A DNA stretch of 64,000 nucleotides, taken from NCBI RefSeq assembly GCF_000421845.1, contig NZ_ATXU01000007.1, positions 1 to 64,000 on the forward strand, in the 5' to 3' direction. The notes beneath the pieces are model-generated. The model was not told the origin of the DNA. It saw nothing but the letters and a program-made list of their open reading frames with translations, and made no database searches. Positions 1-64,000 of the stretch are shown one piece after another; the first letter of the stretch is position 1, and each line of letters begins with the position of its first letter. Both the position numbers and the translations under genes were made by a program. The stretch comes from Leucobacter chironomi DSM 19883 (GTDB lineage: Bacteria > Actinomycetota > Actinomycetes > Actinomycetales > Microbacteriaceae).

Positions 1-75
1 TTCAGGGTGTGGATCGCAGCTCAGGCGGAGGAATTAGCCCAAAAGCTCAGTTTGAACTGCGATCCACACCCTGAA
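1..75. repeat. 19-bp perfect inverted repeat
   Basis: The first 19 bases (ttcagggtgtggatcgcag) return as an exact reverse complement at 57-75, with a 37-nt loop. The nonamer tgaactgcg is also directly repeated at 53-61 and 72-80. No open frame of quality covers it. It could be a transcription terminator of a gene to the left, a REP-like palindrome or a transposon-end remnant; the window edge cuts off the context. Confidence 0.8.
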
Positions 76-90
76 CTGCGGGCAAAAGTA

Positions 91-203
91 GGAGCCGGGG
101 CAGGGGTGAGGGGGCAGGGGGCAGGCGGCAGGCGGCAGGGGCAAGCGGGAGGGGCAAGCAGGAAGGGCAGGAATAGGAGAGTTGAGGGGAATAGGCAGAC
201 CGG
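91..203 (+). other. G-rich polypurine tract
   Basis: The plus strand is almost pyrimidine-free for about 110 bases and has many runs of three to five G, with ggcaggc(g)/gggcaagc-like short repeats. It is non-coding and lies between the inverted repeat and the copper operator. Such a strand could fold into G-quadruplexes or form an R-loop, but no function can be read from it. Confidence 0.6.
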
Positions 204-221
204 GGCTTGAGTTGATGCAGG

Positions 222-242
222 GCATACCCCTTAGGGGTATGC
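222..242. promoter_or_regulatory. CsoR-type copper operator upstream of copZA
   Basis: The palindrome gcatacccc-tta-ggggtatgc has 9-bp arms with G4/C4 tracts, which is the form of CsoR (copper-sensing repressor) boxes. It sits 30 bp before the copZ start and so would overlap or abut the promoter. No csoR gene lies in the visible part; it may be to the left of the window. Confidence 0.7.
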
Positions 243-271
243 TGAGAAAAGCCGCAACGAGAGGACCCGCC

Positions 272-493
272 ATGACCACCGCACCCCGCACCACCGACTA
301 CCTCGTCACCGGCATGAGCTGCGGCCACTGCGAGCACGCCATCCGCCAGGAGGTCACCGCAGTGCCCGGCGTCGCCGCGGTCGAGGTCAGCGCCGGCACC
401 GGCCTGCTGCGCGTCGAGCACGCCGAGCAGCTCGACGACGCCGCGATCCTCGCCGCCGTCGACGAGGCCGGCTACACCGCCGCCCGCGCCTGA
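272..493 (+). CDS. copZ: Copper chaperone (heavy-metal-associated domain protein)
   Basis: This 73-residue protein is a single HMA fold. It has the metal site GMSCGHC (Cys17 and Cys20) near the N-terminus and the usual beta-alpha-beta-beta-alpha-beta length. CopZ proteins carry Cu(I) in the cytoplasm to the copper ATPase or the repressor. The ATG at 272 was chosen because it places the HMA motif at its normal distance and has gagga upstream; a longer frame from 182 would translate across the operator. The copA start follows three bases after the stop, so the two are one operon, probably derepressed by copper through the palindrome at 222-242. Confidence 0.92.
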   Translation: MTTAPRTTDYLVTGMSCGHCEHAIRQEVTAVPGVAAVEVSAGTGLLRVEHAEQLDDAAILAAVDEAGYTAARA

Positions 494-496
494 GCC

Positions 497-2749
497 ATGA
501 GCACCAGCACCTACGAGCTCGAGATCGGCGGCATGACCTGCGCCTCGTGCGCGGCCCGCATCGAGAAGAAGCTGAACCGGCTCGACGGCGTCGAGGCCAG
601 CGTCAACTACGCCACCGAGAAGGCGCGCGTCGAAGCCCCGGGCGACCTCGATCCGCAGCAGCTCATCGCCGAGGTCGAGAAGACCGGCTACACCGCGGCG
701 CTCCCCGCACCCCCGTCCAGCGCAGCCGACGCAGCCAGCGCAGCCGACACCGCCGACCCCGAACTCGCCTCCCTGCGGCAACGCCTCATCGGCTCCGTCT
801 GGCTCTCGGTGCCCGTGATCCTCATCTCGATGATCCCCGCCCTGCAGTTCGACTACTGGCAGTGGGCGGCCCTCACCCTCACCGCCCCCGTCATCGTGTG
901 GGCGGCGTGGCCGTTCCACCGGGCAGCCTGGGTCAACCTGAAGCACGGCGCCGCCACCATGGACACGCTCGTGTCGGTGGGAACCTCTGCCGCGTTCCTG
1001 TGGTCGCTCTACGCGCTGTTCCTCGGCACCGCGGGTGAGAAGGGCATGACCCACGCCTTCGAGCTCACCGTGCACCCCCACGACGGCGCCGGCAACATCT
1101 ACCTCGAAGTGGCCGCGGGAGTCACCATGTTCCTGCTGGCGGGGCGCTACTTCGAGAAGCGCTCGAAGCGGCAGGCGGGATCCGCGCTGCGCGCGCTGCT
1201 CGAGCTCGGCGCGAAGGACGTCGCCGTGCGGCGCGACGGCGTCGAGACCCGCCTCCCCGTCGAGCAGCTGAGCGTCGGAGACGAGTTCGTGGTGCGCCCC
1301 GGCGAGAAGATCGCCGTCGACGGCGTCATCGTCGAGGGCGCCACCGCCGTCGACGCCTCCCTGCTGACGGGCGAGTCCGTGCCCGTGGAGGCCGCCGCTG
1401 GCGACACCGTCACGGGCGGCACCGTCTCCACGAGCGGCCGCATCGTGGTGCGGGCCACCCGCGTCGGCAGCGACACGCAACTCGCGCAGATGGCGCGCAT
1501 GGTCGAGGAGGCGCAGTCGGGCAAGGCCGAGGTGCAGCGGCTCGCGGATCGCATCTCGGGAATCTTCGTGCCGATCGTGCTCGTGATCGCCCTCGCCACG
1601 CTCATCGCCTGGTTCGCACTCGGCTTCTCGGCGGCGAGCGCGTTCACCGCAGCCGTCGCCGTGCTCATCATCGCCTGCCCCTGCGCGCTCGGGCTCGCGA
1701 CGCCCACCGCGCTGCTCGTCGGCACGGGCCGCGGCGCGCAGCTCGGAATCCTGATCAAGGGGCCCGAGGTCCTCGAATCCACGCGCCGCGTCGACACCGT
1801 CGTCCTCGACAAGACCGGCACGGTGACGAGCGGGCGCATGGAGCTGGCCGAGGTGGTGCCCGCGCCGGGTCAGGATCGGGCCGAGCTGCTGCGCCTGGTG
1901 GGCGGGGTCGAGATCGCGTCGGAGCATCCCATCGCGCAGGCGATCGGGCGCGGCGCCGCCGCAGAGCTCGGGATCGCGACGGCGGATCTGCCGGCCGCGG
2001 AGTCGTTCCGGAACGTCGCCGGGCGGGGGGTGACCGCGATCGTCGCGGGCGCAGCGGTCATCGTGGGCCGCACCTCGCTGCTGGAGGACTGGGCCGTGGC
2101 CGTCGATCCGTGGCTGCTCGCCGAGAAGCAGCGGCTCGAGAGCACCGGCCGCACCGTCGTCCTCGCGGCGTGGGACGGCGCGGCGCGAGGCCTCCTCGCG
2201 GTCGCCGACACCGTGAAGCCCACCAGCCCCGAGGCGATCCGCGCACTCGAACGGCTCGGCCTCGAAGCTGTGCTGCTGACGGGAGACAACCGGGCCGTCG
2301 CCGAACGCGTCGCCGCGGAGGTCGGCATCGCGCGCGTCCACGCCGAGGTGCTGCCCGGGGACAAGGTCGAGGTCATCGCGGCGCTGCAGGCCGAGGGCCG
2401 CGTCGTCGCGATGGTCGGCGACGGCGTCAACGACGCCCCCGCGCTCGCGCGGGCCGACCTCGGCCTCGCGATGGGCACCGGCACCGACGCCGCGATCGAG
2501 GCCGCCGACATCACGCTCGTGCGCGGCGACCTGCGCAGCGCGGCCGACGCCATCCGGCTGTCGCGCCGCACCCTCGCGACGATCAAGGGCAACCTGTTCT
2601 GGGCCTTCGCCTACAACGTCGCCGCGATCCCGCTCGCCGCGCTCGGGCTGCTCAACCCGATGATCGCGGGCGCCGCGATGGCCTTCTCGAGCGTCTTCGT
2701 CGTGGGCAACAGCTTGCGCCTGCGCCGTTTCAGAAGCCTCTCCCGGTAG
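497..2749 (+). CDS. copA: Copper-translocating P1B-type ATPase
   Basis: The 750-residue protein is a Cu(I) exporting ATPase of the inner membrane. One N-terminal HMA domain carries GMTCASC (residues 12-18). The transmembrane metal site CPC is at 394-396. The phosphatase motif TGES is at 291-294, the phosphorylated aspartate is D438 in DKTGT, and the hinge GDGVND is at 641-646. This set is typical of the P1B-1 subgroup, and the length is normal. It is co-transcribed with copZ and shares its CsoR-type operator. A hydrophobic stretch of about eight helices can be seen. Nothing looks broken. Silver is a usual second substrate for the family. Confidence 0.95.
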
Positions 2750-2794
2750 GGCGGCGACGGGTAACGTTCAGTGGAGACAGGTATTGGAGGAGCG

Positions 2795-3805
2795 ATGCAG
2801 GACGAGTGCGAGCCCGAGTTCAGCGCCGGGCACCCGGAACGGCCCGATGCCGCCGACGGGGGCGGTCACGGCCACTCCCACGACCACGGAATCGGCAGCG
2901 GATCCGGAACTCCCGGCACCGCCACCGCGAAGCACCGCAAGCGGCTGATCCTCGTGCTCTCCATCACCCTCGGCGTCTTCGTCGTGCAGGTGGTGGGCGC
3001 GTTCATCTCGAACTCGCTGTCGCTGCTGGCCGACGCCGGGCACATGCTCACCGACGCGACCGGCGTCGCGATCGCCCTCATCGCGAGCCTCATCGCCGGG
3101 CTGCCCGCCACCTCGAAGCGCACCTTCGGCTATCTGCGCGTCGAGGTGCTCGCCGCGCTCGTCAACGGCATCGTGCTGGGCGTGATCGCGGTGGTCATCC
3201 TGGTGCAGGCGATCTCGCGCTTCGGCGCGGAGGTCGAGGTGCACTCGGGGCCCATGCTCGTGGCGGCGGTGATCGGCGCCGTCGCGAACCTGGTCTCGCT
3301 GCTGATCCTGCAGGCCGGCCAGAAGGAGAGCCTCAATGTGCGGGGCGCGTACCTCGAGGTGCTGGGCGACCTGCTCGGCTCGGTCGCGGTGATCATCGCC
3401 GGCGTCATCATCATGCTCACCGGCTGGAACACCGTCGACCAGATCGCGTCGATCCTCATCGCCCTGCTCATCTTCCCCCGCGCGATCAGCCTGCTGCGCG
3501 ACGTCGTCGACGTGCTGCTCGAGGCCTCACCCAAGAACATCGACGTCGACGCCGCTCGCGACCACATGCTCGCCGTGCCCGGTGTCACCGAGGTGCACGA
3601 TGTGCACGCCTGGACCATCACCTCGGGGGTGCCGGCGTTCTCGGCGCACGTCACCGTCTCCGACGCGGCGTGGAGCGAGCGCGACTACCACGCGATCCTC
3701 GACGAGCTGCGGGCGTGCCTGCACGAGCACTTCGACACCTCGCACGTCACCCTGCAGCTCGAACCCGCGAGCCACGGCGAGAACTCCTCACATGCACGTG
3801 CGTGA
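2795..3805 (+). CDS. Cation diffusion facilitator (Zn/Cd/Co efflux)
   Basis: The 336-residue protein is of the CzcD/ZnT type. A His-rich N-terminus (HGHSHDHG, about residues 28-35) comes before six membrane helices with the family LLADAGHMLTD and T-DQIAS motifs. A cytoplasmic C-terminal domain (about 235-325) with VHDVHAW follows. It exchanges divalent metal for protons at the plasma membrane. The ATG at 2795 is preceded by ggagga; an upstream GTG at 2771 has no ribosome site. It follows copA by 45 bp on the same strand and may be part of the same metal-resistance transcript. The substrate is inferred from the family, most likely zinc. Confidence 0.9.
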   Translation: MQDECEPEFSAGHPERPDAADGGGHGHSHDHGIGSGSGTPGTATAKHRKRLILVLSITLGVFVVQVVGAFISNSLSLLADAGHMLTDATGVAIALIASLIAGLPATSKRTFGYLRVEVLAALVNGIVLGVIAVVILVQAISRFGAEVEVHSGPMLVAAVIGAVANLVSLLILQAGQKESLNVRGAYLEVLGDLLGSVAVIIAGVIIMLTGWNTVDQIASILIALLIFPRAISLLRDVVDVLLEASPKNIDVDAARDHMLAVPGVTEVHDVHAWTITSGVPAFSAHVTVSDAAWSERDYHAILDELRACLHEHFDTSHVTLQLEPASHGENSSHARA

Positions 3806-3977
3806 CTGCGGGCCCCTCAGGTCGGCGAGGAGAGTGGAGCTCCGCGCGCCTCGGCGGCGCGCGGGGCGACGAAGGAGCAACGCGCGAGGGGTCCCCGTCC
3901 GGGCGCGGAGACCGGTCTCCGAACCGCGACACGCCCGGCCCTCCCCTCGCGCAGGCGCAGAACCGCGCCGATTCTTA

Positions 3978-3994
3978 TTTTGAGTTATTCAAAA
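3978..3994. promoter_or_regulatory. Fur-family operator before furA-katG
   Basis: TTTTGA-gttat-TCAAAA is a perfect AT-rich palindrome in otherwise GC-rich DNA, ending 16 bp before the furA start codon. Actinobacterial furA-katG operons are autoregulated by FurA (CatR) at an AT-rich palindrome in this position. The link to the FurA encoded here is inference. Confidence 0.65.
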
Positions 3995-4010
3995 CAAGTA
4001 GGCTGATGCC

Positions 4011-4514
4011 ATGAGCGCGAACACCCCGGCCCCTCACGAACCGTGGAGCAGCCTGCTCCGCGCGCGCGGGCTGCGCGTCACCGAGGGCCGCCTCTCCGCT
4101 CTCGACCACATCGCCGCCCACCCGCACAGCTCGGCCGCCGCCATCCACACGGCCCTCACCGAGCAGCAGCCGTCGCTCTCCCCCCAGTCGGTGCACAACA
4201 TCGTCAACGACCTCACCCAGCACGGCCTGCTGCGCCGCATCGACCCGCCCGACTCCGGCAGCGCCCTCTACGAGACCCGCCTGCACGACAACCACCATCA
4301 CGTGCAGTGCATCGTCTGCCACCGCATCGAAGACGTCGACTGCGCCCTCGGCGCGGCGCCGTGCATGCTGCCCCCGCAGACCCACGGCATGCGCATCATC
4401 GAGGCCACCGTCACCTTCCGCGGCATCTGCGCCGCCTGCGAACGGCGGGCCGAGACGCGCGAGGCCGATCCCGAGGCCGCAACCGCGGCCGCCGGACCCG
4501 CACCAGCCGCCTGA
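4011..4514 (+). CDS. furA: Fur-family peroxide-sensing repressor
   Basis: This is a 167-residue Fur/PerR-type regulator. The winged helix occupies about residues 10-85. The dimer/metal part has HDNHHH (92-97) and the two structural zinc pairs C100-C103 and C140-C143. A low-complexity Ala-rich tail follows residue 150. FurA proteins that precede katG sense peroxide through bound iron and derepress both genes. The gene has its own palindromic operator 16 bp upstream, and katG follows on the same strand after 92 bp. The ATG at 4011 is the only start that keeps the full DNA-binding helix. Confidence 0.92.
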
Positions 4515-4606
4515 TCCGCGCCCCGCCGCGAGCTCGACGCCGAGCCCCTCCGCGGCTCCCCCATGCCCGAACACGTCCGACACACCCCCGAAGAAAGGAA
4601 CCGGCA

Positions 4607-6841
4607 TTGACTGACGAGCTCAAGTGCCCCGTCGACCACAGCGGCAGGGGCCCCGCCCCCACCGAGGGCACGGCGAAGCCCGCCGCAGGCGCGACCACCA
4701 ACTCCGACTGGTGGCCCGACCGCCTCAACCTGAAGATCCTTGCCAAGAACCCCGACGTCGCCAACCCCCAGGGTGCCGACTTCGACTACCGCGCCGCCTT
4801 CGAGACGCTCGACCTGCCCGCCGTGAAGGCCGACATCGCCAAGGTGCTCACCGATTCGCAGCCCTGGTGGCCCGCCGACTTCGGCAACTACGGCCCGCTC
4901 TTCATCCGCATGGCCTGGCACTCGGCCGGCACCTACCGCGTCTTCGACGGCCGCGGCGGCGGCGGCACCGGCCAGCAGCGCTTCGCGCCCCTCAACAGCT
5001 GGCCCGACAACGTCGGCCTCGACAAGGCGCGCCGCCTGCTGTGGCCCGTCAAGAAGAAGTACGGCAAGTCGCTCTCGTGGGGCGACCTCATGATCCTCGC
5101 CGGCAACGTCGCGCACGAGCAGATGGGCATGCCCACCTTCGGCTTCGCCGGCGGTCGCCCCGACGTGTGGGAGCCGGACGACGACGTGTACTGGGGCTCC
5201 GAGGGCAGCTGGCTCGGCGACGAGGCCCGCCTCGGCGACGACGGCAAGGCCAAGCTCTCCGAACCGCTCGGCGCGACCATGATGGGCCTCATCTACGTCA
5301 ACCCCGAGGGCCCGCGCGCGAGCGGCGACCCCCTCGCCGCGGCGCTCCAGATCCGCGAGACCTTCGCCCGCATGGCCATGAACGACGAGGAGACCGTCGC
5401 CCTCATCGCCGGCGGCCACACCTTCGGCAAGACCCACGGCGCCGCCCCCGAGGGCGACCACGTCGCGGCCGAACCCGAGGGCGCCCCCATGGAGCAGATG
5501 GGCCTCGGCTGGAAGAGCAGCTTCGGCACCGGCCACGGCAAGGACACCATCGGCTCGGGCCTCGAGGTCACCTGGACCTACCACCCCACGCGCTGGGACA
5601 ACGAGTTCTTCCACATCCTCTTCGCCTACGAGTGGGAGAAGGTCGACGGCCCCGGCGGCCACCACCACTGGCGCCCGAAGGACGGCGGCGGATCCGACAT
5701 GGTGCCCGAGGCCGACTTCAGCGGCCGTCGCGAGCCCCGCATGCTCACCACCGACATCTCGCTGCGCGAGGATCCGATCTACCGCGAGATCTCGATGCGC
5801 TACCGCGACGACCAGCGCGCCTTCACCGAGGCCTACGCTCGCGCCTGGTTCAAGCTCACCCACCGCGATCTCGGCCCGAAGTCGCGCTACCTCGGCCCCG
5901 AGGTGCCCTCGGAGGATCTGATCTGGCAGGATCCGATCCCGGCGCGCAACTACGAGCTGATCGACGCCGCCGACATCGCCGCCCTCGAGCAGCGCATCGC
6001 CGAATCCGGCCTGACCGTCGCCGAGCTCGTCTCGACCGGCTGGGCGGCGGCCGCCACCTACCGCGGCAGCGACAAGCGCGGCGGCGCGAACGGCGGCCGC
6101 ATCCGCCTCGAGCCGCAGCGCGACTGGGAGGTCAACAACCCCGAGCGCCTCGCCCGGGTGCTGCAGGTGCTCGACGGCGTCAAGGCGCAGTTCGACGCCG
6201 AGAACGAAGCCACCGGCAAGCGCGTCTCGATCGCCGACCTCACGGTGCTCGCCGGCAACGTGGGCGTGAAGCAGGCCGCCGAGGCCGCGGGCCGCACGGT
6301 CTCGATCCCCTTCACCCCGGGTCGCACCGATGCCTCGCAGCAGCAGACCGACGTCGAGTCGTTCGACTACCTCAAACCGGCCGCCGACGGCTTCCGCAAC
6401 TACGAGAGCCCGCGGGCCCTCGGACGCCCCGCCGAGCAGCTGCTCGTCGACCGCGCCAACCTGCTCACCCTGTCGGCCCCCGAGATGACCGTGCTCGTCG
6501 GCGGTCTGCGCGTGCTCGACGCCAACTGGGACGGCTCGAAGCACGGCGTGCTCACCGACCGCCCGGGCGTGCTCACGAACGACTTCTTCGTGAACCTGCT
6601 CGATCTGAACACGAACTGGCGCGCGATCGACCCCGAGTCGCGCACCTTCCAGGCCACCGATGAGACCACGGGCGAGGAGACCTGGACCGGCACCCGCGCC
6701 GACCTCGTGTTCGGCTCGAACAGCGAGCTGCGCGCGGTCGCCGAGGTGTACGCCAGCGACGACGCCGCCGACCGGTTCGTCGACGACTTCGTGCGCGCCT
6801 GGGTCAAGGTCGCGAACCTCGACCGCTTCGATCTGCGGTAG
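4607..6841 (+). CDS. katG: Bifunctional catalase-peroxidase
   Basis: This 744-residue haem enzyme is of the usual two-domain length. It degrades hydrogen peroxide and oxidises peroxidase substrates in the cytoplasm. The distal site R101, W104, H105 lies in [11 protein letters not shown]. The proximal haem ligand H271 is in [11 protein letters not shown]230 and M256 with W104 supply the Met-Tyr-Trp adduct needed for catalase activity. The C-terminal half is the usual degenerate duplicate domain. Translation starts at TTG 4607, chosen because aaagga lies 7 nt upstream and the protein then begins with the family-like [11 protein letters not shown]. It is likely co-transcribed with and repressed by furA. 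All key residues are present. Confidence 0.95.
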
Positions 6842-6858
6842 CCGACGCTCGGCCTCGG

Positions 6859-6937
6859 CGAGGGGATGCCTTCCTGTCGCGAGGATGCCTGAACACCCGT
6901 TCACCCGGCATCCTCCCGAAGGGGAGGCATCCCCTCG
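6859..6937. terminator. Nested double hairpin after katG (probable bidirectional terminator)
   Basis: Outer arms cgaggggatgcc (6859-6870) and ggcatcccctcg (6926-6937) enclose a second perfect stem, gaggatgcc (6881-6889) with ggcatcctc (6907-6915). It lies between the convergent katG and acetyltransferase genes, which fits a shared terminator. There is no T tract on either side, so it could also be a repeated palindromic element. Confidence 0.6.
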
Positions 6938-6972
6938 TCGCACGTCGACGGTGCGGGTGCGGCAATCGCCCC

Positions 6973-7596
6973 TCAGCCGAACCTCGGGCCGCCCTCCGGC
7001 TGCGCCAGATGCCGGGCCACGCGATGCTCGAGCCCGAGGCGCACGCCCGGCCACTCGGGTTGCGTAATCGAGAACACGACCGTGTCGCGCAGGTAGCCGG
7101 CCGGTTCCCGCAGGTGCGCGCGCAGGATCCCGTCCTGCCGCGCCCCGAGCCGGGCGATCGCCTCGCGCGACTGCTGATTGTGGAAGCCGGTGCGGAACTC
7201 GACGGCAGGGCACCCCCACACCTCGAAGGCGTGCGCGAGCAGCAGCAGCTTCGACTCCGGGTTCGTGCCGGTGCCGTGAGCGCTCTCGGCGTTCCAGGTC
7301 GACCCGATCTCGACGCGCGGTGTGGTGGCGTCGATGTGCATGAAGGTGGTCATGCCGATGACGCGGCCGGTGTCGGTTCGGCGCGCGGTGAAGGGGAGCA
7401 TGGAGCCCTGCCGCTGCAGCTCCAGCCGGCGCTGGATCTCGGCGGCCATGCCGTCCGGGGAGGGCACGCGAGCGTACCAGCGCCGCCACATCTCGCCGTC
7501 GCGCACCGCCTCGACGAGCTCGTCGTGGTGCTCGGCGGCGAGGGGTTCGAGCGTGACGAGCCTGCCCCGCAGGGTGCCGGGGTGGTCGAGGGTCAT
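6973..7596 (-). CDS. GNAT-family N-acetyltransferase (RimJ/RimL type)
   Basis: The 207-residue protein has the GNAT layout of the ribosomal-protein acetyltransferase group. GRLVTLEPLAAEH is at the start, VIGMTTFMHID in strand 4, the acetyl-CoA loop region NAESAHGTGTNPESK, and NQQSREAIARLGARQDG near the end. The acceptor substrate cannot be predicted. The start ATG at 7596 has gggaga upstream and lies 17 bp after the E2 stop, so it is probably the last gene of the dehydrogenase operon. Whether it serves that pathway is unknown. Confidence 0.85.
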   Translation of the reverse strand: MTLDHPGTLRGRLVTLEPLAAEHHDELVEAVRDGEMWRRWYARVPSPDGMAAEIQRRLELQRQGSMLPFTARRTDTGRVIGMTTFMHIDATTPRVEIGSTWNAESAHGTGTNPESKLLLLAHAFEVWGCPAVEFRTGFHNQQSREAIARLGARQDGILRAHLREPAGYLRDTVVFSITQPEWPGVRLGLEHRVARHLAQPEGGPRFG

Positions 7597-7613
7597 CGGG
7601 GGTCTCCCGTCGG

Positions 7614-8969
7614 TCAGTCGAGCAGCAGCGCCGGCTCCTCGAGCACGGAGGCCACGTCGGCCACGAAGCGCGAGATCACGTCTCCGTCGACGATGCGGTG
7701 GTCGAAGGATCCGCCCACGGTGGTGACCATGCGGGGGCGCACTTCGCCGTCGACGACCCAGGGCTTCTGCTTGATCGTGCCCATCGCCATGATGGCGCAT
7801 TCGCCCGGGTTGAGGATGGGGGTGCCGAAGTCCATGCCGAAGACGCCGATGTTGGTGATCGTGATGGTGCCGTTCTGCATCTCGGCGGGCTGGGTGCGGC
7901 CCTCGCGCGCGGTGAGGGTGAGCTGCTCGATCGCCTTCGCGAGGTCGAGCAGGCTGAGCTCTTGCGCATCCTTGATGTTGGGCACCACGAGGCCGCGCGG
8001 TGTGGCCGCGGCGATGCCGAGGTTCACGAAGTTGTGGCGGATGATCTCGGTGTCGGTGAAGGTCGAGTTGATCTCGGGGTTGCGGCGGATCGCCCAGAGC
8101 ATCGCCTTCGCGAAGATGAGCAGCGGAGACACCTTGACCCCGGCGAAGTCGGTGGAGTTCTTGAGGCGCTTCACGAACTCCATGGTGCGGGTGGCGTCGA
8201 CGTCGGTGAAGACGCCCACGTGGGGGGCTTCGGTCGAGCTGGTCACCATCGCCTTCGCGATCTGCTTGCGCATGCCCTTCAACGGGATGCGCTCCTCGCG
8301 GGCCTCGGAGGCCTCGGGCGTCGTGATGTTGCGGAAGAGGCTGGCCTGCGTGGCGTGCCGCACGACGTCGTCGCGCAGGATCTCGCCGGCGATGCCGGTG
8401 CCCTGCACCTGCGCGAGGTCGACGCCGAGATCTTTGGCGAGCTTGCGGATGGGCGGCTTCGCGATGATCGGAGCCGCCTCGGCGACGGGGATCGGCGCCT
8501 GTGCGCGGGGCGATCCGTGCAGCAGCGGCTCGCCGCCGCGTCGCCGCCGCGAGCTCACCGCACCGCCGGTGCCGTAGCCGACGAGCACGGCGCCGCCCTC
8601 GTCCTCGTGCTCGACGCTGGCGGCCGCGTCGGCGACGGCCGCGCGGGTCTCCTCGTCGGCACCGGCCGAAGCGCCGGCCGAAGCGCCGGCGGGCTCGGCG
8701 GGGGTGCCGGCCGGATCCTCAGCGGTCGCCCCGGTGGTGACGCGCAGGATGGGATCCCCCACGGGCACCGTCTGGCCGACCTCGGCGAGCAGCGCGGTGA
8801 CGGTGCCGGTGAACGGCGACGGCAGTTCGACGAGCGACTTCGCCGTCTCGATCTCGCAGATGACCTGGTTGAGCTCGACGGTGTCGCCGGGCGCGACGTG
8901 CCAGGTGACGATCTCGGCCTCGGTCAGGCCCTCGCCGACGTCGGGAAGGGGGAACGTCATCTCGCTCAT
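7614..8969 (-). CDS. bkdC: Dihydrolipoamide acyltransferase, E2 of a branched-chain 2-oxoacid dehydrogenase
   Basis: The 451-residue E2 protein has one N-terminal lipoyl domain with the lipoylated lysine K44 in ETAKS. An Ala-rich flexible linker (about 85-150) is followed by an E3-binding domain (about 152-188). The catalytic acyltransferase domain has the active-site HRIVDGD (H424, D428). E2 moves the acyl group from E1 to CoA. The domain set fits the actinobacterial BkdC type, and the start has aggag upstream. It follows E1 beta by 56 bp. No E3 gene is in the window. A pyruvate or acetoin complex is the less likely alternative. Confidence 0.88.
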
Positions 8970-9025
8970 GGTTGCTCCTGGGGTTCGATGTGGTTCAGTC
9001 TAGGCGCGGCGGGCGGGGTCGCCGG

Positions 9026-10027
9026 CTAGTAGTGCATCGTGCGGTCGACGGCTTCGAGCACCCGGTCGGCGTCGGGCAGGTAGAGCCCTTCGAGCCGGGC
9101 GGGCGGGAAGGGCACGTCGTACCCGGAGACGCGCAGCACGGGGGCCTGCAGCGAGTAGAAGGCGTGCTCGGCCACGTGCGCGGCGATCTCGCTGCCCACG
9201 CTCGCGCCGCCCTGCGCTTCCTGCGCGACGACGAGGCGGCCGGTCTTGCGCACCGAGTCGAGCAGCGGCTCGTAGTCGATGGGCGAGAGGCTGCGCAGAT
9301 CGACGACCTCGAGGCTGGTGCCCTCGCCCTGCGCGATCTCCGCGGCCTGCAGCAGTGCGGTGACCATCGCACCGTGGCCCACCACGGTGCAGTCGGTGCC
9401 GGGACGGGCGACGCGGGTGCGGTGCAGCTCGGCCGAGGGGGCTGCGGGATCGACCTCGCCCTTCTGCCAGTACTTCGCCTTGGGCTCGAAGAACAGCACG
9501 GGGTCGTCGCTCTGGATCGCCTGTTGGATCATCCAGTAGGCGTCGTTGGGGGTGGATGGCGCCACGACGCGCAGGCCGGGGGTGTGCGCGAAGTAGGCCT
9601 CGGGGCTCTCCTGGTGGTGCTCGACGGCGCCGATGTGGCCGCCGTAGGGCACGCGGATCACCACCGGCATCGAGATCTTGCCGTCATGCCGGTTGGTGAT
9701 CTTCGCGAGCTGCGTGACGATCTGGTTGAAGGCCGGGAAGATGAAGCCGTCGAACTGGATCTCGATGACCGGCCGGTAGCCGCGCATGGCGAGGCCGATG
9801 GCGCTGCCCACGATGCCGGCTTCGGCGAGCGGGGTGTCGAGCACGCGGGCCGAACCGAACTCGGCCTGCAGCTTGTCGGTGACGCGGAACACGCCGCCCA
9901 GCGGGCCGATGTCCTCGCCCATGAGCAGCACGCGGTCGTCGGAGGCCATCGCCGTGCGCAGCCCCTCGTTGATGGCGCGAGCGAGCGGCAGGGTGGTGCG
10001 CTCGGTGAGTGTGGTGACGGGGCTCAC
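9026..10027 (-). CDS. bkdB: 2-oxoacid dehydrogenase E1 beta subunit
   Basis: The 333-residue protein is a transketolase-type E1 beta. It has LLMGEDIGPLGGVFRVTD near residue 35, the AEAGIVGSAIGLAMRG region, the PYGGHIGAVEHHQESPEA loop and the C-terminal transketolase domain with DLRSLSPID. With E1 alpha it decarboxylates the 2-oxoacid using thiamine diphosphate. The start is GTG 10027, with ggag upstream. It overlaps the E1 alpha stop in a GTGA, so the two subunits are translationally coupled and should be made in equal amounts. Confidence 0.92.
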   Translation of the reverse strand: MSPVTTLTERTTLPLARAINEGLRTAMASDDRVLLMGEDIGPLGGVFRVTDKLQAEFGSARVLDTPLAEAGIVGSAIGLAMRGYRPVIEIQFDGFIFPAFNQIVTQLAKITNRHDGKISMPVVIRVPYGGHIGAVEHHQESPEAYFAHTPGLRVVAPSTPNDAYWMIQQAIQSDDPVLFFEPKAKYWQKGEVDPAAPSAELHRTRVARPGTDCTVVGHGAMVTALLQAAEIAQGEGTSLEVVDLRSLSPIDYEPLLDSVRKTGRLVVAQEAQGGASVGSEIAAHVAEHAFYSLQAPVLRVSGYDVPFPPARLEGLYLPDADRVLEAVDRTMHY

Positions 10028-11211
10028 TGCTCCGCTCCTTCCGCGAACGACGCCTCGTAGCGCGCGAGCCACTCCCGCTGCTCCTCGATGCGGGGGTGGG
10101 GCTCGGAGTAGACGTGGGTGAACATCGAGTCGGCCTCGGGCGCGGGGAGGGTCAGGATCCCGTCGCGGATCCGCTTCGCCTCGCGATCCGCGGCCTCGCG
10201 CGCCTCCTCGAAGAAGGCGTCGTCGACGCCGAGGGAGCGCAGGTGCTGTTCGAGGCGCACGATCGGGTCGCGCTGCTGCCACAGTTCGAGCTCGGCCGCC
10301 TCGCGGTAGCGGGTGGGGTCGTCGCTCGTGGTGTGCGCACCGATGCGGTAGGTGAGGGCTTCGATGTAGCCGGGGCCGTGGCCTTCGCGGGCGAGGCGCA
10401 GGAAACGGCGGCCCACGGCGTAGGCGGCGAGCGGGTCGTTGCCGTCGATCTGCACGGCGCGCAGCCCGAAGCCGAGCGCGCGGCGGTAGAGCGGGGTGCG
10501 CGACTGACGGGCCACGGGCACCGAGATGGCCCAGCCGTTGTTCTGCACCACGAAGACCTCGGGGGTCTGGTAGCTGGCCGCGAAGATCATCGCCTCGTTG
10601 GCGTCGCCCTGGCTGGAGGTGCCGTCGCCGTAGAAGACCATGGTGGCCTCGCCGGTCGCGGTGCCGGCCTCGCCCGCGTCGAGCGCCGTGTCGGCGGCGC
10701 GGCGCTTGGCGTCGAGCAGCTGGCCGAGCGCGTAGCCGGTGGCGTGCTGGGTCTGCGCGCCGAGCACGAGCGTGTAGAGGTGGAAGTTGCCGTGCGCGGG
10801 GTCGGTGACGTCCCAGCCGCCGTGGGTGAGGCCGCGGAACAGCGCGGCCACCTGCACGAGCGGCACGCCCCTGATGTGGGCGATGGCGTGCTCGCGGTAG
10901 GCGGGGAAGATGTGGTCCTGCGGTTCGGCGGCGCGACCGAGGCCCACCTGGCAGCCCTCCTGGCCGACGCTCGGCACCCAGAGCGCGAGCTGGCCCTGCC
11001 GCTGCAGGTGGGTGCACTCGGTGTCGAAGGCGCGGGTGGAGACCATGTCGCGGTACCACTGCTTGAATTCGTCGATCCCGACGGCTGCGAGCTCGTCGGC
11101 GAACTCGGCTGCGGTGGCCGAGGGCGCGTAGGCGCCCGCTTCGTCGAGGAAGCGGATCGGCTCGGGATCCGCCCCACCGTGCAGCGGGCCGTAAGTCGTC
11201 TGTTCGCTCAT
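10024..11211 (-). CDS. bkdA: 2-oxoacid dehydrogenase E1 alpha subunit
   Basis: The 395-residue E1 alpha subunit holds the thiamine diphosphate motif, starting GDGTSSQGDANEA and ending in QNN (about 205-235). The THGG region and the phosphorylation-loop-like YRIGAHTTSDDPTRY follow. The sequence resembles actinobacterial BkdA (often labelled PdhA) and is followed by coupled E1 beta and E2. Such complexes oxidise the 2-oxoacids of valine, leucine and isoleucine and supply branched primers for fatty acids. The neighbouring aminotransferase gene, 66 bp upstream on the same strand, would fit an amino-acid route. The exact substrate is inferred. Confidence 0.88.
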   Translation of the reverse strand: MSEQTTYGPLHGGADPEPIRFLDEAGAYAPSATAAEFADELAAVGIDEFKQWYRDMVSTRAFDTECTHLQRQGQLALWVPSVGQEGCQVGLGRAAEPQDHIFPAYREHAIAHIRGVPLVQVAALFRGLTHGGWDVTDPAHGNFHLYTLVLGAQTQHATGYALGQLLDAKRRAADTALDAGEAGTATGEATMVFYGDGTSSQGDANEAMIFAASYQTPEVFVVQNNGWAISVPVARQSRTPLYRRALGFGLRAVQIDGNDPLAAYAVGRRFLRLAREGHGPGYIEALTYRIGAHTTSDDPTRYREAAELELWQQRDPIVRLEQHLRSLGVDDAFFEEAREAADREAKRIRDGILTLPAPEADSMFTHVYSEPHPRIEEQREWLARYEASFAEGAEQ

Positions 11212-11277
11212 CCTGACCCAGTGTAATGAGCACCCCCGTCACCGCGCGGATATATCCCGGGGTTGGCGGGTCAGGCG

Positions 11278-12381
11278 TCAGTCGGCGGCGAGGAAGGCGC
11301 GCACGATGCGCAGCACCTCGGTCAGGCTTTCGCCCTCGCCGGCCGAGATGCGCACGCCGTGGCCGGCGAACGGTCTCACCAGAGTGCCGGCCTCCGCGAA
11401 TGCGGCGGCGAGCGCCTGCGCGCTCTCTACACCGCCGCGGTCCCGCCCCTCGGGCACCCAGACGAAGTTGCCCTGCGCCTCTGGCACGGCGAGCCCGAGG
11501 TCGCGCAGTCCGGCGGCGAGCGCGTCGCGCCGTCGCGAGATCTCGGCGACGCGCTCGGCGTGCGCGGCGCGGGCCTCGGGGGTGAGGGAGGCGAGCGCCG
11601 CGCTCTCGGCGATGCCGGTGACGGAGAGGGGGATCCCCACGCTCGCGGCGGCGGACAGGATCGCCGGGTGCCCGACGCCGTAGCCGATGCGCAGTGCGGC
11701 GAGCCCGTACGCCTTCGAGAAGGTGCGCAGCACGACGAGGTTCGGGTGGGCGCGCAGCACGTCCTCGCCGCGCACGGCGTCGGGGGCGTCGACGAACTCG
11801 CGGTACGCCTCGTCGAGCACCACCAGGGTGTCGGCGGGGACGCGCGACATGAAACGGTCGAAGTCGGCGCGGCGGATCGCGGGCCCGGTGGGGTTGTTGG
11901 GTGTGCAGAGCAGGATCACGCGCGTGCGCTCGGTGATCGCGGCGGCCAGTGCCTCGAGGTCGTGCTCGGCGCCCGCGGTCAGCGGCACTGCGACGCCCGT
12001 GGCGCCGGAGGCGAGGCCGAGCGCCGGGTACGCCTCGAAGCTGGGCCAGGCGTAGAGGTACTCGTCGCCGGGGCCCGCGGCCGCGTGCACGAGCTGGTAG
12101 AGGATGGCGACGGATCCGGCGGCGAGGTGCACGTGGTCGAGGCTGACCCCGAACTCGCCGGCGAGCGCGGCGCGCAGTTCGGGCATGGCTGCGGCCGCGT
12201 ACCGGTTGACCTCGCCCGCGCGCTGCGCCACGGCTTCGAGCACGCCCGGCAGCGGCGCGAAGGGGTTCTCGTTGCTCGACAGTTTGAAGCCCGGCTTGGT
12301 GGGGGTCGCGCCCTGCCGGTAGGCGGGGGTGGCGAGCACATCGGGGCGGATGCGAACGGGAGGCGCAGCGGTTTCGCTCAT
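11278..12381 (-). CDS. Aminotransferase of the HisC/aromatic (Pat) type
   Basis: The 367-residue pyridoxal-phosphate enzyme is of fold type I. It has KLSSNENPF at the substrate site, LLCTPNNPTGP, DEAYREF and the lysine-bearing FSKAYGLAALRIGYG. These proteins either transaminate histidinol phosphate in histidine synthesis or aromatic 2-oxoacids (Pat). The absence of other his genes nearby favours the second reading, weakly. A TAGAAT box ends 8 nt before the ATG and no ribosome site is visible, so the mRNA may be leaderless. The E1 alpha gene follows after 66 bp. Confidence 0.85.
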   Translation of the reverse strand: MSETAAPPVRIRPDVLATPAYRQGATPTKPGFKLSSNENPFAPLPGVLEAVAQRAGEVNRYAAAAMPELRAALAGEFGVSLDHVHLAAGSVAILYQLVHAAAGPGDEYLYAWPSFEAYPALGLASGATGVAVPLTAGAEHDLEALAAAITERTRVILLCTPNNPTGPAIRRADFDRFMSRVPADTLVVLDEAYREFVDAPDAVRGEDVLRAHPNLVVLRTFSKAYGLAALRIGYGVGHPAILSAAASVGIPLSVTGIAESAALASLTPEARAAHAERVAEISRRRDALAAGLRDLGLAVPEAQGNFVWVPEGRDRGGVESAQALAAAFAEAGTLVRPFAGHGVRISAGEGESLTEVLRIVRAFLAAD

Positions 12382-12389
12382 GGATCGCA

Positions 12390-12395
12390 ATTCTA
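12390..12395 (-). promoter_or_regulatory. -10 box of the aminotransferase gene (leaderless)
   Basis: TAGAAT on the minus strand ends 8 nt before the ATG at 12381. This distance puts the transcription start at or next to the start codon. Confidence 0.55.
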
Positions 12396-12452
12396 GTGAG
12401 CGGGTGCGGGGCGGCCCGTCGGCGACGCCGAATCGTCTCGGCCGCGGGGCCG

Positions 12453-13823
12453 TCACTGGCCGTCGAGGTCGGGGATCTCGGGCAGGTCCCACTGCAGCTC
12501 GGGCAACTCGATGGGAGTGGGCGTCGGCGCGGGCGCCGTCGGGATGATCGGCTGCTCGGGCCGCGTGGGCGACGGTTCGGGATCGGGTATCCGCTCGGAC
12601 GGGACGGGCGGCGCGCACGCCATCACGACCGCGAGGGCGACCGAGGCGGCCGCTGCGGCGATCGCGAAGCGCATCGGCGCGCGGGCCCCGGCCGCCTCCC
12701 CGGAGACGGCCGCTCCCAGCTGCCGCTGTCGCAGCAGCAGGGAGAACGCGGGGGGCGCGGCCAGCACGAGCGCGATCACGCCGAGCAGCGGCCAGAACCG
12801 GCCCGTCGCGTCGCCCGCCCCGAGCAGGGCCACGAAGAGGGCCGCGAGCAGCGGCACCGGCAGCAGGCCGAGCGCCCCCGTGCCGAGCAGGGCGCCCATC
12901 AGCACCGGCCAGGCGGCCCCGACGAGGACGAGTACCACTCCCGCCCGGGCCCACGGAGGCCTCGACCACGTCTGGCGCAGGAAGCCGCGCGGCGCCGAGC
13001 GGGTGGTGCCCACGAGCAGCTGGAAGAGGTTCACGCAGATCGCGCCGATCACCGCGAACACCGCCGGGGGCACCGCGATGGCGACGAGCAGCCACGCGGC
13101 GAGGGCCGCCACGAGCCGGGTGCGCTCCCACACGGCCGAGGTCATCGCGAACGCGGCCTCACGCTGCTGCGGGTTCTGGGCGAGCACCCCGCTCAGCACC
13201 CGCATCGCCTGGGCGTCGGTGCGGGTGTGCACGTCGGAGGCGAGCAGCAGCAGGTCTTCGTGCTCGGGGTCGATCGCGAGCCCCTGCGCGACGAGGTGCG
13301 AGAGCTCGCCCTTGTCCGCGATCCCGCCGAGCATCTGGGCCGCCGCCGCGTAGACGCCGGCGTCGTGCGGAGCGAGCGCGACGGCCCGATGCACGTGCGC
13401 TCGGATGGGTTCGCGGTGGGACACGTCACCGCGCGGCTCGGCGCGCAGCGCCCACGCCGCGAAGAGGTGCGCGGCGGGCACCTCGGGGGCGAGCGCGAGC
13501 GCCCGGTCGATGTGGGGGCGCGCGAGCCGCGGCTGCTCATCCCTGAGCTCGAGCGCCGCGAGAGTGAGGTGCGCCCTCACGTCGTCGGGGTGCAGGGCGA
13601 GCGCGCGCTCCGCGGCGCTGCGCCCCTCCTCGGAGTGCGAGCACCGGTACTCGGTCCACCCGAGTTCGGACCAGAGCGCCGCGCTGTCCGGGAACGCGGC
13701 GACGCCGCGACGCAGCTCGGCGGCGGCCTCCTCGGCTCGCCCGAAATCCCAGAGCGCCGCGGCGCGCCGCAGATACCCGTTCGGATCCTCATCGGCGGAC
13801 GAACCCGAAGGCTCCCGGCTCAC
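12453..13823 (-). CDS. TPR membrane protein, third gene of the AAA/TPR operon
   Basis: The 456-residue protein has no recognised family name here. Residues 1-190 form tetratricopeptide-like helical pairs (for example RAAALWDFGRAEEAAAELRRG and AERALALHPDDVRAHLTLAALE). Four to six membrane helices follow (about 225-415). The C-terminal tail is rich in Pro and acidic residues and ends in IPDLDGQ. It shares its layout with the gene before it, from which it may derive by duplication. It starts at GTG 13823, overlapping the stop of that gene in a GTGA, so it is translationally coupled. The Cys in VMACAPP lies after the last helix, far from the N-terminus, and is not a lipobox. Confidence 0.8.
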   Translation of the reverse strand: MSREPSGSSADEDPNGYLRRAAALWDFGRAEEAAAELRRGVAAFPDSAALWSELGWTEYRCSHSEEGRSAAERALALHPDDVRAHLTLAALELRDEQPRLARPHIDRALALAPEVPAAHLFAAWALRAEPRGDVSHREPIRAHVHRAVALAPHDAGVYAAAAQMLGGIADKGELSHLVAQGLAIDPEHEDLLLLASDVHTRTDAQAMRVLSGVLAQNPQQREAAFAMTSAVWERTRLVAALAAWLLVAIAVPPAVFAVIGAICVNLFQLLVGTTRSAPRGFLRQTWSRPPWARAGVVLVLVGAAWPVLMGALLGTGALGLLPVPLLAALFVALLGAGDATGRFWPLLGVIALVLAAPPAFSLLLRQRQLGAAVSGEAAGARAPMRFAIAAAAASVALAVVMACAPPVPSERIPDPEPSPTRPEQPIIPTAPAPTPTPIELPELQWDLPEIPDLDGQ

Positions 13824-15559
13824 GGAACCTCCGCGCCGTCGATCGGAGCCGCACCGCCCTGGCCCTGCGGCTGCTGGTTGCGCTGGCGGATCTCCTCGAG
13901 CGAGCGGTTCATCCGCTCGATCGCGTCGTCGTCGGGCAGCGAGCTGCGCCGCTCCTCCATCTCCTGCTGCAGCTGCTGAGTGCGCTCGCGCATCTCGAGC
14001 TCCATAGGGGTCGGCGGCGGATCGAACTCGGCGGCGTGCCGGTCGGCGAGCAGCCACGCACCGGCGATCCCCGCCGCCGCGCAGGCCAGCGCGGCGAGCA
14101 CGAGCCACGGCGAGGTGCGCGACGATCCGCGTCGGAGGGAGACCACCCGGCCCGCGCGCAGCAGCAGGGCCACCAGGGGCGGCACGGCGAACGCCGCGGC
14201 CACCGCGGCGAGCGCACCCGCGGCTTCGGGCCGCATCTCGATCGGCTTCGCGTAGACCGGCATGAACGCGAGCAGCACCGCAACGCCGACCCGGGCGAGC
14301 CCCCACCATCCGTTGCGCAGCTCCTGCCGCGCCGCGGACAGGCCCTCGTCGTCGCGGGGGAACAGCCCCGTCCGCTGCTCCGAGCGGAACCGCGCGAACA
14401 CGAACAGCACCTCGGCGATCATCAGCAGCCAAGCCGTGAAGCCGATGCCCATCGTGACGCCGCCGATGTAGCTGCCCTGCATCTCGAGATGGCGCTCACC
14501 GGATCGCACGCCGAGCGTCAGCGCCCACAGCAGCGTGCCGAGACCGCCGACGGCGGCGAGCGCGAAGCCGATCCACACCCACCACACCGGCGCGTAGAGG
14601 CGGCGCATGAAGCGTTTGGGCAACCCCCGCGTGCGAATGGTGAAAAGCAGCACGAACCACGCCATCGGCAGCACCAGCATCGCCTCGGCGAACTTGACCT
14701 GGGTGCGCCGGCTGCCGGGCGAGGGCTCGCCGAACACGAGGTAGGCGAATACCGTCAGCATCGCGAGCATCCAGAGTGCGAGGCCCGCGAGCAGCTGCGT
14801 GCGACCCCAGACCCGGTCGCTGATCTCTCTCGCGACCGAGCGCTGCACCGGATTGTCGGCGAGCACGCCCGCGAGCAGCCGCAGCGCCGCAGCCTCGTGC
14901 GCGGCGCCCATGCCGCCGATGCGCGGACTCGCCTGCCCGGCCCGCTCGCTCTCGCGCTCGGCGGCGAGCAGCCTCAGGCTCTCGGCGTCCGGATCGAGTG
15001 CGAGCGCGCGGCCGAGGGTGTCGGAGGCGGCGGCCGAGTCGCCGAGCTCGCGCAGCATGACCGTGGTGCGGCGCAGCGTCTCGACGTCTTCGGGCGCGAG
15101 CTGCAGGGCGCGGTCGAGGCTGGCGCGAGCCTCACGACGGCGCAGCTGCTTCGCCTTCCGCGGCCCCCGCGGGTCGGCGATCAGCGCTCGCGCCGCGTTC
15201 AGATGAGAGACGGGCCAGTCGGGATACGACTGCTGCAGCTCGCGGGCGTGGGCGAGGCCCTCATCGGCGCGGCCGTCGGCGATGGTCGTCTCGCACAGCG
15301 TGTTCAGGGCTCGGGGATCGCCCGGTCGCACCGCCAGGGTGCGGTGCGCGAGCTGCTCGGCCTGCTGCGGCTGCCCGGCGAAGAACAGCTGCCAGCCCAG
15401 ATAGCCGAGCAGCTCGGAGTCGTCGGGGAACTCGGCGAGGCCACGCCTGAGCTCGGCGATGGCGTCTTCGACGCGGCCGAAGCCCACGAGCGCCTCGGCC
15501 CGCTCGAAGAAGCCGGCGGCCGTCTGCGACTCGGCCGCTCCCCCCGCGGGCGCCTCCAT
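13820..15559 (-). CDS. TPR membrane protein, second gene of the AAA/TPR operon
   Basis: The 579-residue protein begins with a TPR-rich cytoplasmic region (about 1-215) containing several GR-(V/A)-EDAIAELRRGL-type repeats. About seven membrane helices follow (245-525). The C-terminal 55 residues are polar and probably coiled-coil, rich in E, R and Q, starting near MELEMRERTQQLQQEMEERR. The start ATG shares one base with the stop of the AAA gene (TGATG), and its own stop overlaps the next start. The design suggests a membrane scaffold whose TPR domain could bind the AAA ATPase or its clients. The function is not known to me. Confidence 0.82.
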   Translation of the reverse strand: MEAPAGGAAESQTAAGFFERAEALVGFGRVEDAIAELRRGLAEFPDDSELLGYLGWQLFFAGQPQQAEQLAHRTLAVRPGDPRALNTLCETTIADGRADEGLAHARELQQSYPDWPVSHLNAARALIADPRGPRKAKQLRRREARASLDRALQLAPEDVETLRRTTVMLRELGDSAAASDTLGRALALDPDAESLRLLAAERESERAGQASPRIGGMGAAHEAAALRLLAGVLADNPVQRSVAREISDRVWGRTQLLAGLALWMLAMLTVFAYLVFGEPSPGSRRTQVKFAEAMLVLPMAWFVLLFTIRTRGLPKRFMRRLYAPVWWVWIGFALAAVGGLGTLLWALTLGVRSGERHLEMQGSYIGGVTMGIGFTAWLLMIAEVLFVFARFRSEQRTGLFPRDDEGLSAARQELRNGWWGLARVGVAVLLAFMPVYAKPIEMRPEAAGALAAVAAAFAVPPLVALLLRAGRVVSLRRGSSRTSPWLVLAALACAAAGIAGAWLLADRHAAEFDPPPTPMELEMRERTQQLQQEMEERRSSLPDDDAIERMNRSLEEIRQRNQQPQGQGGAAPIDGAEVP

Positions 15560-16911
15560 CAGAATCGCTTGTACTGCTTGAGCAGTTGCACGAGGTCGTC
15601 GTAGCGACCGTCGGTGTTCGCGTAGTTGGCGACGTTGCGCGCGCTGTCGAGCCAGGGCCCGATCGACGGTCTCACCTCTTTCAGGGCGCGGTTCATGTCG
15701 CCCATCGAGACCGGCTGCACCGCCCCTGACTTGATGGATGCGGCGAGCGCCTTCTCGGCCGCCGTGTCGCACAGGTGCTTGAGATCGGCGCCCGAGAAGC
15801 CCTCGGTCTTGCGGACGAGCACGGGGAGGTCGATGCCCTGGATGGGCCGCTGCTCGAGGTGGCTGCGCAGGATCGCCTCCCGCGCCGGCTCGTCGGGCGG
15901 GGAGACGAGCACCATGCGGTCGAAGCGCCCGGGGCGCAGCAGCGCCGCGTCGACGTCCCAGGGCATGTTGGTGGCCGCGAGCACGAACAGGCCGTCGTTG
16001 TCGCTGCCCACGCCGTCCATCTCCATGAGCAGCTGGTTGACGAGGTTGCGCAACCACTGCGAGCCCTGCGAGCTGCGCTTGCCGCCCACCGCGTCGATCT
16101 CATCGAGGAAGAGCACGGCGGGCGCCTTCTGGCGGGCCTCGGTGAAGGTCTTGTGGATGTTGCCCTCGCTCTCGCCCATCCACTTGCTCAGCACATCGGC
16201 GAGGGTGACCGAGATGAAGTGCGCGCCGAGCTCGCCCGCGATCGCGCGCGCCAGGTAGGTCTTGCCGCAGCCGGGCGGGCCGTAGAGCAGCAGGCCGCCG
16301 CCGAGGCTCTTCTTGAACGCCTTGGCGATCTCGGGGTGCGCGATCGGGTCGAGGAACGTCTCACGGATGCGCTGCTTCACCTGTACCAGGCCTCCGACGT
16401 CGGAGAGCCTCATCGTCTCGCGGCTGACCTCGACGGGCAGCGAGCCGTCGGGCGCCTCGGAGACGCCCACGTCGATCGTGCCGTCGGGGTTCTGGCCCGC
16501 CTGCTCGACGATGAACGGGGGCGGCAGCGGATTCTCGAACTGGTTCTCGAGCTGACGCCAGTCGACCCCCGACCCGGGCGTCTCGGGGTGCGAGTCGCCC
16601 TGGCCGTGCGGCTGATACGGCTGCGGCCGGGGCGTCTCGGTCGTGTACGCGGCGTGCTCGGGCGGCGACGAGGCACCGGCCGCTCCCTCGCCGGGGACGG
16701 TGTCGGACGGCGCCTCGCCGGTCAACCGATCGACGAGGGCGCGCGCACCCGCGTGCCCGGGCGCCTTCGAGAGCACCACCATGGCCTGCCCCAGCCCCTC
16801 GTCGCGCCGCCCCGCCTCGGCCAGTCGCTCGGCGTAGAGCGCGCGCAGCTCGGGGTCTTCCGGGGAGGCGGCCACCGCGGCAGCCAGACTGTTCAGCAGT
16901 GCGTCGGACAT
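15559..16911 (-). CDS. AAA ATPase with Vps4/katanin-type pore loop
   Basis: The 450-residue ATPase has a single AAA module. A short N-terminal TPR-like helical region (1-65) and a disordered linker (66-165) come first. The AAA domain has Walker A GPPGCGKT (211-218), Walker B LFLDEID (267-273), sensor N315 and arginine fingers R326 and R329 in RPGRFDR. Pore loop KWMGESE (243-249) matches the K-W-hydrophobic-G-E loop of the meiotic-clade ATPases (Vps4, katanin, spastin), which thread and remodel protein polymers. The C-terminal region has SIGPWLDSARN, like the Vps4 C-terminal helix. No peptidase domain is present. It is the first gene of a three-gene coupled operon. TAGCAT lies 6 nt before the ATG, so it is probably leaderless. 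Confidence 0.88.
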   Translation of the reverse strand: MSDALLNSLAAAVAASPEDPELRALYAERLAEAGRRDEGLGQAMVVLSKAPGHAGARALVDRLTGEAPSDTVPGEGAAGASSPPEHAAYTTETPRPQPYQPHGQGDSHPETPGSGVDWRQLENQFENPLPPPFIVEQAGQNPDGTIDVGVSEAPDGSLPVEVSRETMRLSDVGGLVQVKQRIRETFLDPIAHPEIAKAFKKSLGGGLLLYGPPGCGKTYLARAIAGELGAHFISVTLADVLSKWMGESEGNIHKTFTEARQKAPAVLFLDEIDAVGGKRSSQGSQWLRNLVNQLLMEMDGVGSDNDGLFVLAATNMPWDVDAALLRPGRFDRMVLVSPPDEPAREAILRSHLEQRPIQGIDLPVLVRKTEGFSGADLKHLCDTAAEKALAASIKSGAVQPVSMGDMNRALKEVRPSIGPWLDSARNVANYANTDGRYDDLVQLLKQYKRF

Positions 16912-16917
16912 GGTTCG

Positions 16918-16923
16918 ATGCTA
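16918..16923 (-). promoter_or_regulatory. -10 box of the AAA/TPR operon (leaderless)
   Basis: TAGCAT on the minus strand is separated by 6 nt from the ATG at 16911. No ribosome site is present between them. Confidence 0.55.
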
Positions 16924-17017
16924 CCCGCGGCCTCCGACATGCACGGGGCGACGATCCCGCTCGAATGCGATCGCCGTCACTGAGGCGGTGCGCAGCCGAG
17001 GCTGTCAGACTGGAGGC

Positions 17018-17428
17018 ATGCGTACCGTCATCCGCGTGCTCGTCAGCGCCTTCGCGCTGTGGCTCACCACGCTCATCGTGGGCGGCAGCGGCCGTCACGG
17101 GGTGTGGATCGACCCCATCAGCACAGACGATTACGCACCGATTCTCACCGTGCTGCTGGTCGCGCTCGTGTTCGGGCTCGTGAACGGCACGCTCGGCAAG
17201 GTCGTGCGTTTCGTCTCGATCCCGCTCTACATCCTCACCCTCGGCCTGTTCGGCCTCATCGTGAACGGCGTCCTGTTCGCGGTGGTCGCGTGGCTCTCCG
17301 ACCTCGCCGGCTTCGGGCTGCGGATCGAGACCTTCTGGTGGGGCGTCCTCGCGGCGCTCGTGATGTCGGTCCTCTCGGGGATCCTGAACGCGCTGCTCGG
17401 CACCAACCGGAAGCGCGGCCGGGACTGA
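17018..17428 (+). CDS. Small membrane protein, phage-holin-family-4-like (PF04020 type)
   Basis: The 136-residue protein has four hydrophobic helices separated by short loops. Motifs such as ALVFGLVNGTLGKVVRFVSIP and LTLGLFGLIVNGVLF are typical of the widespread bacterial membrane family PF04020. Despite the family name, such single chromosomal genes are not evidence of a phage. The start ATG 17018 has ggagg unusually close (one base) and CAGACT ending 6 nt upstream, so a leaderless mRNA is possible. It is divergent from the AAA gene. The function is unknown. Confidence 0.8.
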   Translation: MRTVIRVLVSAFALWLTTLIVGGSGRHGVWIDPISTDDYAPILTVLLVALVFGLVNGTLGKVVRFVSIPLYILTLGLFGLIVNGVLFAVVAWLSDLAGFGLRIETFWWGVLAALVMSVLSGILNALLGTNRKRGRD

Positions 17429-17477
17429 CGGCGACGGCGCCCCGCCCGAAGCCGGAAGATACGGCAGACTGTCGAGC

Positions 17478-17969
17478 ATGGACGCCGTCGATCCGATCCG
17501 CCCTTTCCGCATCAGCTTCGTCTGCACCGGCAACATCTGCCGCTCCCCCATGGGCGAGGTGATCTTCCGCGCGCTCGCCGAGCGGTCGGGGGTCGCCGAG
17601 CGCTTCCTGGTGTCCTCCCGCGGCACCCAGGGCTACCACGTCGGCGAGCCTGCGGATCCGCGCACCGTCGTCGCTCTGGCCGCAGCCGGCTACGACGGCG
17701 CAGCGCACCGCGCCGCTCAGGTCTCCCCCGCCGAAGTCGCCGACCACGACCTGCTGATCGCGCTGGACCGCGGCCACGAGCGCCACCTGCGGCGCCTCGG
17801 CGCCGATCCGCAGCGGCTCTCGCGGCTCACCGCGTTCGATCCTGATCGCCCCGCCGAGCCCGACGTGTTCGACCCCTACTACTCCGAGCAGCGGGCCTTC
17901 GACGAGGTGCTCGCCCAGGTCGAGCGCAGCAGCACGGCGCTGCTGGAGGATCTGATCCGCCGCCTCTGA
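17478..17969 (+). CDS. Low-molecular-weight protein-tyrosine phosphatase
   Basis: The 163-residue enzyme has the P-loop CTGNICRS (C16-S23) near the N-terminus, with the nucleophile C16 and R22. The general-acid loop VFDPYY lies near residue 135. It hydrolyses phosphotyrosine in the cytoplasm. In actinobacteria these enzymes act on signalling or polysaccharide-synthesis proteins, but the target here cannot be read. No tyrosine kinase gene is nearby. CAGACT lies 7 nt before the ATG. Confidence 0.92.
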   Translation: MDAVDPIRPFRISFVCTGNICRSPMGEVIFRALAERSGVAERFLVSSRGTQGYHVGEPADPRTVVALAAAGYDGAAHRAAQVSPAEVADHDLLIALDRGHERHLRRLGADPQRLSRLTAFDPDRPAEPDVFDPYYSEQRAFDEVLAQVERSSTALLEDLIRRL

Positions 17970-18101
17970 CCGCGCCCTGCGACGGCTCGCGCCCGCGTCT
18001 CGGCGTGCGCGGTCGAGCGCGCACGCGGCGGCGGAACCGCCCTCGCGCCCGCGTGGGAGAATGGAGTCCGGCCCGCGATCCCGAACCACCGAGAGGCACC
18101 C

Positions 18102-19487
18102 ATGACCCCGCTTCCCCCGCAGCCCATCAGCCCCCTCGACGGCCGCTACCGCGCCGCAGTCTCCGGCCTCGGCGACACCCTCTCCGAGGCGGGGCTCAAC
18201 AAGGCCCGGGTGCACGTCGAAGTCGAATGGCTCGCGTACCTCACCGAGCACTCGCTGCTGGGCGCGACGCCGCTGCCCGCGGCCGAGCTGCAGGCGCTGC
18301 GCGACTGGGCGGCGAACTTCGGCCAGGCCGAGATCGACCAGCTCGCCGAGACCGAGCGCACCACCCAGCACGACGTGAAGGCCGTCGAGTACCTCGTGCG
18401 CGGCAAGCTCGACGAGCTCGACCTCGGCCGCCTCGCCGAACTCACCCACGTGTGCTGCACGAGCGAGGACATCAACAACCTCTCCTACGCGCTGACCGTG
18501 AAGCAGGCGATCGCCGACGTGTGGCGCCCGAAGTTCGAGACCGTCATCGCCGAGCTCGCCCGCCAGGCCGAGCAGTACCGCGAACTGCCCATGATGAGCC
18601 GCACCCACGGCCAGCCGGCGACGCCGACGACGCTCGGCAAGGAGCTCGCGGTCTTCGTGCACCGCCTGGAGCGGCAGCTCAACCAGATCGACGACGTCGA
18701 ATACCTCGGCAAGTTCTCGGGCGCCACCGGCACCTTCGCCGCGCACCTCGCCGCGGATCCCCGCACCGACTGGGCGCAGGTCTCGCAGGAGTTCGTGGAG
18801 GGCCTCGGCCTCGACTGGAACCCCCTCACCACCCAGATCGAGTCGCACGACTGGCAGGCCGAGCTGTACACGCGGATCGCGCACGCCAACCGCATTCTGC
18901 ACAACCTCGCGACCGATATCTGGAGCTACATCTCCATCGGCTACTTCCGCCAGATCCCGGTCGCCGGCGCCACCGGTTCGTCGACAATGCCGCACAAGGT
19001 CAACCCGATCCGCTTCGAGAACGCCGAGGCCAATCTCGAGCTGTCGAACGCGATCCTCGACTCGCTGGCCGCCACGCTCGTGACCAGCCGCTGGCAGCGC
19101 GACCTCACCGACTCGTCGGCGCAGCGCAACATCGGCGTCGGCCTCGGCCACTCGGTGCTCGCGCTCGACAACATCCTCAAGGGGCTCGGCCAGATCGATG
19201 CCGCCCCCGAGGCGCTCGCGGCGGATCTCGACGCGAACTGGGAGGTGCTCGGCGAGGCGATCCAGACCGTGATCCGCGCCGAGGTGACGGCCGGCCGCTC
19301 CACGATCAAGGATCCCTACGCCGCGCTCAAGGAGCTCACCCGCGGCCGCCGCATCGGCCAGGCCGAGCTCGTCGAGTTCGTGCAGGGCCTCGAGATCGGC
19401 GACGAGGCGAAGCAGCGACTGCTCGCGCTCACGCCCGCCACCTATGTGGGCGACGCGGCGCGGCTGCTCGACTACCTGCAGCGCTAG
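18102..19487 (+). CDS. purB: Adenylosuccinate lyase
   Basis: The 461-residue protein belongs to the fumarase/aspartase superfamily. It has the signature GSSTMPHKVNPIRFE near residue 292, the CTSEDINN motif and the MMSRTHGQPATPTT catalytic histidine region. It performs two steps of purine synthesis: cleavage of SAICAR and of adenylosuccinate. The close match to IRFENAEANLE identifies it as PurB rather than argininosuccinate lyase or fumarase. The start has gagagg upstream. It stands alone and is closed by a strong hairpin 52 bp downstream. Confidence 0.96.
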   Translation: MTPLPPQPISPLDGRYRAAVSGLGDTLSEAGLNKARVHVEVEWLAYLTEHSLLGATPLPAAELQALRDWAANFGQAEIDQLAETERTTQHDVKAVEYLVRGKLDELDLGRLAELTHVCCTSEDINNLSYALTVKQAIADVWRPKFETVIAELARQAEQYRELPMMSRTHGQPATPTTLGKELAVFVHRLERQLNQIDDVEYLGKFSGATGTFAAHLAADPRTDWAQVSQEFVEGLGLDWNPLTTQIESHDWQAELYTRIAHANRILHNLATDIWSYISIGYFRQIPVAGATGSSTMPHKVNPIRFENAEANLELSNAILDSLAATLVTSRWQRDLTDSSAQRNIGVGLGHSVLALDNILKGLGQIDAAPEALAADLDANWEVLGEAIQTVIRAEVTAGRSTIKDPYAALKELTRGRRIGQAELVEFVQGLEIGDEAKQRLLALTPATYVGDAARLLDYLQR

Positions 19488-19538
19488 GGTGTGCGGATCC
19501 GCGCGATCCGCCGCCCCACCTGATCCGCGCGCCGCGCG

Positions 19539-19574
19539 CGCGAACGCCCCCGCCAGCTGACGGGGGCGTTCGCG
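19539..19574 (+). terminator. Hairpin terminator after purB
   Basis: Arms cgcgaacgcccccg (19539-19552) and cgggggcgttcgcg (19561-19574) form a perfect 14-bp stem with an 8-nt loop. The following cgcgatttcgccct is present twice in tandem, overlapping the 3' arm. T richness is low. Confidence 0.75.
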
Positions 19575-19732
19575 ATTTCGCCCTCGCGATTTCGCCCTCG
19601 CGATTGGCGCGTCACCGCTTCGTGGCGCATCAGGCGCGATGGCGGCTTCTGGGCGCGGTGCCGTCGACCCCGGTCCCTTGCCGCTTCACGACGAGATGTG
19701 CCAGAGTGGAAACATCCGATGAAAGGACCGCA

Positions 19733-20587
19733 GTGACCGAGAACCTCACGGCCGCCGACCGCTTCGCCCGTCAGCGCGTGCGCCACCGCTTCACCGCTCG
19801 CGAGGCCGTCGTGACGGCGGTGAGTTCGCCGGCCGAGCCGTTCATCCGCATCACGCTCTCCGGCCCAGACCTGCACGACTTCGTCTCGGACGGCCCCGCG
19901 GATCACGCCAGGCTCTTCTTCCCGCACCCGATCACCGGCGAGCTCGTCGCCCCCGCCCCCGTCGGGCCCGGTGAGGACGGCATCGTACGCCCCGAGGCGC
20001 CGATGTTCCCGCGCGACTTCACCCCTCTGAACCTGCGCACCGACCCCGACACGGGCCTGCGCGCCTTCGACGTCGACTTCCTGCAGCACCCCGATCCCGG
20101 CCCCGCATCGGCGTGGGCGGCCGCGGCTCAGCCCGGAGATCGGCTCGTGGTGGTGGGGCCCCGCGGCTCGGCGACCGCACCGCAGGGCGCCGACAGGCTG
20201 CTGCTGATCGTCGACCCCTCGGCGCTCCCCGCCGCCGCCCGCTGGATCGCCTCCGTGCCCGAGCGCACCGACATCGAGGTCGTCGTCGACGCCTCCCCCG
20301 CCGATCTCGAGTGGATCGAGCCCTACCTGCACGAGCAGGGCGGCCGGCCCGTGAACGTCACCGAGGCGTTCGGCACCCTCGCCGACGCCGCCACGGACGC
20401 CGGCATCGACGACGGCACCTTCCTCTTCGCGGCGGGCGAGGCCACCCGACTCATCCCGCTGCGCCGCCTGGTGAAGTACGAGTACGGGCTCCCCCGCGAG
20501 CAGTACGCTCTCAGCGGCTACTGGAAGCGCGGCATGGTGAACTTCGATCATCACGCCCCCATCGACCCCGAGGATCCCGAGGACTGA
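19733..20587 (+). CDS. Siderophore-interacting protein (FAD-dependent ferric reductase)
   Basis: The 284-residue flavoprotein has an N-terminal FAD-binding barrel (about 20-135), with ITLSGPDLHDFVSDGPADHARLFF and MFPRDFTPLNLR. The C-terminal SIP domain contains VGPRGS and the family end motif SGYWKRGM. Such cytoplasmic enzymes use NAD(P)H to reduce ferric siderophores and free the iron. The start GTG at 19733 has aaagga at 5 nt spacing. No siderophore transporter is adjacent. Iron regulation would be expected, but no clear operator is visible. Confidence 0.9.
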   Translation: MTENLTAADRFARQRVRHRFTAREAVVTAVSSPAEPFIRITLSGPDLHDFVSDGPADHARLFFPHPITGELVAPAPVGPGEDGIVRPEAPMFPRDFTPLNLRTDPDTGLRAFDVDFLQHPDPGPASAWAAAAQPGDRLVVVGPRGSATAPQGADRLLLIVDPSALPAAARWIASVPERTDIEVVVDASPADLEWIEPYLHEQGGRPVNVTEAFGTLADAATDAGIDDGTFLFAAGEATRLIPLRRLVKYEYGLPREQYALSGYWKRGMVNFDHHAPIDPEDPED

Positions 20588-20670
20588 GCGGCGGCGCGGG
20601 TGGCGGTGCCTGCGGTCCGCGGTGCGGATCGGCGGGCACGCTCGACGGCACGGATCCGCGAGACACGCCC

Positions 20671-20676
20671 TAGCAT
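20671..20676 (+). promoter_or_regulatory. -10 box of the LssY_C gene (leaderless)
   Basis: TAGCAT with 6 nt to the ATG at 20683 and no ribosome site. Confidence 0.5.
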
Positions 20677-20682
20677 GGTGCC

Positions 20683-21504
20683 ATGGGTTCCGTGCAGCGA
20701 TCGCGCATCTCAGTCACGGCCGTACTCGACGAGTTCTTCTTCGTGTACGCCGGGATCGCGGCCGTCTGGCTGGCCTGGCTCACCCTCACCGAGAGTTTCA
20801 GCTTCGGCTGGTTCGGCGTGCTGTCGGTCATCGCCTTCTGGGTGCTGCTCGCCTACCTGGCACTCCCCCGCGTGCACCGCATCCTCACCACCATCTACGT
20901 GCCCGACTACTTCATCGGACGCACCCGCACGAGCGACGGTCTGCTGGGCGACCCCATCAACCTCTCGCTGCGCGGCACCGAGCCGCAGCTGCACGAGGCG
21001 ATGGAGCGCGCGGGCTGGACCCGCGCAGACCCGGTCACGCTGCGCTCCTCGTGGGGCATCGTGGTGTCGACGGTGACGCGCCGCAGCTACGACCGCGCGC
21101 CGGTGAGCCCGCTGTTCCTCTTCGGGCGCATGCAGGACGTCGCCTACCAGCAGGAGGTCGCGGGCAACCCTGCGAAGCGCCACCACGTGCGCTTCTGGCG
21201 CACTCCCGACGGCTGGCTGCTGCCCGGCGGGGCCCGGGTCGATTGGCTGGGCGCCGGCACCTTCGATCGCGCGGTCGGCTTCTCGCTGTTCACGCTGCAG
21301 ATCACGCACAAGATCGACGCCGACATCGATGTGGAGCGGGATCACGTCGTCTCGACCGTGCTGAGCGCCAATCCGGCGGCGCACGTCGAGATCCTCGCCG
21401 ACTTCTCGACCGGCTACCACTCGCGCAACGGCGGGGGCGACACGATCCGCACCGACGGCGACCTGCCGGTCGTCGATCTGACCGGAACCGGAGGCGCCTC
21501 GTGA
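20683..21504 (+). CDS. LssY C-terminal-domain membrane protein
   Basis: The 273-residue protein has two N-terminal membrane helices (about 20-40 and 48-65) and then a soluble domain. That domain has GDPINLSLRGTEPQLHEAM, AGWTRADPVT and the HHVRFWR motif of LssY_C proteins. The domain occurs in lipid-related membrane proteins, and its biochemical role is not established. TAGCAT at 20671-20676 is followed by 6 nt and the ATG. Its stop overlaps the start of the next gene in a GTGA, so the pair is coupled. Confidence 0.8.
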   Translation: MGSVQRSRISVTAVLDEFFFVYAGIAAVWLAWLTLTESFSFGWFGVLSVIAFWVLLAYLALPRVHRILTTIYVPDYFIGRTRTSDGLLGDPINLSLRGTEPQLHEAMERAGWTRADPVTLRSSWGIVVSTVTRRSYDRAPVSPLFLFGRMQDVAYQQEVAGNPAKRHHVRFWRTPDGWLLPGGARVDWLGAGTFDRAVGFSLFTLQITHKIDADIDVERDHVVSTVLSANPAAHVEILADFSTGYHSRNGGGDTIRTDGDLPVVDLTGTGGAS

Positions 21505-21995
21505 CAGATCGGCCCCGCAAGCGCGCGGCGCTGGAACCCGCCGCCGCCCTCTTCGATCGGGAGACGGAGGCTGCGCCGCCGAGCCGCCGGCCGCTCTCCA
21601 TCTCCGGCGGCACCGCGCTCGTCGTCGCGCGCGCCGCGGGCACCGCGCTGTGGAGTGCGGCGCTGCTGCGCGAGTGGGGGCCGATCCGCGGCGAGCTCGA
21701 CCTCGATCCGGGTGAGTCCGGCGTTGTGCTCGGAGTGCTGCTCGGTTTCCAGGGGTTCTGGATGCTGCTGCTGCTCGCGCTCGCCTGGCTGGTCTGGCGC
21801 GGCGGCAACGGCGCGCGGCTGCTGGTGCTGTTCGGCGCGACCGCGAGCATCACGGCCTCCGCGGTGGCCTACTTCGCGGCCGGCGAGGAGATCACGGTGC
21901 GCACCACGTTGCTGACGCTCGCGCTCGACATCCTGATCCTGCTGGCGCTCTCCAGTCGGGATGCGCGCGCCTGGACGCGCCGTCGCCGCGACTGA
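21501..21995 (+). CDS. Membrane protein of unknown function, coupled to the LssY_C gene
   Basis: The 164-residue protein has a charged N-terminal 35 residues and four hydrophobic helices (about 38-155), and ends in a basic tail (RRRRD). I do not recognise a family. It starts at GTG 21501, inside the stop of the upstream LssY_C gene, and is likely a partner or accessory of that protein. Confidence 0.75.
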   Translation: MTDRPRKRAALEPAAALFDRETEAAPPSRRPLSISGGTALVVARAAGTALWSAALLREWGPIRGELDLDPGESGVVLGVLLGFQGFWMLLLLALAWLVWRGGNGARLLVLFGATASITASAVAYFAAGEEITVRTTLLTLALDILILLALSSRDARAWTRRRRD

Positions 21996-22084
21996 GACTG
22001 GCGAGCCGCTGCGGGCAGCAGGCCGCGAACGGCGTCCGGCGAGGTGCGACGCCAGTCGACGTCAGCCCGCGCAGACCCGGACGA

Positions 22085-22372
22085 TCAGTGCCAGTCTTCG
22101 CCCTCGGGTCGGTGCAGATCCTTGCGGGCTTCGAGGTCTTCCTGGCTCGGCTTCCCACCGAGGCCGACGAGCGCGACCATCATCACGGAGACGATGAACC
22201 CGACGCCCAGGAAGATGAGCGCGAGCACCCAGTCGCGGGTCGCCATGAGCACGATGACGCCCGCGAAGACGCCCAGCACGGCGGAGAAGCCGACGAGCTC
22301 GAGCGGTCGCAGGCGGTCACGGCGCGACGGGGTCACGGGATCCTGCGGTGCGGGCTCGTTGGGCTCAGTCAT
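22085..22372 (-). CDS. Small membrane protein, hypothetical
   Basis: The 95-residue protein has a Pro-rich N-terminus (MTEPNEPAPQDP), two hydrophobic helices (about 26-43 and 47-68) and a charged tail that ends in EDWH. No family is recognised. It follows the next upstream membrane gene by 33 bp on the same strand and probably shares its mRNA. Confidence 0.7.
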   Translation of the reverse strand: MTEPNEPAPQDPVTPSRRDRLRPLELVGFSAVLGVFAGVIVLMATRDWVLALIFLGVGFIVSVMMVALVGLGGKPSQEDLEARKDLHRPEGEDWH

Positions 22373-22405
22373 CGTCTGCTTTCAGTTCGGGGAGCGTGTG
22401 GGGGG

Positions 22406-22987
22406 TCAGCGCGCGTCGGCGGCGGGCTGCGCTGCGGCAGTCGCGCGACGGGTGTCGAACGCGGAGATGCCGAGGAAGACGCCGTTGAGCACGGCGTAGG
22501 CGCCGAAGAAGCCGAGCACGGCGACCGGGTCTTCGCGAACGAGCAGTGCCAGCAGCGCCAGCAGCACGCCGGAGGCGCCGAGCAGCGTGGAGTCTTGCCG
22601 GCTGCCGGGCTGCACCACGCCGCCGATGAATTCGAGCAGTGCGCTCACGAGCGACCAGGCGGCGATGAGCACCGCGAAGCCGATGGCGGAAGCGGTGAAC
22701 GGCACGATGACCGCGGCCGCGATCGCGACGATGCCGAGCATGAGCGGCAGCGAGCTGGGGCTCTTCGAGCGACGGGCGACCCACTCGATGAGGTGCGCGA
22801 CGCCGATGCCCCCGAGGGCCGCCGCGGTGATGCCGAGGTCGAAGCCGAGTCGCTCGTGCATGGTCGCGCTGAACGCGATCGCCAGGCCTGCGATGAGGAG
22901 CACAGCCACGCGCACCAGTCGCACGGGGCGGGAGACCGCGACGTGCGGGGTCGTCGGCTCCGCAGCGCTCGGAACAGCAGCGGACAT
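22406..22987 (-). CDS. Multi-pass membrane protein (possibly DUF308/HdeD-like)
   Basis: The 193-residue protein has six short hydrophobic segments arranged as pairs. The repeated GIVAIAAAVIVPF and AWSLVSALLEFIGG patterns recall HdeD/DUF308 proteins, though the match is only by eye. The ATG at 22987 has aaagggg at good spacing; an ATG at 23062 lacks such a site. The gene is transcribed away from the two 26-bp repeats and dnaB, with a small membrane gene downstream. The function is unknown. Confidence 0.72.
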   Translation of the reverse strand: MSAAVPSAAEPTTPHVAVSRPVRLVRVAVLLIAGLAIAFSATMHERLGFDLGITAAALGGIGVAHLIEWVARRSKSPSSLPLMLGIVAIAAAVIVPFTASAIGFAVLIAAWSLVSALLEFIGGVVQPGSRQDSTLLGASGVLLALLALLVREDPVAVLGFFGAYAVLNGVFLGISAFDTRRATAAAQPAADAR

Positions 22988-23080
22988 GAGACCCCTTTCT
23001 TCGTCTGGAAGTCTATCGCGTCCCGCCGCGAGCTCGCTGAGGGGCCGCCCGGCGTCGCTCACCGTGGGGAGACTCTACGG

Positions 23081-23106
23081 CCGCGCATCTACGCTTGCGG
23101 GATGCG
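23081..23106. repeat. 26-bp direct repeat, copy 1
   Basis: This copy begins ccgcgcatctacgcttgcgg and continues gatgcg. It is identical over 26 bases to the copy at 23156-23181. It lies in the non-coding stretch between dnaB and the membrane protein genes. Confidence 0.9.
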
Positions 23107-23155
23107 TCCCGGTGAACGGAACCCGCTCCTAGACGCGAGGGGGTCTGCCCTACCG

Positions 23156-23181
23156 CCGCGCATCTACGCTTGCGGGATGCG
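23156..23181. repeat. 26-bp direct repeat, copy 2
   Basis: Exact second copy, 75 bp after the first, ending 8 bp from the dnaB stop. It could be a regulator site, a duplication scar or a transcript-end element. Nothing else identifies it. Confidence 0.9.
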
Positions 23182-23189
23182 CCATAAAC

Positions 23190-24566
23190 TCAGACGCCCT
23201 GTGGCATGTCCTGGAAGCGCGAGTAGTGGCCCTGGAAGGCCACGGTGACGGTGCCCGTGGGCCCGTTGCGCTGCTTGGCGAGGATGAAGTCGGCCTCGCC
23301 CGCGCGCGGGCTGTCGCGGTCGCCCACGGCCTCGCGGTGCAGCAGGATGACCATATCGGCGTCCTGCTCGAGCGAGCCCGACTCTCGCAGGTCGCTGATG
23401 GCCGGCATCTTGTCGGCGCGCTGCTCGGAGGCACGGTTGAGCTGCGACAGCGCGATCACGGGTACGTCGAGCTCCTTCGAGAGCAGCTTGAGCGCTCGCG
23501 AGAACTCGCTGACCTCCTGCTGGCGACTCTCGGCCTTCTTGCCGCTCGACAACAGCTGCAGGTAGTCGATGACGACCATCCGCAAGCCGTGCTGCTGTTT
23601 GAGGCGGCGGCACTTCGCGCGGATCTCGACGAGGGTGAGGTTGGGGCTGTCGTCGATGAAGAGGGGGGCCTCGGCGACACGGGCCTGCGTGGCTGCGAGC
23701 TTCTGGAAGTCGCGGTTGTCGAGCGAGCCCTTGCGGAGCGTCTGCATCGGGATGGAGGCCTCGGCGGCGAGCAGTCGCATGGCGATCTCGGCGCGCCCCA
23801 TTTCGAGCGAGAAGAAGACGGTGGGAGCGTTCGCGTGCACGGAGGCGTTACGGGCCACGTCCATGGCGAGCGTCGACTTACCCATGGCCGGTCGGGCCGC
23901 GATGATGATCATCTGTCCGCCTGCGAAGCCGTTGGTCATGGCGTCGAGTTCGCTGAAGCCGGTGGGCACGCCGAGCATGCCGTCGGCCGCGCCGTTCGCC
24001 TTGTTGATCTCTTCGAGGGCGGCGTCGACGGCGAGGTGCAGCGGCACGTAGTCTTCGCCCTGGGCCTCGCCGGTGACGCCGTAGATCTCGGACTGGGCGA
24101 CGTTGACGAGGTCGATCGTCTCGCCCTCGCCGGCGTAGCCCATCTGCACGATGCGGGTGCCGGCCTCCACGAGTCGGCGCAGCAGCGCCTTCTCGGCCAC
24201 GATCTCGGCGTAGAAGCCGGCGTTGGCCGCGGTGGGGACGATGCTGGTGAGCGTGTGCAGGTACTCGGCGCCGCCGGCGCGCTGCAGCTCGCCGGCCTTG
24301 GTGAGCTCGTCGGTGACGGTGATGACGTCGGTCGGCTCGCCGCGCGAGTAGAGCGAGAGCACTGCCTCGTAGATGACCTCGTGCTTGGGCACGTAGAGGT
24401 CGGATCCCTTCAGCATTCCGGTGACGTCGGCGACGGCGTCCTTCGAGAGCAGCATGCCGCCGAGGGCGCTCTGCTCGGCGAGCAGGTCGTAGGGCGGGGT
24501 GCGCTCGTGGCCGCGGGGCTCGTCTGCCTCGAATGGATCCGAGATGCCCAGGTGTGCGATCGACAC
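23190..24566 (-). CDS. dnaB: Replicative DNA helicase
   Basis: The 458-residue protein has an N-terminal DnaB domain (PPYDLLAEQSALGGMLL at about 24-40) and a RecA-like helicase domain. Walker A is ARPAMGKST and Walker B is VVIDYLQLL. FILAKQRNGPTG is near the end. It is the hexameric fork helicase that binds primase and is loaded at oriC. The start is GTG 24566, with aaaggag at 7 nt. No intein interrupts the helicase domain, unlike in some actinobacteria. The upstream 500 bp hold a group of DnaA boxes. Confidence 0.97.
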   Translation of the reverse strand: MSIAHLGISDPFEADEPRGHERTPPYDLLAEQSALGGMLLSKDAVADVTGMLKGSDLYVPKHEVIYEAVLSLYSRGEPTDVITVTDELTKAGELQRAGGAEYLHTLTSIVPTAANAGFYAEIVAEKALLRRLVEAGTRIVQMGYAGEGETIDLVNVAQSEIYGVTGEAQGEDYVPLHLAVDAALEEINKANGAADGMLGVPTGFSELDAMTNGFAGGQMIIIAARPAMGKSTLAMDVARNASVHANAPTVFFSLEMGRAEIAMRLLAAEASIPMQTLRKGSLDNRDFQKLAATQARVAEAPLFIDDSPNLTLVEIRAKCRRLKQQHGLRMVVIDYLQLLSSGKKAESRQQEVSEFSRALKLLSKELDVPVIALSQLNRASEQRADKMPAISDLRESGSLEQDADMVILLHREAVGDRDSPRAGEADFILAKQRNGPTGTVTVAFQGHYSRFQDMPQGV

Positions 24567-25019
24567 TCGACGACTCCTTTTGTGTTGTCCGGGTCTGTTA
24601 CCGATTGATGAGACACCAGACCCCCGACATTCACGGTACGAGCACCGCAGGGGCGACTCAACCGACCGCAAATCAGGCCTGTGGATAACTAGGTGTATAA
24701 CTTGCCCATTTGAGCCACATCTTTTCCACACCGCTGGGGACAACTTGTGGAAAAGATTGAAGGTGGGGCGGTTTAATGCCTTTTGACCTGGTATTTTACG
24801 TTTCCACAGGGGAAAAGTTATTCAAGTTTCAGGTAGAGCTTGAGGCTTCCGCGGCGGGCGGGCATGTGGACAACTAGCGGGAAAACTCGCTCCTGTCAAA
24901 GCTTTTCGACAGCCCGCGCGCGCTGCGGCGTTCATCCGCCCGTCACCCCCCGGAAATCCGGCCGGAGAGCCCGCAAGACCCCGCTCGCAGCGCCGCCAGG
25001 ACGCCCCCGCGCGCACGAA
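24567..25019. promoter_or_regulatory. dnaB upstream region with a group of five DnaA-box-like sites
   Basis: This gene-free stretch lies between dnaB and rplI. It has TGTGGATAA (24680-24688, a perfect TTATCCACA on the minus strand), TTTTCCACA (24722-24730), TGTGGAAAA (24746-24754), GTTTCCACA (24800-24808) and TGTGGACAA (24865-24873, the actinobacterial TTGTCCACA). The DNA around the sites is locally AT-richer. It may let DnaA control dnaB, titrate DnaA, or mark a secondary origin-like element. Confidence 0.7.
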
Positions 25020-25054
25020 AGCGGGGCGGGATCCCGAAGGATGCCCGCCCCGCT
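25020..25054 (-). terminator. Hairpin terminator after rplI
   Basis: Arms agcggggcggg and cccgccccgct (11 bp) follow the rplI stop by 13 bp on the minus strand, closing the rpsF-ssb-rpsR-rplI operon. The T tail is weak. Confidence 0.75.
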
Positions 25055-25067
25055 CGAAACGCCGGGA

Positions 25068-25517
25068 TCAGCGCTGCGCGATGACCTGCAGGGTCACCTT
25101 GGCGTCGACGCCCTCGTGCAGGTGCACGACGGCCTCGTACTCGCCGGTCGACTTGATGGTCGGCACGGTGATCTTGCGCTTGTCGATCTCGCCGAGGCCC
25201 GCCTCGGAGACCGCTGCGGCCACGGCCGCGGGCTTCACCGAGCCGAACAGGCGGCCCTCAGCACCGGTCTTCGCGAACAGGCGGATCTTGCCCTCCTGCA
25301 GCTTGGCCTTGAGCGCCTGCGCGTCCTCGGCCGAAGCGAGCGCGCGAGCATCGCGCGCGGCACGGAGCTGCGCGACCTGAGCCTCGCCACCGCGAGTCCA
25401 GTGCACCGCGTAGCCCTGCGGCACGAGGTAGTTGCGTGCGTAGCCGTTCTTGACGTCGACGACGTCACCGGCGGAACCGAGGCCCTGGACCTCGTTCGTG
25501 AGAATTACCTTCGCCAT
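25068..25517 (-). CDS. rplI: 50S ribosomal protein L9
   Basis: The 149-residue L9 protein has an N-terminal RNA-binding domain, [20 protein letters not shown] followed by the [14 protein letters not shown] loop. A long connecting helix and a C-terminal domain follow. It binds 23S rRNA near the L1 stalk. It is the last gene of the rpsF-ssb-rpsR-rplI operon, 19 bp after rpsR, and a strong GC hairpin follows. Confidence 0.97.
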
Positions 25518-25536
25518 GATGTTCTTCCTTCGCGGC

Positions 25537-25797
25537 TCAGCGGCCGGAGCCGGCGTAGGGGAGGAGCGCCATCTCGCGGGCGTTCTTCACGGCCTTCGCG
25601 ATCAGTCGCTGCTCCTGAACGGACACGCCGGTGATGCGGCGGGCGCGGATCTTGCCGCGCTCAGAGATGAACTTGCGCAGCGTCGCGACATCCTTGTAGT
25701 CGATGACGCCGACGGTCTGCTTCTTCGCGGGTGCGAGGGTCTTGGCGTTCTTACCCCGACCCGGCTTGCGGCCTGCGCCGCTGGACTTGCCTGCCAT
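25537..25797 (-). CDS. rpsR: 30S ribosomal protein S18
   Basis: The 86-residue S18 protein has the family core [17 protein letters not shown] and [19 protein letters not shown]. It has no zinc-binding Cys set. It dimerises with S6 on the 30S platform. The ATG at 25797 gives the usual length; a longer frame from 25839 adds an unlikely leader. It is in the S6 operon after ssb. S6:S18 together may regulate the rpsF leader (see 26766-26815). Confidence 0.96.
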
Positions 25798-25851
25798 ATT
25801 TGGTCTCTTTTCGTGATGCGATCCGGCTGGCCGGATCAAGAAGTTGTCTGC

Positions 25852-26397
25852 CTAGAAAGGCTGCTCGTCGTCGAAGCCGCCACCGAAGTCGTTGCCGCCG
25901 CCGGAAGAAGCACCGCCCTGACCGGAGTTGGTCCAGGGGTTGCCTTCCTGCTGCTGCGCAGCGGGGCGACCCCAGCTGCTCTGACCCTGAGGCTGCTGGC
26001 TGCCGCCGCCGAAGCCGCCGACCTGGCCGCGCGACTGACCGCGGCTGACCTGAGCGGTGGCGAAGCGCAGCGACGGACCGACCTCTTCGACCTCGAGGTC
26101 GAGCGAGGTGCGCTGCTGCCCCTGGTTGTCGGTGTAGCTGCGCTGCGTGAGGCGGCCCTGCACGATGACGCGCATGCCCTTCGTGAGCGATGCCGCGATG
26201 TTGTCGGCGTATTCGCCGTACGCGCGGCATCCGAGCCACAGCGGTTCGCCGTCAGACCAATCGCCCGACTGACGGTCGCGCACGCGCGGCGTCGAGGCGA
26301 TCCGGAAGGTCACCCACGACTTGCCGGCCTGGCTCACGCGAGGCTCGGGGTCGGCAACGAGGTTGCCGACGACGGTGATCAGCGGCTCGCCGGCCAT
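25852..26397 (-). CDS. ssb: Single-stranded DNA-binding protein
   Basis: The 181-residue SSB protein has an OB fold in residues 1-115 (ITVVGNLVADPEPRV at the start). A Gly/Gln-rich linker follows, then the acidic tip DDEQPF that recruits replication and repair partners. The usual tip is DDxPF, so EQ is a mild variant. It is placed between rpsF (3-bp gap) and rpsR, the standard bacterial arrangement. Confidence 0.96.
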   Translation of the reverse strand: MAGEPLITVVGNLVADPEPRVSQAGKSWVTFRIASTPRVRDRQSGDWSDGEPLWLGCRAYGEYADNIAASLTKGMRVIVQGRLTQRSYTDNQGQQRTSLDLEVEEVGPSLRFATAQVSRGQSRGQVGGFGGGSQQPQGQSSWGRPAAQQQEGNPWTNSGQGGASSGGGNDFGGGFDDEQPF

Positions 26398-26400
26398 GAG

Positions 26401-26760
26401 CTACGCGCCCACCTTCGCGGCACGAGCGGCCTTGGCCTGCTCGCGCTTGGCCTGAGCAGCGCGCTGAGCGATGAGCTCGTCGGCGCGGAGCACCTTGGTG
26501 CGCAGCACGGCCTCGGAGAGACCCAGCTGACGGTCGAGCTCGGCGGTAGCCTCGGGGGTCGCGGAGAAGTTCACCACGACGTAGATGCCTTCGGCCTGCT
26601 TCTTGATCTCGTAGGCGAGACGGCGCTTGCCCCAGATGTCGACGTTCTCGATCTCGCCGCCCGCGTTGCGGATGACGCCGAGGAACTTGTCCATGCTGGG
26701 GGCCACGGTGCGCTCGTCGATACCCGGATCGAGGATCACCATGAGTTCGTACGGATGCAT
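26401..26760 (-). CDS. rpsF: 30S ribosomal protein S6
   Basis: The 119-residue S6 protein has the start motif [13 protein letters not shown] and the [18 protein letters not shown] core. The ATG at 26760 is set by the strong ribosome site GGAGGT, 9 nt upstream; an in-frame start at 26793 would put that site inside the gene. It is the first gene of the S6 operon, and its leader can fold over its own ribosome site. Confidence 0.96.
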
Positions 26761-26765
26761 TACTG

Positions 26766-26815
26766 ACCCACCTCCTTCGGACTTCACGGCCACAGGATTT
26801 CTGTGGCAGGAGGGT
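26766..26815 (-). promoter_or_regulatory. Possible S6:S18-type leader of rpsF
   Basis: In the rpsF mRNA, GCCACAG (26801-26807) pairs with CTGTGGC (26789-26795) in a 7-bp hairpin with a 5-nt loop. Outside this, ACCCTCC (26809-26815) can pair with the ribosome-site stretch GGAGGTGGGT (26766-26775) with one mismatch. An unpaired CCG follows each side of the inner stem. This agrees with known rpsF leaders that bind the S6:S18 dimer through a CCG. The assignment is inference. Confidence 0.5.
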
Positions 26816-26903
26816 GTTTATGCGGTGTGCCCGTGCACTGAGCAGATCGCTCTGCACGCAGACAACTAGAACAGCTTAGCACCTTCGCGCTGCGGCCGCC
26901 CGG

Positions 26904-27671
26904 TCAGTTCGAGACGGGACGGAACCGCTCGACTCGGCGGATCGGCTCGCGCTGTCCGCCGACGTGCACGATCTCCTCGCCGTCGACGGTCAGCTGCGTG
27001 CCGTGCGCGCGCAGCGCGGCGACCTTGCGCTCGAACCAGGGGGAGATGTCGTATTCCTCGACCCGGTCGGCGGGATCGGCATCCGGCACGATCTCCCAGA
27101 ACGGCAGGTCGAGCGCGTGGGCGACGGCTCGCGACAGCCGGTGCGCGAAGCGGTGGTCCGGGTGGCCGTAGCCGCCCCCGTCGTCGTAGCTCACGATGGC
27201 CTGGGCGCCCGCCAGATAGGCGGCGGCGAGCAGGTCGTTGAGCGCTTCGACGGCGGGCGCACCGGTGAGGGCGTCTCCGCTCGCCTCGGACGCGGCCGTC
27301 GCACGACCATCGGGGCCCCAGGCCATGCCCGAGTCCTCGTAGATGGTGGGGGGCAGGCCCTCGGCGCGCGCGGGTTCGACGCCGAGGAAGGCGTGGCGCT
27401 CCACGCCCAGCATGCCGAGCGCCGTCTTCAGCTCGTTCTGCCGCACGACCGCGAGGCCGTGCGAGCCGGCGAGCGCCTGCAGCGGCCCCGGCGTCACCTC
27501 GCCCTGCTCGCCGCGGGTCAGGGTGACGAGCAGCGGCTCGAGCCCGACCTCGGCGAGCGCGGCGAGCGTGCCGCCGGTGCAGATGGTCTCGTCGTCGGGG
27601 TGCGCGTGCACGAACATCACGCGCGACCGCCCGCCGAACCAGGCCTTCGGGTCCACCGTTTGCTCACTCAT
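26904..27671 (-). CDS. PIG-L-family deacetylase (MshB-like)
   Basis: The 255-residue zinc-dependent N-deacetylase has the metal motif AHPDDE (23-28) and GHPDHR near residue 178. The family includes MshB, which removes acetyl from GlcNAc-inositol in mycothiol synthesis, and Mca, which acts on mycothiol conjugates. The length and the ISPWFERKVAALRAHGTQ end match the actinobacterial branch. The assignment to mycothiol is plausible but not proven, so no symbol is given. It lies 104 bp downstream of the CCA-adding enzyme. Confidence 0.85.
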   Translation of the reverse strand: MSEQTVDPKAWFGGRSRVMFVHAHPDDETICTGGTLAALAEVGLEPLLVTLTRGEQGEVTPGPLQALAGSHGLAVVRQNELKTALGMLGVERHAFLGVEPARAEGLPPTIYEDSGMAWGPDGRATAASEASGDALTGAPAVEALNDLLAAAYLAGAQAIVSYDDGGGYGHPDHRFAHRLSRAVAHALDLPFWEIVPDADPADRVEEYDISPWFERKVAALRAHGTQLTVDGEEIVHVGGQREPIRRVERFRPVSN

Positions 27672-27775
27672 CGCACTCTCCACCTTCGTTGCGTCGTTCG
27701 GGTCTCGCGGTTCTTTCGGATCAGCTCGCTCGGATCCCTCCGAAACGACGTCCTCGTCCGAACCATCGGGCCGGC

Positions 27776-29200
27776 TCAGTTCTGCTGCGCGTACCAGGCG
27801 CGCAGCCGCTCCTCGGCCGCGGCCTCTCCGATGGGCCCCTCGTCGAGGCGCACTTCGAGCAGGTACTTGTAGGCGCGTCCCACGAGCGGCCCGGGCGGGA
27901 TCTCGAGCAGGGCCATGATCCGCTCGCCGTCGAGTTCGGGCCGTACGGCGGCGAGCTCCTCGGCCTCGGCGAGTTCGCCGATGCGGCGCTCGATGTCGTC
28001 GTAGGCGTGGGCGAGGCGCTCGGCCTTGCGCCGATTGCGGGTGGTGACGTCGGCGCGGGTGAGGATGTGCAGACGGTCGAGCTCGTCGCCGGCGTCGCGC
28101 ACGTAGCGGCGCACGGCCGAGTCGGTCCACTGCTGATCGCTGTAGCCGAAGAAGCGCAGGTGCAGCTCGACGAGGCGGGCGGTGCGTTTGATGGTGTCGT
28201 TGTCGAAGCGCAGTTCGCGCAGGCGCTTCTTCACGAGCTTCGCGCCCACCACGTCGTGGTGGTGGAAGGTGACGCCGCCGTGCTCGAAGCGCCGCGTGGC
28301 CGGCTTGCCGATGTCGTGCAGCAGCGCAGCGATTCTGAGCACCACATCGGGGGAGGGCTCGTGCCCGCGCTCCTCTTCCAGCTCGATCGCCTGCCGCAGA
28401 ACGGTGAGGCTGTGCTCGTAGACGTCCTTGTGGCGGCCGTGGTCGTCCTGCGTGGAGGTGAGCGCCGTGAGCTCGGGCAGGAAGCGGTCGACGAGCCCCG
28501 TCTCCACGAGCAGCCGGATGCCCGGCACCGGGTCGGGGGTCGACAGCAGCTTCACGAACTCGTCGCGCACCCGCTCGGCGGAGATGATGTCGAGGCGCTC
28601 GGCGAGCTCCCACATCGACGCCTGCGTCTCCGGCACCACTTCGAAGCCGAGCTGCGATGCGAAGCGCGCGGCGCGCAGCATCCGCAGCGGGTCGTCGGTG
28701 AACGATGCTTCGGGGGAGCCGGGGGTGCGGATCCGCCCGGCGAGCAGATCCTCGATGCCGTCCGACACGTCGACGAGGCGCATCTCGGGCAGCATGAGCG
28801 CGAGCGCGTTGATGGTGAAGTCGCGGCGCACGAGGTCGCCCTCGATCGTGTCGCCGAAGCTCACTTCGGGTTTGCGCGAGTCGTCGCGGTAGGTCTCGGC
28901 GCGGTAGGTGGTGATCTCCACGGTCTCGCCGTGCAGCCGGGCTGCGATCGTGCCGAAGTCGCGGCCCACGTCCCACACGTTCTTCGTCAGCGTGTCGAGG
29001 ATCGCGCGCGTCTCATCGGGGTGGGCGGAGGTGGTGAAGTCGAGGTCGGTGACCGATCTGCCGAGCAGCGCGTCGCGCACGGGGCCGCCGACGAGCGCGA
29101 ACTCGTGGCCGCGGTCGGCGAACGCCTGGGCGAGGGTCGCGACCGGAGCGGAGGCCGCGATGGTGCGCAGCGCCAGCATGGATTCGGCGAGGGAGGGCAT
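27776..29200 (-). CDS. cca: CCA tRNA nucleotidyltransferase
   Basis: The 474-residue protein has a class II nucleotidyltransferase head (ALVGGPVRDALLGRSVTDLDF near residue 35), an RNA-binding region and an HD domain with ALLHDIGKP. It builds or repairs the 3' CCA of tRNAs. This matters here because the tRNA-Ala in the window does not encode CCA. The ATG at 29200 is preceded by TACCCT at 6 nt, so a leaderless start is likely; a GTG at 29221 is a possible longer start. In actinobacteria it is the usual left neighbour of the DUF6049-murJ-trxB group. Confidence 0.92.
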   Translation of the reverse strand: MPSLAESMLALRTIAASAPVATLAQAFADRGHEFALVGGPVRDALLGRSVTDLDFTTSAHPDETRAILDTLTKNVWDVGRDFGTIAARLHGETVEITTYRAETYRDDSRKPEVSFGDTIEGDLVRRDFTINALALMLPEMRLVDVSDGIEDLLAGRIRTPGSPEASFTDDPLRMLRAARFASQLGFEVVPETQASMWELAERLDIISAERVRDEFVKLLSTPDPVPGIRLLVETGLVDRFLPELTALTSTQDDHGRHKDVYEHSLTVLRQAIELEEERGHEPSPDVVLRIAALLHDIGKPATRRFEHGGVTFHHHDVVGAKLVKKRLRELRFDNDTIKRTARLVELHLRFFGYSDQQWTDSAVRRYVRDAGDELDRLHILTRADVTTRNRRKAERLAHAYDDIERRIGELAEAEELAAVRPELDGERIMALLEIPPGPLVGRAYKYLLEVRLDEGPIGEAAAEERLRAWYAQQN

Positions 29201-29240
29201 CCAACAAGGGTACCTGGGCACGCGTGTCGGGGGTGCTCCC

Positions 29241-29246
29241 TAGACT
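29241..29246 (+). promoter_or_regulatory. -10 box of the DUF6049 gene (leaderless)
   Basis: TAGACT is followed by 7 nt and the ATG at 29254. No ribosome site is seen. Confidence 0.55.
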
Positions 29247-29253
29247 GGTGCCC

Positions 29254-31422
29254 ATGTCGTCATCCGCCAGGTCTCGCGCGCGCTCGCTCATCGCGGCAGC
29301 GCTCTCGCTGGGCCTGCTGGGCGCCCCTGCGGCGGCGAAGGCGGCGACCGAGATGCCGGCCGCGAAGGCCGCCGATGCGACGGTGCTCGCGTCTCCGCGC
29401 GAGCCCGTGCTCGGCAGTGATGCGACGGAGCTGCAGGTCGACGTGCTGATCGACAATCGTGGTGCGCAGCCGCTGGCCGAGACCACGGTCGAGCTGGCGC
29501 TCGATCCGCGCCCGATCGAGTCCACCGACGACCTCGACGGCGTGTTCCCGCAGCACCCGCTCGATCTCGGGGAGGCGCAGCTCGGGGCCACTGCGGCCGG
29601 CACCGAGCAGACCACCACGATCACGGTGCCGCGCGACCGGCTGCCCTTCACCTCGGACACCCCCTCGGGCGTGTATCTGCTGCGGGTGTCGGTCTCGCCC
29701 GATCTCGATGCCACCGTGCCGCTCGTGTGGCAGGGCGGCACGTGGCCGGGCAAGGGCGGCGAGGGCCGACCCGTGCGACTCGGCATGATCGTGCCGATCG
29801 TGCTGCCGAGCGACATCCACACGCTGCCCACCCGTTCGCAGCTCGCGGAGCTGCAGCCGGGCTGGTCGCAGCTGCTCGACGAGGCGCGCAGCGCGCAGGC
29901 GACGCTCGCGATCGACCCCCGGGTCGTGGCCGGTATTCGCGCCTACGGCGACGAGGCGCCCGAGCCGACCCGGCAGTTCCTGGCGCGGCTCGAGGCGAGC
30001 ACGCTGCCGAATTTCCTGCTGCAGTTCGGCGATGCGGATCCCTCGGCCCAGGCCGACCTCGGCTTCTCCGCCCTGATGCAGCCGACCAACCTCGATTTCG
30101 TGACGCGGTTCGGCACCTTCACCGCCGAGACGGCGCCCGGCGATGGGGAGCCGGCTCCGAGCGGGTCCTCCGACGGTGCATCCGGGGCCGCCGTGGAGTC
30201 GGGGGCGACCGCGGGCGACGGACCCGCGGCGGGAGCCGCTGAGGACGGTGCCACCGGCAGCGAGGGCGATACCGGCAGCAACGGAGACGATACCGGCGCC
30301 GAGGGGGACGAGGGCGACGCGGCGGCGGCTCCCTCGCTCGCGCAGCTGCTGCAGTGGGACACCGTGAAGCCCACCGCCTGGCCCGCTGAGGGATCGGTGG
30401 ATCAGGCCACGCTCGACTTGCTGCGCGCGTCGAACATCGCCACCGTCGTGCTCGACTCCGAGAACGTCGACCGTTCGAGCGGCGGCCCCCGCGTCGCACT
30501 CGAACAGGGCACCGCGGTCATCACCGACGCAATGCTGGCCGACTCCGCGCGCACGGCGCTCGGAGCACCGAGCGAGGTGGGGCGCGCCGCCGGCCTCTCC
30601 CGGCTCGCGGCGCAGCTGCTGCTCGCGGCGCAAAGCGGATCCGGAGACCTCGTGCTCGGTCTCGATCGTGGCGCGGTCGGCGATACCGGCGATCCGGCCC
30701 TGCTCATCGAGCAGTTGCGCGCGCTCGACTGGGTCACCCCGACGCCCATCGCCGGGCTCGACGAGGGCACGGCGCTGCTGCGCGGCTCCGACACGCTCGA
30801 GGAGCGTCGCGAGCTGCTGCGGGCCGCGGTCGGCCGCGAGTCGTCGGTGAACGAGCTCGGCGCCGTGCTCGTGAACCCCGAATACCTGAGCGGATACCAG
30901 CGCACCCGCCTGCTCGAACTGTTCGCCACCCGATACGCGGCGCCCGGCGTCGACTTCGCCGAGGTCGCGGGGCAGTACCGGGAGCGCGACGCCGAGCTGC
31001 TGCAGGGCGTGCACGCGATCACGACCGAGCGCATGCAGCTCGTGGGCGCCTCGACCCGGGTGCCCGTGCAGCTGCACAACTCGCTGCCGTTCGAGGCCGT
31101 CGTCGACGTGCAGGCCGTTCCCTCCTCGGCGGGCCTCGCGGTCGAAGAGCCCCGCTTCGCGGGAGTCCTCGTGCCGCCGGAGGGCAACGAGCGGGTGCTC
31201 GTACCCGTGCACAGCCGCGTCTCGTCGGGGGAGTCGGGTCTCGTCGTGACGGTCGCGGCCGCTTCCGGCGATCTGACCGTGTTCACCGGCACACTGCCCA
31301 TCTCGATCCGCAGCGGAGTGGAGACGGTCGCGCTCACCGTGCTGGGTGTGCTCGCCTCGCTGCTGCTCGGCTTCGGCATCTACAGAAGCGTGCGCCGGCG
31401 CCGCCGCAGCGCCGCTGCCTGA
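29254..31422 (+). CDS. Secreted, membrane-anchored DUF6049-type protein
   Basis: The 722-residue protein has an N-terminal signal peptide (basic start, hydrophobic 12-25, AAAKA cut region). The large extracellular part begins with an immunoglobulin-like fold. A Gly/Asp/Glu-rich low-complexity stretch lies at about 300-352. One membrane helix (about 692-710) ends in a basic tail. The fold and place next to cca match the actinobacterial DUF6049 family near the cell-wall and origin genes. The function is unknown; a role in cell-envelope assembly is inferred from its usual neighbour murJ, which is absent here. Confidence 0.8.
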   Translation: MSSSARSRARSLIAAALSLGLLGAPAAAKAATEMPAAKAADATVLASPREPVLGSDATELQVDVLIDNRGAQPLAETTVELALDPRPIESTDDLDGVFPQHPLDLGEAQLGATAAGTEQTTTITVPRDRLPFTSDTPSGVYLLRVSVSPDLDATVPLVWQGGTWPGKGGEGRPVRLGMIVPIVLPSDIHTLPTRSQLAELQPGWSQLLDEARSAQATLAIDPRVVAGIRAYGDEAPEPTRQFLARLEASTLPNFLLQFGDADPSAQADLGFSALMQPTNLDFVTRFGTFTAETAPGDGEPAPSGSSDGASGAAVESGATAGDGPAAGAAEDGATGSEGDTGSNGDDTGAEGDEGDAAAAPSLAQLLQWDTVKPTAWPAEGSVDQATLDLLRASNIATVVLDSENVDRSSGGPRVALEQGTAVITDAMLADSARTALGAPSEVGRAAGLSRLAAQLLLAAQSGSGDLVLGLDRGAVGDTGDPALLIEQLRALDWVTPTPIAGLDEGTALLRGSDTLEERRELLRAAVGRESSVNELGAVLVNPEYLSGYQRTRLLELFATRYAAPGVDFAEVAGQYRERDAELLQGVHAITTERMQLVGASTRVPVQLHNSLPFEAVVDVQAVPSSAGLAVEEPRFAGVLVPPEGNERVLVPVHSRVSSGESGLVVTVAAASGDLTVFTGTLPISIRSGVETVALTVLGVLASLLLGFGIYRSVRRRRRSAAA

Positions 31423-31525
31423 GCGCGCCACGGTCCCCGCGGAATAGCCCGCGCCTAGGATTGGTTGTACCACCCGCGGCGGCCGACGGCCCGCCTCCCA
31501 CTCAGCATCGTGCGCGAGGAGCTCC

Positions 31526-32452
31526 ATGCACCAGATCATCATCATCGGTTCCGGCCCGGCCGGTTTCACCTCGGCCATCTACGCCGCCCGCGCGGGCCTG
31601 AAGCCGGTGCTCTTCGCGAGCTCGGTCGGCATCGGCGGCGAGCTGATGAACACCACCGATGTCGAGAACTTCCCCGGCTTCCCCGAGGGCATCCAGGGCC
31701 CCGACCTCATGCAGCGCATGCAGGAGCAGGCCGAGCGCTTCGGCACCGAGGTCGTCTACGACGACATCGTCGACGTCGACTTCTCGGGTGACGTCAAGCG
31801 GGTCACCGCGGGCGACGGCAGCGTGCACGAGGCCCGCACCGTGATCTACGCGACCGGTTCGGCGTACCGCAAGCTGGGGCTGTCCGACGAGGACCGCCTC
31901 TCCGGTCACGGCGTCTCCTGGTGCGCCACCTGCGACGGCTTCTTCTTCCGCGAGAAGACGATCGCTGTGGTCGGCGGCGGCGACTCCGCGATGGAGGAGG
32001 CCACCTTCCTCACCCGCTTCGCCGAGAAGGTCTACGTGATCCACCGGCGCGAGGAGCTGAAGGCGTCGAAGATCATGCAGCAGCGCGCCTTCGACAACGA
32101 GAAGATCGAGTTCATCTGGAACTCCGAGGTCGCCGCGATCCACGGCGCAGATGAGGTCACCGGCCTCACGCTGCGCAGCACCGTCGACGGCACCGAGCGG
32201 GAACTCCCGCTGCAGGGCCTCTTCATCGCGATCGGCAACGACCCGCGCACGCATCTCGTGCACGGCAAGCTCGATCTCACCGACGAGGGCACCATCGCCG
32301 TCGAGGGCCGCAGCTCGCGCACCTCGGTCGCCGGTGTCTTCGCGGCGGGCGACGTGGTCGACCCCACCTACCGGCAGGCCATCACGGCCGCAGGCTCGGG
32401 CACGGTCGCCGCGCTCGACGCCGAGCACTACCTGGCCGCCCTCGACGGCTGA
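31526..32452 (+). CDS. trxB: Thioredoxin-disulfide reductase
   Basis: The 308-residue FAD/NADPH enzyme has an N-terminal dinucleotide motif (IIGSGPAGFTSAIYAARAG). The redox pair is C133-A-T-C136 in WCATCDG, and a second dinucleotide motif is VVGGGDSAMEEA. It reduces TrxA in the cytoplasm. The ATG has gaggag upstream, and trxA follows after 31 bp. Confidence 0.96.
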   Translation: MHQIIIIGSGPAGFTSAIYAARAGLKPVLFASSVGIGGELMNTTDVENFPGFPEGIQGPDLMQRMQEQAERFGTEVVYDDIVDVDFSGDVKRVTAGDGSVHEARTVIYATGSAYRKLGLSDEDRLSGHGVSWCATCDGFFFREKTIAVVGGGDSAMEEATFLTRFAEKVYVIHRREELKASKIMQQRAFDNEKIEFIWNSEVAAIHGADEVTGLTLRSTVDGTERELPLQGLFIAIGNDPRTHLVHGKLDLTDEGTIAVEGRSSRTSVAGVFAAGDVVDPTYRQAITAAGSGTVAALDAEHYLAALDG

Positions 32453-32483
32453 GCCCCCCACCCGCGTACGAAGGAGAAGAACC

Positions 32484-32807
32484 ATGTCAGAACCCATCAA
32501 CGTCGACGAGCAGACCTTCGACAAGGTCGTCCTGCAGAGCGACATCCCCGTGCTGGTCGACTTCTGGGCGGCATGGTGCGGCCCGTGCCGTGCCGTAGCG
32601 CCCGTGCTCGACCAGATCGCGGCCGAGCAGGACGGCAAGCTGCGCATCGTCAAGCTGAACGTCGATGAGAACCCCAACCTCGCGGCGCAGTACCGCATCA
32701 CTTCCATCCCCGCGATGAAGGTGTTCAAGAACGGCGAAGAGGTGCGCGAGATCATCGGCGCCATGCCGAAGCCGATGATCGAGGAGCACCTCAACGGGAT
32801 CATCTGA
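32484..32807 (+). CDS. trxA: Thioredoxin
   Basis: The 107-residue protein is of normal length with the active site W31-C32-G-P-C35 and the cis-Pro loop ITSIPA. The ribosome site aaggaga is 6 nt upstream. It forms an operon with trxB and ends at a 12-bp hairpin. Confidence 0.96.
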   Translation: MSEPINVDEQTFDKVVLQSDIPVLVDFWAAWCGPCRAVAPVLDQIAAEQDGKLRIVKLNVDENPNLAAQYRITSIPAMKVFKNGEEVREIIGAMPKPMIEEHLNGII

Positions 32808-32868
32808 ACCGGCTCGCACCGCCGCTCCCGTTTGCGCTGATCGCGGTCAGTTGCGAAGGGAATGAACA

Positions 32869-32904
32869 TCGAACCCCGCCCGGGCAAGCTCCTGGGCGGG
32901 GTTC
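32869..32904 (+). terminator. Hairpin terminator after trxA
   Basis: Arms cgaaccccgccc (32869-32880) and gggcggggttcg (32893-32904) form a perfect 12-bp stem 61 bp after the stop. It also faces the convergent SRPBCC gene. Confidence 0.75.
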
Positions 32905-32974
32905 GTCGTGCTGGTCGGGCGCAACGCATCCAGCGCTGCACGAGCGTTCCCGCCGAGCCCGGGAATCGTCGCGG

Positions 32975-33415
32975 CTACTCGGCGAGCGCCGCCAAACGAT
33001 CGATCGACGCCCGCAACGACTCCGCCGTCGTCGCCCGCGCCCGGGCGAACCGCGACTCATCGGTGAGCTGCGACCAGTCGTAGACGTGCCGCACCAGCGT
33101 GCCAGCCGCAGCCGGTTCGAGCTCCCAGCGCCACACGTGCCCCCGCGGTTCCTCGCCCGCCGGAGCCGGCTTCCACGCGATCCGCCGCCCCTCCTCGAAC
33201 TCGATCACGTGATTCTCGCGGCCCTCGCCGTTGTGAATGCGCATCACGAACACCTCGCCCACGCCGCGGACCCGCTGCCCCCCGGGAGCCTCGACCAGGT
33301 TGTCGTTGCCATCCCAGCGAGGTTGCTGCGCCGGATCTGCGATCAGCTCGAAGATGGCGGCCGCATCGGCGGCGATCACACGTTCAGCGGTCACGATGCG
33401 GCTCTGCTCAGTCAT
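32975..33415 (-). CDS. SRPBCC-family protein (polyketide cyclase/START-like)
   Basis: The 146-residue protein has the START-like fold pattern. It has VIAADAAAIFELIADPAQQPRWDG at the N-terminus, the central strands IEFEEGRRIAWKP and HVWRWELEP, and a long C-terminal helix. Such proteins bind hydrophobic ligands, and no ligand can be predicted. The ATG at 33415 was preferred over a TTG 12 nt upstream. It lies downstream of parB by 66 bp on the same strand. Confidence 0.85.
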   Translation of the reverse strand: MTEQSRIVTAERVIAADAAAIFELIADPAQQPRWDGNDNLVEAPGGQRVRGVGEVFVMRIHNGEGRENHVIEFEEGRRIAWKPAPAGEEPRGHVWRWELEPAAAGTLVRHVYDWSQLTDESRFARARATTAESLRASIDRLAALAE

Positions 33416-33481
33416 GCCGCCAGTCAATCACACCGGGGGAGCCGCCGCCGTTCGCCGGCCTTCGGCCGCATCGCGGGGGAC

Positions 33482-34492
33482 TCAGCTGAAGCCGGGGTCT
33501 CCGAGCTCCGACAGAATGCGCTTGAGGTCGGCGATCGTCGCGAAGTCGATGATGATCTGCCCCTTCTTCGCGCCCAGCTTCACCGCCACCCGCGTGTCGA
33601 AACGATCGCCCAGACGATCCGCGATCTCACCGAGCTGCGCCTGCACGCCGCCCGCCCGCGGCTTCGGCACCCGACGCTTCGGCTCCTCCGACGCCGCAGC
33701 CTCCGCCGCCCGCACCGACAGGCCCTCGTTGACGATCTTCTCGGCGAGACGCTGCATCGACTCGCCATCGCCGTCGAGCGACAGGATCGCCCGCGCGTGA
33801 CCCGCCGACAGCACGCCCGCAGCCACCCGGGCCTGCACCTGCTCGGGCAGGCGCAGCAACCGGATCGTGTTGGAGATCTGCGGGCGCGAACGGCCGATCC
33901 GCTCAGCCAGCTGCTCCTGCGTGATGCCGAAATCGGCGAGCAGCTGCTGATACGCCGACGCCTCCTCCAACGGATTCAGCTGCGCACGGTGCAGGTTCTC
34001 GAGCAGCGCGTCGCGCAGCATGTGCTCATCGGCGGTGCTGCGAACGATCGCGGGGATCGTCTCCAGCCCCGCACGCTTCGAGGCGCGCAGACGTCGCTCG
34101 CCCATGATCAGCTCGTACCGGGGCTCGCCCTCCGCCGGGGCGGGCTCGATCGCGCGCACCACGATGGGCTGGAAGACGCCGAACTCGCGCACGCTGTGCG
34201 TCAGCTCCTCCAGCGCCTCCTCGTCGAACTCGGTGCGAGGCTGCGAACGGTTGGGCACCACCTCGGCGACCGGCAAGCGCGTCAGCTGCGCGCCGGGCAC
34301 CTCCTGCAGACGCGGGGCGTCGGTGGTCTCCGGCGCCGTATCTGTCGCCTCTTCGCTCTCGGCGGCGGCAACAGCGGCCGCGCCGTTGTTCGCGGGGAAG
34401 AACACGTCGACCGGGCGCTCCCCCGTCGAAGGCGCCTGCGGAATGAGCGCGCCGATCCCGCGGCCGAGCCCGCCTCGCTTCTTGGTCGCCAT
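33482..34492 (-). CDS. parB: Chromosome-partitioning protein ParB (CTPase, parS binder)
   Basis: The 336-residue protein begins with the ParA-contact peptide MATKKRGGLGRGIGALIP. A ParB/Srx CTPase domain follows (PNRSQPRTEFDEEALEEL and ELIMGERRLRASKRAG). Then come a helix-turn-helix (ITQEQLAERIGRSRPQISNTIRLL) and a C-terminal dimer domain. It loads on parS (GTTTCACGTGAAAC), three copies of which lie in this window, and spreads to organise the origin. It follows parA by two bases. Confidence 0.96.
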   Translation of the reverse strand: MATKKRGGLGRGIGALIPQAPSTGERPVDVFFPANNGAAAVAAAESEEATDTAPETTDAPRLQEVPGAQLTRLPVAEVVPNRSQPRTEFDEEALEELTHSVREFGVFQPIVVRAIEPAPAEGEPRYELIMGERRLRASKRAGLETIPAIVRSTADEHMLRDALLENLHRAQLNPLEEASAYQQLLADFGITQEQLAERIGRSRPQISNTIRLLRLPEQVQARVAAGVLSAGHARAILSLDGDGESMQRLAEKIVNEGLSVRAAEAAASEEPKRRVPKPRAGGVQAQLGEIADRLGDRFDTRVAVKLGAKKGQIIIDFATIADLKRILSELGDPGFS

Positions 34493-34494
34493 GC

Positions 34495-35412
34495 CTACGC
34501 CTCTCCGTCTTCGTGTGAGTCTGCCGCCTGCGGCGCACCCGCGCCGCGCTCCGCCATCTCGGCAGCCGCCTCCAGGTACGCGAGCGCACCGATCGAACCG
34601 CCGTCGTACGCGTGCACCGTCTGCCCGTAGCTCGGAGCCTCCGAGATCCGCACCGAACGCGGAATCACGGCGCCGAGCACCTGCTCGGGGAAGTGCGAAC
34701 GCACCTCGCCGGCGACCTCCTGCGCGAGATTGGTGCGCGCGTCGTACATGGTGAGCAGAATCGTGGAGATCGCAAGCCCCGGGTTGAGGTGCTTCTGGAT
34801 CAGCTGGATGTTGCCGAGCAGCTGGCTCAAGCCCTCCAGCGCGTAATACTCGCACTGGATCGGGATCAGCACCTCGTCAGCGGCGACGAAAGCGTTGACC
34901 GTCAGCAGCCCGAGCGACGGCGGGCAGTCGATGAACACGTAGTGGTAGGCGTGCTCGGCCTGCGCGAGGAAGCTCTGCAGAGCCGTGCGAAGGCGCTGCT
35001 CGCGCGCCACCAGGGAGACCAGCTCGATCTCGGCACCGGCCAGGTTGATCGTCGACGGCACGCAGAAGAGATTCTCGTGATCGGTGGTCGGCTGCAGCGC
35101 GTCATCGAGGCTGCTGTCTCCCAGCAGCACGTCGTAGACGCTCGTCACCTCCGGACGGTGCGGCACACCGAGCGCGGTGGAGGCGTTGCCCTGCGGATCG
35201 AGATCGATCACCAGCACCCGGGCACCGCGGCGAGCCAGCGCCGAAGCCAGATTCACCGTGGTGGTGGTCTTGCCGACGCCGCCCTTCTGGTTCGACACCG
35301 TGATGACGCGCGGCGCCGCGGGAAGCGGCGAGACCGTTTCGGCCAGTTTGCGGCGTCGCCGGATCTTGTCGACGAGGTGATCGCCGACGAGCGTCTTCTC
35401 CGCTTCAGCCAT
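34495..35412 (-). CDS. parA: Chromosome-partitioning ATPase ParA
   Basis: The 305-residue protein has the deviant Walker A KGGVGKTTTTVNLA near residue 58, DLDPQGNAST and FIDCPPSLGLLT. It moves ParB-bound origins along the nucleoid. Its first 8 bases overlap the end of rsmG. A TAAAAT box (35421-35426) ends 8 nt before the ATG, so a separate leaderless parAB promoter inside rsmG is possible. Confidence 0.96.
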   Translation of the reverse strand: MAEAEKTLVGDHLVDKIRRRRKLAETVSPLPAAPRVITVSNQKGGVGKTTTTVNLASALARRGARVLVIDLDPQGNASTALGVPHRPEVTSVYDVLLGDSSLDDALQPTTDHENLFCVPSTINLAGAEIELVSLVAREQRLRTALQSFLAQAEHAYHYVFIDCPPSLGLLTVNAFVAADEVLIPIQCEYYALEGLSQLLGNIQLIQKHLNPGLAISTILLTMYDARTNLAQEVAGEVRSHFPEQVLGAVIPRSVRISEAPSYGQTVHAYDGGSIGALAYLEAAAEMAERGAGAPQAADSHEDGEA

Positions 35413-36049
35413 GAGTACCGATTTTAGCCCGAAACACGCGTGTGGTCTCGGCCAGCTGCCCGGCGCCGAGCTCCTCCACCGCAACCTCGCGCACCCGATG
35501 CTTGCGCAGCACCTTCTCGGCGGCGTCGATCTCGCTCTGCACCGAGGTGCCCTTGAGGAACAGCATCTCGCCGCCGTCGCGCAGCAGGGGAGCGGTGAGC
35601 GGCACGAGCTTGCGCAGCGCCGTCACCGCACGCGCGGTGACCTGGTCCACCTCGAAGGCGCCGTGGTACTCCTCGGCACGGCCCCGCAGCACCTCGACAT
35701 TGTCGAGCTGCAGGCGCTCGACCTGCTCGTTCAGCCAGTTGCAGCGGCGCTCCATCGGCTCGATGAGCCTGAACTCCGCGTCGGGGCGCACGATCGCCAG
35801 TACCAGGCCCGGCATCCCGCCCCCCGTGCCGATATCGGCGACCTTCGCCCCCGCCGTGACGAGCGGAGCGAGAATCGCACTGTTCAGCAGGTGACGCGTC
35901 CAGAGGCGCGGCGGTTCGAGCGGTCCGATCAGACCGAGCTCCTCGCCGCGCGCGCCGAGATCCCGCGCGAAGTCGCGCAGCACCTCGATGCGGTCGCCGG
36001 CGATCTCCGCTGCGGCGGTCGGTTCGACCTCAAGCTGGGTCTCGCTCAC
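35405..36049 (-). CDS. rsmG: 16S rRNA m7G527 methyltransferase
   Basis: The 214-residue GidB/RsmG protein has the SAM motif VADIGTGGGMPGLVLAI and the conserved LLNSAILAP helix. It methylates G527 of 16S rRNA, and loss gives low-level streptomycin resistance in relatives. It is placed between jag and parA, the standard order. A perfect parS lies 57 bp before its start. Confidence 0.95.
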   Translation of the reverse strand: MSETQLEVEPTAAAEIAGDRIEVLRDFARDLGARGEELGLIGPLEPPRLWTRHLLNSAILAPLVTAGAKVADIGTGGGMPGLVLAIVRPDAEFRLIEPMERRCNWLNEQVERLQLDNVEVLRGRAEEYHGAFEVDQVTARAVTALRKLVPLTAPLLRDGGEMLFLKGTSVQSEIDAAEKVLRKHRVREVAVEELGAGQLAETTRVFRAKIGTHG

Positions 36050-36106
36050 TGCGCCCCCTTCGCGTTCGTGTGTGCAGTCGTGCTCAGGCAGCGAGCCCGC
36101 AGCGGC

Positions 36107-36120
36107 GTTTCACGTGAAAC
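36107..36120. promoter_or_regulatory. parS site 1
   Basis: GTTTCACGTGAAAC is a perfect 14-bp palindrome identical to the bacterial parS core. It sits in the short gap between rsmG and jag, about 2 kb from parB and 2.7 kb from dnaA. Confidence 0.93.
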
Positions 36121-36134
36121 GCGCGCGCAGCCCC

Positions 36135-36638
36135 TCAACCGCGGCTGATGACGAGCCGGCGGTCTTTGCCCTCGCCGCGCGACTCCGAGAAGTACCCGCG
36201 CTCGGCGACGTCGTCGTGCACGAGCTTGCGCTCGTACGACGACATCGGCTCCAGCTCGACCCGCTCCAGGCCTGCGGCGATCTGGGCGATCGCAGCGTCC
36301 ACCATGCCCTTGAGCTCGACCGCGCGCGCGTTGCGCGATCCGCCCACATCGATGATGAGCCGCGAGAAGCGCCCGGTCTTCGCCTGCACCGCAAGACGAG
36401 TGAGATCCTGCAGCGCCTGCACCGCGTCCGGAGTCGCGAGGCGATCCAGGTCGGTGCCGCCCCCGTTGACCGCGACATAGGCGCGCCCGTTCGCGACGTC
36501 GATGTCGATGTCGCCGCCGAGATCGGCGATGTCGAGCAGCCCCTCGATGTAGTCGGCAGCCAGATCGCCGTCGGATTCCAGCTCTTCGACAGCCGGCTCC
36601 GCGTGCGCGCGGTCGGCGATGGCCTCGTCAGTGCTCAC
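36135..36638 (-). CDS. khpB: Jag/KhpB-type RNA-binding protein (KH-R3H)
   Basis: The 167-residue protein has a KH domain (about 30-85) and a C-terminal R3H domain with MSSYERKLVHDDV and the end motif RRLVISRG. It lacks the long N-terminal Jag domain, as usual in actinobacteria. It binds RNA and affects cell-wall genes in relatives. The start GTG 36638 has gagg upstream and is 7 bp after the yidC stop. Confidence 0.9.
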   Translation of the reverse strand: MSTDEAIADRAHAEPAVEELESDGDLAADYIEGLLDIADLGGDIDIDVANGRAYVAVNGGGTDLDRLATPDAVQALQDLTRLAVQAKTGRFSRLIIDVGGSRNARAVELKGMVDAAIAQIAAGLERVELEPMSSYERKLVHDDVAERGYFSESRGEGKDRRLVISRG

Positions 36639-36645
36639 AGTGCCC

Positions 36646-37593
36646 TCACTTTTTCTTCTTCTTGGCGCGCTTCGCGCTGACGGGCTGCTGGCGCTGCCCC
36701 AGTTGCTTCGGCTGCTCGGCGACCTCAAGGGCCTTCACCTCGTCGTCGGTCAGCTTACCCTTCGCCTTCAGGCGGGCCTGACGTGAGCGCCAGGCATCGC
36801 TGCCCGGGGTGGGCATGTTGCGGATCACGATGAACTGCTGGCCCATGGTCCACAGGTTCGACGAGAACCAGTAGATGTTGAGCGCGAGCGGGAACGCGAC
36901 GCCCGAGAACAGGAAGGCGAACGGGATGATGTAGAGCAGGATCCGCTGCTGACGGTACATCGGCGAGTTCTTCGTCTCGTCGGAGACGTTCTTCGACATG
37001 ATCTGCAGCTGCGTGAAGAACTGCGAGACGATCATCAGCACCATGATCGTGCCGAGCAGTGCGACAACCATCCAGTTGCCGCTCTCCCAGCCCTGGGTGA
37101 AGGTCATCTTGAGCGGCGCGCCGAAGATCGAGGCCGCGTTGAAGCTCTCGGTGAGATCCTCGGTCATGAAGCCGATGCCGGTCTTGTTCTCGGCCGCGTG
37201 CCGCAGCACGTAGAAGAGCGAGAAGAAGATGGGCATCTGGATGAGGATCGGCAGGCACGAGGCGAAGGGGTTGGTGCCGTGCTTCTTGTACAGCGCCATC
37301 GTCTCGCGGCTCATGGCCTCGCGCGAGAACTGATCCTTCTTGCCCTTGTACTTGTCCTGGACCTTCTTCAGCTCAGGAGCGATCTCCATCATGCGGCGCT
37401 GCGACTTGATCTGCCGCACCATCACCGGGATGAGCGCCGAGCGCACCACGACCACCAGGCCGATGATCGACAGCACCCAGGTCACACCCGAGGCGGGATC
37501 CAGGCCGAGCGCGGTGAAGAGCCAGTGCCAAGCCCACAGCACGAGCTCGACGAGCCAGCGCAGCGGCCAAAGTATCGTTTCGAAGAAGTCCAC
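36646..37593 (-). CDS. yidC: Membrane protein insertase YidC
   Basis: The 315-residue protein is of the Gram-positive form, without the large periplasmic domain. It has about five membrane helices, the conserved basic residue region RSALIPVMVRQIKSQRRM and the FASCLPILIQMPIFF hairpin. A Lys-rich C-terminal tail (KKKKK) binds ribosomes. It inserts membrane proteins alone or with SecYEG. The start is GTG 37593, five bases after yidD, with only a weak ribosome site, so coupling to yidD is likely. Confidence 0.95.
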   Translation of the reverse strand: MDFFETILWPLRWLVELVLWAWHWLFTALGLDPASGVTWVLSIIGLVVVVRSALIPVMVRQIKSQRRMMEIAPELKKVQDKYKGKKDQFSREAMSRETMALYKKHGTNPFASCLPILIQMPIFFSLFYVLRHAAENKTGIGFMTEDLTESFNAASIFGAPLKMTFTQGWESGNWMVVALLGTIMVLMIVSQFFTQLQIMSKNVSDETKNSPMYRQQRILLYIIPFAFLFSGVAFPLALNIYWFSSNLWTMGQQFIVIRNMPTPGSDAWRSRQARLKAKGKLTDDEVKALEVAEQPKQLGQRQQPVSAKRAKKKKK

Positions 37594-37598
37594 CGGGA

Positions 37599-37907
37599 TC
37601 AGGCCTTTCGCTCGATGGGGCGGACGAAGCCGCGCTGATTGATCACAAAGTTCTGGCGCCGCCCGGGCGAGACGTCATCGACGCCGCCGGGGCTGAACGG
37701 GTTGCAGCGCAGCAGACGCCAGATCGTCAAAATCGATCCGACGATGAATCCGCGCAGTTGATACGCCTCCACAGCGTATCGGGAACACGATGGGTAATAC
37801 CTGCAGACCTGGCCGTAGAGCGGCGAGATGAAGCGGCGGTAGAGGTGCATGAAGCCGATCATCAGATTCCGCGGCAGGAACCAGAGGTCGTAGGCCAGGC
37901 GCCTCAT
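37599..37907 (-). CDS. yidD: Membrane protein insertion efficiency factor YidD
   Basis: The 102-residue protein has the family core FISPLYGQVCRYYPSCSRYAVEA with its three Cys and CNPFSPGGVDDV. It starts at ATG 37907, inside the rnpA stop (ATGA), in the rpmH-rnpA-yidD-yidC order. Confidence 0.95.
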   Translation of the reverse strand: MRRLAYDLWFLPRNLMIGFMHLYRRFISPLYGQVCRYYPSCSRYAVEAYQLRGFIVGSILTIWRLLRCNPFSPGGVDDVSPGRRQNFVINQRGFVRPIERKA

Positions 37908-38344
37908 CTCGGTTCCCCTCCGAGCACGTCGCGCTCGACCCTGTCGAGCGCGCGGTTCATCTCCCGCTCCAACTCGGCGAACGGGACCTCCGCCGCAGCC
38001 GGCAGAGCGCGGAAGACGATATCCGCACCCCGCATTCCGAGCTGGATACGGCGCTCGACCACAGTCTTCATGCGCCGCCTCACCAGATTTCGGGTGACCG
38101 CGTTGCCGACAGCCTTGGAGATGATGAAACCGAAACGGGCCGGGGCGGGCTGAGTCGCCTCGGCGGTGCTGCGGTCTACGTTCCCGTCGGAGGGGCTGAG
38201 CTCTGCGGGATTTCCGGCGTCGGGGCCTCCCTGAGAACGCAAAACCGCGTGGGTGATGCAGAACGCACCACCCACGCGGCGGCCGGTTCGCACGACGAAC
38301 CGGTAATCCTCACCCCGGGTAACGCGATGCCGCTTGGCAGGCAC
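37904..38344 (-). CDS. rnpA: Ribonuclease P protein component
   Basis: The 146-residue protein binds RNase P RNA for tRNA 5' processing. It has RHRVTRGEDYRFVVRTGRRVGG at the N-terminus and the RNA-binding ISKAVGNAVTRNLVRRRMK. It is longer than the usual 115-125 residues because of a polar insert of about 33 residues (about 37-69) between strand 2 and FGFIISK. GTG 38344 is the start, 24 bp after rpmH. Confidence 0.93.
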   Translation of the reverse strand: MPAKRHRVTRGEDYRFVVRTGRRVGGAFCITHAVLRSQGGPDAGNPAELSPSDGNVDRSTAEATQPAPARFGFIISKAVGNAVTRNLVRRRMKTVVERRIQLGMRGADIVFRALPAAAEVPFAELEREMNRALDRVERDVLGGEPR

Positions 38345-38368
38345 GATGGTCCAGGGAAGAAGAGACGA

Positions 38369-38506
38369 CTACGCGGTGAGCTTCGAGCGGCCCTTGCCGC
38401 GACGAGCCGCGACAATGGCGCGGCCGGCACGCGTGCGCATGCGGGCGCGGAAGCCGTGCACCTTGGCGCGACGACGGTTGTTGGGCTGGAACGTACGCTT
38501 GCTCAT
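38369..38506 (-). CDS. rpmH: 50S ribosomal protein L34
   Basis: The 45-residue L34 protein, from [19 protein letters not shown] to GRSKLTA, is very basic and of standard length. It is the first gene of the rpmH-rnpA-yidD-yidC-jag-rsmG-parAB run and divergent from dnaA. The ribosome site cggag lies 7 nt before the ATG. Confidence 0.97.
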
Positions 38507-38837
38507 GAAAGACTCCGTGACTTATGGAACAGATCCCCGCAGCTCGGAGCGTCGAGGAAGTCGGAATTGGGCAGGGCTGCAATGGCTGCCGCCCATACAA
38601 GGTCTTTACTTTACGCCCAATTCGGGCCGCAGTCAAAGCGGATTCCTGTCGTTCCTCGCCGCGCACCGCCCGCGCAATTCCAGACTTGCCTGTGGACAAA
38701 TCTGTGACTAACGTGGGCGCAGGTGTTCGTCCGGCCCGAACTCCCCAGTAATCCCGGGGATTCACGCTCGTCAAGCTGTGGATAAAGCTGGGCATAACAT
38801 ATCTTCTTCCAGCTACGAGACCGAACCGAGTATCCGC
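38507..38837. other. Left arm of the origin region (rpmH-dnaA intergenic)
   Basis: The gene-free region between the divergent rpmH and dnaA has DnaA boxes TGTGGACAA (38691-38699) and TGTGGATAA (38777-38785; a perfect TTATCCACA on the minus strand). It also holds the promoters for both genes. The AT-rich stretch gcataacatatc (38791-38802) precedes the dnaA start. Confidence 0.75.
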
Positions 38838-40301
38838 GTGACAGACGACGAACTGCAAGAAGTCTGGGGCCGAGTCACCCAGACCGTCATGGCCGATCCC
38901 GCCGTTGGTCCGGCCGTCGGCGCGCAACTGGCTCTCGCAGTTCCCCGAGGCATCGCCGCCGGAACCCTCTACCTCGCCGTGCAGCTCGAGTTCACGCTCA
39001 AGCTCCTCGAGAACCGCCTGCGCCCCGCGATCATGAACGCCATCGCAGGCATCCCCGAAGCGCAGGAGATCGAGAACTTCGTGGTGATCGTCGACGAGGA
39101 CGCCCACCCGGCGCTCGATCCCGAACCGGAGCCCACAGCCGCGCCGGCAGCGGCTCCGCTGCACGGACTCGATACTGACCCGGGCCTGCACGCCAGTGCA
39201 CCGCTGCGCCACGATGCCCATCGCCCCGTCTCCGAGCCGCGCAGCCGGCACGGGATCGACGAGCAGCTCGACAGCCGCCTCAATGAGAAGTACCGCTTCG
39301 ACAGCTTCGTCATCGGACAGTCCAACCGATTCGCCCACGCGGCTGCGGTCGCCGTGGCCGAGGCGCCGGCACGCGCCTACAACCCGCTCTTCATCTACGG
39401 CGACTCCGGTCTGGGCAAGACGCACCTGCTCCACGCCATCGGTCACTACGCCCGCGAGCTGTTCCCCAGTGTTCGCGTGCGCTACGTCAGCTCCGAAGAC
39501 TTCACGAACGACTTCATCAACTCGATCGCGAACAACCAGGGCGCCGCCTTCCACGCCCGCTACCGCAGCGTGGACATCCTGCTCGTCGACGACATCCAGT
39601 TCCTCGAGGACAAGGTCGAGACGCAGGAGGCGTTCTTCCACACCTTCAACACCCTGCACGATCACAACAAGCAGGTCGTCATCACGAGCGACGTGCAGCC
39701 GAAGCAGCTGCGCGGTTTCGAGGAGCGGATGCTGTCCCGCTTCGAGTGGGGTCTGCTGACCGACATCCAGGCGCCCGACCTCGAGACGCGCATCGCGATC
39801 CTCCGTAAGAAGGCGCAGCGCGAGAGCCTGGAGATCGATCACAACATCCTCGAGTTCATCGCCAGCAAGTTCTCCTCGAACATTCGAGAGCTCGAGGGCA
39901 CCCTGATCCGCGTGACCGCTTATGCGAGTCTCAATCAGCAGCGCATCGACATGCCGCTCGTGCACACCGTGCTCAAGGATCTCATCACCCTCGACGCCGA
40001 CAACGAGGTGCAGCCCTCCGACATCATCAGCCGCACCGCCGAGTACTTCGATCTGTCGGTCGACGACCTGTACGGCCCCACGCGCGCCCAGCAGATCGCG
40101 ACGGCGCGGCAGATCGCGATGTACCTCTGCCGTGAACTGACCCCGCTGTCGCTGCCGAAGATCGGGCAGCTCTTCGGGGGGCGCGACCACACGACCGTGA
40201 TGTACGCGCACAAGAAGATCTCGCAGCTCATCGCGGAGCGGCGATCGATCTACAACCAGGTGACCGAGCTCACGACGCGCATCAAGCAGGGCTCCCGCTG
40301 A
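38838..40301 (+). CDS. dnaA: Chromosomal replication initiator DnaA
   Basis: The 487-residue protein has domain I (1-80), an Ala/Pro/His-rich linker (about 85-140), and the AAA domain with Walker A GDSGLGKT (188-195) and [13 protein letters not shown]. The C-terminal DNA-binding domain has the signature [14 protein letters not shown]. Start GTG 38838 gives the family-like [10 protein letters not shown]; an in-frame GTG at 38778 lies inside a DnaA box and would add 20 atypical residues. DnaA boxes on both sides suggest autoregulation. A strong terminator follows at once. Confidence 0.96.
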
Positions 40302-40305
40302 GGGC

Positions 40306-40331
40306 TTCGTCCGCCGCTTGCGGCGGACGAA
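40306..40331 (+). terminator. Rho-independent terminator after dnaA
   Basis: Arms ttcgtccgccg and cggcggacgaa with a CTTG loop form an 11-bp stem followed by TTTAT. It starts 4 bp after the dnaA stop and separates dnaA transcription from the origin. Confidence 0.85.
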
Positions 40332-40720
40332 TTTATCCACAGTTTTCCACCGCCCTGTGAATAGATGGGGAGAAGTCGCACAAATCTGTGGAGGGAAGCG
40401 GGGCGCCTGTGGAAACTGGTGAACGACAAGAATTCCGCGTCATTCTGCCGATCCCCACTCATCCCGCCTTCGCCAACAACTCACAGACCTGTAGTTCTCT
40501 ACGGAATACTGGGATGTCGCGAGTTATCCACAGTATCCACAGCTGTTAACACTGTTAACATCCCAATTCTTGTTAACGGGCACTCGATCACGCAGACCGG
40601 CTGGGGATCGACCGATCGTTCCAGCCTCACACGAAGCCGGCGGATGCCCCTCGCCTCCGAGTATGCAAAGATTGTGAACCGATGAGATTCACGCGCTCAT
40701 GTGCGTGGGAGGGAAGCCAG
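40332..40720. other. Probable oriC (dnaA-dnaN intergenic)
   Basis: This region of about 390 bp has no gene. Perfect DnaA boxes TTATCCACA lie at 40333-40341 and 40524-40532. Related sites are TTTTCCACC (40343-40351), TGTGAATAG (40356-40364), TGTGGAAAC (40408-40416) and GTATCCACA (40533-40541). Right after the last pair, TGTTAAC occurs three times (40544, 40553, 40571) in an AT-richer stretch that could be the unwinding element. The dnaN promoter must lie near the right end. Confidence 0.88.
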
Positions 40721-41863
40721 ATGCGATTCACCGTCAACCGTGACGTGTTCAGCGACGCCGTGTCGTTCGCGGTGAAGCTGCTTCCGCAGCGTCCCACCCA
40801 GCCGCTGCTGAGTGGCGCACTCATCGAGGCAGAGGGCGATCAGCTCACGGTCTCCTCTTTCGACTACGAGGTCTCCGCACGCACGAGCGTGACCGCCGAT
40901 GTGTCAGAAGCGGGTCGCGCACTGGTCTCCGGTCGCCTGCTGAGTGAGATCGCTCAGCGCCTTCCGCACGCGGATGTGGAGCTGTCGCTCGTGGAGAACC
41001 GGGTCGAGGTGCGGTGCGGATCGGCGTCCTTCCGCCTGCCGGCCATGCCGGTGGAGGAGTACCCCCAGGTCCCCCAGATCGATTCGATCTCCGGTTCGGT
41101 GCCGGCCAATCTCTTCGCCGATGCGATTGCCCAGGTGTCGCTGGCGGCATCGAAGGACGATGTGACCCCCGTGATCGCGGGCGTGCAGTTCGAGGTGAGC
41201 GAGAACTCCCTCACCCTCACTGCAACCGACCGATACCGCGTCGCTACCCGCAGCATCGACTGGGAGAACCAGAGCGGCCAGAGCGATCTCAGCGCGCTTG
41301 TGCCTTCGAAGATCGTGACCGAGGTCGGCAAGACCTTCTCCGGCGACGGTCAGGTGCAGGTTTCCATCATCAAGGACGACGAGCGCGAGCTCATCGCCTT
41401 CACCGGCGGATCGAAGACCGTGACCTCGCTGCTCATCAAGGGCAACTACCCTCCGGTGGGCCGGCTCTTCCCGAGCGGTGTCGACAACTACTCCGTGGTG
41501 AACACGGCGGAGCTCGTCGAATCCGTCGGACGCGTCGGTCTGGTGCTGGAGCGCGAAGCCGCGCTGCGGTTCTCCTTCGCGGAGGGCACCGTCACGCTTG
41601 AAGCAGCCGGAACCGAGTCGGCGCAGGCGGTCGAGACCGTTGATGCCCACCTCGTCGGCGAGGACATGGTGGTTTCGCTGAAGCCTCAGTTCCTGCTCGA
41701 TGGTCTGCGTTCGACCCACTCCGAGTTCGCTCGCATCGCATTCACGCGCACCGACAATCCCGGGAAGCCGGGACCGGTGCTCATCACGAGCCAGCGGAGC
41801 AAGGACGACGCCGACGAGGAGAGCTTCCGCTACCTGCTGCAGCCGAACCTGCTGCTGCGATAG
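40721..41863 (+). CDS. dnaN: DNA polymerase III sliding clamp (beta)
   Basis: The 380-residue protein has three repeated clamp domains and the start MRFTVNRDVFSDAVSFAVK typical of actinobacterial DnaN. It encircles DNA and tethers polymerase III and repair enzymes. ATG 40721 has ggaggga upstream; an ATG at 40682 would add 13 atypical residues. It is followed by recF after 12 bp. Confidence 0.96.
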   Translation: MRFTVNRDVFSDAVSFAVKLLPQRPTQPLLSGALIEAEGDQLTVSSFDYEVSARTSVTADVSEAGRALVSGRLLSEIAQRLPHADVELSLVENRVEVRCGSASFRLPAMPVEEYPQVPQIDSISGSVPANLFADAIAQVSLAASKDDVTPVIAGVQFEVSENSLTLTATDRYRVATRSIDWENQSGQSDLSALVPSKIVTEVGKTFSGDGQVQVSIIKDDERELIAFTGGSKTVTSLLIKGNYPPVGRLFPSGVDNYSVVNTAELVESVGRVGLVLEREAALRFSFAEGTVTLEAAGTESAQAVETVDAHLVGEDMVVSLKPQFLLDGLRSTHSEFARIAFTRTDNPGKPGPVLITSQRSKDDADEESFRYLLQPNLLLR

Positions 41864-41875
41864 GGGAGGGGAGCG

Positions 41876-43036
41876 ATGCGGGTCGCGCATCTCTCGCTCG
41901 GTGATTTCCGCAACTACGCAACCGCCGAGCTCGAACTGACCGCCGGCCCGAATCTCTTGGTGGGCCGCAACGGCCAGGGGAAGACGAACCTGGTCGAGGC
42001 GATCGCATACTTCGCGATTCTCCGCTCGCATCGGGCGACGGGCGACGGGCCGATGATCCGAGCGGGTGCTGACTCCGCGATCGCCCGGCTGAAAGTTGAA
42101 GCGGCGCAGCGCGATGTGCTGCTCGAACTGCAGTTGAACCGCGATCGCCCGAACCGTGCGCAGGTCAACCGCAACTCCGTACGTCCCCGAGAGGTGACGA
42201 GGTGGTTCTCTGCGGTCTCATTCATGCCGGAAGACCTCGGAATCGTTCGTGGAGAGCCCTCAGGACGGCGGCGCTTTCTCGACGATGCACTCGTTTCGCG
42301 TCATCCGGTCGCTGCAGGCGCTCTTGGTGACTACGAACGGGCGGTGCGTCAGCGCACTTCGCTGCTGAAATCAGCGCGTCGAGGTGGAGATGCTCTCGAA
42401 TCGACGCTGAGCATCTGGGATGAACAGCTCATCGAATACGGGGTGCAGATCATGCTCGCCCGTCGCGAGCTCGTGCGCGACCTCGGCGAACCGCTGCGCG
42501 CTGGATATCGGGCGCTGGTCGATGAGGATCACGCTCCGACACTGGGTCTTCAGGAGTCGGTGGAGGGGGCACTCCCCGATGTTTCACGTGAAACGCGCAG
42601 CGCTGAGGAACTTGCGGATGTTTCACGTGAAACGCTCGCCGAGGAGTTCCGGGCTGCGTTGCGCGCTGTGCGCGGGCGCGAGATCGAGCGAGGCGTCACC
42701 CTGGTGGGGCCGCATCGGGATGATCTGCTGCTGAGCCTGAACGGTCTCCCCGTTAAGGGATACGCCAGTCATGGCGAATCGTGGTCGTTCGCACTCTCGC
42801 TGAAGATCGCCCTTGCAACGGTGCTGCGAGCCGAATCGCCCGCGGGTGATCCCGTCATCATCCTCGATGACGTATTCGCTGAGCTCGACTCGCGGCGGCG
42901 TGAGCGGCTGATGTCGGCGGTGAACGACTTCGAGCAGGTCATCGTGACGGCCGCAGTAGAAGACGATGTGCCCGACGGCGTAGCCTGGCATTGTGTCCGT
43001 ATCGAGGCGGGCAGGATTGTCGAGGAGGACGCGTGA
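41876..43036 (+). CDS. recF: DNA replication and repair protein RecF
   Basis: The 386-residue SMC-like ATPase has Walker A GRNGQGKTN (about 31-39), the signature region near SFALSLKIAL, and the Walker B LDDVFAELDSRRRERL. It loads RecA at gaps together with RecO and RecR. Residues about 228-255 hold a twice-repeated DVSRET peptide (235-240 and 248-253), encoded by two perfect parS sites. This stretch looks like an insertion in a variable loop. It overlaps the next gene by 4 bp. Confidence 0.95.
   Translation: MRVAHLSLGDFRNYATAELELTAGPNLLVGRNGQGKTNLVEAIAYFAILRSHRATGDGPMIRAGADSAIARLKVEAAQRDVLLELQLNRDRPNRAQVNRNSVRPREVTRWFSAVSFMPEDLGIVRGEPSGRRRFLDDALVSRHPVAAGALGDYERAVRQRTSLLKSARRGGDALESTLSIWDEQLIEYGVQIMLARRELVRDLGEPLRAGYRALVDEDHAPTLGLQESVEGALPDVSRETRSAEELADVSRETLAEEFRAALRAVRGREIERGVTLVGPHRDDLLLSLNGLPVKGYASHGESWSFALSLKIALATVLRAESPAGDPVIILDDVFAELDSRRRERLMSAVNDFEQVIVTAAVEDDVPDGVAWHCVRIEAGRIVEEDA
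42581..42594. promoter_or_regulatory. parS site 2, inside recF
   Basis: Perfect GTTTCACGTGAAAC in the recF coding sequence, read in frame as V-S-R-E-T (236-240). Confidence 0.92.
42620..42633. promoter_or_regulatory. parS site 3, inside recF
   Basis: A second perfect copy, 39 bp after site 2 and in the same reading frame (V249-T253). 39 bp is close to four DNA turns. Confidence 0.92.
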
Positions 43037-43527
43037 CGTCGCCAGCGGAGAACGGCTTTGCCACCGAGGCCTATCTTCGCGCCAAGTCCATCTGGCGCGG
43101 TGCGCCGCTGCGGCGGAGAAACCGGCGCAGGATGGACGAGGACGCGCCCGGGGGGCGACCGTTCGGCGGTGGCCGTGATCCTCGAGCGCTCGGAGAGGTG
43201 CTGCTGGTCATGGCGAACGACATGGGCTGGAGTGTCGAGCTGGAGCAAGCCCGGCTCTTGGCCGAGTGGCCCGAGTTCGCGGGGGAGGCGACCGCGGAGC
43301 ACACCGAGGTGATCGGCATCAGCAACGGCGTGCTGCAGATCCAGTGCGACTCGACGACCTGGGCCACTGAGTTGCGCCGCCTTCGAGCGGAAATGCTGAC
43401 GCGCTTGCTGCGGGATTACCCCGATGCGGAGGTCCGTGATCTGCGATTTCTTGCCCCGGGGGCCCCGAGTTGGCGGCACGGACCGCGAACCGTCAAGGGT
43501 CGAGGCCCCCGCGATACCTACGGGTAG
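43033..43527 (+). CDS. DUF721 protein (DciA-like)
   Basis: The 164-residue protein has a basic N-terminal region (RRRNRRR at about 29-35) and a C-terminal DUF721 fold with WAEFAGEATAEHTEV-type residues and LQIQCDSTTWATELRRL. DUF721 proteins related to DciA load DnaB helicase in bacteria without DnaC, and the place after recF is standard in actinobacteria. GTG 43033 overlaps the recF stop (GTGA). The helicase-loading role is from family knowledge. Confidence 0.88.
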   Translation: MTSPAENGFATEAYLRAKSIWRGAPLRRRNRRRMDEDAPGGRPFGGGRDPRALGEVLLVMANDMGWSVELEQARLLAEWPEFAGEATAEHTEVIGISNGVLQIQCDSTTWATELRRLRAEMLTRLLRDYPDAEVRDLRFLAPGAPSWRHGPRTVKGRGPRDTYG

Positions 43528-48420
<4,893 letters not shown>

Positions 48421-48428
<8 letters not shown>

Positions 48429-48828
48429 CACTGTCGCCGACAAGCTGGCAAAGAAGACCCGCAAGAAGGCCCCCGCGAAGCAGGTTCGCCTGAAGCTCGT
48501 CTACATTGACTTCTGGTCGGCGGTGAAGTTCTCGTTCCTGGTGTCGCTGTGCGTGGGCATCGTGAGCGTGGTCTCTGCGATCCTCATCTACACAGTGCTC
48601 ATGCAGACGGGCGTGTTCTCGCAGGTCGATGCCCTGTTCATGGACATCGTGGGCGAGGACAACAGCCTGATGAAGTTCATCGGCTTCTCGCAGGTGCTCG
48701 GCTTCTCGGTGGTAGTCGGGATCCTGAACACCATCGTGGGCACGGCGCTCGGTGCGATCGGCTCGCTCATCTACAACCTGCTGGTGCGCGTGCTGGGCGG
48801 TTTCCAGCTGGGCTTCACCAGCAACTGA
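48421..48828 (+). CDS. DUF3566 membrane protein
   Basis: The 135-residue protein has a Lys-rich N-terminal 28 residues and two membrane helices (about 39-63 and 85-108), separated by a polar loop with [11 protein letters not shown]. It follows gyrA in nearly all actinobacteria. The role is unknown, with a link to the divisome or gyrase proposed only from context. It overlaps gyrA by 8 bp. Confidence 0.9.
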
Positions 48829-48925
48829 GCGGCGCGATTCGCGCGCGCGACCACGGCAACTCGCCCGGCGTTCGATCTCGATTTCTGATTTCGGGCCGAA
48901 TCGGATAATGTTGTTGCTTGGTCAA

Positions 48926-49002
48926 GGGGCTATAGCTCAGGCGGTTAGAGCGCTTCACTGATAATGAAGAGGTCCCAGGTTCAAGTCCTGGTAGCCCCAC
49001 CA
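48926..49002 (+). tRNA. tRNA-Ile (GAT)
   Basis: A full cloverleaf: acceptor GGGGCTA/TAGCCCC, anticodon stem CTTCA/TGAAG with loop CTGATAA, anticodon GAT at 48960-48962, and T arm CCAGG-TTCAAGT-CCTGG. Discriminator A is at 48999, and CCA is encoded at 49000-49002. A GATAAT box lies at 48904-48909, 16 bp upstream. It is followed by a hairpin terminator. Confidence 0.97.
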
Positions 49003-49009
49003 AAATCGT

Positions 49010-49040
49010 AAGGGCGGTCGAGAAATCGGCCGCCCTTTCT
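49010..49040. terminator. Terminator between tRNA-Ile and the MarR gene
   Basis: Stem aagggcgg/ccgccctt (49010-49017 and 49030-49037) with the tail tct following tt. It lies between two convergent genes and probably serves both. Confidence 0.75.
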
Positions 49041-49050
49041 CGTATCCGGG

Positions 49051-49668
49051 CTACTCGGCCGCAGGGTCGGCCGCAGGGGAGTCTGATGGGGCCTCTGCGG
49101 GGTTCGCCCAGTCGGCGCGCGTGAGCGAGATCTCGCTCGCCATGTCGGTGAGGAAGCGCGTGACGACCGCCCGTTCCTCGCTGGTGAGGCGGGCGGCGGC
49201 GTAGAAGCGCCGCGCCTGCTGACGCCCCACGGTCTGCTTGGCCGACGATTCGGTCTCCGGGGTGATGTCGATCATGAAGGCGCGCCGGTCGCTCGGGTGC
49301 ATGCTGCGGACGATGTGCGCGTCGCGTTCGAGCCGGTTGAGCAGCTTCGTGGTCGAGGCGGGGGAGATGCGCAGGTGCGCGGCGAGCATGCCGGGGGTGA
49401 CGATGTCTCCCTGGCGCTTCGCGACGATCAGGTAGTGCAGGGCGCGCATGTCCTGCTCGCTCAGCTTCATGTATTTGCGCGACGCTTCGGAGAGCTTCGT
49501 CTCTGCCTCGCGCAACCGCGCGAGGGCGTTCATGAGATCGGCGATCTCGTCCATGGCCGCCGGGGGCACGTTCGAGACGTCGACGAGGTCGCTGCTGCCC
49601 GCTTTCAGGCCGACCCGGTAGAGATTCTCCGAGATCCGGTCGACGGTCTCGTCGGAGGGATGATCCAT
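49051..49668 (-). CDS. MarR-family regulator, CrtR-like
   Basis: The 205-residue protein has a MarR winged helix (about 70-160): MRALHYLIVAKRQGDIVTPGMLAAHLRISPASTTK as recognition region and the wing with SDRRAFMIDIT. It is longer than typical MarR because of an N-terminal helix and an Ala/Pro-rich tail. It is divergent from the carotenoid operon across a 115-bp AT-rich gap. In Corynebacterium a MarR protein in this place (CrtR) represses the crt operon and is released by geranylgeranyl diphosphate. The same role here is inference. TAGGAT lies 6 nt before the ATG. Confidence 0.85.
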   Translation of the reverse strand: MDHPSDETVDRISENLYRVGLKAGSSDLVDVSNVPPAAMDEIADLMNALARLREAETKLSEASRKYMKLSEQDMRALHYLIVAKRQGDIVTPGMLAAHLRISPASTTKLLNRLERDAHIVRSMHPSDRRAFMIDITPETESSAKQTVGRQQARRFYAAARLTSEERAVVTRFLTDMASEISLTRADWANPAEAPSDSPAADPAAE

Positions 49669-49783
49669 ACGGTAATCCTAGAGTTCGTTTGCGATATCTC
49701 CGAAAAAGTATCCTTGCGTGTAATATCTCGAAAGCGCAATAATGTCTTGAAGGCAAAGTTTACTCGCTCGGAAGGAGGATCGC
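49669..49783. promoter_or_regulatory. Divergent control region of the MarR gene and crt operon
   Basis: A 115-bp AT-rich gap. ATATCTC is found twice (49694-49700 and 49723-49729, 29 bp apart), each followed by (c)gaaa. These are the best candidate regulator half-sites. TAGGAT (49675-49680, minus) serves the regulator gene. The crt promoter must be in the same space, and ggaaggagg precedes the idi start. Confidence 0.6.
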
Positions 49784-50335
49784 ATGGATCAGATCGAACT
49801 CGTCGTGCTGATGGGGGACGACGGCTGCGCCACAGGCACCGCCCCGAAGAGCGACGTGCATACGGGAGAGACGCCGCTCCACCTCGCGTTCTCGTGCTAC
49901 CTCCTGGATGACGCCGGCCGCCTGCTCCTCACCCGCCGAGCGCTCGCCAAGCGAACCTGGCCCGGGGTGTGGACCAACAGCTTCTGCGGTCACCCCGGCC
50001 CCCGCGAGGACCTCGAGACCGCGGTGCATCGACGCGCGGCCCAGGAACTGAACGTCGAGGTCGAGCGCATCGACCTGCAGTTGCCCAACTTCCGCTACCG
50101 GGCGATCGACGCGAGCGGCATCGTCGAGAACGAGATCTGCCCCGTCTTCACCGCGGTCGCGCGCGGACCACTGCTGCCCGAGCCATCTGAGGTCGCAGAG
50201 TGGATCTGGGTCGAACCCAGCGCCGTGATCCGCTCGCTCGAGACCACGCCGTTCGTGTTCAGCCCCTGGCTCAGGGAACAGCTGCCCGCGCTCGTGACCG
50301 TCGGGGCGTTCGGGGGAGCGCAGAACCGTGGCTGA
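49784..50335 (+). CDS. idi: Isopentenyl-diphosphate delta-isomerase type I
   Basis: The 183-residue Nudix-fold isomerase has the catalytic Cys in NSFCGHP (about 65-71) and the Glu motif ENEICPVF. It converts isopentenyl to dimethylallyl diphosphate, feeding the prenyl chain of the following carotenoid genes. ATG 49784 has ggagg at 6 nt. The next gene starts inside its end. Confidence 0.94.
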   Translation: MDQIELVVLMGDDGCATGTAPKSDVHTGETPLHLAFSCYLLDDAGRLLLTRRALAKRTWPGVWTNSFCGHPGPREDLETAVHRRAAQELNVEVERIDLQLPNFRYRAIDASGIVENEICPVFTAVARGPLLPEPSEVAEWIWVEPSAVIRSLETTPFVFSPWLREQLPALVTVGAFGGAQNRG

Positions 50336-51440
50336 CATCGTGCAGGAGCGCCGCAGCGCGGAGCTCGTCAGAGCCGAGATCGAGCAGCAGCTGCGGGAGC
50401 TGCTCGACGTCGCCCGAGCGAGCGCGGTGCCGTTCGGCACGCACTTCGGCAAGCTCTGGGATCTCGGAGCAGAGTGCCTGCTCGGGGGCAAGATGCTGCG
50501 ACCGCGGCTGCTCATGGGCGCCTACGACGCGATCGCCGATCCGCCCGCCGACCGCACCGCGCACCGCGCCGCCGCTCTGCGCATCGCCGCCGCTACCGAG
50601 CTGCTGCACTTCTCGTTCCTGCTCCATGACGACGTGATCGACGAGGATCTCAACCGCCGGGGAGCGCCGAACCTGATCGGACGCCTGCTGCACGAGGCGA
50701 TCCTCGCAAGCGGCGAGGAGGCCGGCACCGCGAACGAGCGAGCCCTCCACTGGGCGCGCAGCAGCGGTATCCTCCTCGGCGATCTCATGCTCTCCGAGGT
50801 GCACCAGGCCTTCGCGAGAGAGCCGCTCGCCGATGACACCCGGCGTCGGCTCCTCGACCTGCTGCGACGCACGACGACCGAATCGGTGGTCGGCGAGCAC
50901 GCCGACGTCGGACTGGGCGACCGCATCATCCCGTCCGATCTGAACACCGTGCTCGAAATGAGCCGCTTGAAGACGGCGACCTACACCTTCGAACTCCCGC
51001 TGCGGGCCGCGGCGGTGCTCGCCGGTGCCCCCCGCCGGCTCGAGGAAGCGCTGGGCGAGGTCGCCCGCCACCTCGGCGTGGCGTTCCAGCTGCAGGACGA
51101 TCTGCTCTGCGCGTTCGGCGACAGCCGCGAGCACGGCAAGGACGTCTTCTCCGACTTCCGCGAGGGTAAGGAGACGGCTATCATCGCCTACGCTCGGATG
51201 ACCGGAGCCTGGCCGAGCATCGAACCGCTGCTGGGGTCGCCCGAGTTCGGAAAGGCGGAGGCCGAGGCCATCCGCACCCTGCTCGTGCAGTGCGGTGCGG
51301 AGGGCTTCGTGCGGGCGATGGTCGACGATCGCATCCGGTTGGCGGTCGAGATCGTGTCGCGCGAGGCCGCGACGATGCCCCTCGAACTCCGCGGCTTCCT
51401 GCTCGGCATCGTCGATTCGCTGGACGGGAGGCGAGTCTGA
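50328..51440 (+). CDS. crtE: Geranylgeranyl diphosphate synthase
   Basis: The 370-residue polyprenyl synthase has the first Asp-rich motif D101-D102-V-I-D105 and the second, DDLLCAFGD, from D257. It elongates prenyl diphosphates to C20. GTG 50328 overlaps idi by 8 bp. Its place before crtB identifies it as CrtE rather than a farnesyl or longer-chain synthase. Confidence 0.93.
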   Translation: MADIVQERRSAELVRAEIEQQLRELLDVARASAVPFGTHFGKLWDLGAECLLGGKMLRPRLLMGAYDAIADPPADRTAHRAAALRIAAATELLHFSFLLHDDVIDEDLNRRGAPNLIGRLLHEAILASGEEAGTANERALHWARSSGILLGDLMLSEVHQAFAREPLADDTRRRLLDLLRRTTTESVVGEHADVGLGDRIIPSDLNTVLEMSRLKTATYTFELPLRAAAVLAGAPRRLEEALGEVARHLGVAFQLQDDLLCAFGDSREHGKDVFSDFREGKETAIIAYARMTGAWPSIEPLLGSPEFGKAEAEAIRTLLVQCGAEGFVRAMVDDRIRLAVEIVSREAATMPLELRGFLLGIVDSLDGRRV

Positions 51441-52369
51441 TGCCGGCGACCGACCGCCTCGACGCGCTCGACCGCTACACCGCGGCCTGCGAAGATGCCG
51501 CCGGGCGGATCATCCGCACCTACTCGACGTCGTTCGGCACGGCGACGGCGCTGCTCGGCGCGCGCCACCGACGCCACGTGCGCAACCTCTACGCGCTGGT
51601 GCGGGTCGCCGACGAACTCGTCGACGGGGTCGCCGAGCAGGCGGGTGTCGGGGCTGCCGAGCAGCGAGAACGACTCGACGCGCTGGAGCGCGAAACCGAG
51701 GACGCCGTGCGCTCCGGCTACAGCAGCAATCCGATCGTGCACGCCTTCGCCCGGACGGCGCGCGAGGCCGCGATCGGCGCCGACCTCACGCGGCCCTTCT
51801 TCGCGTCCATGCGGATGGATCTGCCCCTCGACCCCGCAGCCGCGCAGAGCGCTGAACCGAGCCCGGCCGGCATCCGCGCCTTCGACGAGGCGGATCACGC
51901 CGTCTACGTGCACGGCTCGGCCGAGGTGGTGGGGCTCATGTGCCTGCGGGTCTTCCTGCGAGACGAGGCTCGCAGTGCCGAGCAGCTGCGGCGGCTGGAG
52001 CACGGCGCGAGGCAGCTGGGCGCCGCCTTCCAGAACGTCAACTTCCTGCGAGACCTGGGCGATGACACGGAGCGCCTGGGCCGGGGCTACCTGAGCGGCG
52101 ACATCGAACTGACGCCGGAGTTGCAGCAGCGGTGGATCCGCACGATCCGCTCGCAGCTCGCCGACGCCGAAGCCGTGCTCCCGCTGCTGCCGGCCGATGC
52201 GCGAGGCGCGGTGGGCTGCGCCCTGCGGTTCTTCGCGAGGCTGACGGAGCAGATCGCGCGCACTCCCGCCGAGGGGCTTCGCGAGCGACGCGCCCGCGTC
52301 TCGAACCCGGTGAAGGCTTGGCTCGCGCTGCAGGCGATCGTGTCGGCACGCAGGGTGGTGCTCGCATGA
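51440..52369 (+). CDS. crtB: Phytoene synthase
   Basis: The 309-residue squalene/phytoene synthase has the Asp motifs DELVD (about 53-57) and NFLRDLGDD (about 199-207). It condenses two geranylgeranyl diphosphates to phytoene (C40). The ATG shares one base with the crtE stop (TGATG). Confidence 0.94.
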   Translation: MPATDRLDALDRYTAACEDAAGRIIRTYSTSFGTATALLGARHRRHVRNLYALVRVADELVDGVAEQAGVGAAEQRERLDALERETEDAVRSGYSSNPIVHAFARTAREAAIGADLTRPFFASMRMDLPLDPAAAQSAEPSPAGIRAFDEADHAVYVHGSAEVVGLMCLRVFLRDEARSAEQLRRLEHGARQLGAAFQNVNFLRDLGDDTERLGRGYLSGDIELTPELQQRWIRTIRSQLADAEAVLPLLPADARGAVGCALRFFARLTEQIARTPAEGLRERRARVSNPVKAWLALQAIVSARRVVLA

Positions 52370-53970
52370 CGCGCACCATCGTCATCGGAGGCGGCATCGC
52401 AGGCCTCGCGACCGCCGCGCTGCTCGCCCGTGACGGGCACCGGGTGCGTGTGCTGGAGCAGCGCGCGCAGATCGGAGGCCGAGCCGGCAGCCTGCAGATC
52501 GACGGCTTCCGCTTCGACACCGGGCCGTCGTGGTACCTCATGCCGCGGGTGTTCGATCACTTCTTCGAACTGCTCGGCACCAGCGCCGAAGAGCAGCTCG
52601 ATCTGCGAATGCTCGACCCGGGATACCGGGTGTTCGGCGAACCGCAGGCGGACGGTCGTGTGCCGGAGATGACCGTGCCGCACGGGCGCGCGCGCGTCGA
52701 GGCCGCGTTCGAACGGCGCGAGCCGGGCAGCGGCCGGCGCCTGCGCCGGTATCTCGACTCGGCGGGCCGCGCGTCCGAGATGGCCGAGCGATTCTTCCTC
52801 TACAACCCGTTCACCCGCTGGCGGTCGCTCGCCGCGCCGGAGGTGCTGCGAGCGGCGCCGCAGCTGCTCGGGCTGCTGGGCACCTCGCTCGCACGCTTCG
52901 CAGGCAAGCGTTTCGCCGATCCGCTGCTGCGCCAGGTGCTCGGCTACCCGGCGGTGTTCCTCGGCACCGATCCCGATCGCGCACCGGCGATGTACCACCT
53001 GATGAGCGCACTCGATCTCGATGAGGGGGTGCAGTACCCGGTGGGCGGCTTCTGGCGCCTCGTCGAACGCGTGGAGCAGCTGGCGCGCGATGCGGGCGTC
53101 GAGATCGTCGCCGAGGCGCGAGCCACCGAGATCCTGACGCGCCGATCCCGGGAGCGCGCGGTCGCGAGCGGCGTGCGCTGGGTCGACGCGGACGGCACCG
53201 AGCACGTCGAGCACGCCAACTTCGTGGTCTCGGGGGCCGATCTGCACCACACCGAGACGGCGCTGCTGCCGCCCGAGCTGCGCAGCTACCCCGAGGCCTG
53301 GTGGGACCGTCTGGAGAGCGGGCCGGGCGCCGTCATCGTGCTGCTCGGCGTGCGCGGGTCGCTGCCGCAGCTCGAACACCACTCGCTCTTCTTCACGCGG
53401 GACTGGCAGGCCAACTTCCGCGCCATCTTCGGGGAGCAGCCGAGCGTGCCGGATCCCGCGTCCATCTATGTCTGCCGCCCGAGCGCGACCGATGGCGACG
53501 TGGCGCCCGAGGGGCACGAGAACCTGTTCGTGCTGATCCCCGTGCCCGCCGATACGGGGATCGGCGCCGGGGGAGCAGACGGCGACGGCGATCCGCGCGT
53601 GGAGCGGGCGGCGGATGCCGCGATCCGCCAGATCGAAGAGTGGGCTGGGATCCCCGATCTGCGGGAGCGGATCGTGGTGCGGCGCACCATCGGCCCGGCC
53701 GACTTCGCCGAGCAGTACCACTCGTGGCGGGGAGGCATGCTCGGCCCGGCGCACGTGCTGCGCCAGAGCGCCATGTTCCGAGCCCAGAACGCGTCGAAGC
53801 GGGTGCAGGGCCTGTTCTACGCCGGGGCCACCACGGCTCCGGGCGTGGGGGTGCCGATGTGCCTCATCAGCGCCGAGCTGGTGCTCAAGCGGATCCGGGG
53901 GGATCACTCCGCCGGCCCGACGGCGCCGCGCCCGTCGCCCGCGCCACAGCGGTCGGAGGCGGTGCGATGA
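52366..53970 (+). CDS. crtI: Phytoene desaturase (lycopene forming)
   Basis: The 534-residue FAD enzyme has the dinucleotide motif IGGGIAGLATAALLARDGHRV at the N-terminus and the C-terminal carotenoid motif YAGATTAPGVGVPMCLISAE. It turns phytoene into lycopene in four steps. It starts at ATG 52366 over the crtB stop (ATGA). The Pro-rich last 25 residues are not conserved-looking. Confidence 0.94.
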   Translation: MTRTIVIGGGIAGLATAALLARDGHRVRVLEQRAQIGGRAGSLQIDGFRFDTGPSWYLMPRVFDHFFELLGTSAEEQLDLRMLDPGYRVFGEPQADGRVPEMTVPHGRARVEAAFERREPGSGRRLRRYLDSAGRASEMAERFFLYNPFTRWRSLAAPEVLRAAPQLLGLLGTSLARFAGKRFADPLLRQVLGYPAVFLGTDPDRAPAMYHLMSALDLDEGVQYPVGGFWRLVERVEQLARDAGVEIVAEARATEILTRRSRERAVASGVRWVDADGTEHVEHANFVVSGADLHHTETALLPPELRSYPEAWWDRLESGPGAVIVLLGVRGSLPQLEHHSLFFTRDWQANFRAIFGEQPSVPDPASIYVCRPSATDGDVAPEGHENLFVLIPVPADTGIGAGGADGDGDPRVERAADAAIRQIEEWAGIPDLRERIVVRRTIGPADFAEQYHSWRGGMLGPAHVLRQSAMFRAQNASKRVQGLFYAGATTAPGVGVPMCLISAELVLKRIRGDHSAGPTAPRPSPAPQRSEAVR

Positions 53971-54302
53971 TGTCGTTCGTCTACCTCGCATGCCTCCTGA
54001 TCGGCATCGCCTGCATGCTGCTCATCGATCGTCGCTTCCGCCTCTTCTTCTGGCGCGACGCGGCCGCGGCCGCTCTCGTCACCCTCGCAGGCACGGGTTT
54101 CCTGCTGCTGTGGGACGCCGCCGGCATCGCCGCCGGAATCTTCCTGCGGGGCGGATCGGAGATCGCCTCAGGCATCGTGCTCGCGCCCGAGCTCCCGCTC
54201 GAGGAGCCCGTCTTCCTCGTCTTCCTCGTGCTCTGCACGATGGTGCTGTACACGGGGGCCGCGCGGCTCATCGCGCGTCGCGCCGAGAGGCGGGCCCCAT
54301 GA
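53967..54302 (+). CDS. crtYe: C50 carotenoid cyclase subunit (CrtYe-like)
   Basis: The 111-residue protein has three membrane helices and the heterodimeric lycopene cyclase motif ELPLEEPVFLVFLV, with the catalytic-type Glu pair. The first subunit of C50 cyclases acts only with its partner, here the N-terminal part of the next gene. ATGA overlaps occur at both ends. Confidence 0.9.
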   Translation: MMSFVYLACLLIGIACMLLIDRRFRLFFWRDAAAAALVTLAGTGFLLLWDAAGIAAGIFLRGGSEIASGIVLAPELPLEEPVFLVFLVLCTMVLYTGAARLIARRAERRAP

Positions 54303-55477
54303 TCTATGCGCTGCTCTCGGCCGGGTTCCTGGCCGTGGCGGTGCTCGGCGGTGTGCTCTTCGCGCGCGCCGCGGGTCCGTCCCGGCCGGTGTGGGGTGCG
54401 GTGGCGGCGGCCGGTGCCGCGCTGCTCGTGCTCACCGCCGTCTTCGACACGCTCATGATCGGCGCGGGGCTCTTCACCTACGAGGCAGGGCTCGTGTCGG
54501 GGGTGCGCGTGGGGCTCGCGCCCGTCGAAGACTTCGCGTACCCGCTCGCGGTGGTGATCGCGCTGCCGGCGCTCTGGGCGCTGCTGACGCGTCGCCAGGC
54601 GGTGCCCGCGGGCGCGCTGCTCCGGCAGGCCTGGATCGCTTCTCGCCCGGTGAGCTGGGTGAACACCGCCTTCCCGTTCGCAGCGGCCATGCTGCTCACC
54701 ACGCGCGAGATCGACTGGCTGCTCGTCGTGGGAACGCTCTACTACCTCGTGCCCTACAACCTCGCGATGTACGGCATCAACGACGTCTTCGACTACGCCT
54801 CTGACGTCAAGAACCCCCGCAAGGGCGGCATCGAGGGCGCACTGCTGCCGCCCGCGTTCCACCGGCCCCTGCTCTGGCTCGCGCTCGCGAGCAACGTGCC
54901 GTTCCTGATCGTCCTGCTGGCCGCCGGCACTCCCGCCTCGGCCGTCGCCATCGCGGTGAGCACCTTCGCGCTCGTCGCCTACTCGGCTCCCGGCCTGCGC
55001 TTCAAGGAGCGCCCCGTGCTCGACTCCCTCACGTCGAGCGCGCACTTCGTGACGCCCGCTGTCGTGGGGCTCGCGCTTGCGGGTGCGCACGTCGACAGCG
55101 GCCTGCTGATCGCTCTCGCCGCGTTCTTCATCTGGGGCGTCGCGGCGCACGCATTCGGCGCGGTGCAGGACATCGTGCCGGATCGCGAGGCGTCGATCGG
55201 CTCCATCGCGACGGCCTTCGGTGCGGCGCGCACCGTGCGGCTCGCGCTCGTGCTGTGGCTCGCGGCGGGGCTGCTCATGCTCGCGGTGCCGTGGCCCGGC
55301 CCCCTGGCCGCGGTGGTCGCGATCCCCTATCTTCTGAATTGTGCCCCGTACATGCGGGTGTCGGATGCCGAGTCCGGCCGCACCAATCGGGCATGGCGCC
55401 GGTTCATCTGGCTCAACTACCTCTCAGGTTTCCTCGTCACCCTGATCCTCATCCTGTTCTGGAGCGTCTCATCATGA
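54299..55477 (+). CDS. Fused C50 cyclase subunit (CrtYf-like) and lycopene elongase (CrtEb-like)
   Basis: One continuous 392-residue frame holds two enzymes that are separate genes in the relatives I know. Residues 1-105 are the second cyclase subunit, with three helices and APVEDFAYPL. From about 108 a UbiA-type prenyltransferase begins (RPVSWVNTAFPFAAAMLL), with NDVFDYASDVKNPRKGG and AVQDIVPDREASIGSIAT as its two Asp-rich motifs. It would add two C5 units to lycopene and take part in cyclisation to a decaprenoxanthin- or sarcinaxanthin-type C50 pigment. No stop or shift is seen at the junction (about 54599-54640). It starts at ATG 54299 (ATGA overlap). Confidence 0.87.
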   Translation: MIYALLSAGFLAVAVLGGVLFARAAGPSRPVWGAVAAAGAALLVLTAVFDTLMIGAGLFTYEAGLVSGVRVGLAPVEDFAYPLAVVIALPALWALLTRRQAVPAGALLRQAWIASRPVSWVNTAFPFAAAMLLTTREIDWLLVVGTLYYLVPYNLAMYGINDVFDYASDVKNPRKGGIEGALLPPAFHRPLLWLALASNVPFLIVLLAAGTPASAVAIAVSTFALVAYSAPGLRFKERPVLDSLTSSAHFVTPAVVGLALAGAHVDSGLLIALAAFFIWGVAAHAFGAVQDIVPDREASIGSIATAFGAARTVRLALVLWLAAGLLMLAVPWPGPLAAVVAIPYLLNCAPYMRVSDAESGRTNRAWRRFIWLNYLSGFLVTLILILFWSVSS

Positions 55478-57681
55478 ACGAGTCATCCCGGCGCCACGCG
55501 GCGCCTCTCGCACCCGACACCGCGCGGCGCAGCCGCGTGCCGCGCTGGCTGAGGATCCTGCTGCCCGCCCTGCTCATCCTCGTCTGGTTCGCCGGTGCGG
55601 GCGTGGGCGGCCCGTACTTCGGCAAGGTGAGCGAGGTGTCGTCGAACGATCAGACCTCCTACCTGCCCGAGTCGGCCGATGCGACGCGGGTGCAGGAGCG
55701 TCTGGGCGACTTCAGCGAGCAGAACGCCATCCCGGCGGTCATCGTGTTCGCCGGTTCGGAGCGCCTGAGCGATGCCCAGGTCGAGCAGCTGCAGACGGCG
55801 GTGGACGACCTCGCGAGCATCGACGGCGTGCTGCCGGACGCGTCACCGATGATCCCGTCGGAGGACGGCCTCGCGCTCGAGGTGTTCGTGCCCGTCGACA
55901 GCTCCTCCGAGGTGGGTGACGTCGTCTCCGAGATGTCGGCGCAGCTGCGGGCGGCGGCACCCGACGGCGTCGAGTCGTTCGTGACGGGCCCGGCCGGGTT
56001 CACGGCCGACCTCGTCGAGGCCTTCTCCGGCATCGACGGCATCCTGCTGCTCGTCGCGCTCATCGCGGTGTTCATCATCCTCATCGTCGTGTACCGCTCG
56101 TTCCTGCTGCCGGTCGCCGTGCTCGCCACGAGCCTGTTCGCACTCACGGTGGCGCTGCTCACGGTGTGGTGGCTCGCGAAGGCCGGCGTGCTGCTGCTCA
56201 GCGGGCAGACGCAGGGCATTCTCTTCATCCTCGTGATCGGTGCCGCAACCGACTACTCGCTGCTCTACGTGTCGCGCTACCGCGAAGAGCTGCGCGTGCA
56301 GCAGGACAAGTGGACGGCGACGATGCGCGCGATCCGCGGCTCCTTCGAACCGATCCTGGCGTCCGGCGGCACCGTCATCGCGGGTCTGCTCTGCCTGCTC
56401 TTCAGCGATCTGAAGTCGAACAGCTCGCTCGGGCCCGTCGCGTCGATCGGCATCGTCTTCGCGATGCTCTCCGCGCTGACGCTGCTGCCGTCGATCCTCT
56501 TCGCCTTCGGCCGCGCCGGGTTCTGGCCGCGGCGCCCGAAGTACGAGCCCGAGGTGGTGGCGGCCGAGGGCGGGGTGCCCTCGCGGGGGCTGTGGCCGCG
56601 GGTGGGTCGTCTGATTCGCAGACGGCCGCGCGCGATCTGGATCGTCACCGCGGTGGTGCTGCTGATCGGCGCGATGGGGGTGACGCAGCTGCAGGCGCAG
56701 GGCGTGCCGCAGTCGGATCTCGTGCTGGGCGCATCCGAGGCGCGCGACGGCCAGGCCGCGCTGGGCGAGCATTTCCCCGGGGGATCGGGGAGCCCGGTGT
56801 CGGTGCTGGTCGCCGAGGATCAGCTGCAGACCGCGGCCGACGTGCTGCTCGGCAGCGACGGCGTCGACGGGGTGGCGGTGCTCAGCACCGACTCGCCGTC
56901 GGGCACGGCGCCGGTCACGGCCGACGGCATCAGCGCGTTCGGCCCGCCCGGCACTCCGGCGCCGGAGCCGACCGTGTCGGAGGGAGAGGTGCTGCTGCAG
57001 GGCACCCTCACGGACGCCGCGGACTCGGCGGCCGCCGAGCAGACGGTGCGCGAGCTCCGCGCGGCGTTCGCCGCCGACGGCACCGACGCCCTCGTGGGCG
57101 GTGTCACGGCCACCGCGATCGACACGAACGACGCGTCGATCCACGATCGCACGCTCATCATCCCGATCGTGCTGCTGGTGATCCTCGTGATCCTGATGCT
57201 GCTGCTGCGCTCGGTGGTCGCCCCCGTGCTGCTGGTGCTCACGACCGTCGTCTCCTTCGGCACGGCGCTCGGAGTGTCGGCGCTGGTGTTCGACTTCGTG
57301 TTCGACTTCCCGGGGGCGGATCCGGCGGTGCCGCTCTACGGCTTCGTGTTCCTGGTCGCGCTCGGCATCGACTACAACATCTTCCTCGCGACGAGGATCC
57401 GCGAGGAGTCCCTGCACCACGGCACCCGCGAGGGCATCATCCGCGGCCTCTCGGTCACCGGCGGCGTCATCACCTCGGCGGGGCTGGTGCTCGCCGCGAC
57501 GTTCGCCGCGCTCTCCGTGATCCCGATCCTGTTCCTCGCGCAGATCTCGTTCATCGTCGCGTTCGGCGTCCTGCTCGACACCTTCATCGTGCGGGCGCTG
57601 CTCGTGCCGGCGCTCATGTACGACATCGGGCCGGCCGTGTGGTGGCCGTCGAAGCTGAGCCGGCGGCGCGCGGTGGCGTGA
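55474..57681 (+). CDS. MmpL/RND-family transporter, last gene of the crt operon
   Basis: The 735-residue protein has about twelve membrane helices in two halves. Each half has a large outer loop between the first and second helix and a GAATDYSLLYVSRYREE or LGIDYNIFLATRIREE motif with the proton-relay Asp-Tyr pair. MmpL proteins move lipids across the membrane. The ATGA overlap with the fused crt gene ties it to carotenoid synthesis, so a role in placing or exporting the pigment is likely but not proven. Confidence 0.9.
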   Translation: MNESSRRHAAPLAPDTARRSRVPRWLRILLPALLILVWFAGAGVGGPYFGKVSEVSSNDQTSYLPESADATRVQERLGDFSEQNAIPAVIVFAGSERLSDAQVEQLQTAVDDLASIDGVLPDASPMIPSEDGLALEVFVPVDSSSEVGDVVSEMSAQLRAAAPDGVESFVTGPAGFTADLVEAFSGIDGILLLVALIAVFIILIVVYRSFLLPVAVLATSLFALTVALLTVWWLAKAGVLLLSGQTQGILFILVIGAATDYSLLYVSRYREELRVQQDKWTATMRAIRGSFEPILASGGTVIAGLLCLLFSDLKSNSSLGPVASIGIVFAMLSALTLLPSILFAFGRAGFWPRRPKYEPEVVAAEGGVPSRGLWPRVGRLIRRRPRAIWIVTAVVLLIGAMGVTQLQAQGVPQSDLVLGASEARDGQAALGEHFPGGSGSPVSVLVAEDQLQTAADVLLGSDGVDGVAVLSTDSPSGTAPVTADGISAFGPPGTPAPEPTVSEGEVLLQGTLTDAADSAAAEQTVRELRAAFAADGTDALVGGVTATAIDTNDASIHDRTLIIPIVLLVILVILMLLLRSVVAPVLLVLTTVVSFGTALGVSALVFDFVFDFPGADPAVPLYGFVFLVALGIDYNIFLATRIREESLHHGTREGIIRGLSVTGGVITSAGLVLAATFAALSVIPILFLAQISFIVAFGVLLDTFIVRALLVPALMYDIGPAVWWPSKLSRRRAVA

Positions 57682-57700
57682 TGCGGGGGCGGGTCCGCGG

Positions 57701-57706
57701 TAGCGT
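57701..57706 (+). promoter_or_regulatory. -10 box of the response-regulator gene (leaderless)
   Basis: TAGCGT with 6 nt to the ATG at 57713. It separates the two-component pair from the crt operon. Confidence 0.5.
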
Positions 57707-57712
57707 GATGCC

Positions 57713-58375
57713 ATGGATCCGGGGTGGACGCGGCGTGTGCTGGTGGTCGAGGACCAGGCGGCGCTGCGCGCGCTCACGAGGGAGCTGTTCGAGCAGCGGG
57801 GCTTCGCGGTTCGCAGCGCCGGCTCACCGATCGAGGCGCTGGCGGTGTTCGACGAGTTCGACCCCGACGTGCTCGTGGCCGACATCGATCTCGGTGCGCG
57901 GCCGGACGGCGCCGAGCTCGCCGCGATCCTCCGCGCTCGCGCCCCGCACCTGGGCGTGGTGTTCCTGTCCAGCTACCCCCGTGCGGCTGCCGGCGCGCAG
58001 CCCTTCGGCCTCGCCGATGCGGTGTTTCTGAGCAAGTCGGCCATCGGATCTGCCGACGACCTCGTCGCCGCGGTCGAGGGGGCGCTGGGCGGTGCATCTG
58101 AAGCGGTTTCGGGTGCGGCTGCTGGGGATGCAGGGGTCGACAGCGGCGGATCGGTGCTCGGATCGCTCACGCGGCACCAGCTGCGCGTGCTGAGCATGGT
58201 GGCGCGCGGCTGGTCGAACGAGCAGATCGCCGAGCAGTCTGGTGCGGGGCTGCGCGCGGTGGAACGGTCGGTGAGCCGCATCTTCGAGCGGCTCGGGGTG
58301 TCGGGGGATCGCGGGGTGAACGCGCGGGTGACGGCCGCTGCGCAGTACCTCGCCGAGTTCGGGCCTGCGAGGTGA
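57713..58375 (+). CDS. NarL/LuxR-type response regulator
   Basis: The 220-residue regulator has a receiver domain (1-110) with acidic pocket E13-D14, phospho-site D57 and K107-like Lys in FLSKSA. A Gly/Ala linker follows, then a LuxR-type helix-turn-helix (LTRHQLRVLSMVARGWSNEQIAEQ). It is coupled by a GTGA overlap to a kinase-like gene. The target genes are unknown; the crt operon just upstream is a possible one. Confidence 0.9.
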   Translation: MDPGWTRRVLVVEDQAALRALTRELFEQRGFAVRSAGSPIEALAVFDEFDPDVLVADIDLGARPDGAELAAILRARAPHLGVVFLSSYPRAAAGAQPFGLADAVFLSKSAIGSADDLVAAVEGALGGASEAVSGAAAGDAGVDSGGSVLGSLTRHQLRVLSMVARGWSNEQIAEQSGAGLRAVERSVSRIFERLGVSGDRGVNARVTAAAQYLAEFGPAR

Positions 58376-60084
58376 CGCGGCTCGTCGAGGCCTGGTGGTC
58401 GGTGCTGCACGGGCGCCGCTTCCTCTCGGCGTGGTCGCTCTGGGGCTCGCTGCCGGTGGCGGTCACGGTGATGGGCGCCTACCTCGGTGCGGACGGAGCC
58501 CACGCGGGAGCGCTGCTCGTGGTGTCGGTGGCCTCGTGGGGAATCGCGGCAGCGGTGCTCTTGCCGGTTGCGCGGCTGGCGGCCCGGTGCGAGCGCCCCG
58601 TGGTCCGCGCCGCGGTTGTGGCCCTCGCGGTCACGGTTCTGGCGGGCACGCGGCCGCTGCTGCTCGACGCCCTGTGCGGGGCGGTCGGAGCGCCTGCGGC
58701 ATCGCCGGAGTGGCTGCCGTTCCGGATCGCCACGAACATCGCCGTCTGGTGGGCGCTGCTGTCGGCGCTCGCTCTGCTGGGGGAGACGGTGCGGGTGCGC
58801 CGGGTCGCGAACGGCCGCCTCGCGGCGCTCGCGGCCGAGTTCGCGAGTATCGAGCGCGAGGGCGCTGAGCGTGCACGGGGGGTGCAGCGCCTGGCCGAGG
58901 AGTGCCGCGATGCGCTCGCGAGCGAGGCTGCGACCCTCGACCCCGAACAGGGCGAGGCGGTCGTGCGCTTCTCGCAGCGGGTGCGGCAGTGGTCGCACCG
59001 CTTCGCGCACGAGGCGGAGGCGGCGCGGATCGGGCGACCGGATCCGCCCCCCGCCGAGGTGGCGCTGCGAGGAAGCGGACGCCTGCCGGGCGCGCGCCTG
59101 CGGGTGCCGCCGGTCGGCGCGGTGAGCGTGCTCTGGGCGGTGCTCGTGCTGCCCTACGCGGTGCGGGAGCTGCCGCCGGCGATCTTCGCGGTGTCGTGCG
59201 CGCTGCTCGTCGGGGGCGGTATCGCCATCGACGGCTGGGTGCGTCGGCGGCGGATCCGCGCGGTCAACCGGGTGGCGGTGCTGCTCACGCTCTGGAGCGC
59301 GGCGGGCGCGGGACTGGCGCTGCTCGTGCAGTTGGGCGGCGGGGTGCCGCCGCGGTACGCCTGGATCTCAGTGCCGGCACTGCCGCTCGTGGCGCTGGTG
59401 CTGTGCCGATGCTCGGGGCTCGTGCACGGGTGGGCGCTCGATGGGCGCAGACTCGAGGCGGTGGTGCGCGAACGGCAGCGCTCGCTCGCGGCGGCGAACG
59501 CGGAGGCCCGGGCGGTGGCCGAGCTGGCGAGCCGGCGCCTGCACGGCGAGATCCAGGCGGCCTGCGTGCGGCTGCTCGCGGCGGATCGTCCGGGGCACGC
59601 CGAGGCGTCGCTGCGTGAGCTGCGCGAGGCGATCGCGCAGCTCGGCGCCGCCGCCGTTCCGGCGCCGCGTCCGGGCGCGGCGCCGCTTGATGCGCTGCTG
59701 CACGACTGGGCCTGCGTCGTCTCCCTCGAACACGAGATCTCGCCGGAGGCGCGGGAGCTCCTCGAATCGGCGCCCGGTGCGGCGGCTGGTGCCGCCGAGG
59801 TGGTGACCGAGGGGCTGGTCAATGCGGTGAAGCACGCGGCGGCGCCGGAGGTGCGGGTGGCGGTGACGCGGGCGCAGACGGGGGCCGGGGCTCGCCTCGA
59901 TATCGAGGTGGTGAGCGCCGGCATCCTGCCCGCCGGCGCTGCGCTGCGCGGGAACGCTCCGGTGGCGCTGCTCGGCGCGGAGCTGACGCAGCGCAGCGGC
60001 GATGTCGTGCTGCGCGCGAGCCTCGCGGTACCGGCAGTCGTGCCAGCCGCACATTCCGCCGAACCCCTCGGGGGGACGCGCTAG
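58372..60084 (+). CDS. Atypical membrane sensor histidine kinase
   Basis: The 570-residue protein has two sets of membrane helices (about 20-140 and 250-350). A candidate phospho-acceptor H391 lies in RRLHGEIQ. A degenerate HATPase end has an N-box-like EGLVNAVKHAAAPEV (N484) and then only a short tail. The G1 and G2 glycine boxes of normal kinases are not visible. GTG 58372 overlaps the regulator stop. It may be a weak or non-catalytic kinase, or a phosphatase for its partner. Confidence 0.78.
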   Translation: MTRLVEAWWSVLHGRRFLSAWSLWGSLPVAVTVMGAYLGADGAHAGALLVVSVASWGIAAAVLLPVARLAARCERPVVRAAVVALAVTVLAGTRPLLLDALCGAVGAPAASPEWLPFRIATNIAVWWALLSALALLGETVRVRRVANGRLAALAAEFASIEREGAERARGVQRLAEECRDALASEAATLDPEQGEAVVRFSQRVRQWSHRFAHEAEAARIGRPDPPPAEVALRGSGRLPGARLRVPPVGAVSVLWAVLVLPYAVRELPPAIFAVSCALLVGGGIAIDGWVRRRRIRAVNRVAVLLTLWSAAGAGLALLVQLGGGVPPRYAWISVPALPLVALVLCRCSGLVHGWALDGRRLEAVVRERQRSLAAANAEARAVAELASRRLHGEIQAACVRLLAADRPGHAEASLRELREAIAQLGAAAVPAPRPGAAPLDALLHDWACVVSLEHEISPEARELLESAPGAAAGAAEVVTEGLVNAVKHAAAPEVRVAVTRAQTGAGARLDIEVVSAGILPAGAALRGNAPVALLGAELTQRSGDVVLRASLAVPAVVPAAHSAEPLGGTR

Positions 60085-60117
60085 CGTACGATCCACCCCA
60101 GCGAGAAGGCGGAACCC

Positions 60118-60792
60118 GTGAACGATCTCACCCAGTTGATCCCGATCGCCGCCGGAGTCATGATCTCGCCGCTGCCGATCGTCGCGGCGGTCGCGCTGCT
60201 GCTGTCGGCGCGGGGCCGCGCGAACGGCCTCGCCTTCGTCGCTGCGAGCGTCGTGGTGCTGTTCGCGTGGACGCTGCTCGGCGGTCTCACCGCGTCGCGC
60301 GCCGGTGCGGGGCACTCCGACGGCGACGATCTCGTGGTGCTCATCATCACCGCGGTGCTCGCGCTCGGCTTCCTCGTGCTCGCCGTGACGAGCTGGCTCG
60401 GGAGGCCCCGGGCCGGACAGCCGGCGCAGACGCCGTCGTGGTTGGCCGTCGCGGACACGCTCACGCCGGTGCGCTCCGCCGGGCTCGGTGCGCTCATGGG
60501 GGTCACGAACGCCAAGAACATCCCGCTCGCGCTCAAGGCGGGTGCGCTCGTCGGCTCCCACGACCTGCCGGTGGCGGCGGTCGTGGGCGTGAGCGCGGTC
60601 TTCGCGGTGGGGGCGTCGCTCGCGCTCATCCTGCTCGTCTTGCTGGCGGCCAGCCGCTCGCAGCGCATCGGGGCGGCGCTGCAGCGGCTGAAGTCAGAGC
60701 TCATCGCCCACAACGCGATCATCATGTCCGTGCTCTTCGCGCTGCTCGCGGCTTCGGAGATCGGGCACCTGCTGCACGCGCTGATCCGCTGA
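60118..60792 (+). CDS. GAP-family membrane protein (Sap type)
   Basis: The 224-residue protein has six membrane helices in a LysE-like arrangement: LIPIAAGVMISPLPIVAAVALLLS at the start and GVTNAKNIPLALKAGALVG in the middle. This is the pattern of the GAP family, which includes the mycobacterial sulfolipid-addressing protein. It probably helps move a lipid or glycolipid. GTG 60118 has agaaggcgg upstream. Confidence 0.8.
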   Translation: MNDLTQLIPIAAGVMISPLPIVAAVALLLSARGRANGLAFVAASVVVLFAWTLLGGLTASRAGAGHSDGDDLVVLIITAVLALGFLVLAVTSWLGRPRAGQPAQTPSWLAVADTLTPVRSAGLGALMGVTNAKNIPLALKAGALVGSHDLPVAAVVGVSAVFAVGASLALILLVLLAASRSQRIGAALQRLKSELIAHNAIIMSVLFALLAASEIGHLLHALIR

Positions 60793-60848
60793 TCCGCTGA
60801 ACCGCTGAACCGCGGCCGGAGGGCTGCCTTGTACGAAAGGAACCGCAC

Positions 60849-62420
60849 ATGTCCGAGGAGATCATCGCGCGGGCGAGCGCGGGCACGTTCATCGGGTCCG
60901 AGGAGGCGGAGTCGGGCGCGCGGGTGTGGCGCGGCATCCGGTACGCGCTGCCGCCGGTGGGCGAGCTGCGATGGCGCGATCCCGTCGCGGCGCCGAGGGC
61001 GTCCGAGCCGGTGACCTGCGCGAGCGCCCCGCCGGCTGCACCGCAGCTGCCGAACCCCGCTGTGCCGCTCGGCGACGACGCCGTCATCGACGAGGATTGC
61101 CTGTTCCTCAACGTGTGGGCGCCTGCGGCGGCCGAGGCGCTGCCGGTCATGGTGTGGGTGCACGGCGGCGCCTACACCTTCGGGTCTTCGGCGCAGCCCC
61201 TGTTCGAGGGGGCGACGCTGGTGCGCGAGGGCGGCGTGGTGCTCGTCACGCTGAACTACCGGCTGGGTGCGCTCGGCTTCCTCGACCTCTCGGGGGTGGA
61301 TCCCGACGCCTTCGACGGCAATCTCGCGTTGAAGGATGTGCTGCTCGCGCTCTCCTGGGTGCGCGAGAACGTCGCCGCGTTCGGCGGTGATCCTTCGCGG
61401 GTGACGGTCTTCGGGGAGTCGGCGGGTGGCGGGCTGGTGACGGCGCTGCTCGCGGTGCCGTCGGCTGCGGGCCTGTTCCACCGGGCCATCGTGCAGTCGT
61501 CGCCGGCGTCGAGCATGTACGGGCCCGAGCGTGCGCGGGAGGTGGCGGATCGTTTTCTCGCGGAAGCGGGGGAGTCCGGGGCGGATCCGGCCCGGTTGCG
61601 CGAGCTGCCGGTCGACGAGATCGTGCGTGCGAGCACTGCGGTGTACGCGGCGGTGCCGCAGCAGTCGCCGGGGCGGCTCGCGTTCGCGCCGGTGGTCGAT
61701 GGTTCGCTGCTCCCGGAGGCGCCGATCACGGTGCTGCGCGAGGGGCGCGGGCATCCGGTGCCGCTCATCATCGGCACGAACCGCGACGAGGCGTCGCTGT
61801 TCAAGTTCATGAAGTCGCCCCTGATCCCGATCACCGAGGATCGGCTCCTGGAGATGTTCGCGGACATGCGGGCCGAGGCGCCGGGCCTGGAGCTGCCGTC
61901 GGTGCAGCAGGTGGCGTCGGCCTACGAGGGGGTGCGGCACCGGGTGCTGGGGCTCGGAGTGGCCCGCGACATCGGGTTCCGCATGCCGGGCGTGTGGATC
62001 GCCGAGGGGCACAGCGCGGTGGCGCCGGTGTGGTTCTACCGTTTCGATCACAGCAGCCCGTTCCTGAAGCTCATCGGGCTCGGCGCGACGCACGCCACCG
62101 AGCTGCCCTACCTGTGGGGCAACCTCGACGGCGGGCCGAAGGATCCCACGTTCCGCCTCGGCGGACGACGTGAGGCCGGCAGGATCGGGGCGCGGATGCG
62201 CGCGCGGTGGACGGCGTTCGCCCGTGGCGGGAGTCCGCAGGCCGTGGCGCCGGAGGGTGTCGCGTCGGAGGGTGTCGCGCCGGAGGGTGCCGCGGAGTGG
62301 CGCCCGTACGATCTGGCCTCGCGCGGGACGCTCGTGATCGGACGGGAGGATCGCTGCGTGGACGATCTCGACGGTGCGCTGCGGGCCGGCTGGGGCGACG
62401 AGGTGCTCTCGTTCCGGTGA
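60849..62420 (+). CDS. Type B carboxylesterase
   Basis: The 523-residue alpha/beta hydrolase has YALPPVGELRW, DCLFLNVW, the oxyanion hole VHGGAY and the nucleophile S191 in GESAGG. The catalytic His probably lies in GATHATELPYLW. It is of the cholinesterase/para-nitrobenzyl esterase type. No signal peptide is seen, so it is cytoplasmic. A small in-frame repeat (PEGVASEGVAPEGA) near residue 470 is a local codon duplication. The ribosome site aaagga is 7 nt upstream. Confidence 0.9.
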   Translation: MSEEIIARASAGTFIGSEEAESGARVWRGIRYALPPVGELRWRDPVAAPRASEPVTCASAPPAAPQLPNPAVPLGDDAVIDEDCLFLNVWAPAAAEALPVMVWVHGGAYTFGSSAQPLFEGATLVREGGVVLVTLNYRLGALGFLDLSGVDPDAFDGNLALKDVLLALSWVRENVAAFGGDPSRVTVFGESAGGGLVTALLAVPSAAGLFHRAIVQSSPASSMYGPERAREVADRFLAEAGESGADPARLRELPVDEIVRASTAVYAAVPQQSPGRLAFAPVVDGSLLPEAPITVLREGRGHPVPLIIGTNRDEASLFKFMKSPLIPITEDRLLEMFADMRAEAPGLELPSVQQVASAYEGVRHRVLGLGVARDIGFRMPGVWIAEGHSAVAPVWFYRFDHSSPFLKLIGLGATHATELPYLWGNLDGGPKDPTFRLGGRREAGRIGARMRARWTAFARGGSPQAVAPEGVASEGVAPEGAAEWRPYDLASRGTLVIGREDRCVDDLDGALRAGWGDEVLSFR

Positions 62421-62446
62421 CCCGGCACGACCGGAGCCCGCTCGTG

Positions 62447-62475
62447 TTGCGTGCTGGATGCCGAGTCGCTAAGGT
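62447..62475 (+). promoter_or_regulatory. Promoter of tRNA-Ala
   Basis: TTGCGT (62447-62452), a 17-bp spacer and TAAGGT (62470-62475) form a sigma-70-type promoter. The transcript would begin near 62482 and carry about 75 nt of leader. Confidence 0.6.
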
Positions 62476-62481
62476 TGTCTA

Positions 62482-62557
62482 GGTCAGAACCGGGCGGCCA
62501 CGCGGCCCGGGGGAGTTCGATTCGATCTCCCGCTGCAGAAGCCGCATCAGCGGCTTC
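62482..62557 (+). other. tRNA-Ala leader with hairpins and a T-arm-like repeat
   Basis: The leader has the hairpin ccgggc/gcccgg (62490-62510) and gggagttcgattc (62511-62523), which repeats 13 bases of the tRNA T arm (62606-62618). A perfect 8-bp hairpin gaagccgc-atca-gcggcttc (62538-62557) abuts the first tRNA base. It may guide RNase processing or be the remnant of a second tRNA. Confidence 0.55.
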
Positions 62558-62630
62558 GGGTCCTTAACTCAGTTGGTAGAGTGCCTGCTTTGCAAGCAGG
62601 ATGTCGGGAGTTCGATTCTCCCAGGATCCA
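62558..62630 (+). tRNA. tRNA-Ala (TGC)
   Basis: Acceptor GGGTCCT/AGGATCC with the alanine identity pair G3-T70. Anticodon stem CCTGC/GCAGG with loop TTTGCAA, anticodon TGC at 62591-62593, T arm GGGAG-TTCGATT-CTCCC. Discriminator A is followed by CCG, so the CCA end is not encoded and must be added. Confidence 0.97.
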
Positions 62631-62632
62631 CC

Positions 62633-63110
62633 GAAATTGTCTTACTTGACACGCGACATCGGAAGATGCGGGATGTTCCCGTGATTCGTTGCTGCCCTGG
62701 TGCGTATCCTCTGCGTCCACATGGTCAGCCTCAGTCGGTCCTGAATCTCGGCGGCATCCGCGGCCGGAAGTGCCCGGTGACTATGGCTGGGCCAGCCTGG
62801 ACCGGGATGACCTCGGTGATTCTGCTCGTCGAACGACCGTTCCCGACGAGCTATCGCAGGAGAGGGTGCGTGGGCGCAGTCTTCGGGATGCCGGCGACGA
62901 TCGAGGGGTCGCGCCGCCGTCGCAGGCCAGGTCGATCTACCTCCGCGATCCGCACCATTCATCCCCAGAGTTATCCACAGCTGGGGATGAATTACAGGGA
63001 TGTGATTCGGGGGACCCGGTAAATGACATCTATCTTCATGCGTGCAGAGCGATGACGGGCGCTGCCGCTTGCAGAGTTGTTATTCACAACTTGGGGATAG
63101 ACCGATCGCT
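62633..63110. other. Gene-free region with DnaA boxes and a perfect inverted repeat
   Basis: No convincing gene lies here. attcatccccag (62957-62968) and ctggggatgaat (62981-62992) form a 12-bp perfect inverted repeat whose 12-nt loop holds TTATCCACA (62971-62979). A second box-like TTATTCACA is at 63080-63088, in a small gttgt/acaac palindrome. The rest shows nothing I recognise. Confidence 0.65.
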
Positions 63111-63833
63111 TCAGCCGCGCACCACGACCAGCCGGCGTTTGCCCTCCACGAAGCGCATCCGCTCCAGATCTCTGAGCGCATCGCGGCCCACCCACGCCCG
63201 CGGCTGCCCGGCGGCGGACGCCAGCCGCTCCGCGACCTCCGCGGCGCGATCCCGGCTCGCGAGATCGCGCTGGCCCACCTCGCGCAGCGCCCACGACACC
63301 GCCTTCTTCACGTGGAGCCGAGGGTCGTCCGAGTGCCGCTCGATGAGTTCGAGATAGTCGCGCACCGCCTCTTCCAGCAGTGCGCGCTCGTGCGTCGCCG
63401 ACGACGCCATCAGCGCGAACGCCGCCCGCTTCGTGTACGTCGGCTCGGCATCGCTCCACAGGCGGATGAGCGATCGATACCCCTCGATGCGCAGGAACAG
63501 GGTGTTGCAGAGGTGATCGCAGAGATCCCACGACTGCACATCCGCCAGCAGGGCGCTCGCCTCGCCGGGGGAGAGCGTCGCCGGGTCGAACACCAGCGCC
63601 GCGAGCAGCCGCGCCTCGTGCACCCCCGTCGCCCAGAGCTCGCGCGCGAGAGAGTTCGAACGCTCGACACTCCTCGCGATCCTGTGGATCACGGGAACGG
63701 GCACGCCGATGCTCTCCGCCTCCGGGATCCCGAGCCGCACCGCGCTGCGCCGATGCCGCTCCGAGGCCTCCGCCCTGAGCATCGCGAGAAGTTCGCGCGA
63801 CGTCGCGCGCTCCCGTGCATCTGCGGTGCGCAT
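63111..63833 (-). CDS. DNA alkylation repair protein (AlkD-like)
   Basis: The 240-residue protein is made of HEAT-like helical repeats, with WDLCDHLCNTLF, KRAAFALMAS and HVKKAVSWALREVG typical of AlkD glycosylases, which excise bulky 3- or 7-alkylpurines. TAGCAT (63840-63845, minus) lies 6 nt before the ATG, so the mRNA may be leaderless. The substrate is inferred from the family. Confidence 0.88.
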   Translation of the reverse strand: MRTADARERATSRELLAMLRAEASERHRRSAVRLGIPEAESIGVPVPVIHRIARSVERSNSLARELWATGVHEARLLAALVFDPATLSPGEASALLADVQSWDLCDHLCNTLFLRIEGYRSLIRLWSDAEPTYTKRAAFALMASSATHERALLEEAVRDYLELIERHSDDPRLHVKKAVSWALREVGQRDLASRDRAAEVAERLASAAGQPRAWVGRDALRDLERMRFVEGKRRLVVVRG

Positions 63834-63839
63834 GATCCG

Positions 63840-63845
63840 ATGCTA
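63840..63845 (-). promoter_or_regulatory. -10 box of the AlkD-like gene (leaderless)
   Basis: TAGCAT on the minus strand with 6 nt to the start codon, the same layout as the AAA and LssY_C genes. Confidence 0.55.
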
Positions 63846-63873
63846 CGTGACCTGCTGCGAGCTCAGCCCGGCC

Positions 63874-64000
63874 TCAGCCGAGCGCGGCGAGGATCGCCAG
63901 GTGGTCGCTGTCCCCGGTGCGCAGCGTCTGCGCGCCCGAAACCTCGAAACCGCGCTGGTAGACGTGGTCGATTCTGGCCAGCGGGAACGCAGCCGGCCAG
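63874..64000 (-). CDS. Endonuclease/exonuclease/phosphatase-family protein, C-terminal part
   Basis: About 41 codons of an incomplete minus-strand gene are visible. They include ARIDHVYQRGF, then a strand, then GDSDHLAILAALG and the stop. The IDH and SDH motifs with this spacing are the end of the EEP fold (exonuclease III/DNase I type). The 5' part lies beyond the window edge, so substrate and full length cannot be judged. Confidence 0.7.
   Translation of the reverse strand, partial: WPAAFPLARIDHVYQRGFEVSGAQTLRTGDSDHLAILAALG

Follow-up and report, generated by a model that had tools for sequence, protein, structure and literature searches.

A single-module AAA ATPase and fast-changing TPR membrane proteins form a recurring bacterial gene set

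Three minus-strand genes of Leucobacter chironomi DSM 19883, here called A, B and C, represent a real and recurring bacterial gene set that combines a ring-type, ATP-driven remodelling enzyme with a fast-changing membrane protein. They lie in a 64,000-nt window, the whole stretch of DNA analysed here (contig NZ_ATXU01000007.1, positions 1 to 64,000). The durable unit of this set is the A-B pair, which is widespread, and B probably docks the ATPase A at the cell membrane.

Gene layout and domain architecture

Coordinates and overlaps (Table 1) confirm the three-gene coupled operon proposed in the initial annotation: A and B are coupled via TGATG, with one base common to both genes, and B and C via GTGA, with a 4-base overlap. 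Its description of B and C as TPR-membrane proteins was likewise borne out by N-terminal TPRs in Pfam searches and by TM segments in a hydropathy count (none in A, about 7 in B, and about 5-7 in C, where the number is unsure). The N-terminal TPR-like helices that it had seen in all three proteins were recovered by Pfam for B and C and by a profile match for the N-domain of A. As also annotated, no peptidase appears among the Pfam families shown for A, B and C, on which ground a role in degradation was rejected; none of the families shown for the eight genes scanned around the site is a peptidase either.

Table 1. Coordinates of genes A, B and C and of their features in the window (residues are numbered within each protein)
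Feature	Position	Strand	Description
Gene A	15559..16911	-	single-module classic AAA ATPase, 450 aa
A N-terminal domain	16717..16911	-	residues 1-65; four helices = two TPR-like hairpins
A motif [FVI]DWxxxE	16546..16569	-	residues 115-122; conserved, in disordered linker
A AAA module	15724..16419	-	residues 165-396; Pfam and alignment
A AAA-module sites			Walker A 211-218; pore loop 1 SKWMGESE 242-249; Walker B 266-273; sensor 1 N315, then PWDVD; arginine-finger segment RPGRFDR 326-332
A C-terminal helices	15562..15669	-	residues 415-450; family signature PSxxxWxxxARNxAxxxNxxGxYDDLxxxLK
Gene B	13820..15559	-	TPR membrane partner, 579 aa
B TPR solenoid	14855..15520	-	residues 14-235, 12 helices; Pfam and prediction
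B TM region	14042..14800	-	residues 254-506, about 7 helices; prediction only
B charged C-terminal tail	13823..14041	-	residues 507-579, helical then low-confidence; prediction
Gene C	12453..13823	-	tandem paralogue of B, 456 aa, GTG start
C TPR domain	13149..13784	-	limits approximate; Pfam
C TM region	12597..13127	-	5-7 helices, count uncertain; hydropathy count
C Pro/Asp/Glu-rich tail	12456..12596	-	similar tails in several Microbacteriaceae partners

In A, Pfam detected the AAA domain (PF00004) with 145 bits over residues 207-336, as well as AAA_lid_3, and the AlphaFold2 model of the protein has a mean pLDDT of 82. The helices of the modelled N-domain span residues 2-15, 20-32, 36-49 and 54-63. 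hhalign assigned this domain a probability of 96% against the partner TPRs vs 0.7% against archaeal Vps4/CdvC N-domains (5 sequences), and Pfam TPR_19 was found here at E <= 0.1 in 22/23 relatives of A. Judged from such profile comparisons, A has a TPR as its N-domain, like B, and not an MIT domain. The DW motif in the linker carries W at residue 118 in 22/23 actinobacterial relatives, with residues 118-124 predicted to be helical, and was not seen in the pre-AAA stretches shown for non-actinobacterial relatives.

Walker A G216/K217/T218, Walker B D270/E271 and sensor N315 are invariant in 23/23 aligned relatives of A, and so are R326, R329 and R332 of the segment in which arginine fingers had been annotated. 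The meiotic-clade pore loop, in contrast, did not hold up as a family trait, since SKW[ML]GESE occurs in only 3/23 relatives (those of the window, G030 and G061). Residue 244 of this loop is W/Y/F in 18/23 relatives and H, V, I or M in 5/23, and residue 245 is hydrophobic in 23/23. Sequence alignments show GESE-type loops in Cdc48 too. Chains of p97/Cdc48 are the top Foldseek matches for A, and p97/Cdc48 also gave its highest sequence matches. A C-terminus like the signature of A is found at loci L198-L203.

TPR superhelices such as 2pl2 (TMt 0.84) are among the Foldseek matches for B, as is MamA, and the charges of its predicted loops suggest an N terminus inside and a C terminus outside. The long polar C-terminal tails noted initially are present in B and C, but absent from many shorter partners. 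C shares 37% identity with B over B residues 4-351; by sequence it is a tandem paralogue of B, and third genes of this kind arose repeatedly. In comparison with G030, pN/pS is 0.32 for A, 0.52 for B and 0.75 for C, and 0.30 for the neighbouring hisC; B and C evolve faster than A.

Conservation of the A-B pair

Outside this strain, the genus has two more genomes that keep all three genes together, G026 and G030; the G026 copy of B is broken across two frames. Among Actinomycetota group-1 loci, a B-type gene lies on the same strand and at most 2.2 kb downstream of A in 46/50 and upstream in 2 more (48/50 linked in all), compared to 7/50 loci with matches in the upstream 2.2 kb on either strand as a control; the partner HMM is partly circular, as 29/31 of its members were drawn from the loci counted. 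For L185 and L190, an adjacent partner was not found. Pfam TPR_19 was detected at E <= 1e-5 in 46/51 partner proteins vs 6/107 flanking genes. A usable partner ORF was available for 45 loci; measured from the stop codon of the ATPase gene, its start as chosen by script falls between -22 and +28 bases, and 43/45 are predicted to have TM segments. The partners in 8/8 loci of the nested group 2 and those of L182 and L183 in group 1 have no predicted TM helix, and membrane docking is therefore not universal.

Beyond the Actinomycetota, 5/6 relatives among the matches listed have a TPR gene with TM segments beside A (Calothrix, two Planctomycetota, Verrucomicrobiales and Hyphomicrobiales), so that such pairs occur in Cyanobacteria, Planctomycetota, Verrucomicrobiota and Alphaproteobacteria. 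A scan of wider genome contigs returned at least 80 loci; FtsH and Cdc48 stand among the true relatives there, and therefore no distribution count was taken from them.

Within the genus, an ATPase match at E <= 1e-62 is present in 17/54 genomes (both ATPase groups counted) and absent from 37/54, and 46/398 genomes of the family harbor relatives. A plasmid collection contributed 10 records (8 Streptomyces, 1 Actinomyces and 1 Nonomuraea); the Nonomuraea record is 11.85 Mb long and may be a chromosome. At E <= 1e-30, a phage collection yielded 15 records, three of them annotated ftsH, which cover only 38-50% of the query; a phage origin was rejected, as this collection holds no full-length match. 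Among the best 25 of 122 Pfam families in the 107 flanking genes, MFS and TPR were commonest with 6 members, and the next had 3. A fixed third partner was rejected as well: none appears among the flanking families shown, and where a third gene recurs, it is paralogous to B.

Placement of the ATPase and competing explanations

The ATPase family forms one clade. Its favoured sister is Vps4/katanin/spastin/Msp1 at 91/91 in a tree that includes CdvC and ATAD1 and lacks ARC/Mpa, and with fewer references the family adjoins archaeal Vps4/CdvC at 100/94. AU tests rejected none of seven alternative placements (p 0.12-0.44), among them a joining to FtsH (p 0.27) or to IetA-like proteins (p 0.44), and therefore no firm deep placement is claimed. 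The annotation of A as a Vps4/katanin-type ATPase thus stands as the favoured placement only; an FtsH/ARC-type position was not found in the tree, although with ARC/Mpa absent from it this is not firmly excluded.

The chances are about even, in our estimate, that A is a hexameric, peptidase-free AAA remodeller that is tethered to the membrane by the receptors B and C and pulls on membrane-associated clients. Without a peptidase, A would act as a hexameric protein-remodelling motor, held at the inner membrane face by B (and C) in an A-B-C complex with cytosolic TPR domains. B and C would serve as interchangeable receptors or adaptors, whose TPR grooves may bind the ATPase via its TPR domain or linker DW motif, and/or the client. 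By threading, the ring would then pull on a membrane-associated client for extraction, unfolding or complex disassembly, as Msp1 or Vps4 do. More tentatively, the TPR-AAA motor might be a widespread bacterial counterpart of Msp1/Vps4 with plug-in receptors that diversify as they are repeatedly duplicated in tandem and change fast. Most known cases in which a classic AAA protein other than FtsH performs membrane extraction or remodelling are eukaryotic or archaeal. If the proposal is true, several phyla would possess accessory systems for membrane-protein extraction or complex disassembly with shifting client ranges. A bacterial two-gene system beside the meiotic clade that brings its own membrane receptor would offer a compact genetic way into the question of how these motors come by their membrane clients, and it bears on whether bacteria perform Msp1/Vps4-type work without ESCRT-III.

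We regard it as unlikely that A and B/C instead assemble or activate one envelope complex, with the TPR partner as scaffold. TPR domains often serve as assembly scaffolds, MamA, which matched B, has a scaffold role, and degradation could fall to a second AAA protein in the genome (C1:392985, the top PF00004 match, a 777-aa frame), likened to FtsH by score and length only. However, the pair has no fixed neighbour among the flanking families shown, and its presence in the genus is sporadic. Less probable still is a conflict or defence module, i.e., a sporadic self-contained operon in which fast-changing membrane TPR proteins sense a phage or other invader and the AAA protein is the effector motor (cf. 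IetAS). The patchy distribution in the family, the plasmid-collection records and the rise in pN/pS from A to C would fit such a module, and the AAA region of A scores up to 121 bits with the IetA models of PADLOC. Against it, PADLOC gave no match for B or C at E <= 0.1, the phage-collection matches are partial, and IetA-like proteins form a separate, distant clade (100/100), though the AU test leaves their joining unrejected. PADLOC matches in the 107 flanking genes (E <= 1e-8) fall into 7 families, none of which has more than 2 members; a defence-island placement was rejected, as no PADLOC family recurs there.

That A works at the membrane by taking an ESCRT-III/PspA polymer apart, the literal form of the ESCRT-like machine suggested initially, is very improbable despite the favoured tree position and the PW after sensor 1. 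The host genome (99.67% complete) has 0 matches to PspA_IM30 (PF04012; control positive in 9/14 genomes) and 0 to Snf7 (PF03357; a weak control, positive in 1/14), because of which ESCRT-III coupling was rejected, and A lacks both the MIT domain and the beta-domain insert of Vps4. A chance cluster of unrelated genes, to which the many genomes of the genus without an ATPase match might point, has a negligible probability. Relatives occur far beyond the strain, and therefore the cluster is not due to chance; A and B are linked in 48/50 group-1 loci despite varying flanking genes, which refutes this explanation, and the start and stop codons of A, B and C overlap.

Comparison with known systems

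Like VPS4B and katanin, A has PW after sensor 1. In contrast to Vps4 proper, it has no MIT domain, as seen by hhalign and among the Pfam families shown (best 25 of 28 at the locus, best 25 of 53 for the relatives), and no beta-domain insert: only residues 396-402 separate the small-domain helices 374-395 and 403-412, i.e., 7 residues vs about 50 in VPS4B. Its finger segment is RPGR[FL]xR as in Cdc48, vs RRRFEKR in the meiotic clade, and the family has its own C-terminal signature, unlike meiotic-clade AAA ATPases. Cdc48/p97 carries two tandem AAA modules and A a single stretch (CDC48 model, 227 bits, cut-off 803); D2 of actinobacterial Cpa groups with Cdc48 D2 in the tree. FtsH is also a classic AAA protein, but unites a TM segment and a zinc peptidase in one chain, both of which A lacks, and A does not group with it in the tree (FtsH_fam model, 198 bits, cut-off 600).

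The IetAS anti-phage system consists of AAA and subtilisin proteins and is, like A-B-C, an operon with a classic AAA protein, whereas no protease domain was found among the scanned neighbours here (IetA equivalog model, 120 bits, cut-off 510). EccA of type VII secretion combines a TPR N-domain with AAA and thus resembles A in this fusion, although the NCBIfam EccA model gave 36 bits only, over residues 207-313.

A limited search of the literature, which returned a PSP paper and papers on Cpa and the proteasome, gave no function for the A-B pair. A brief mention of VPS4-like ATPases encoded next to a TPR+6TM gene in bacteria, with ACB74714.1 as example, is already in print, and membrane-proximal action was proposed for this pair (Ravi 2024, mSystems, PMC11237479). 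The VPS4-like proteins in section 18 of that paper have MIT and C-terminal oligomerization domains, both of which A lacks, and the section contains no actinobacterial case of the pair, third gene or further function. A-B shares the published arrangement, in which a classic AAA ATPase adjoins a multi-TM protein that carries TPRs, with about 7 TM helices in B vs 6.

The ATPase-TPR partner operon and its conservation

Gene A encodes a 450-aa single-module classic AAA ATPase, B its 579-aa tetratricopeptide repeat-transmembrane (TPR-TM) partner, or putative receptor, and C a 456-aa paralogue of B (37% identity); A and B overlap by one base, B and C by four. AAA and AAA_lid_3 domains are found in A, which lacks TM segments, and both B and C combine N-terminal TPRs with TM helices.

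Features of the window and of two related loci
Feature	Coordinates	Strand	Remarks
Gene A	15559-16911	minus	
Gene B	13820-15559	minus	
Gene C	12453-13823	minus	
hisC-type gene		minus	downstream of A-B-C; NCBIfam PRK03321 above its cut-off
Small membrane protein	16910-17428	plus	Phage_holin_4_2 family; divergent, directly upstream of A
Stand-alone C-type gene	L062:8704-10116		
Stand-alone C-type gene	L063:8222-9664		

Fifty-eight loci were fetched, 50 of group 1, the main set of ATPase loci, and eight of group 2, a nested set. In 46 of the 50 group 1 loci, a match to a profile built from B-type proteins (partner HMM) lies on the same strand, at most 2.2 kb downstream (weakest: L158, E 5e-4); two further loci (L172, L186) have it upstream instead, and L185 and L190 are without a partner-HMM match. 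In the control, upstream matches on either strand occurred in 7/50 loci, including L172 and L186. In the 45 loci whose partner ORF is usable, the partner start chosen by script falls between -22 and +28 bases relative to the ATPase stop. TM segments are predicted in 43 of these partners, all except those of L182 and L183. The partner HMM involves some circularity, as 29 of its 31 members were drawn from the same loci. An independent Pfam check of 51 proteins (the 45 usable partners, two doubtful ORFs from L172 and L185, and L197, L200, L201 and L202) found TPR_14 in 48 (E <= 0.01) and TPR_19 in 46 (E <= 1e-5), the latter compared with 6/107 flanking genes at the same limit.

All eight group 2 partners match the partner HMM, no TM segment is predicted in any of them, and the three scanned with Pfam all contain TPRs. 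In the eight loci tested (L205 not among them), this partner overlaps the ATPase gene by 4 bases. Outside Actinomycetota, five of six bacterial relatives (L199-L203) have a TPR gene downstream of the ATPase, for which a crude count gives 5, 5, 4, 1 and 4 TM segments; the sixth, L198, has no downstream TPR gene, and a small gene upstream of its ATPase matches TPR weakly.

Distribution, partner duplication and possible exchange

Relatives of A from both groups, counted at E limits of 1e-62 (genus), 1e-70 (family) and 1e-75 (above family) in overlapping samples that each include the window's own genome, were found in 17/54 genomes of the genus, 46/398 of the family, 36/396 of the order, 36/345 of the class and 8/296 of the phylum. 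Ten plasmid-collection records also contain an ATPase relative; in the four inspected, the next gene overlaps or abuts the ATPase gene; two of these neighbours carry a tetratricopeptide repeat annotation and two are labelled hypothetical. On an Actinomyces oris plasmid (L275), the annotation places a dnaK-grpE-dnaJ-like cluster four genes away from an A-B-type pair.

Among 45 other loci tested, five (L045, L159, L160, L176, L180) have a third, B-like gene after B, and three (L047, L155, L184) lie on contigs with little or no room for one. Well-supported branches of a 43-row tree force at least four changes of the third-gene label, indicating that duplication of the receptor is recurrent. In two genus members (L062 and L063), a C-type TPR-TM gene, 73% and 82% identical to its counterpart in the window, adjoins hisC and E1, and A is not matched within the 18 kb fetched. 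In genome G061, A and B adjoin the same E1 gene and C is absent.

On sequence comparison, the receptor evolves faster than the motor, as seen in pN/pS against Leucobacter genome G030 (A, 0.32; B, 0.52; C, 0.75; hisC, 0.30), although these values are rough because silent changes are numerous. Compared with L044 of G026, another Leucobacter genome with all three genes, window positions 12843-16443 are 92-99% identical in all twelve 300-base steps, and flanking matches over E1, hisC and a phosphatase gene reach 85.7-89.3%; positions 18070-19512 are 93.6% identical. dS between the two is 0.065 for A and 0.32 for hisC. The operon may have been recently exchanged within the genus. Gene B of G026 (L010/L020, L044) is divided between two frames, either because this copy is damaged or because of an error in the assembly.

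Predicted structures and proposed docking

The AlphaFold2 model of A (23 sequences, mean pLDDT 82) shows a confident N-domain of four helices and a low-confidence linker of ~90 residues beside the AAA module, with a short helix at a conserved [FVI]DWxxxE (DW) motif. That of B (31 sequences, mean pLDDT 89) consists of 12 TPR helices, a long-helix bundle and a tail helix; an N-in, C-out topology with seven TMs is predicted, favoured by loop charges. The N-domain of A belongs to the same type of TPR as that of B (hhalign 96%, E 5e-9, compared with 0.7% for archaeal MIT), which suggests that A docks to the receptor by TPR-TPR or motif-groove contact. We infer that A is a peptidase-free AAA remodeller docked at the membrane; ESCRT-III is an unlikely client in this host, whose genome gave no PspA or Snf7 match. 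Partners of the B/C type (e.g., L157, L158, L165) carry repeated Pro-rich [DE]IP[DE][FIL]-type motifs in their C-terminal tails.

The pairing of a classic AAA protein with a TPR protein is briefly noted by Ravi et al. 2024 (PMC11237479) and is thus not new. Section 18 and the searched passages of that paper make no mention of its spread among actinobacteria, of a TPR domain at the N terminus of the ATPase, of recurrent receptor duplication or of the missing ESCRT parts.

Placement among AAA proteins

Among the 25 of 50 NCBIfam models listed for A, none reaches its cut-off; its closest solved relatives, by sequence and by fold, are p97/Cdc48. In an AAA-module tree of 102 rows, the A family is a single clade (100/98), with group 2 nested within group 1 (100/100), and groups with archaeal Vps4/CdvC apart from Cdc48, FtsH, PAN and Cpa (100/94); Cpa is the subject of PMC6017811. 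Group 2 ATPases (L055-L061, L192, L205) differ in N-terminal sequence and have a C terminus of the QLRAYRV type. A second tree, without ARC/Mpa, dropped 34 rows and gained human VPS4B, one katanin, spastin, ATAD1 and seven IetA-like proteins; it places the A family (31 rows, 100/100) as sister to the meiotic clade of Vps4, katanin, spastin and Msp1 (91/91). AU tests rejected none of seven alternative placements: with FtsH (p = 0.27), FtsH and PAN (0.185), Cdc48 D2 and Cpa (0.124), all Cdc48 and Cpa (0.125), CdvC alone (0.296), Vps4/katanin (0.125) or IetA (0.44).

PW follows sensor 1 in 23/23 actinobacterial relatives of A and in 5/6 from other phyla, the sixth, L198, yielding no segment to compare; VPS4B and katanin also have it. 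The RPGR finger segment of the A family resembles that of Cdc48. The initial annotation called A Vps4/katanin-like, which is a fair first description, but the MIT and beta-domain tests speak against membership in Vps4 proper.
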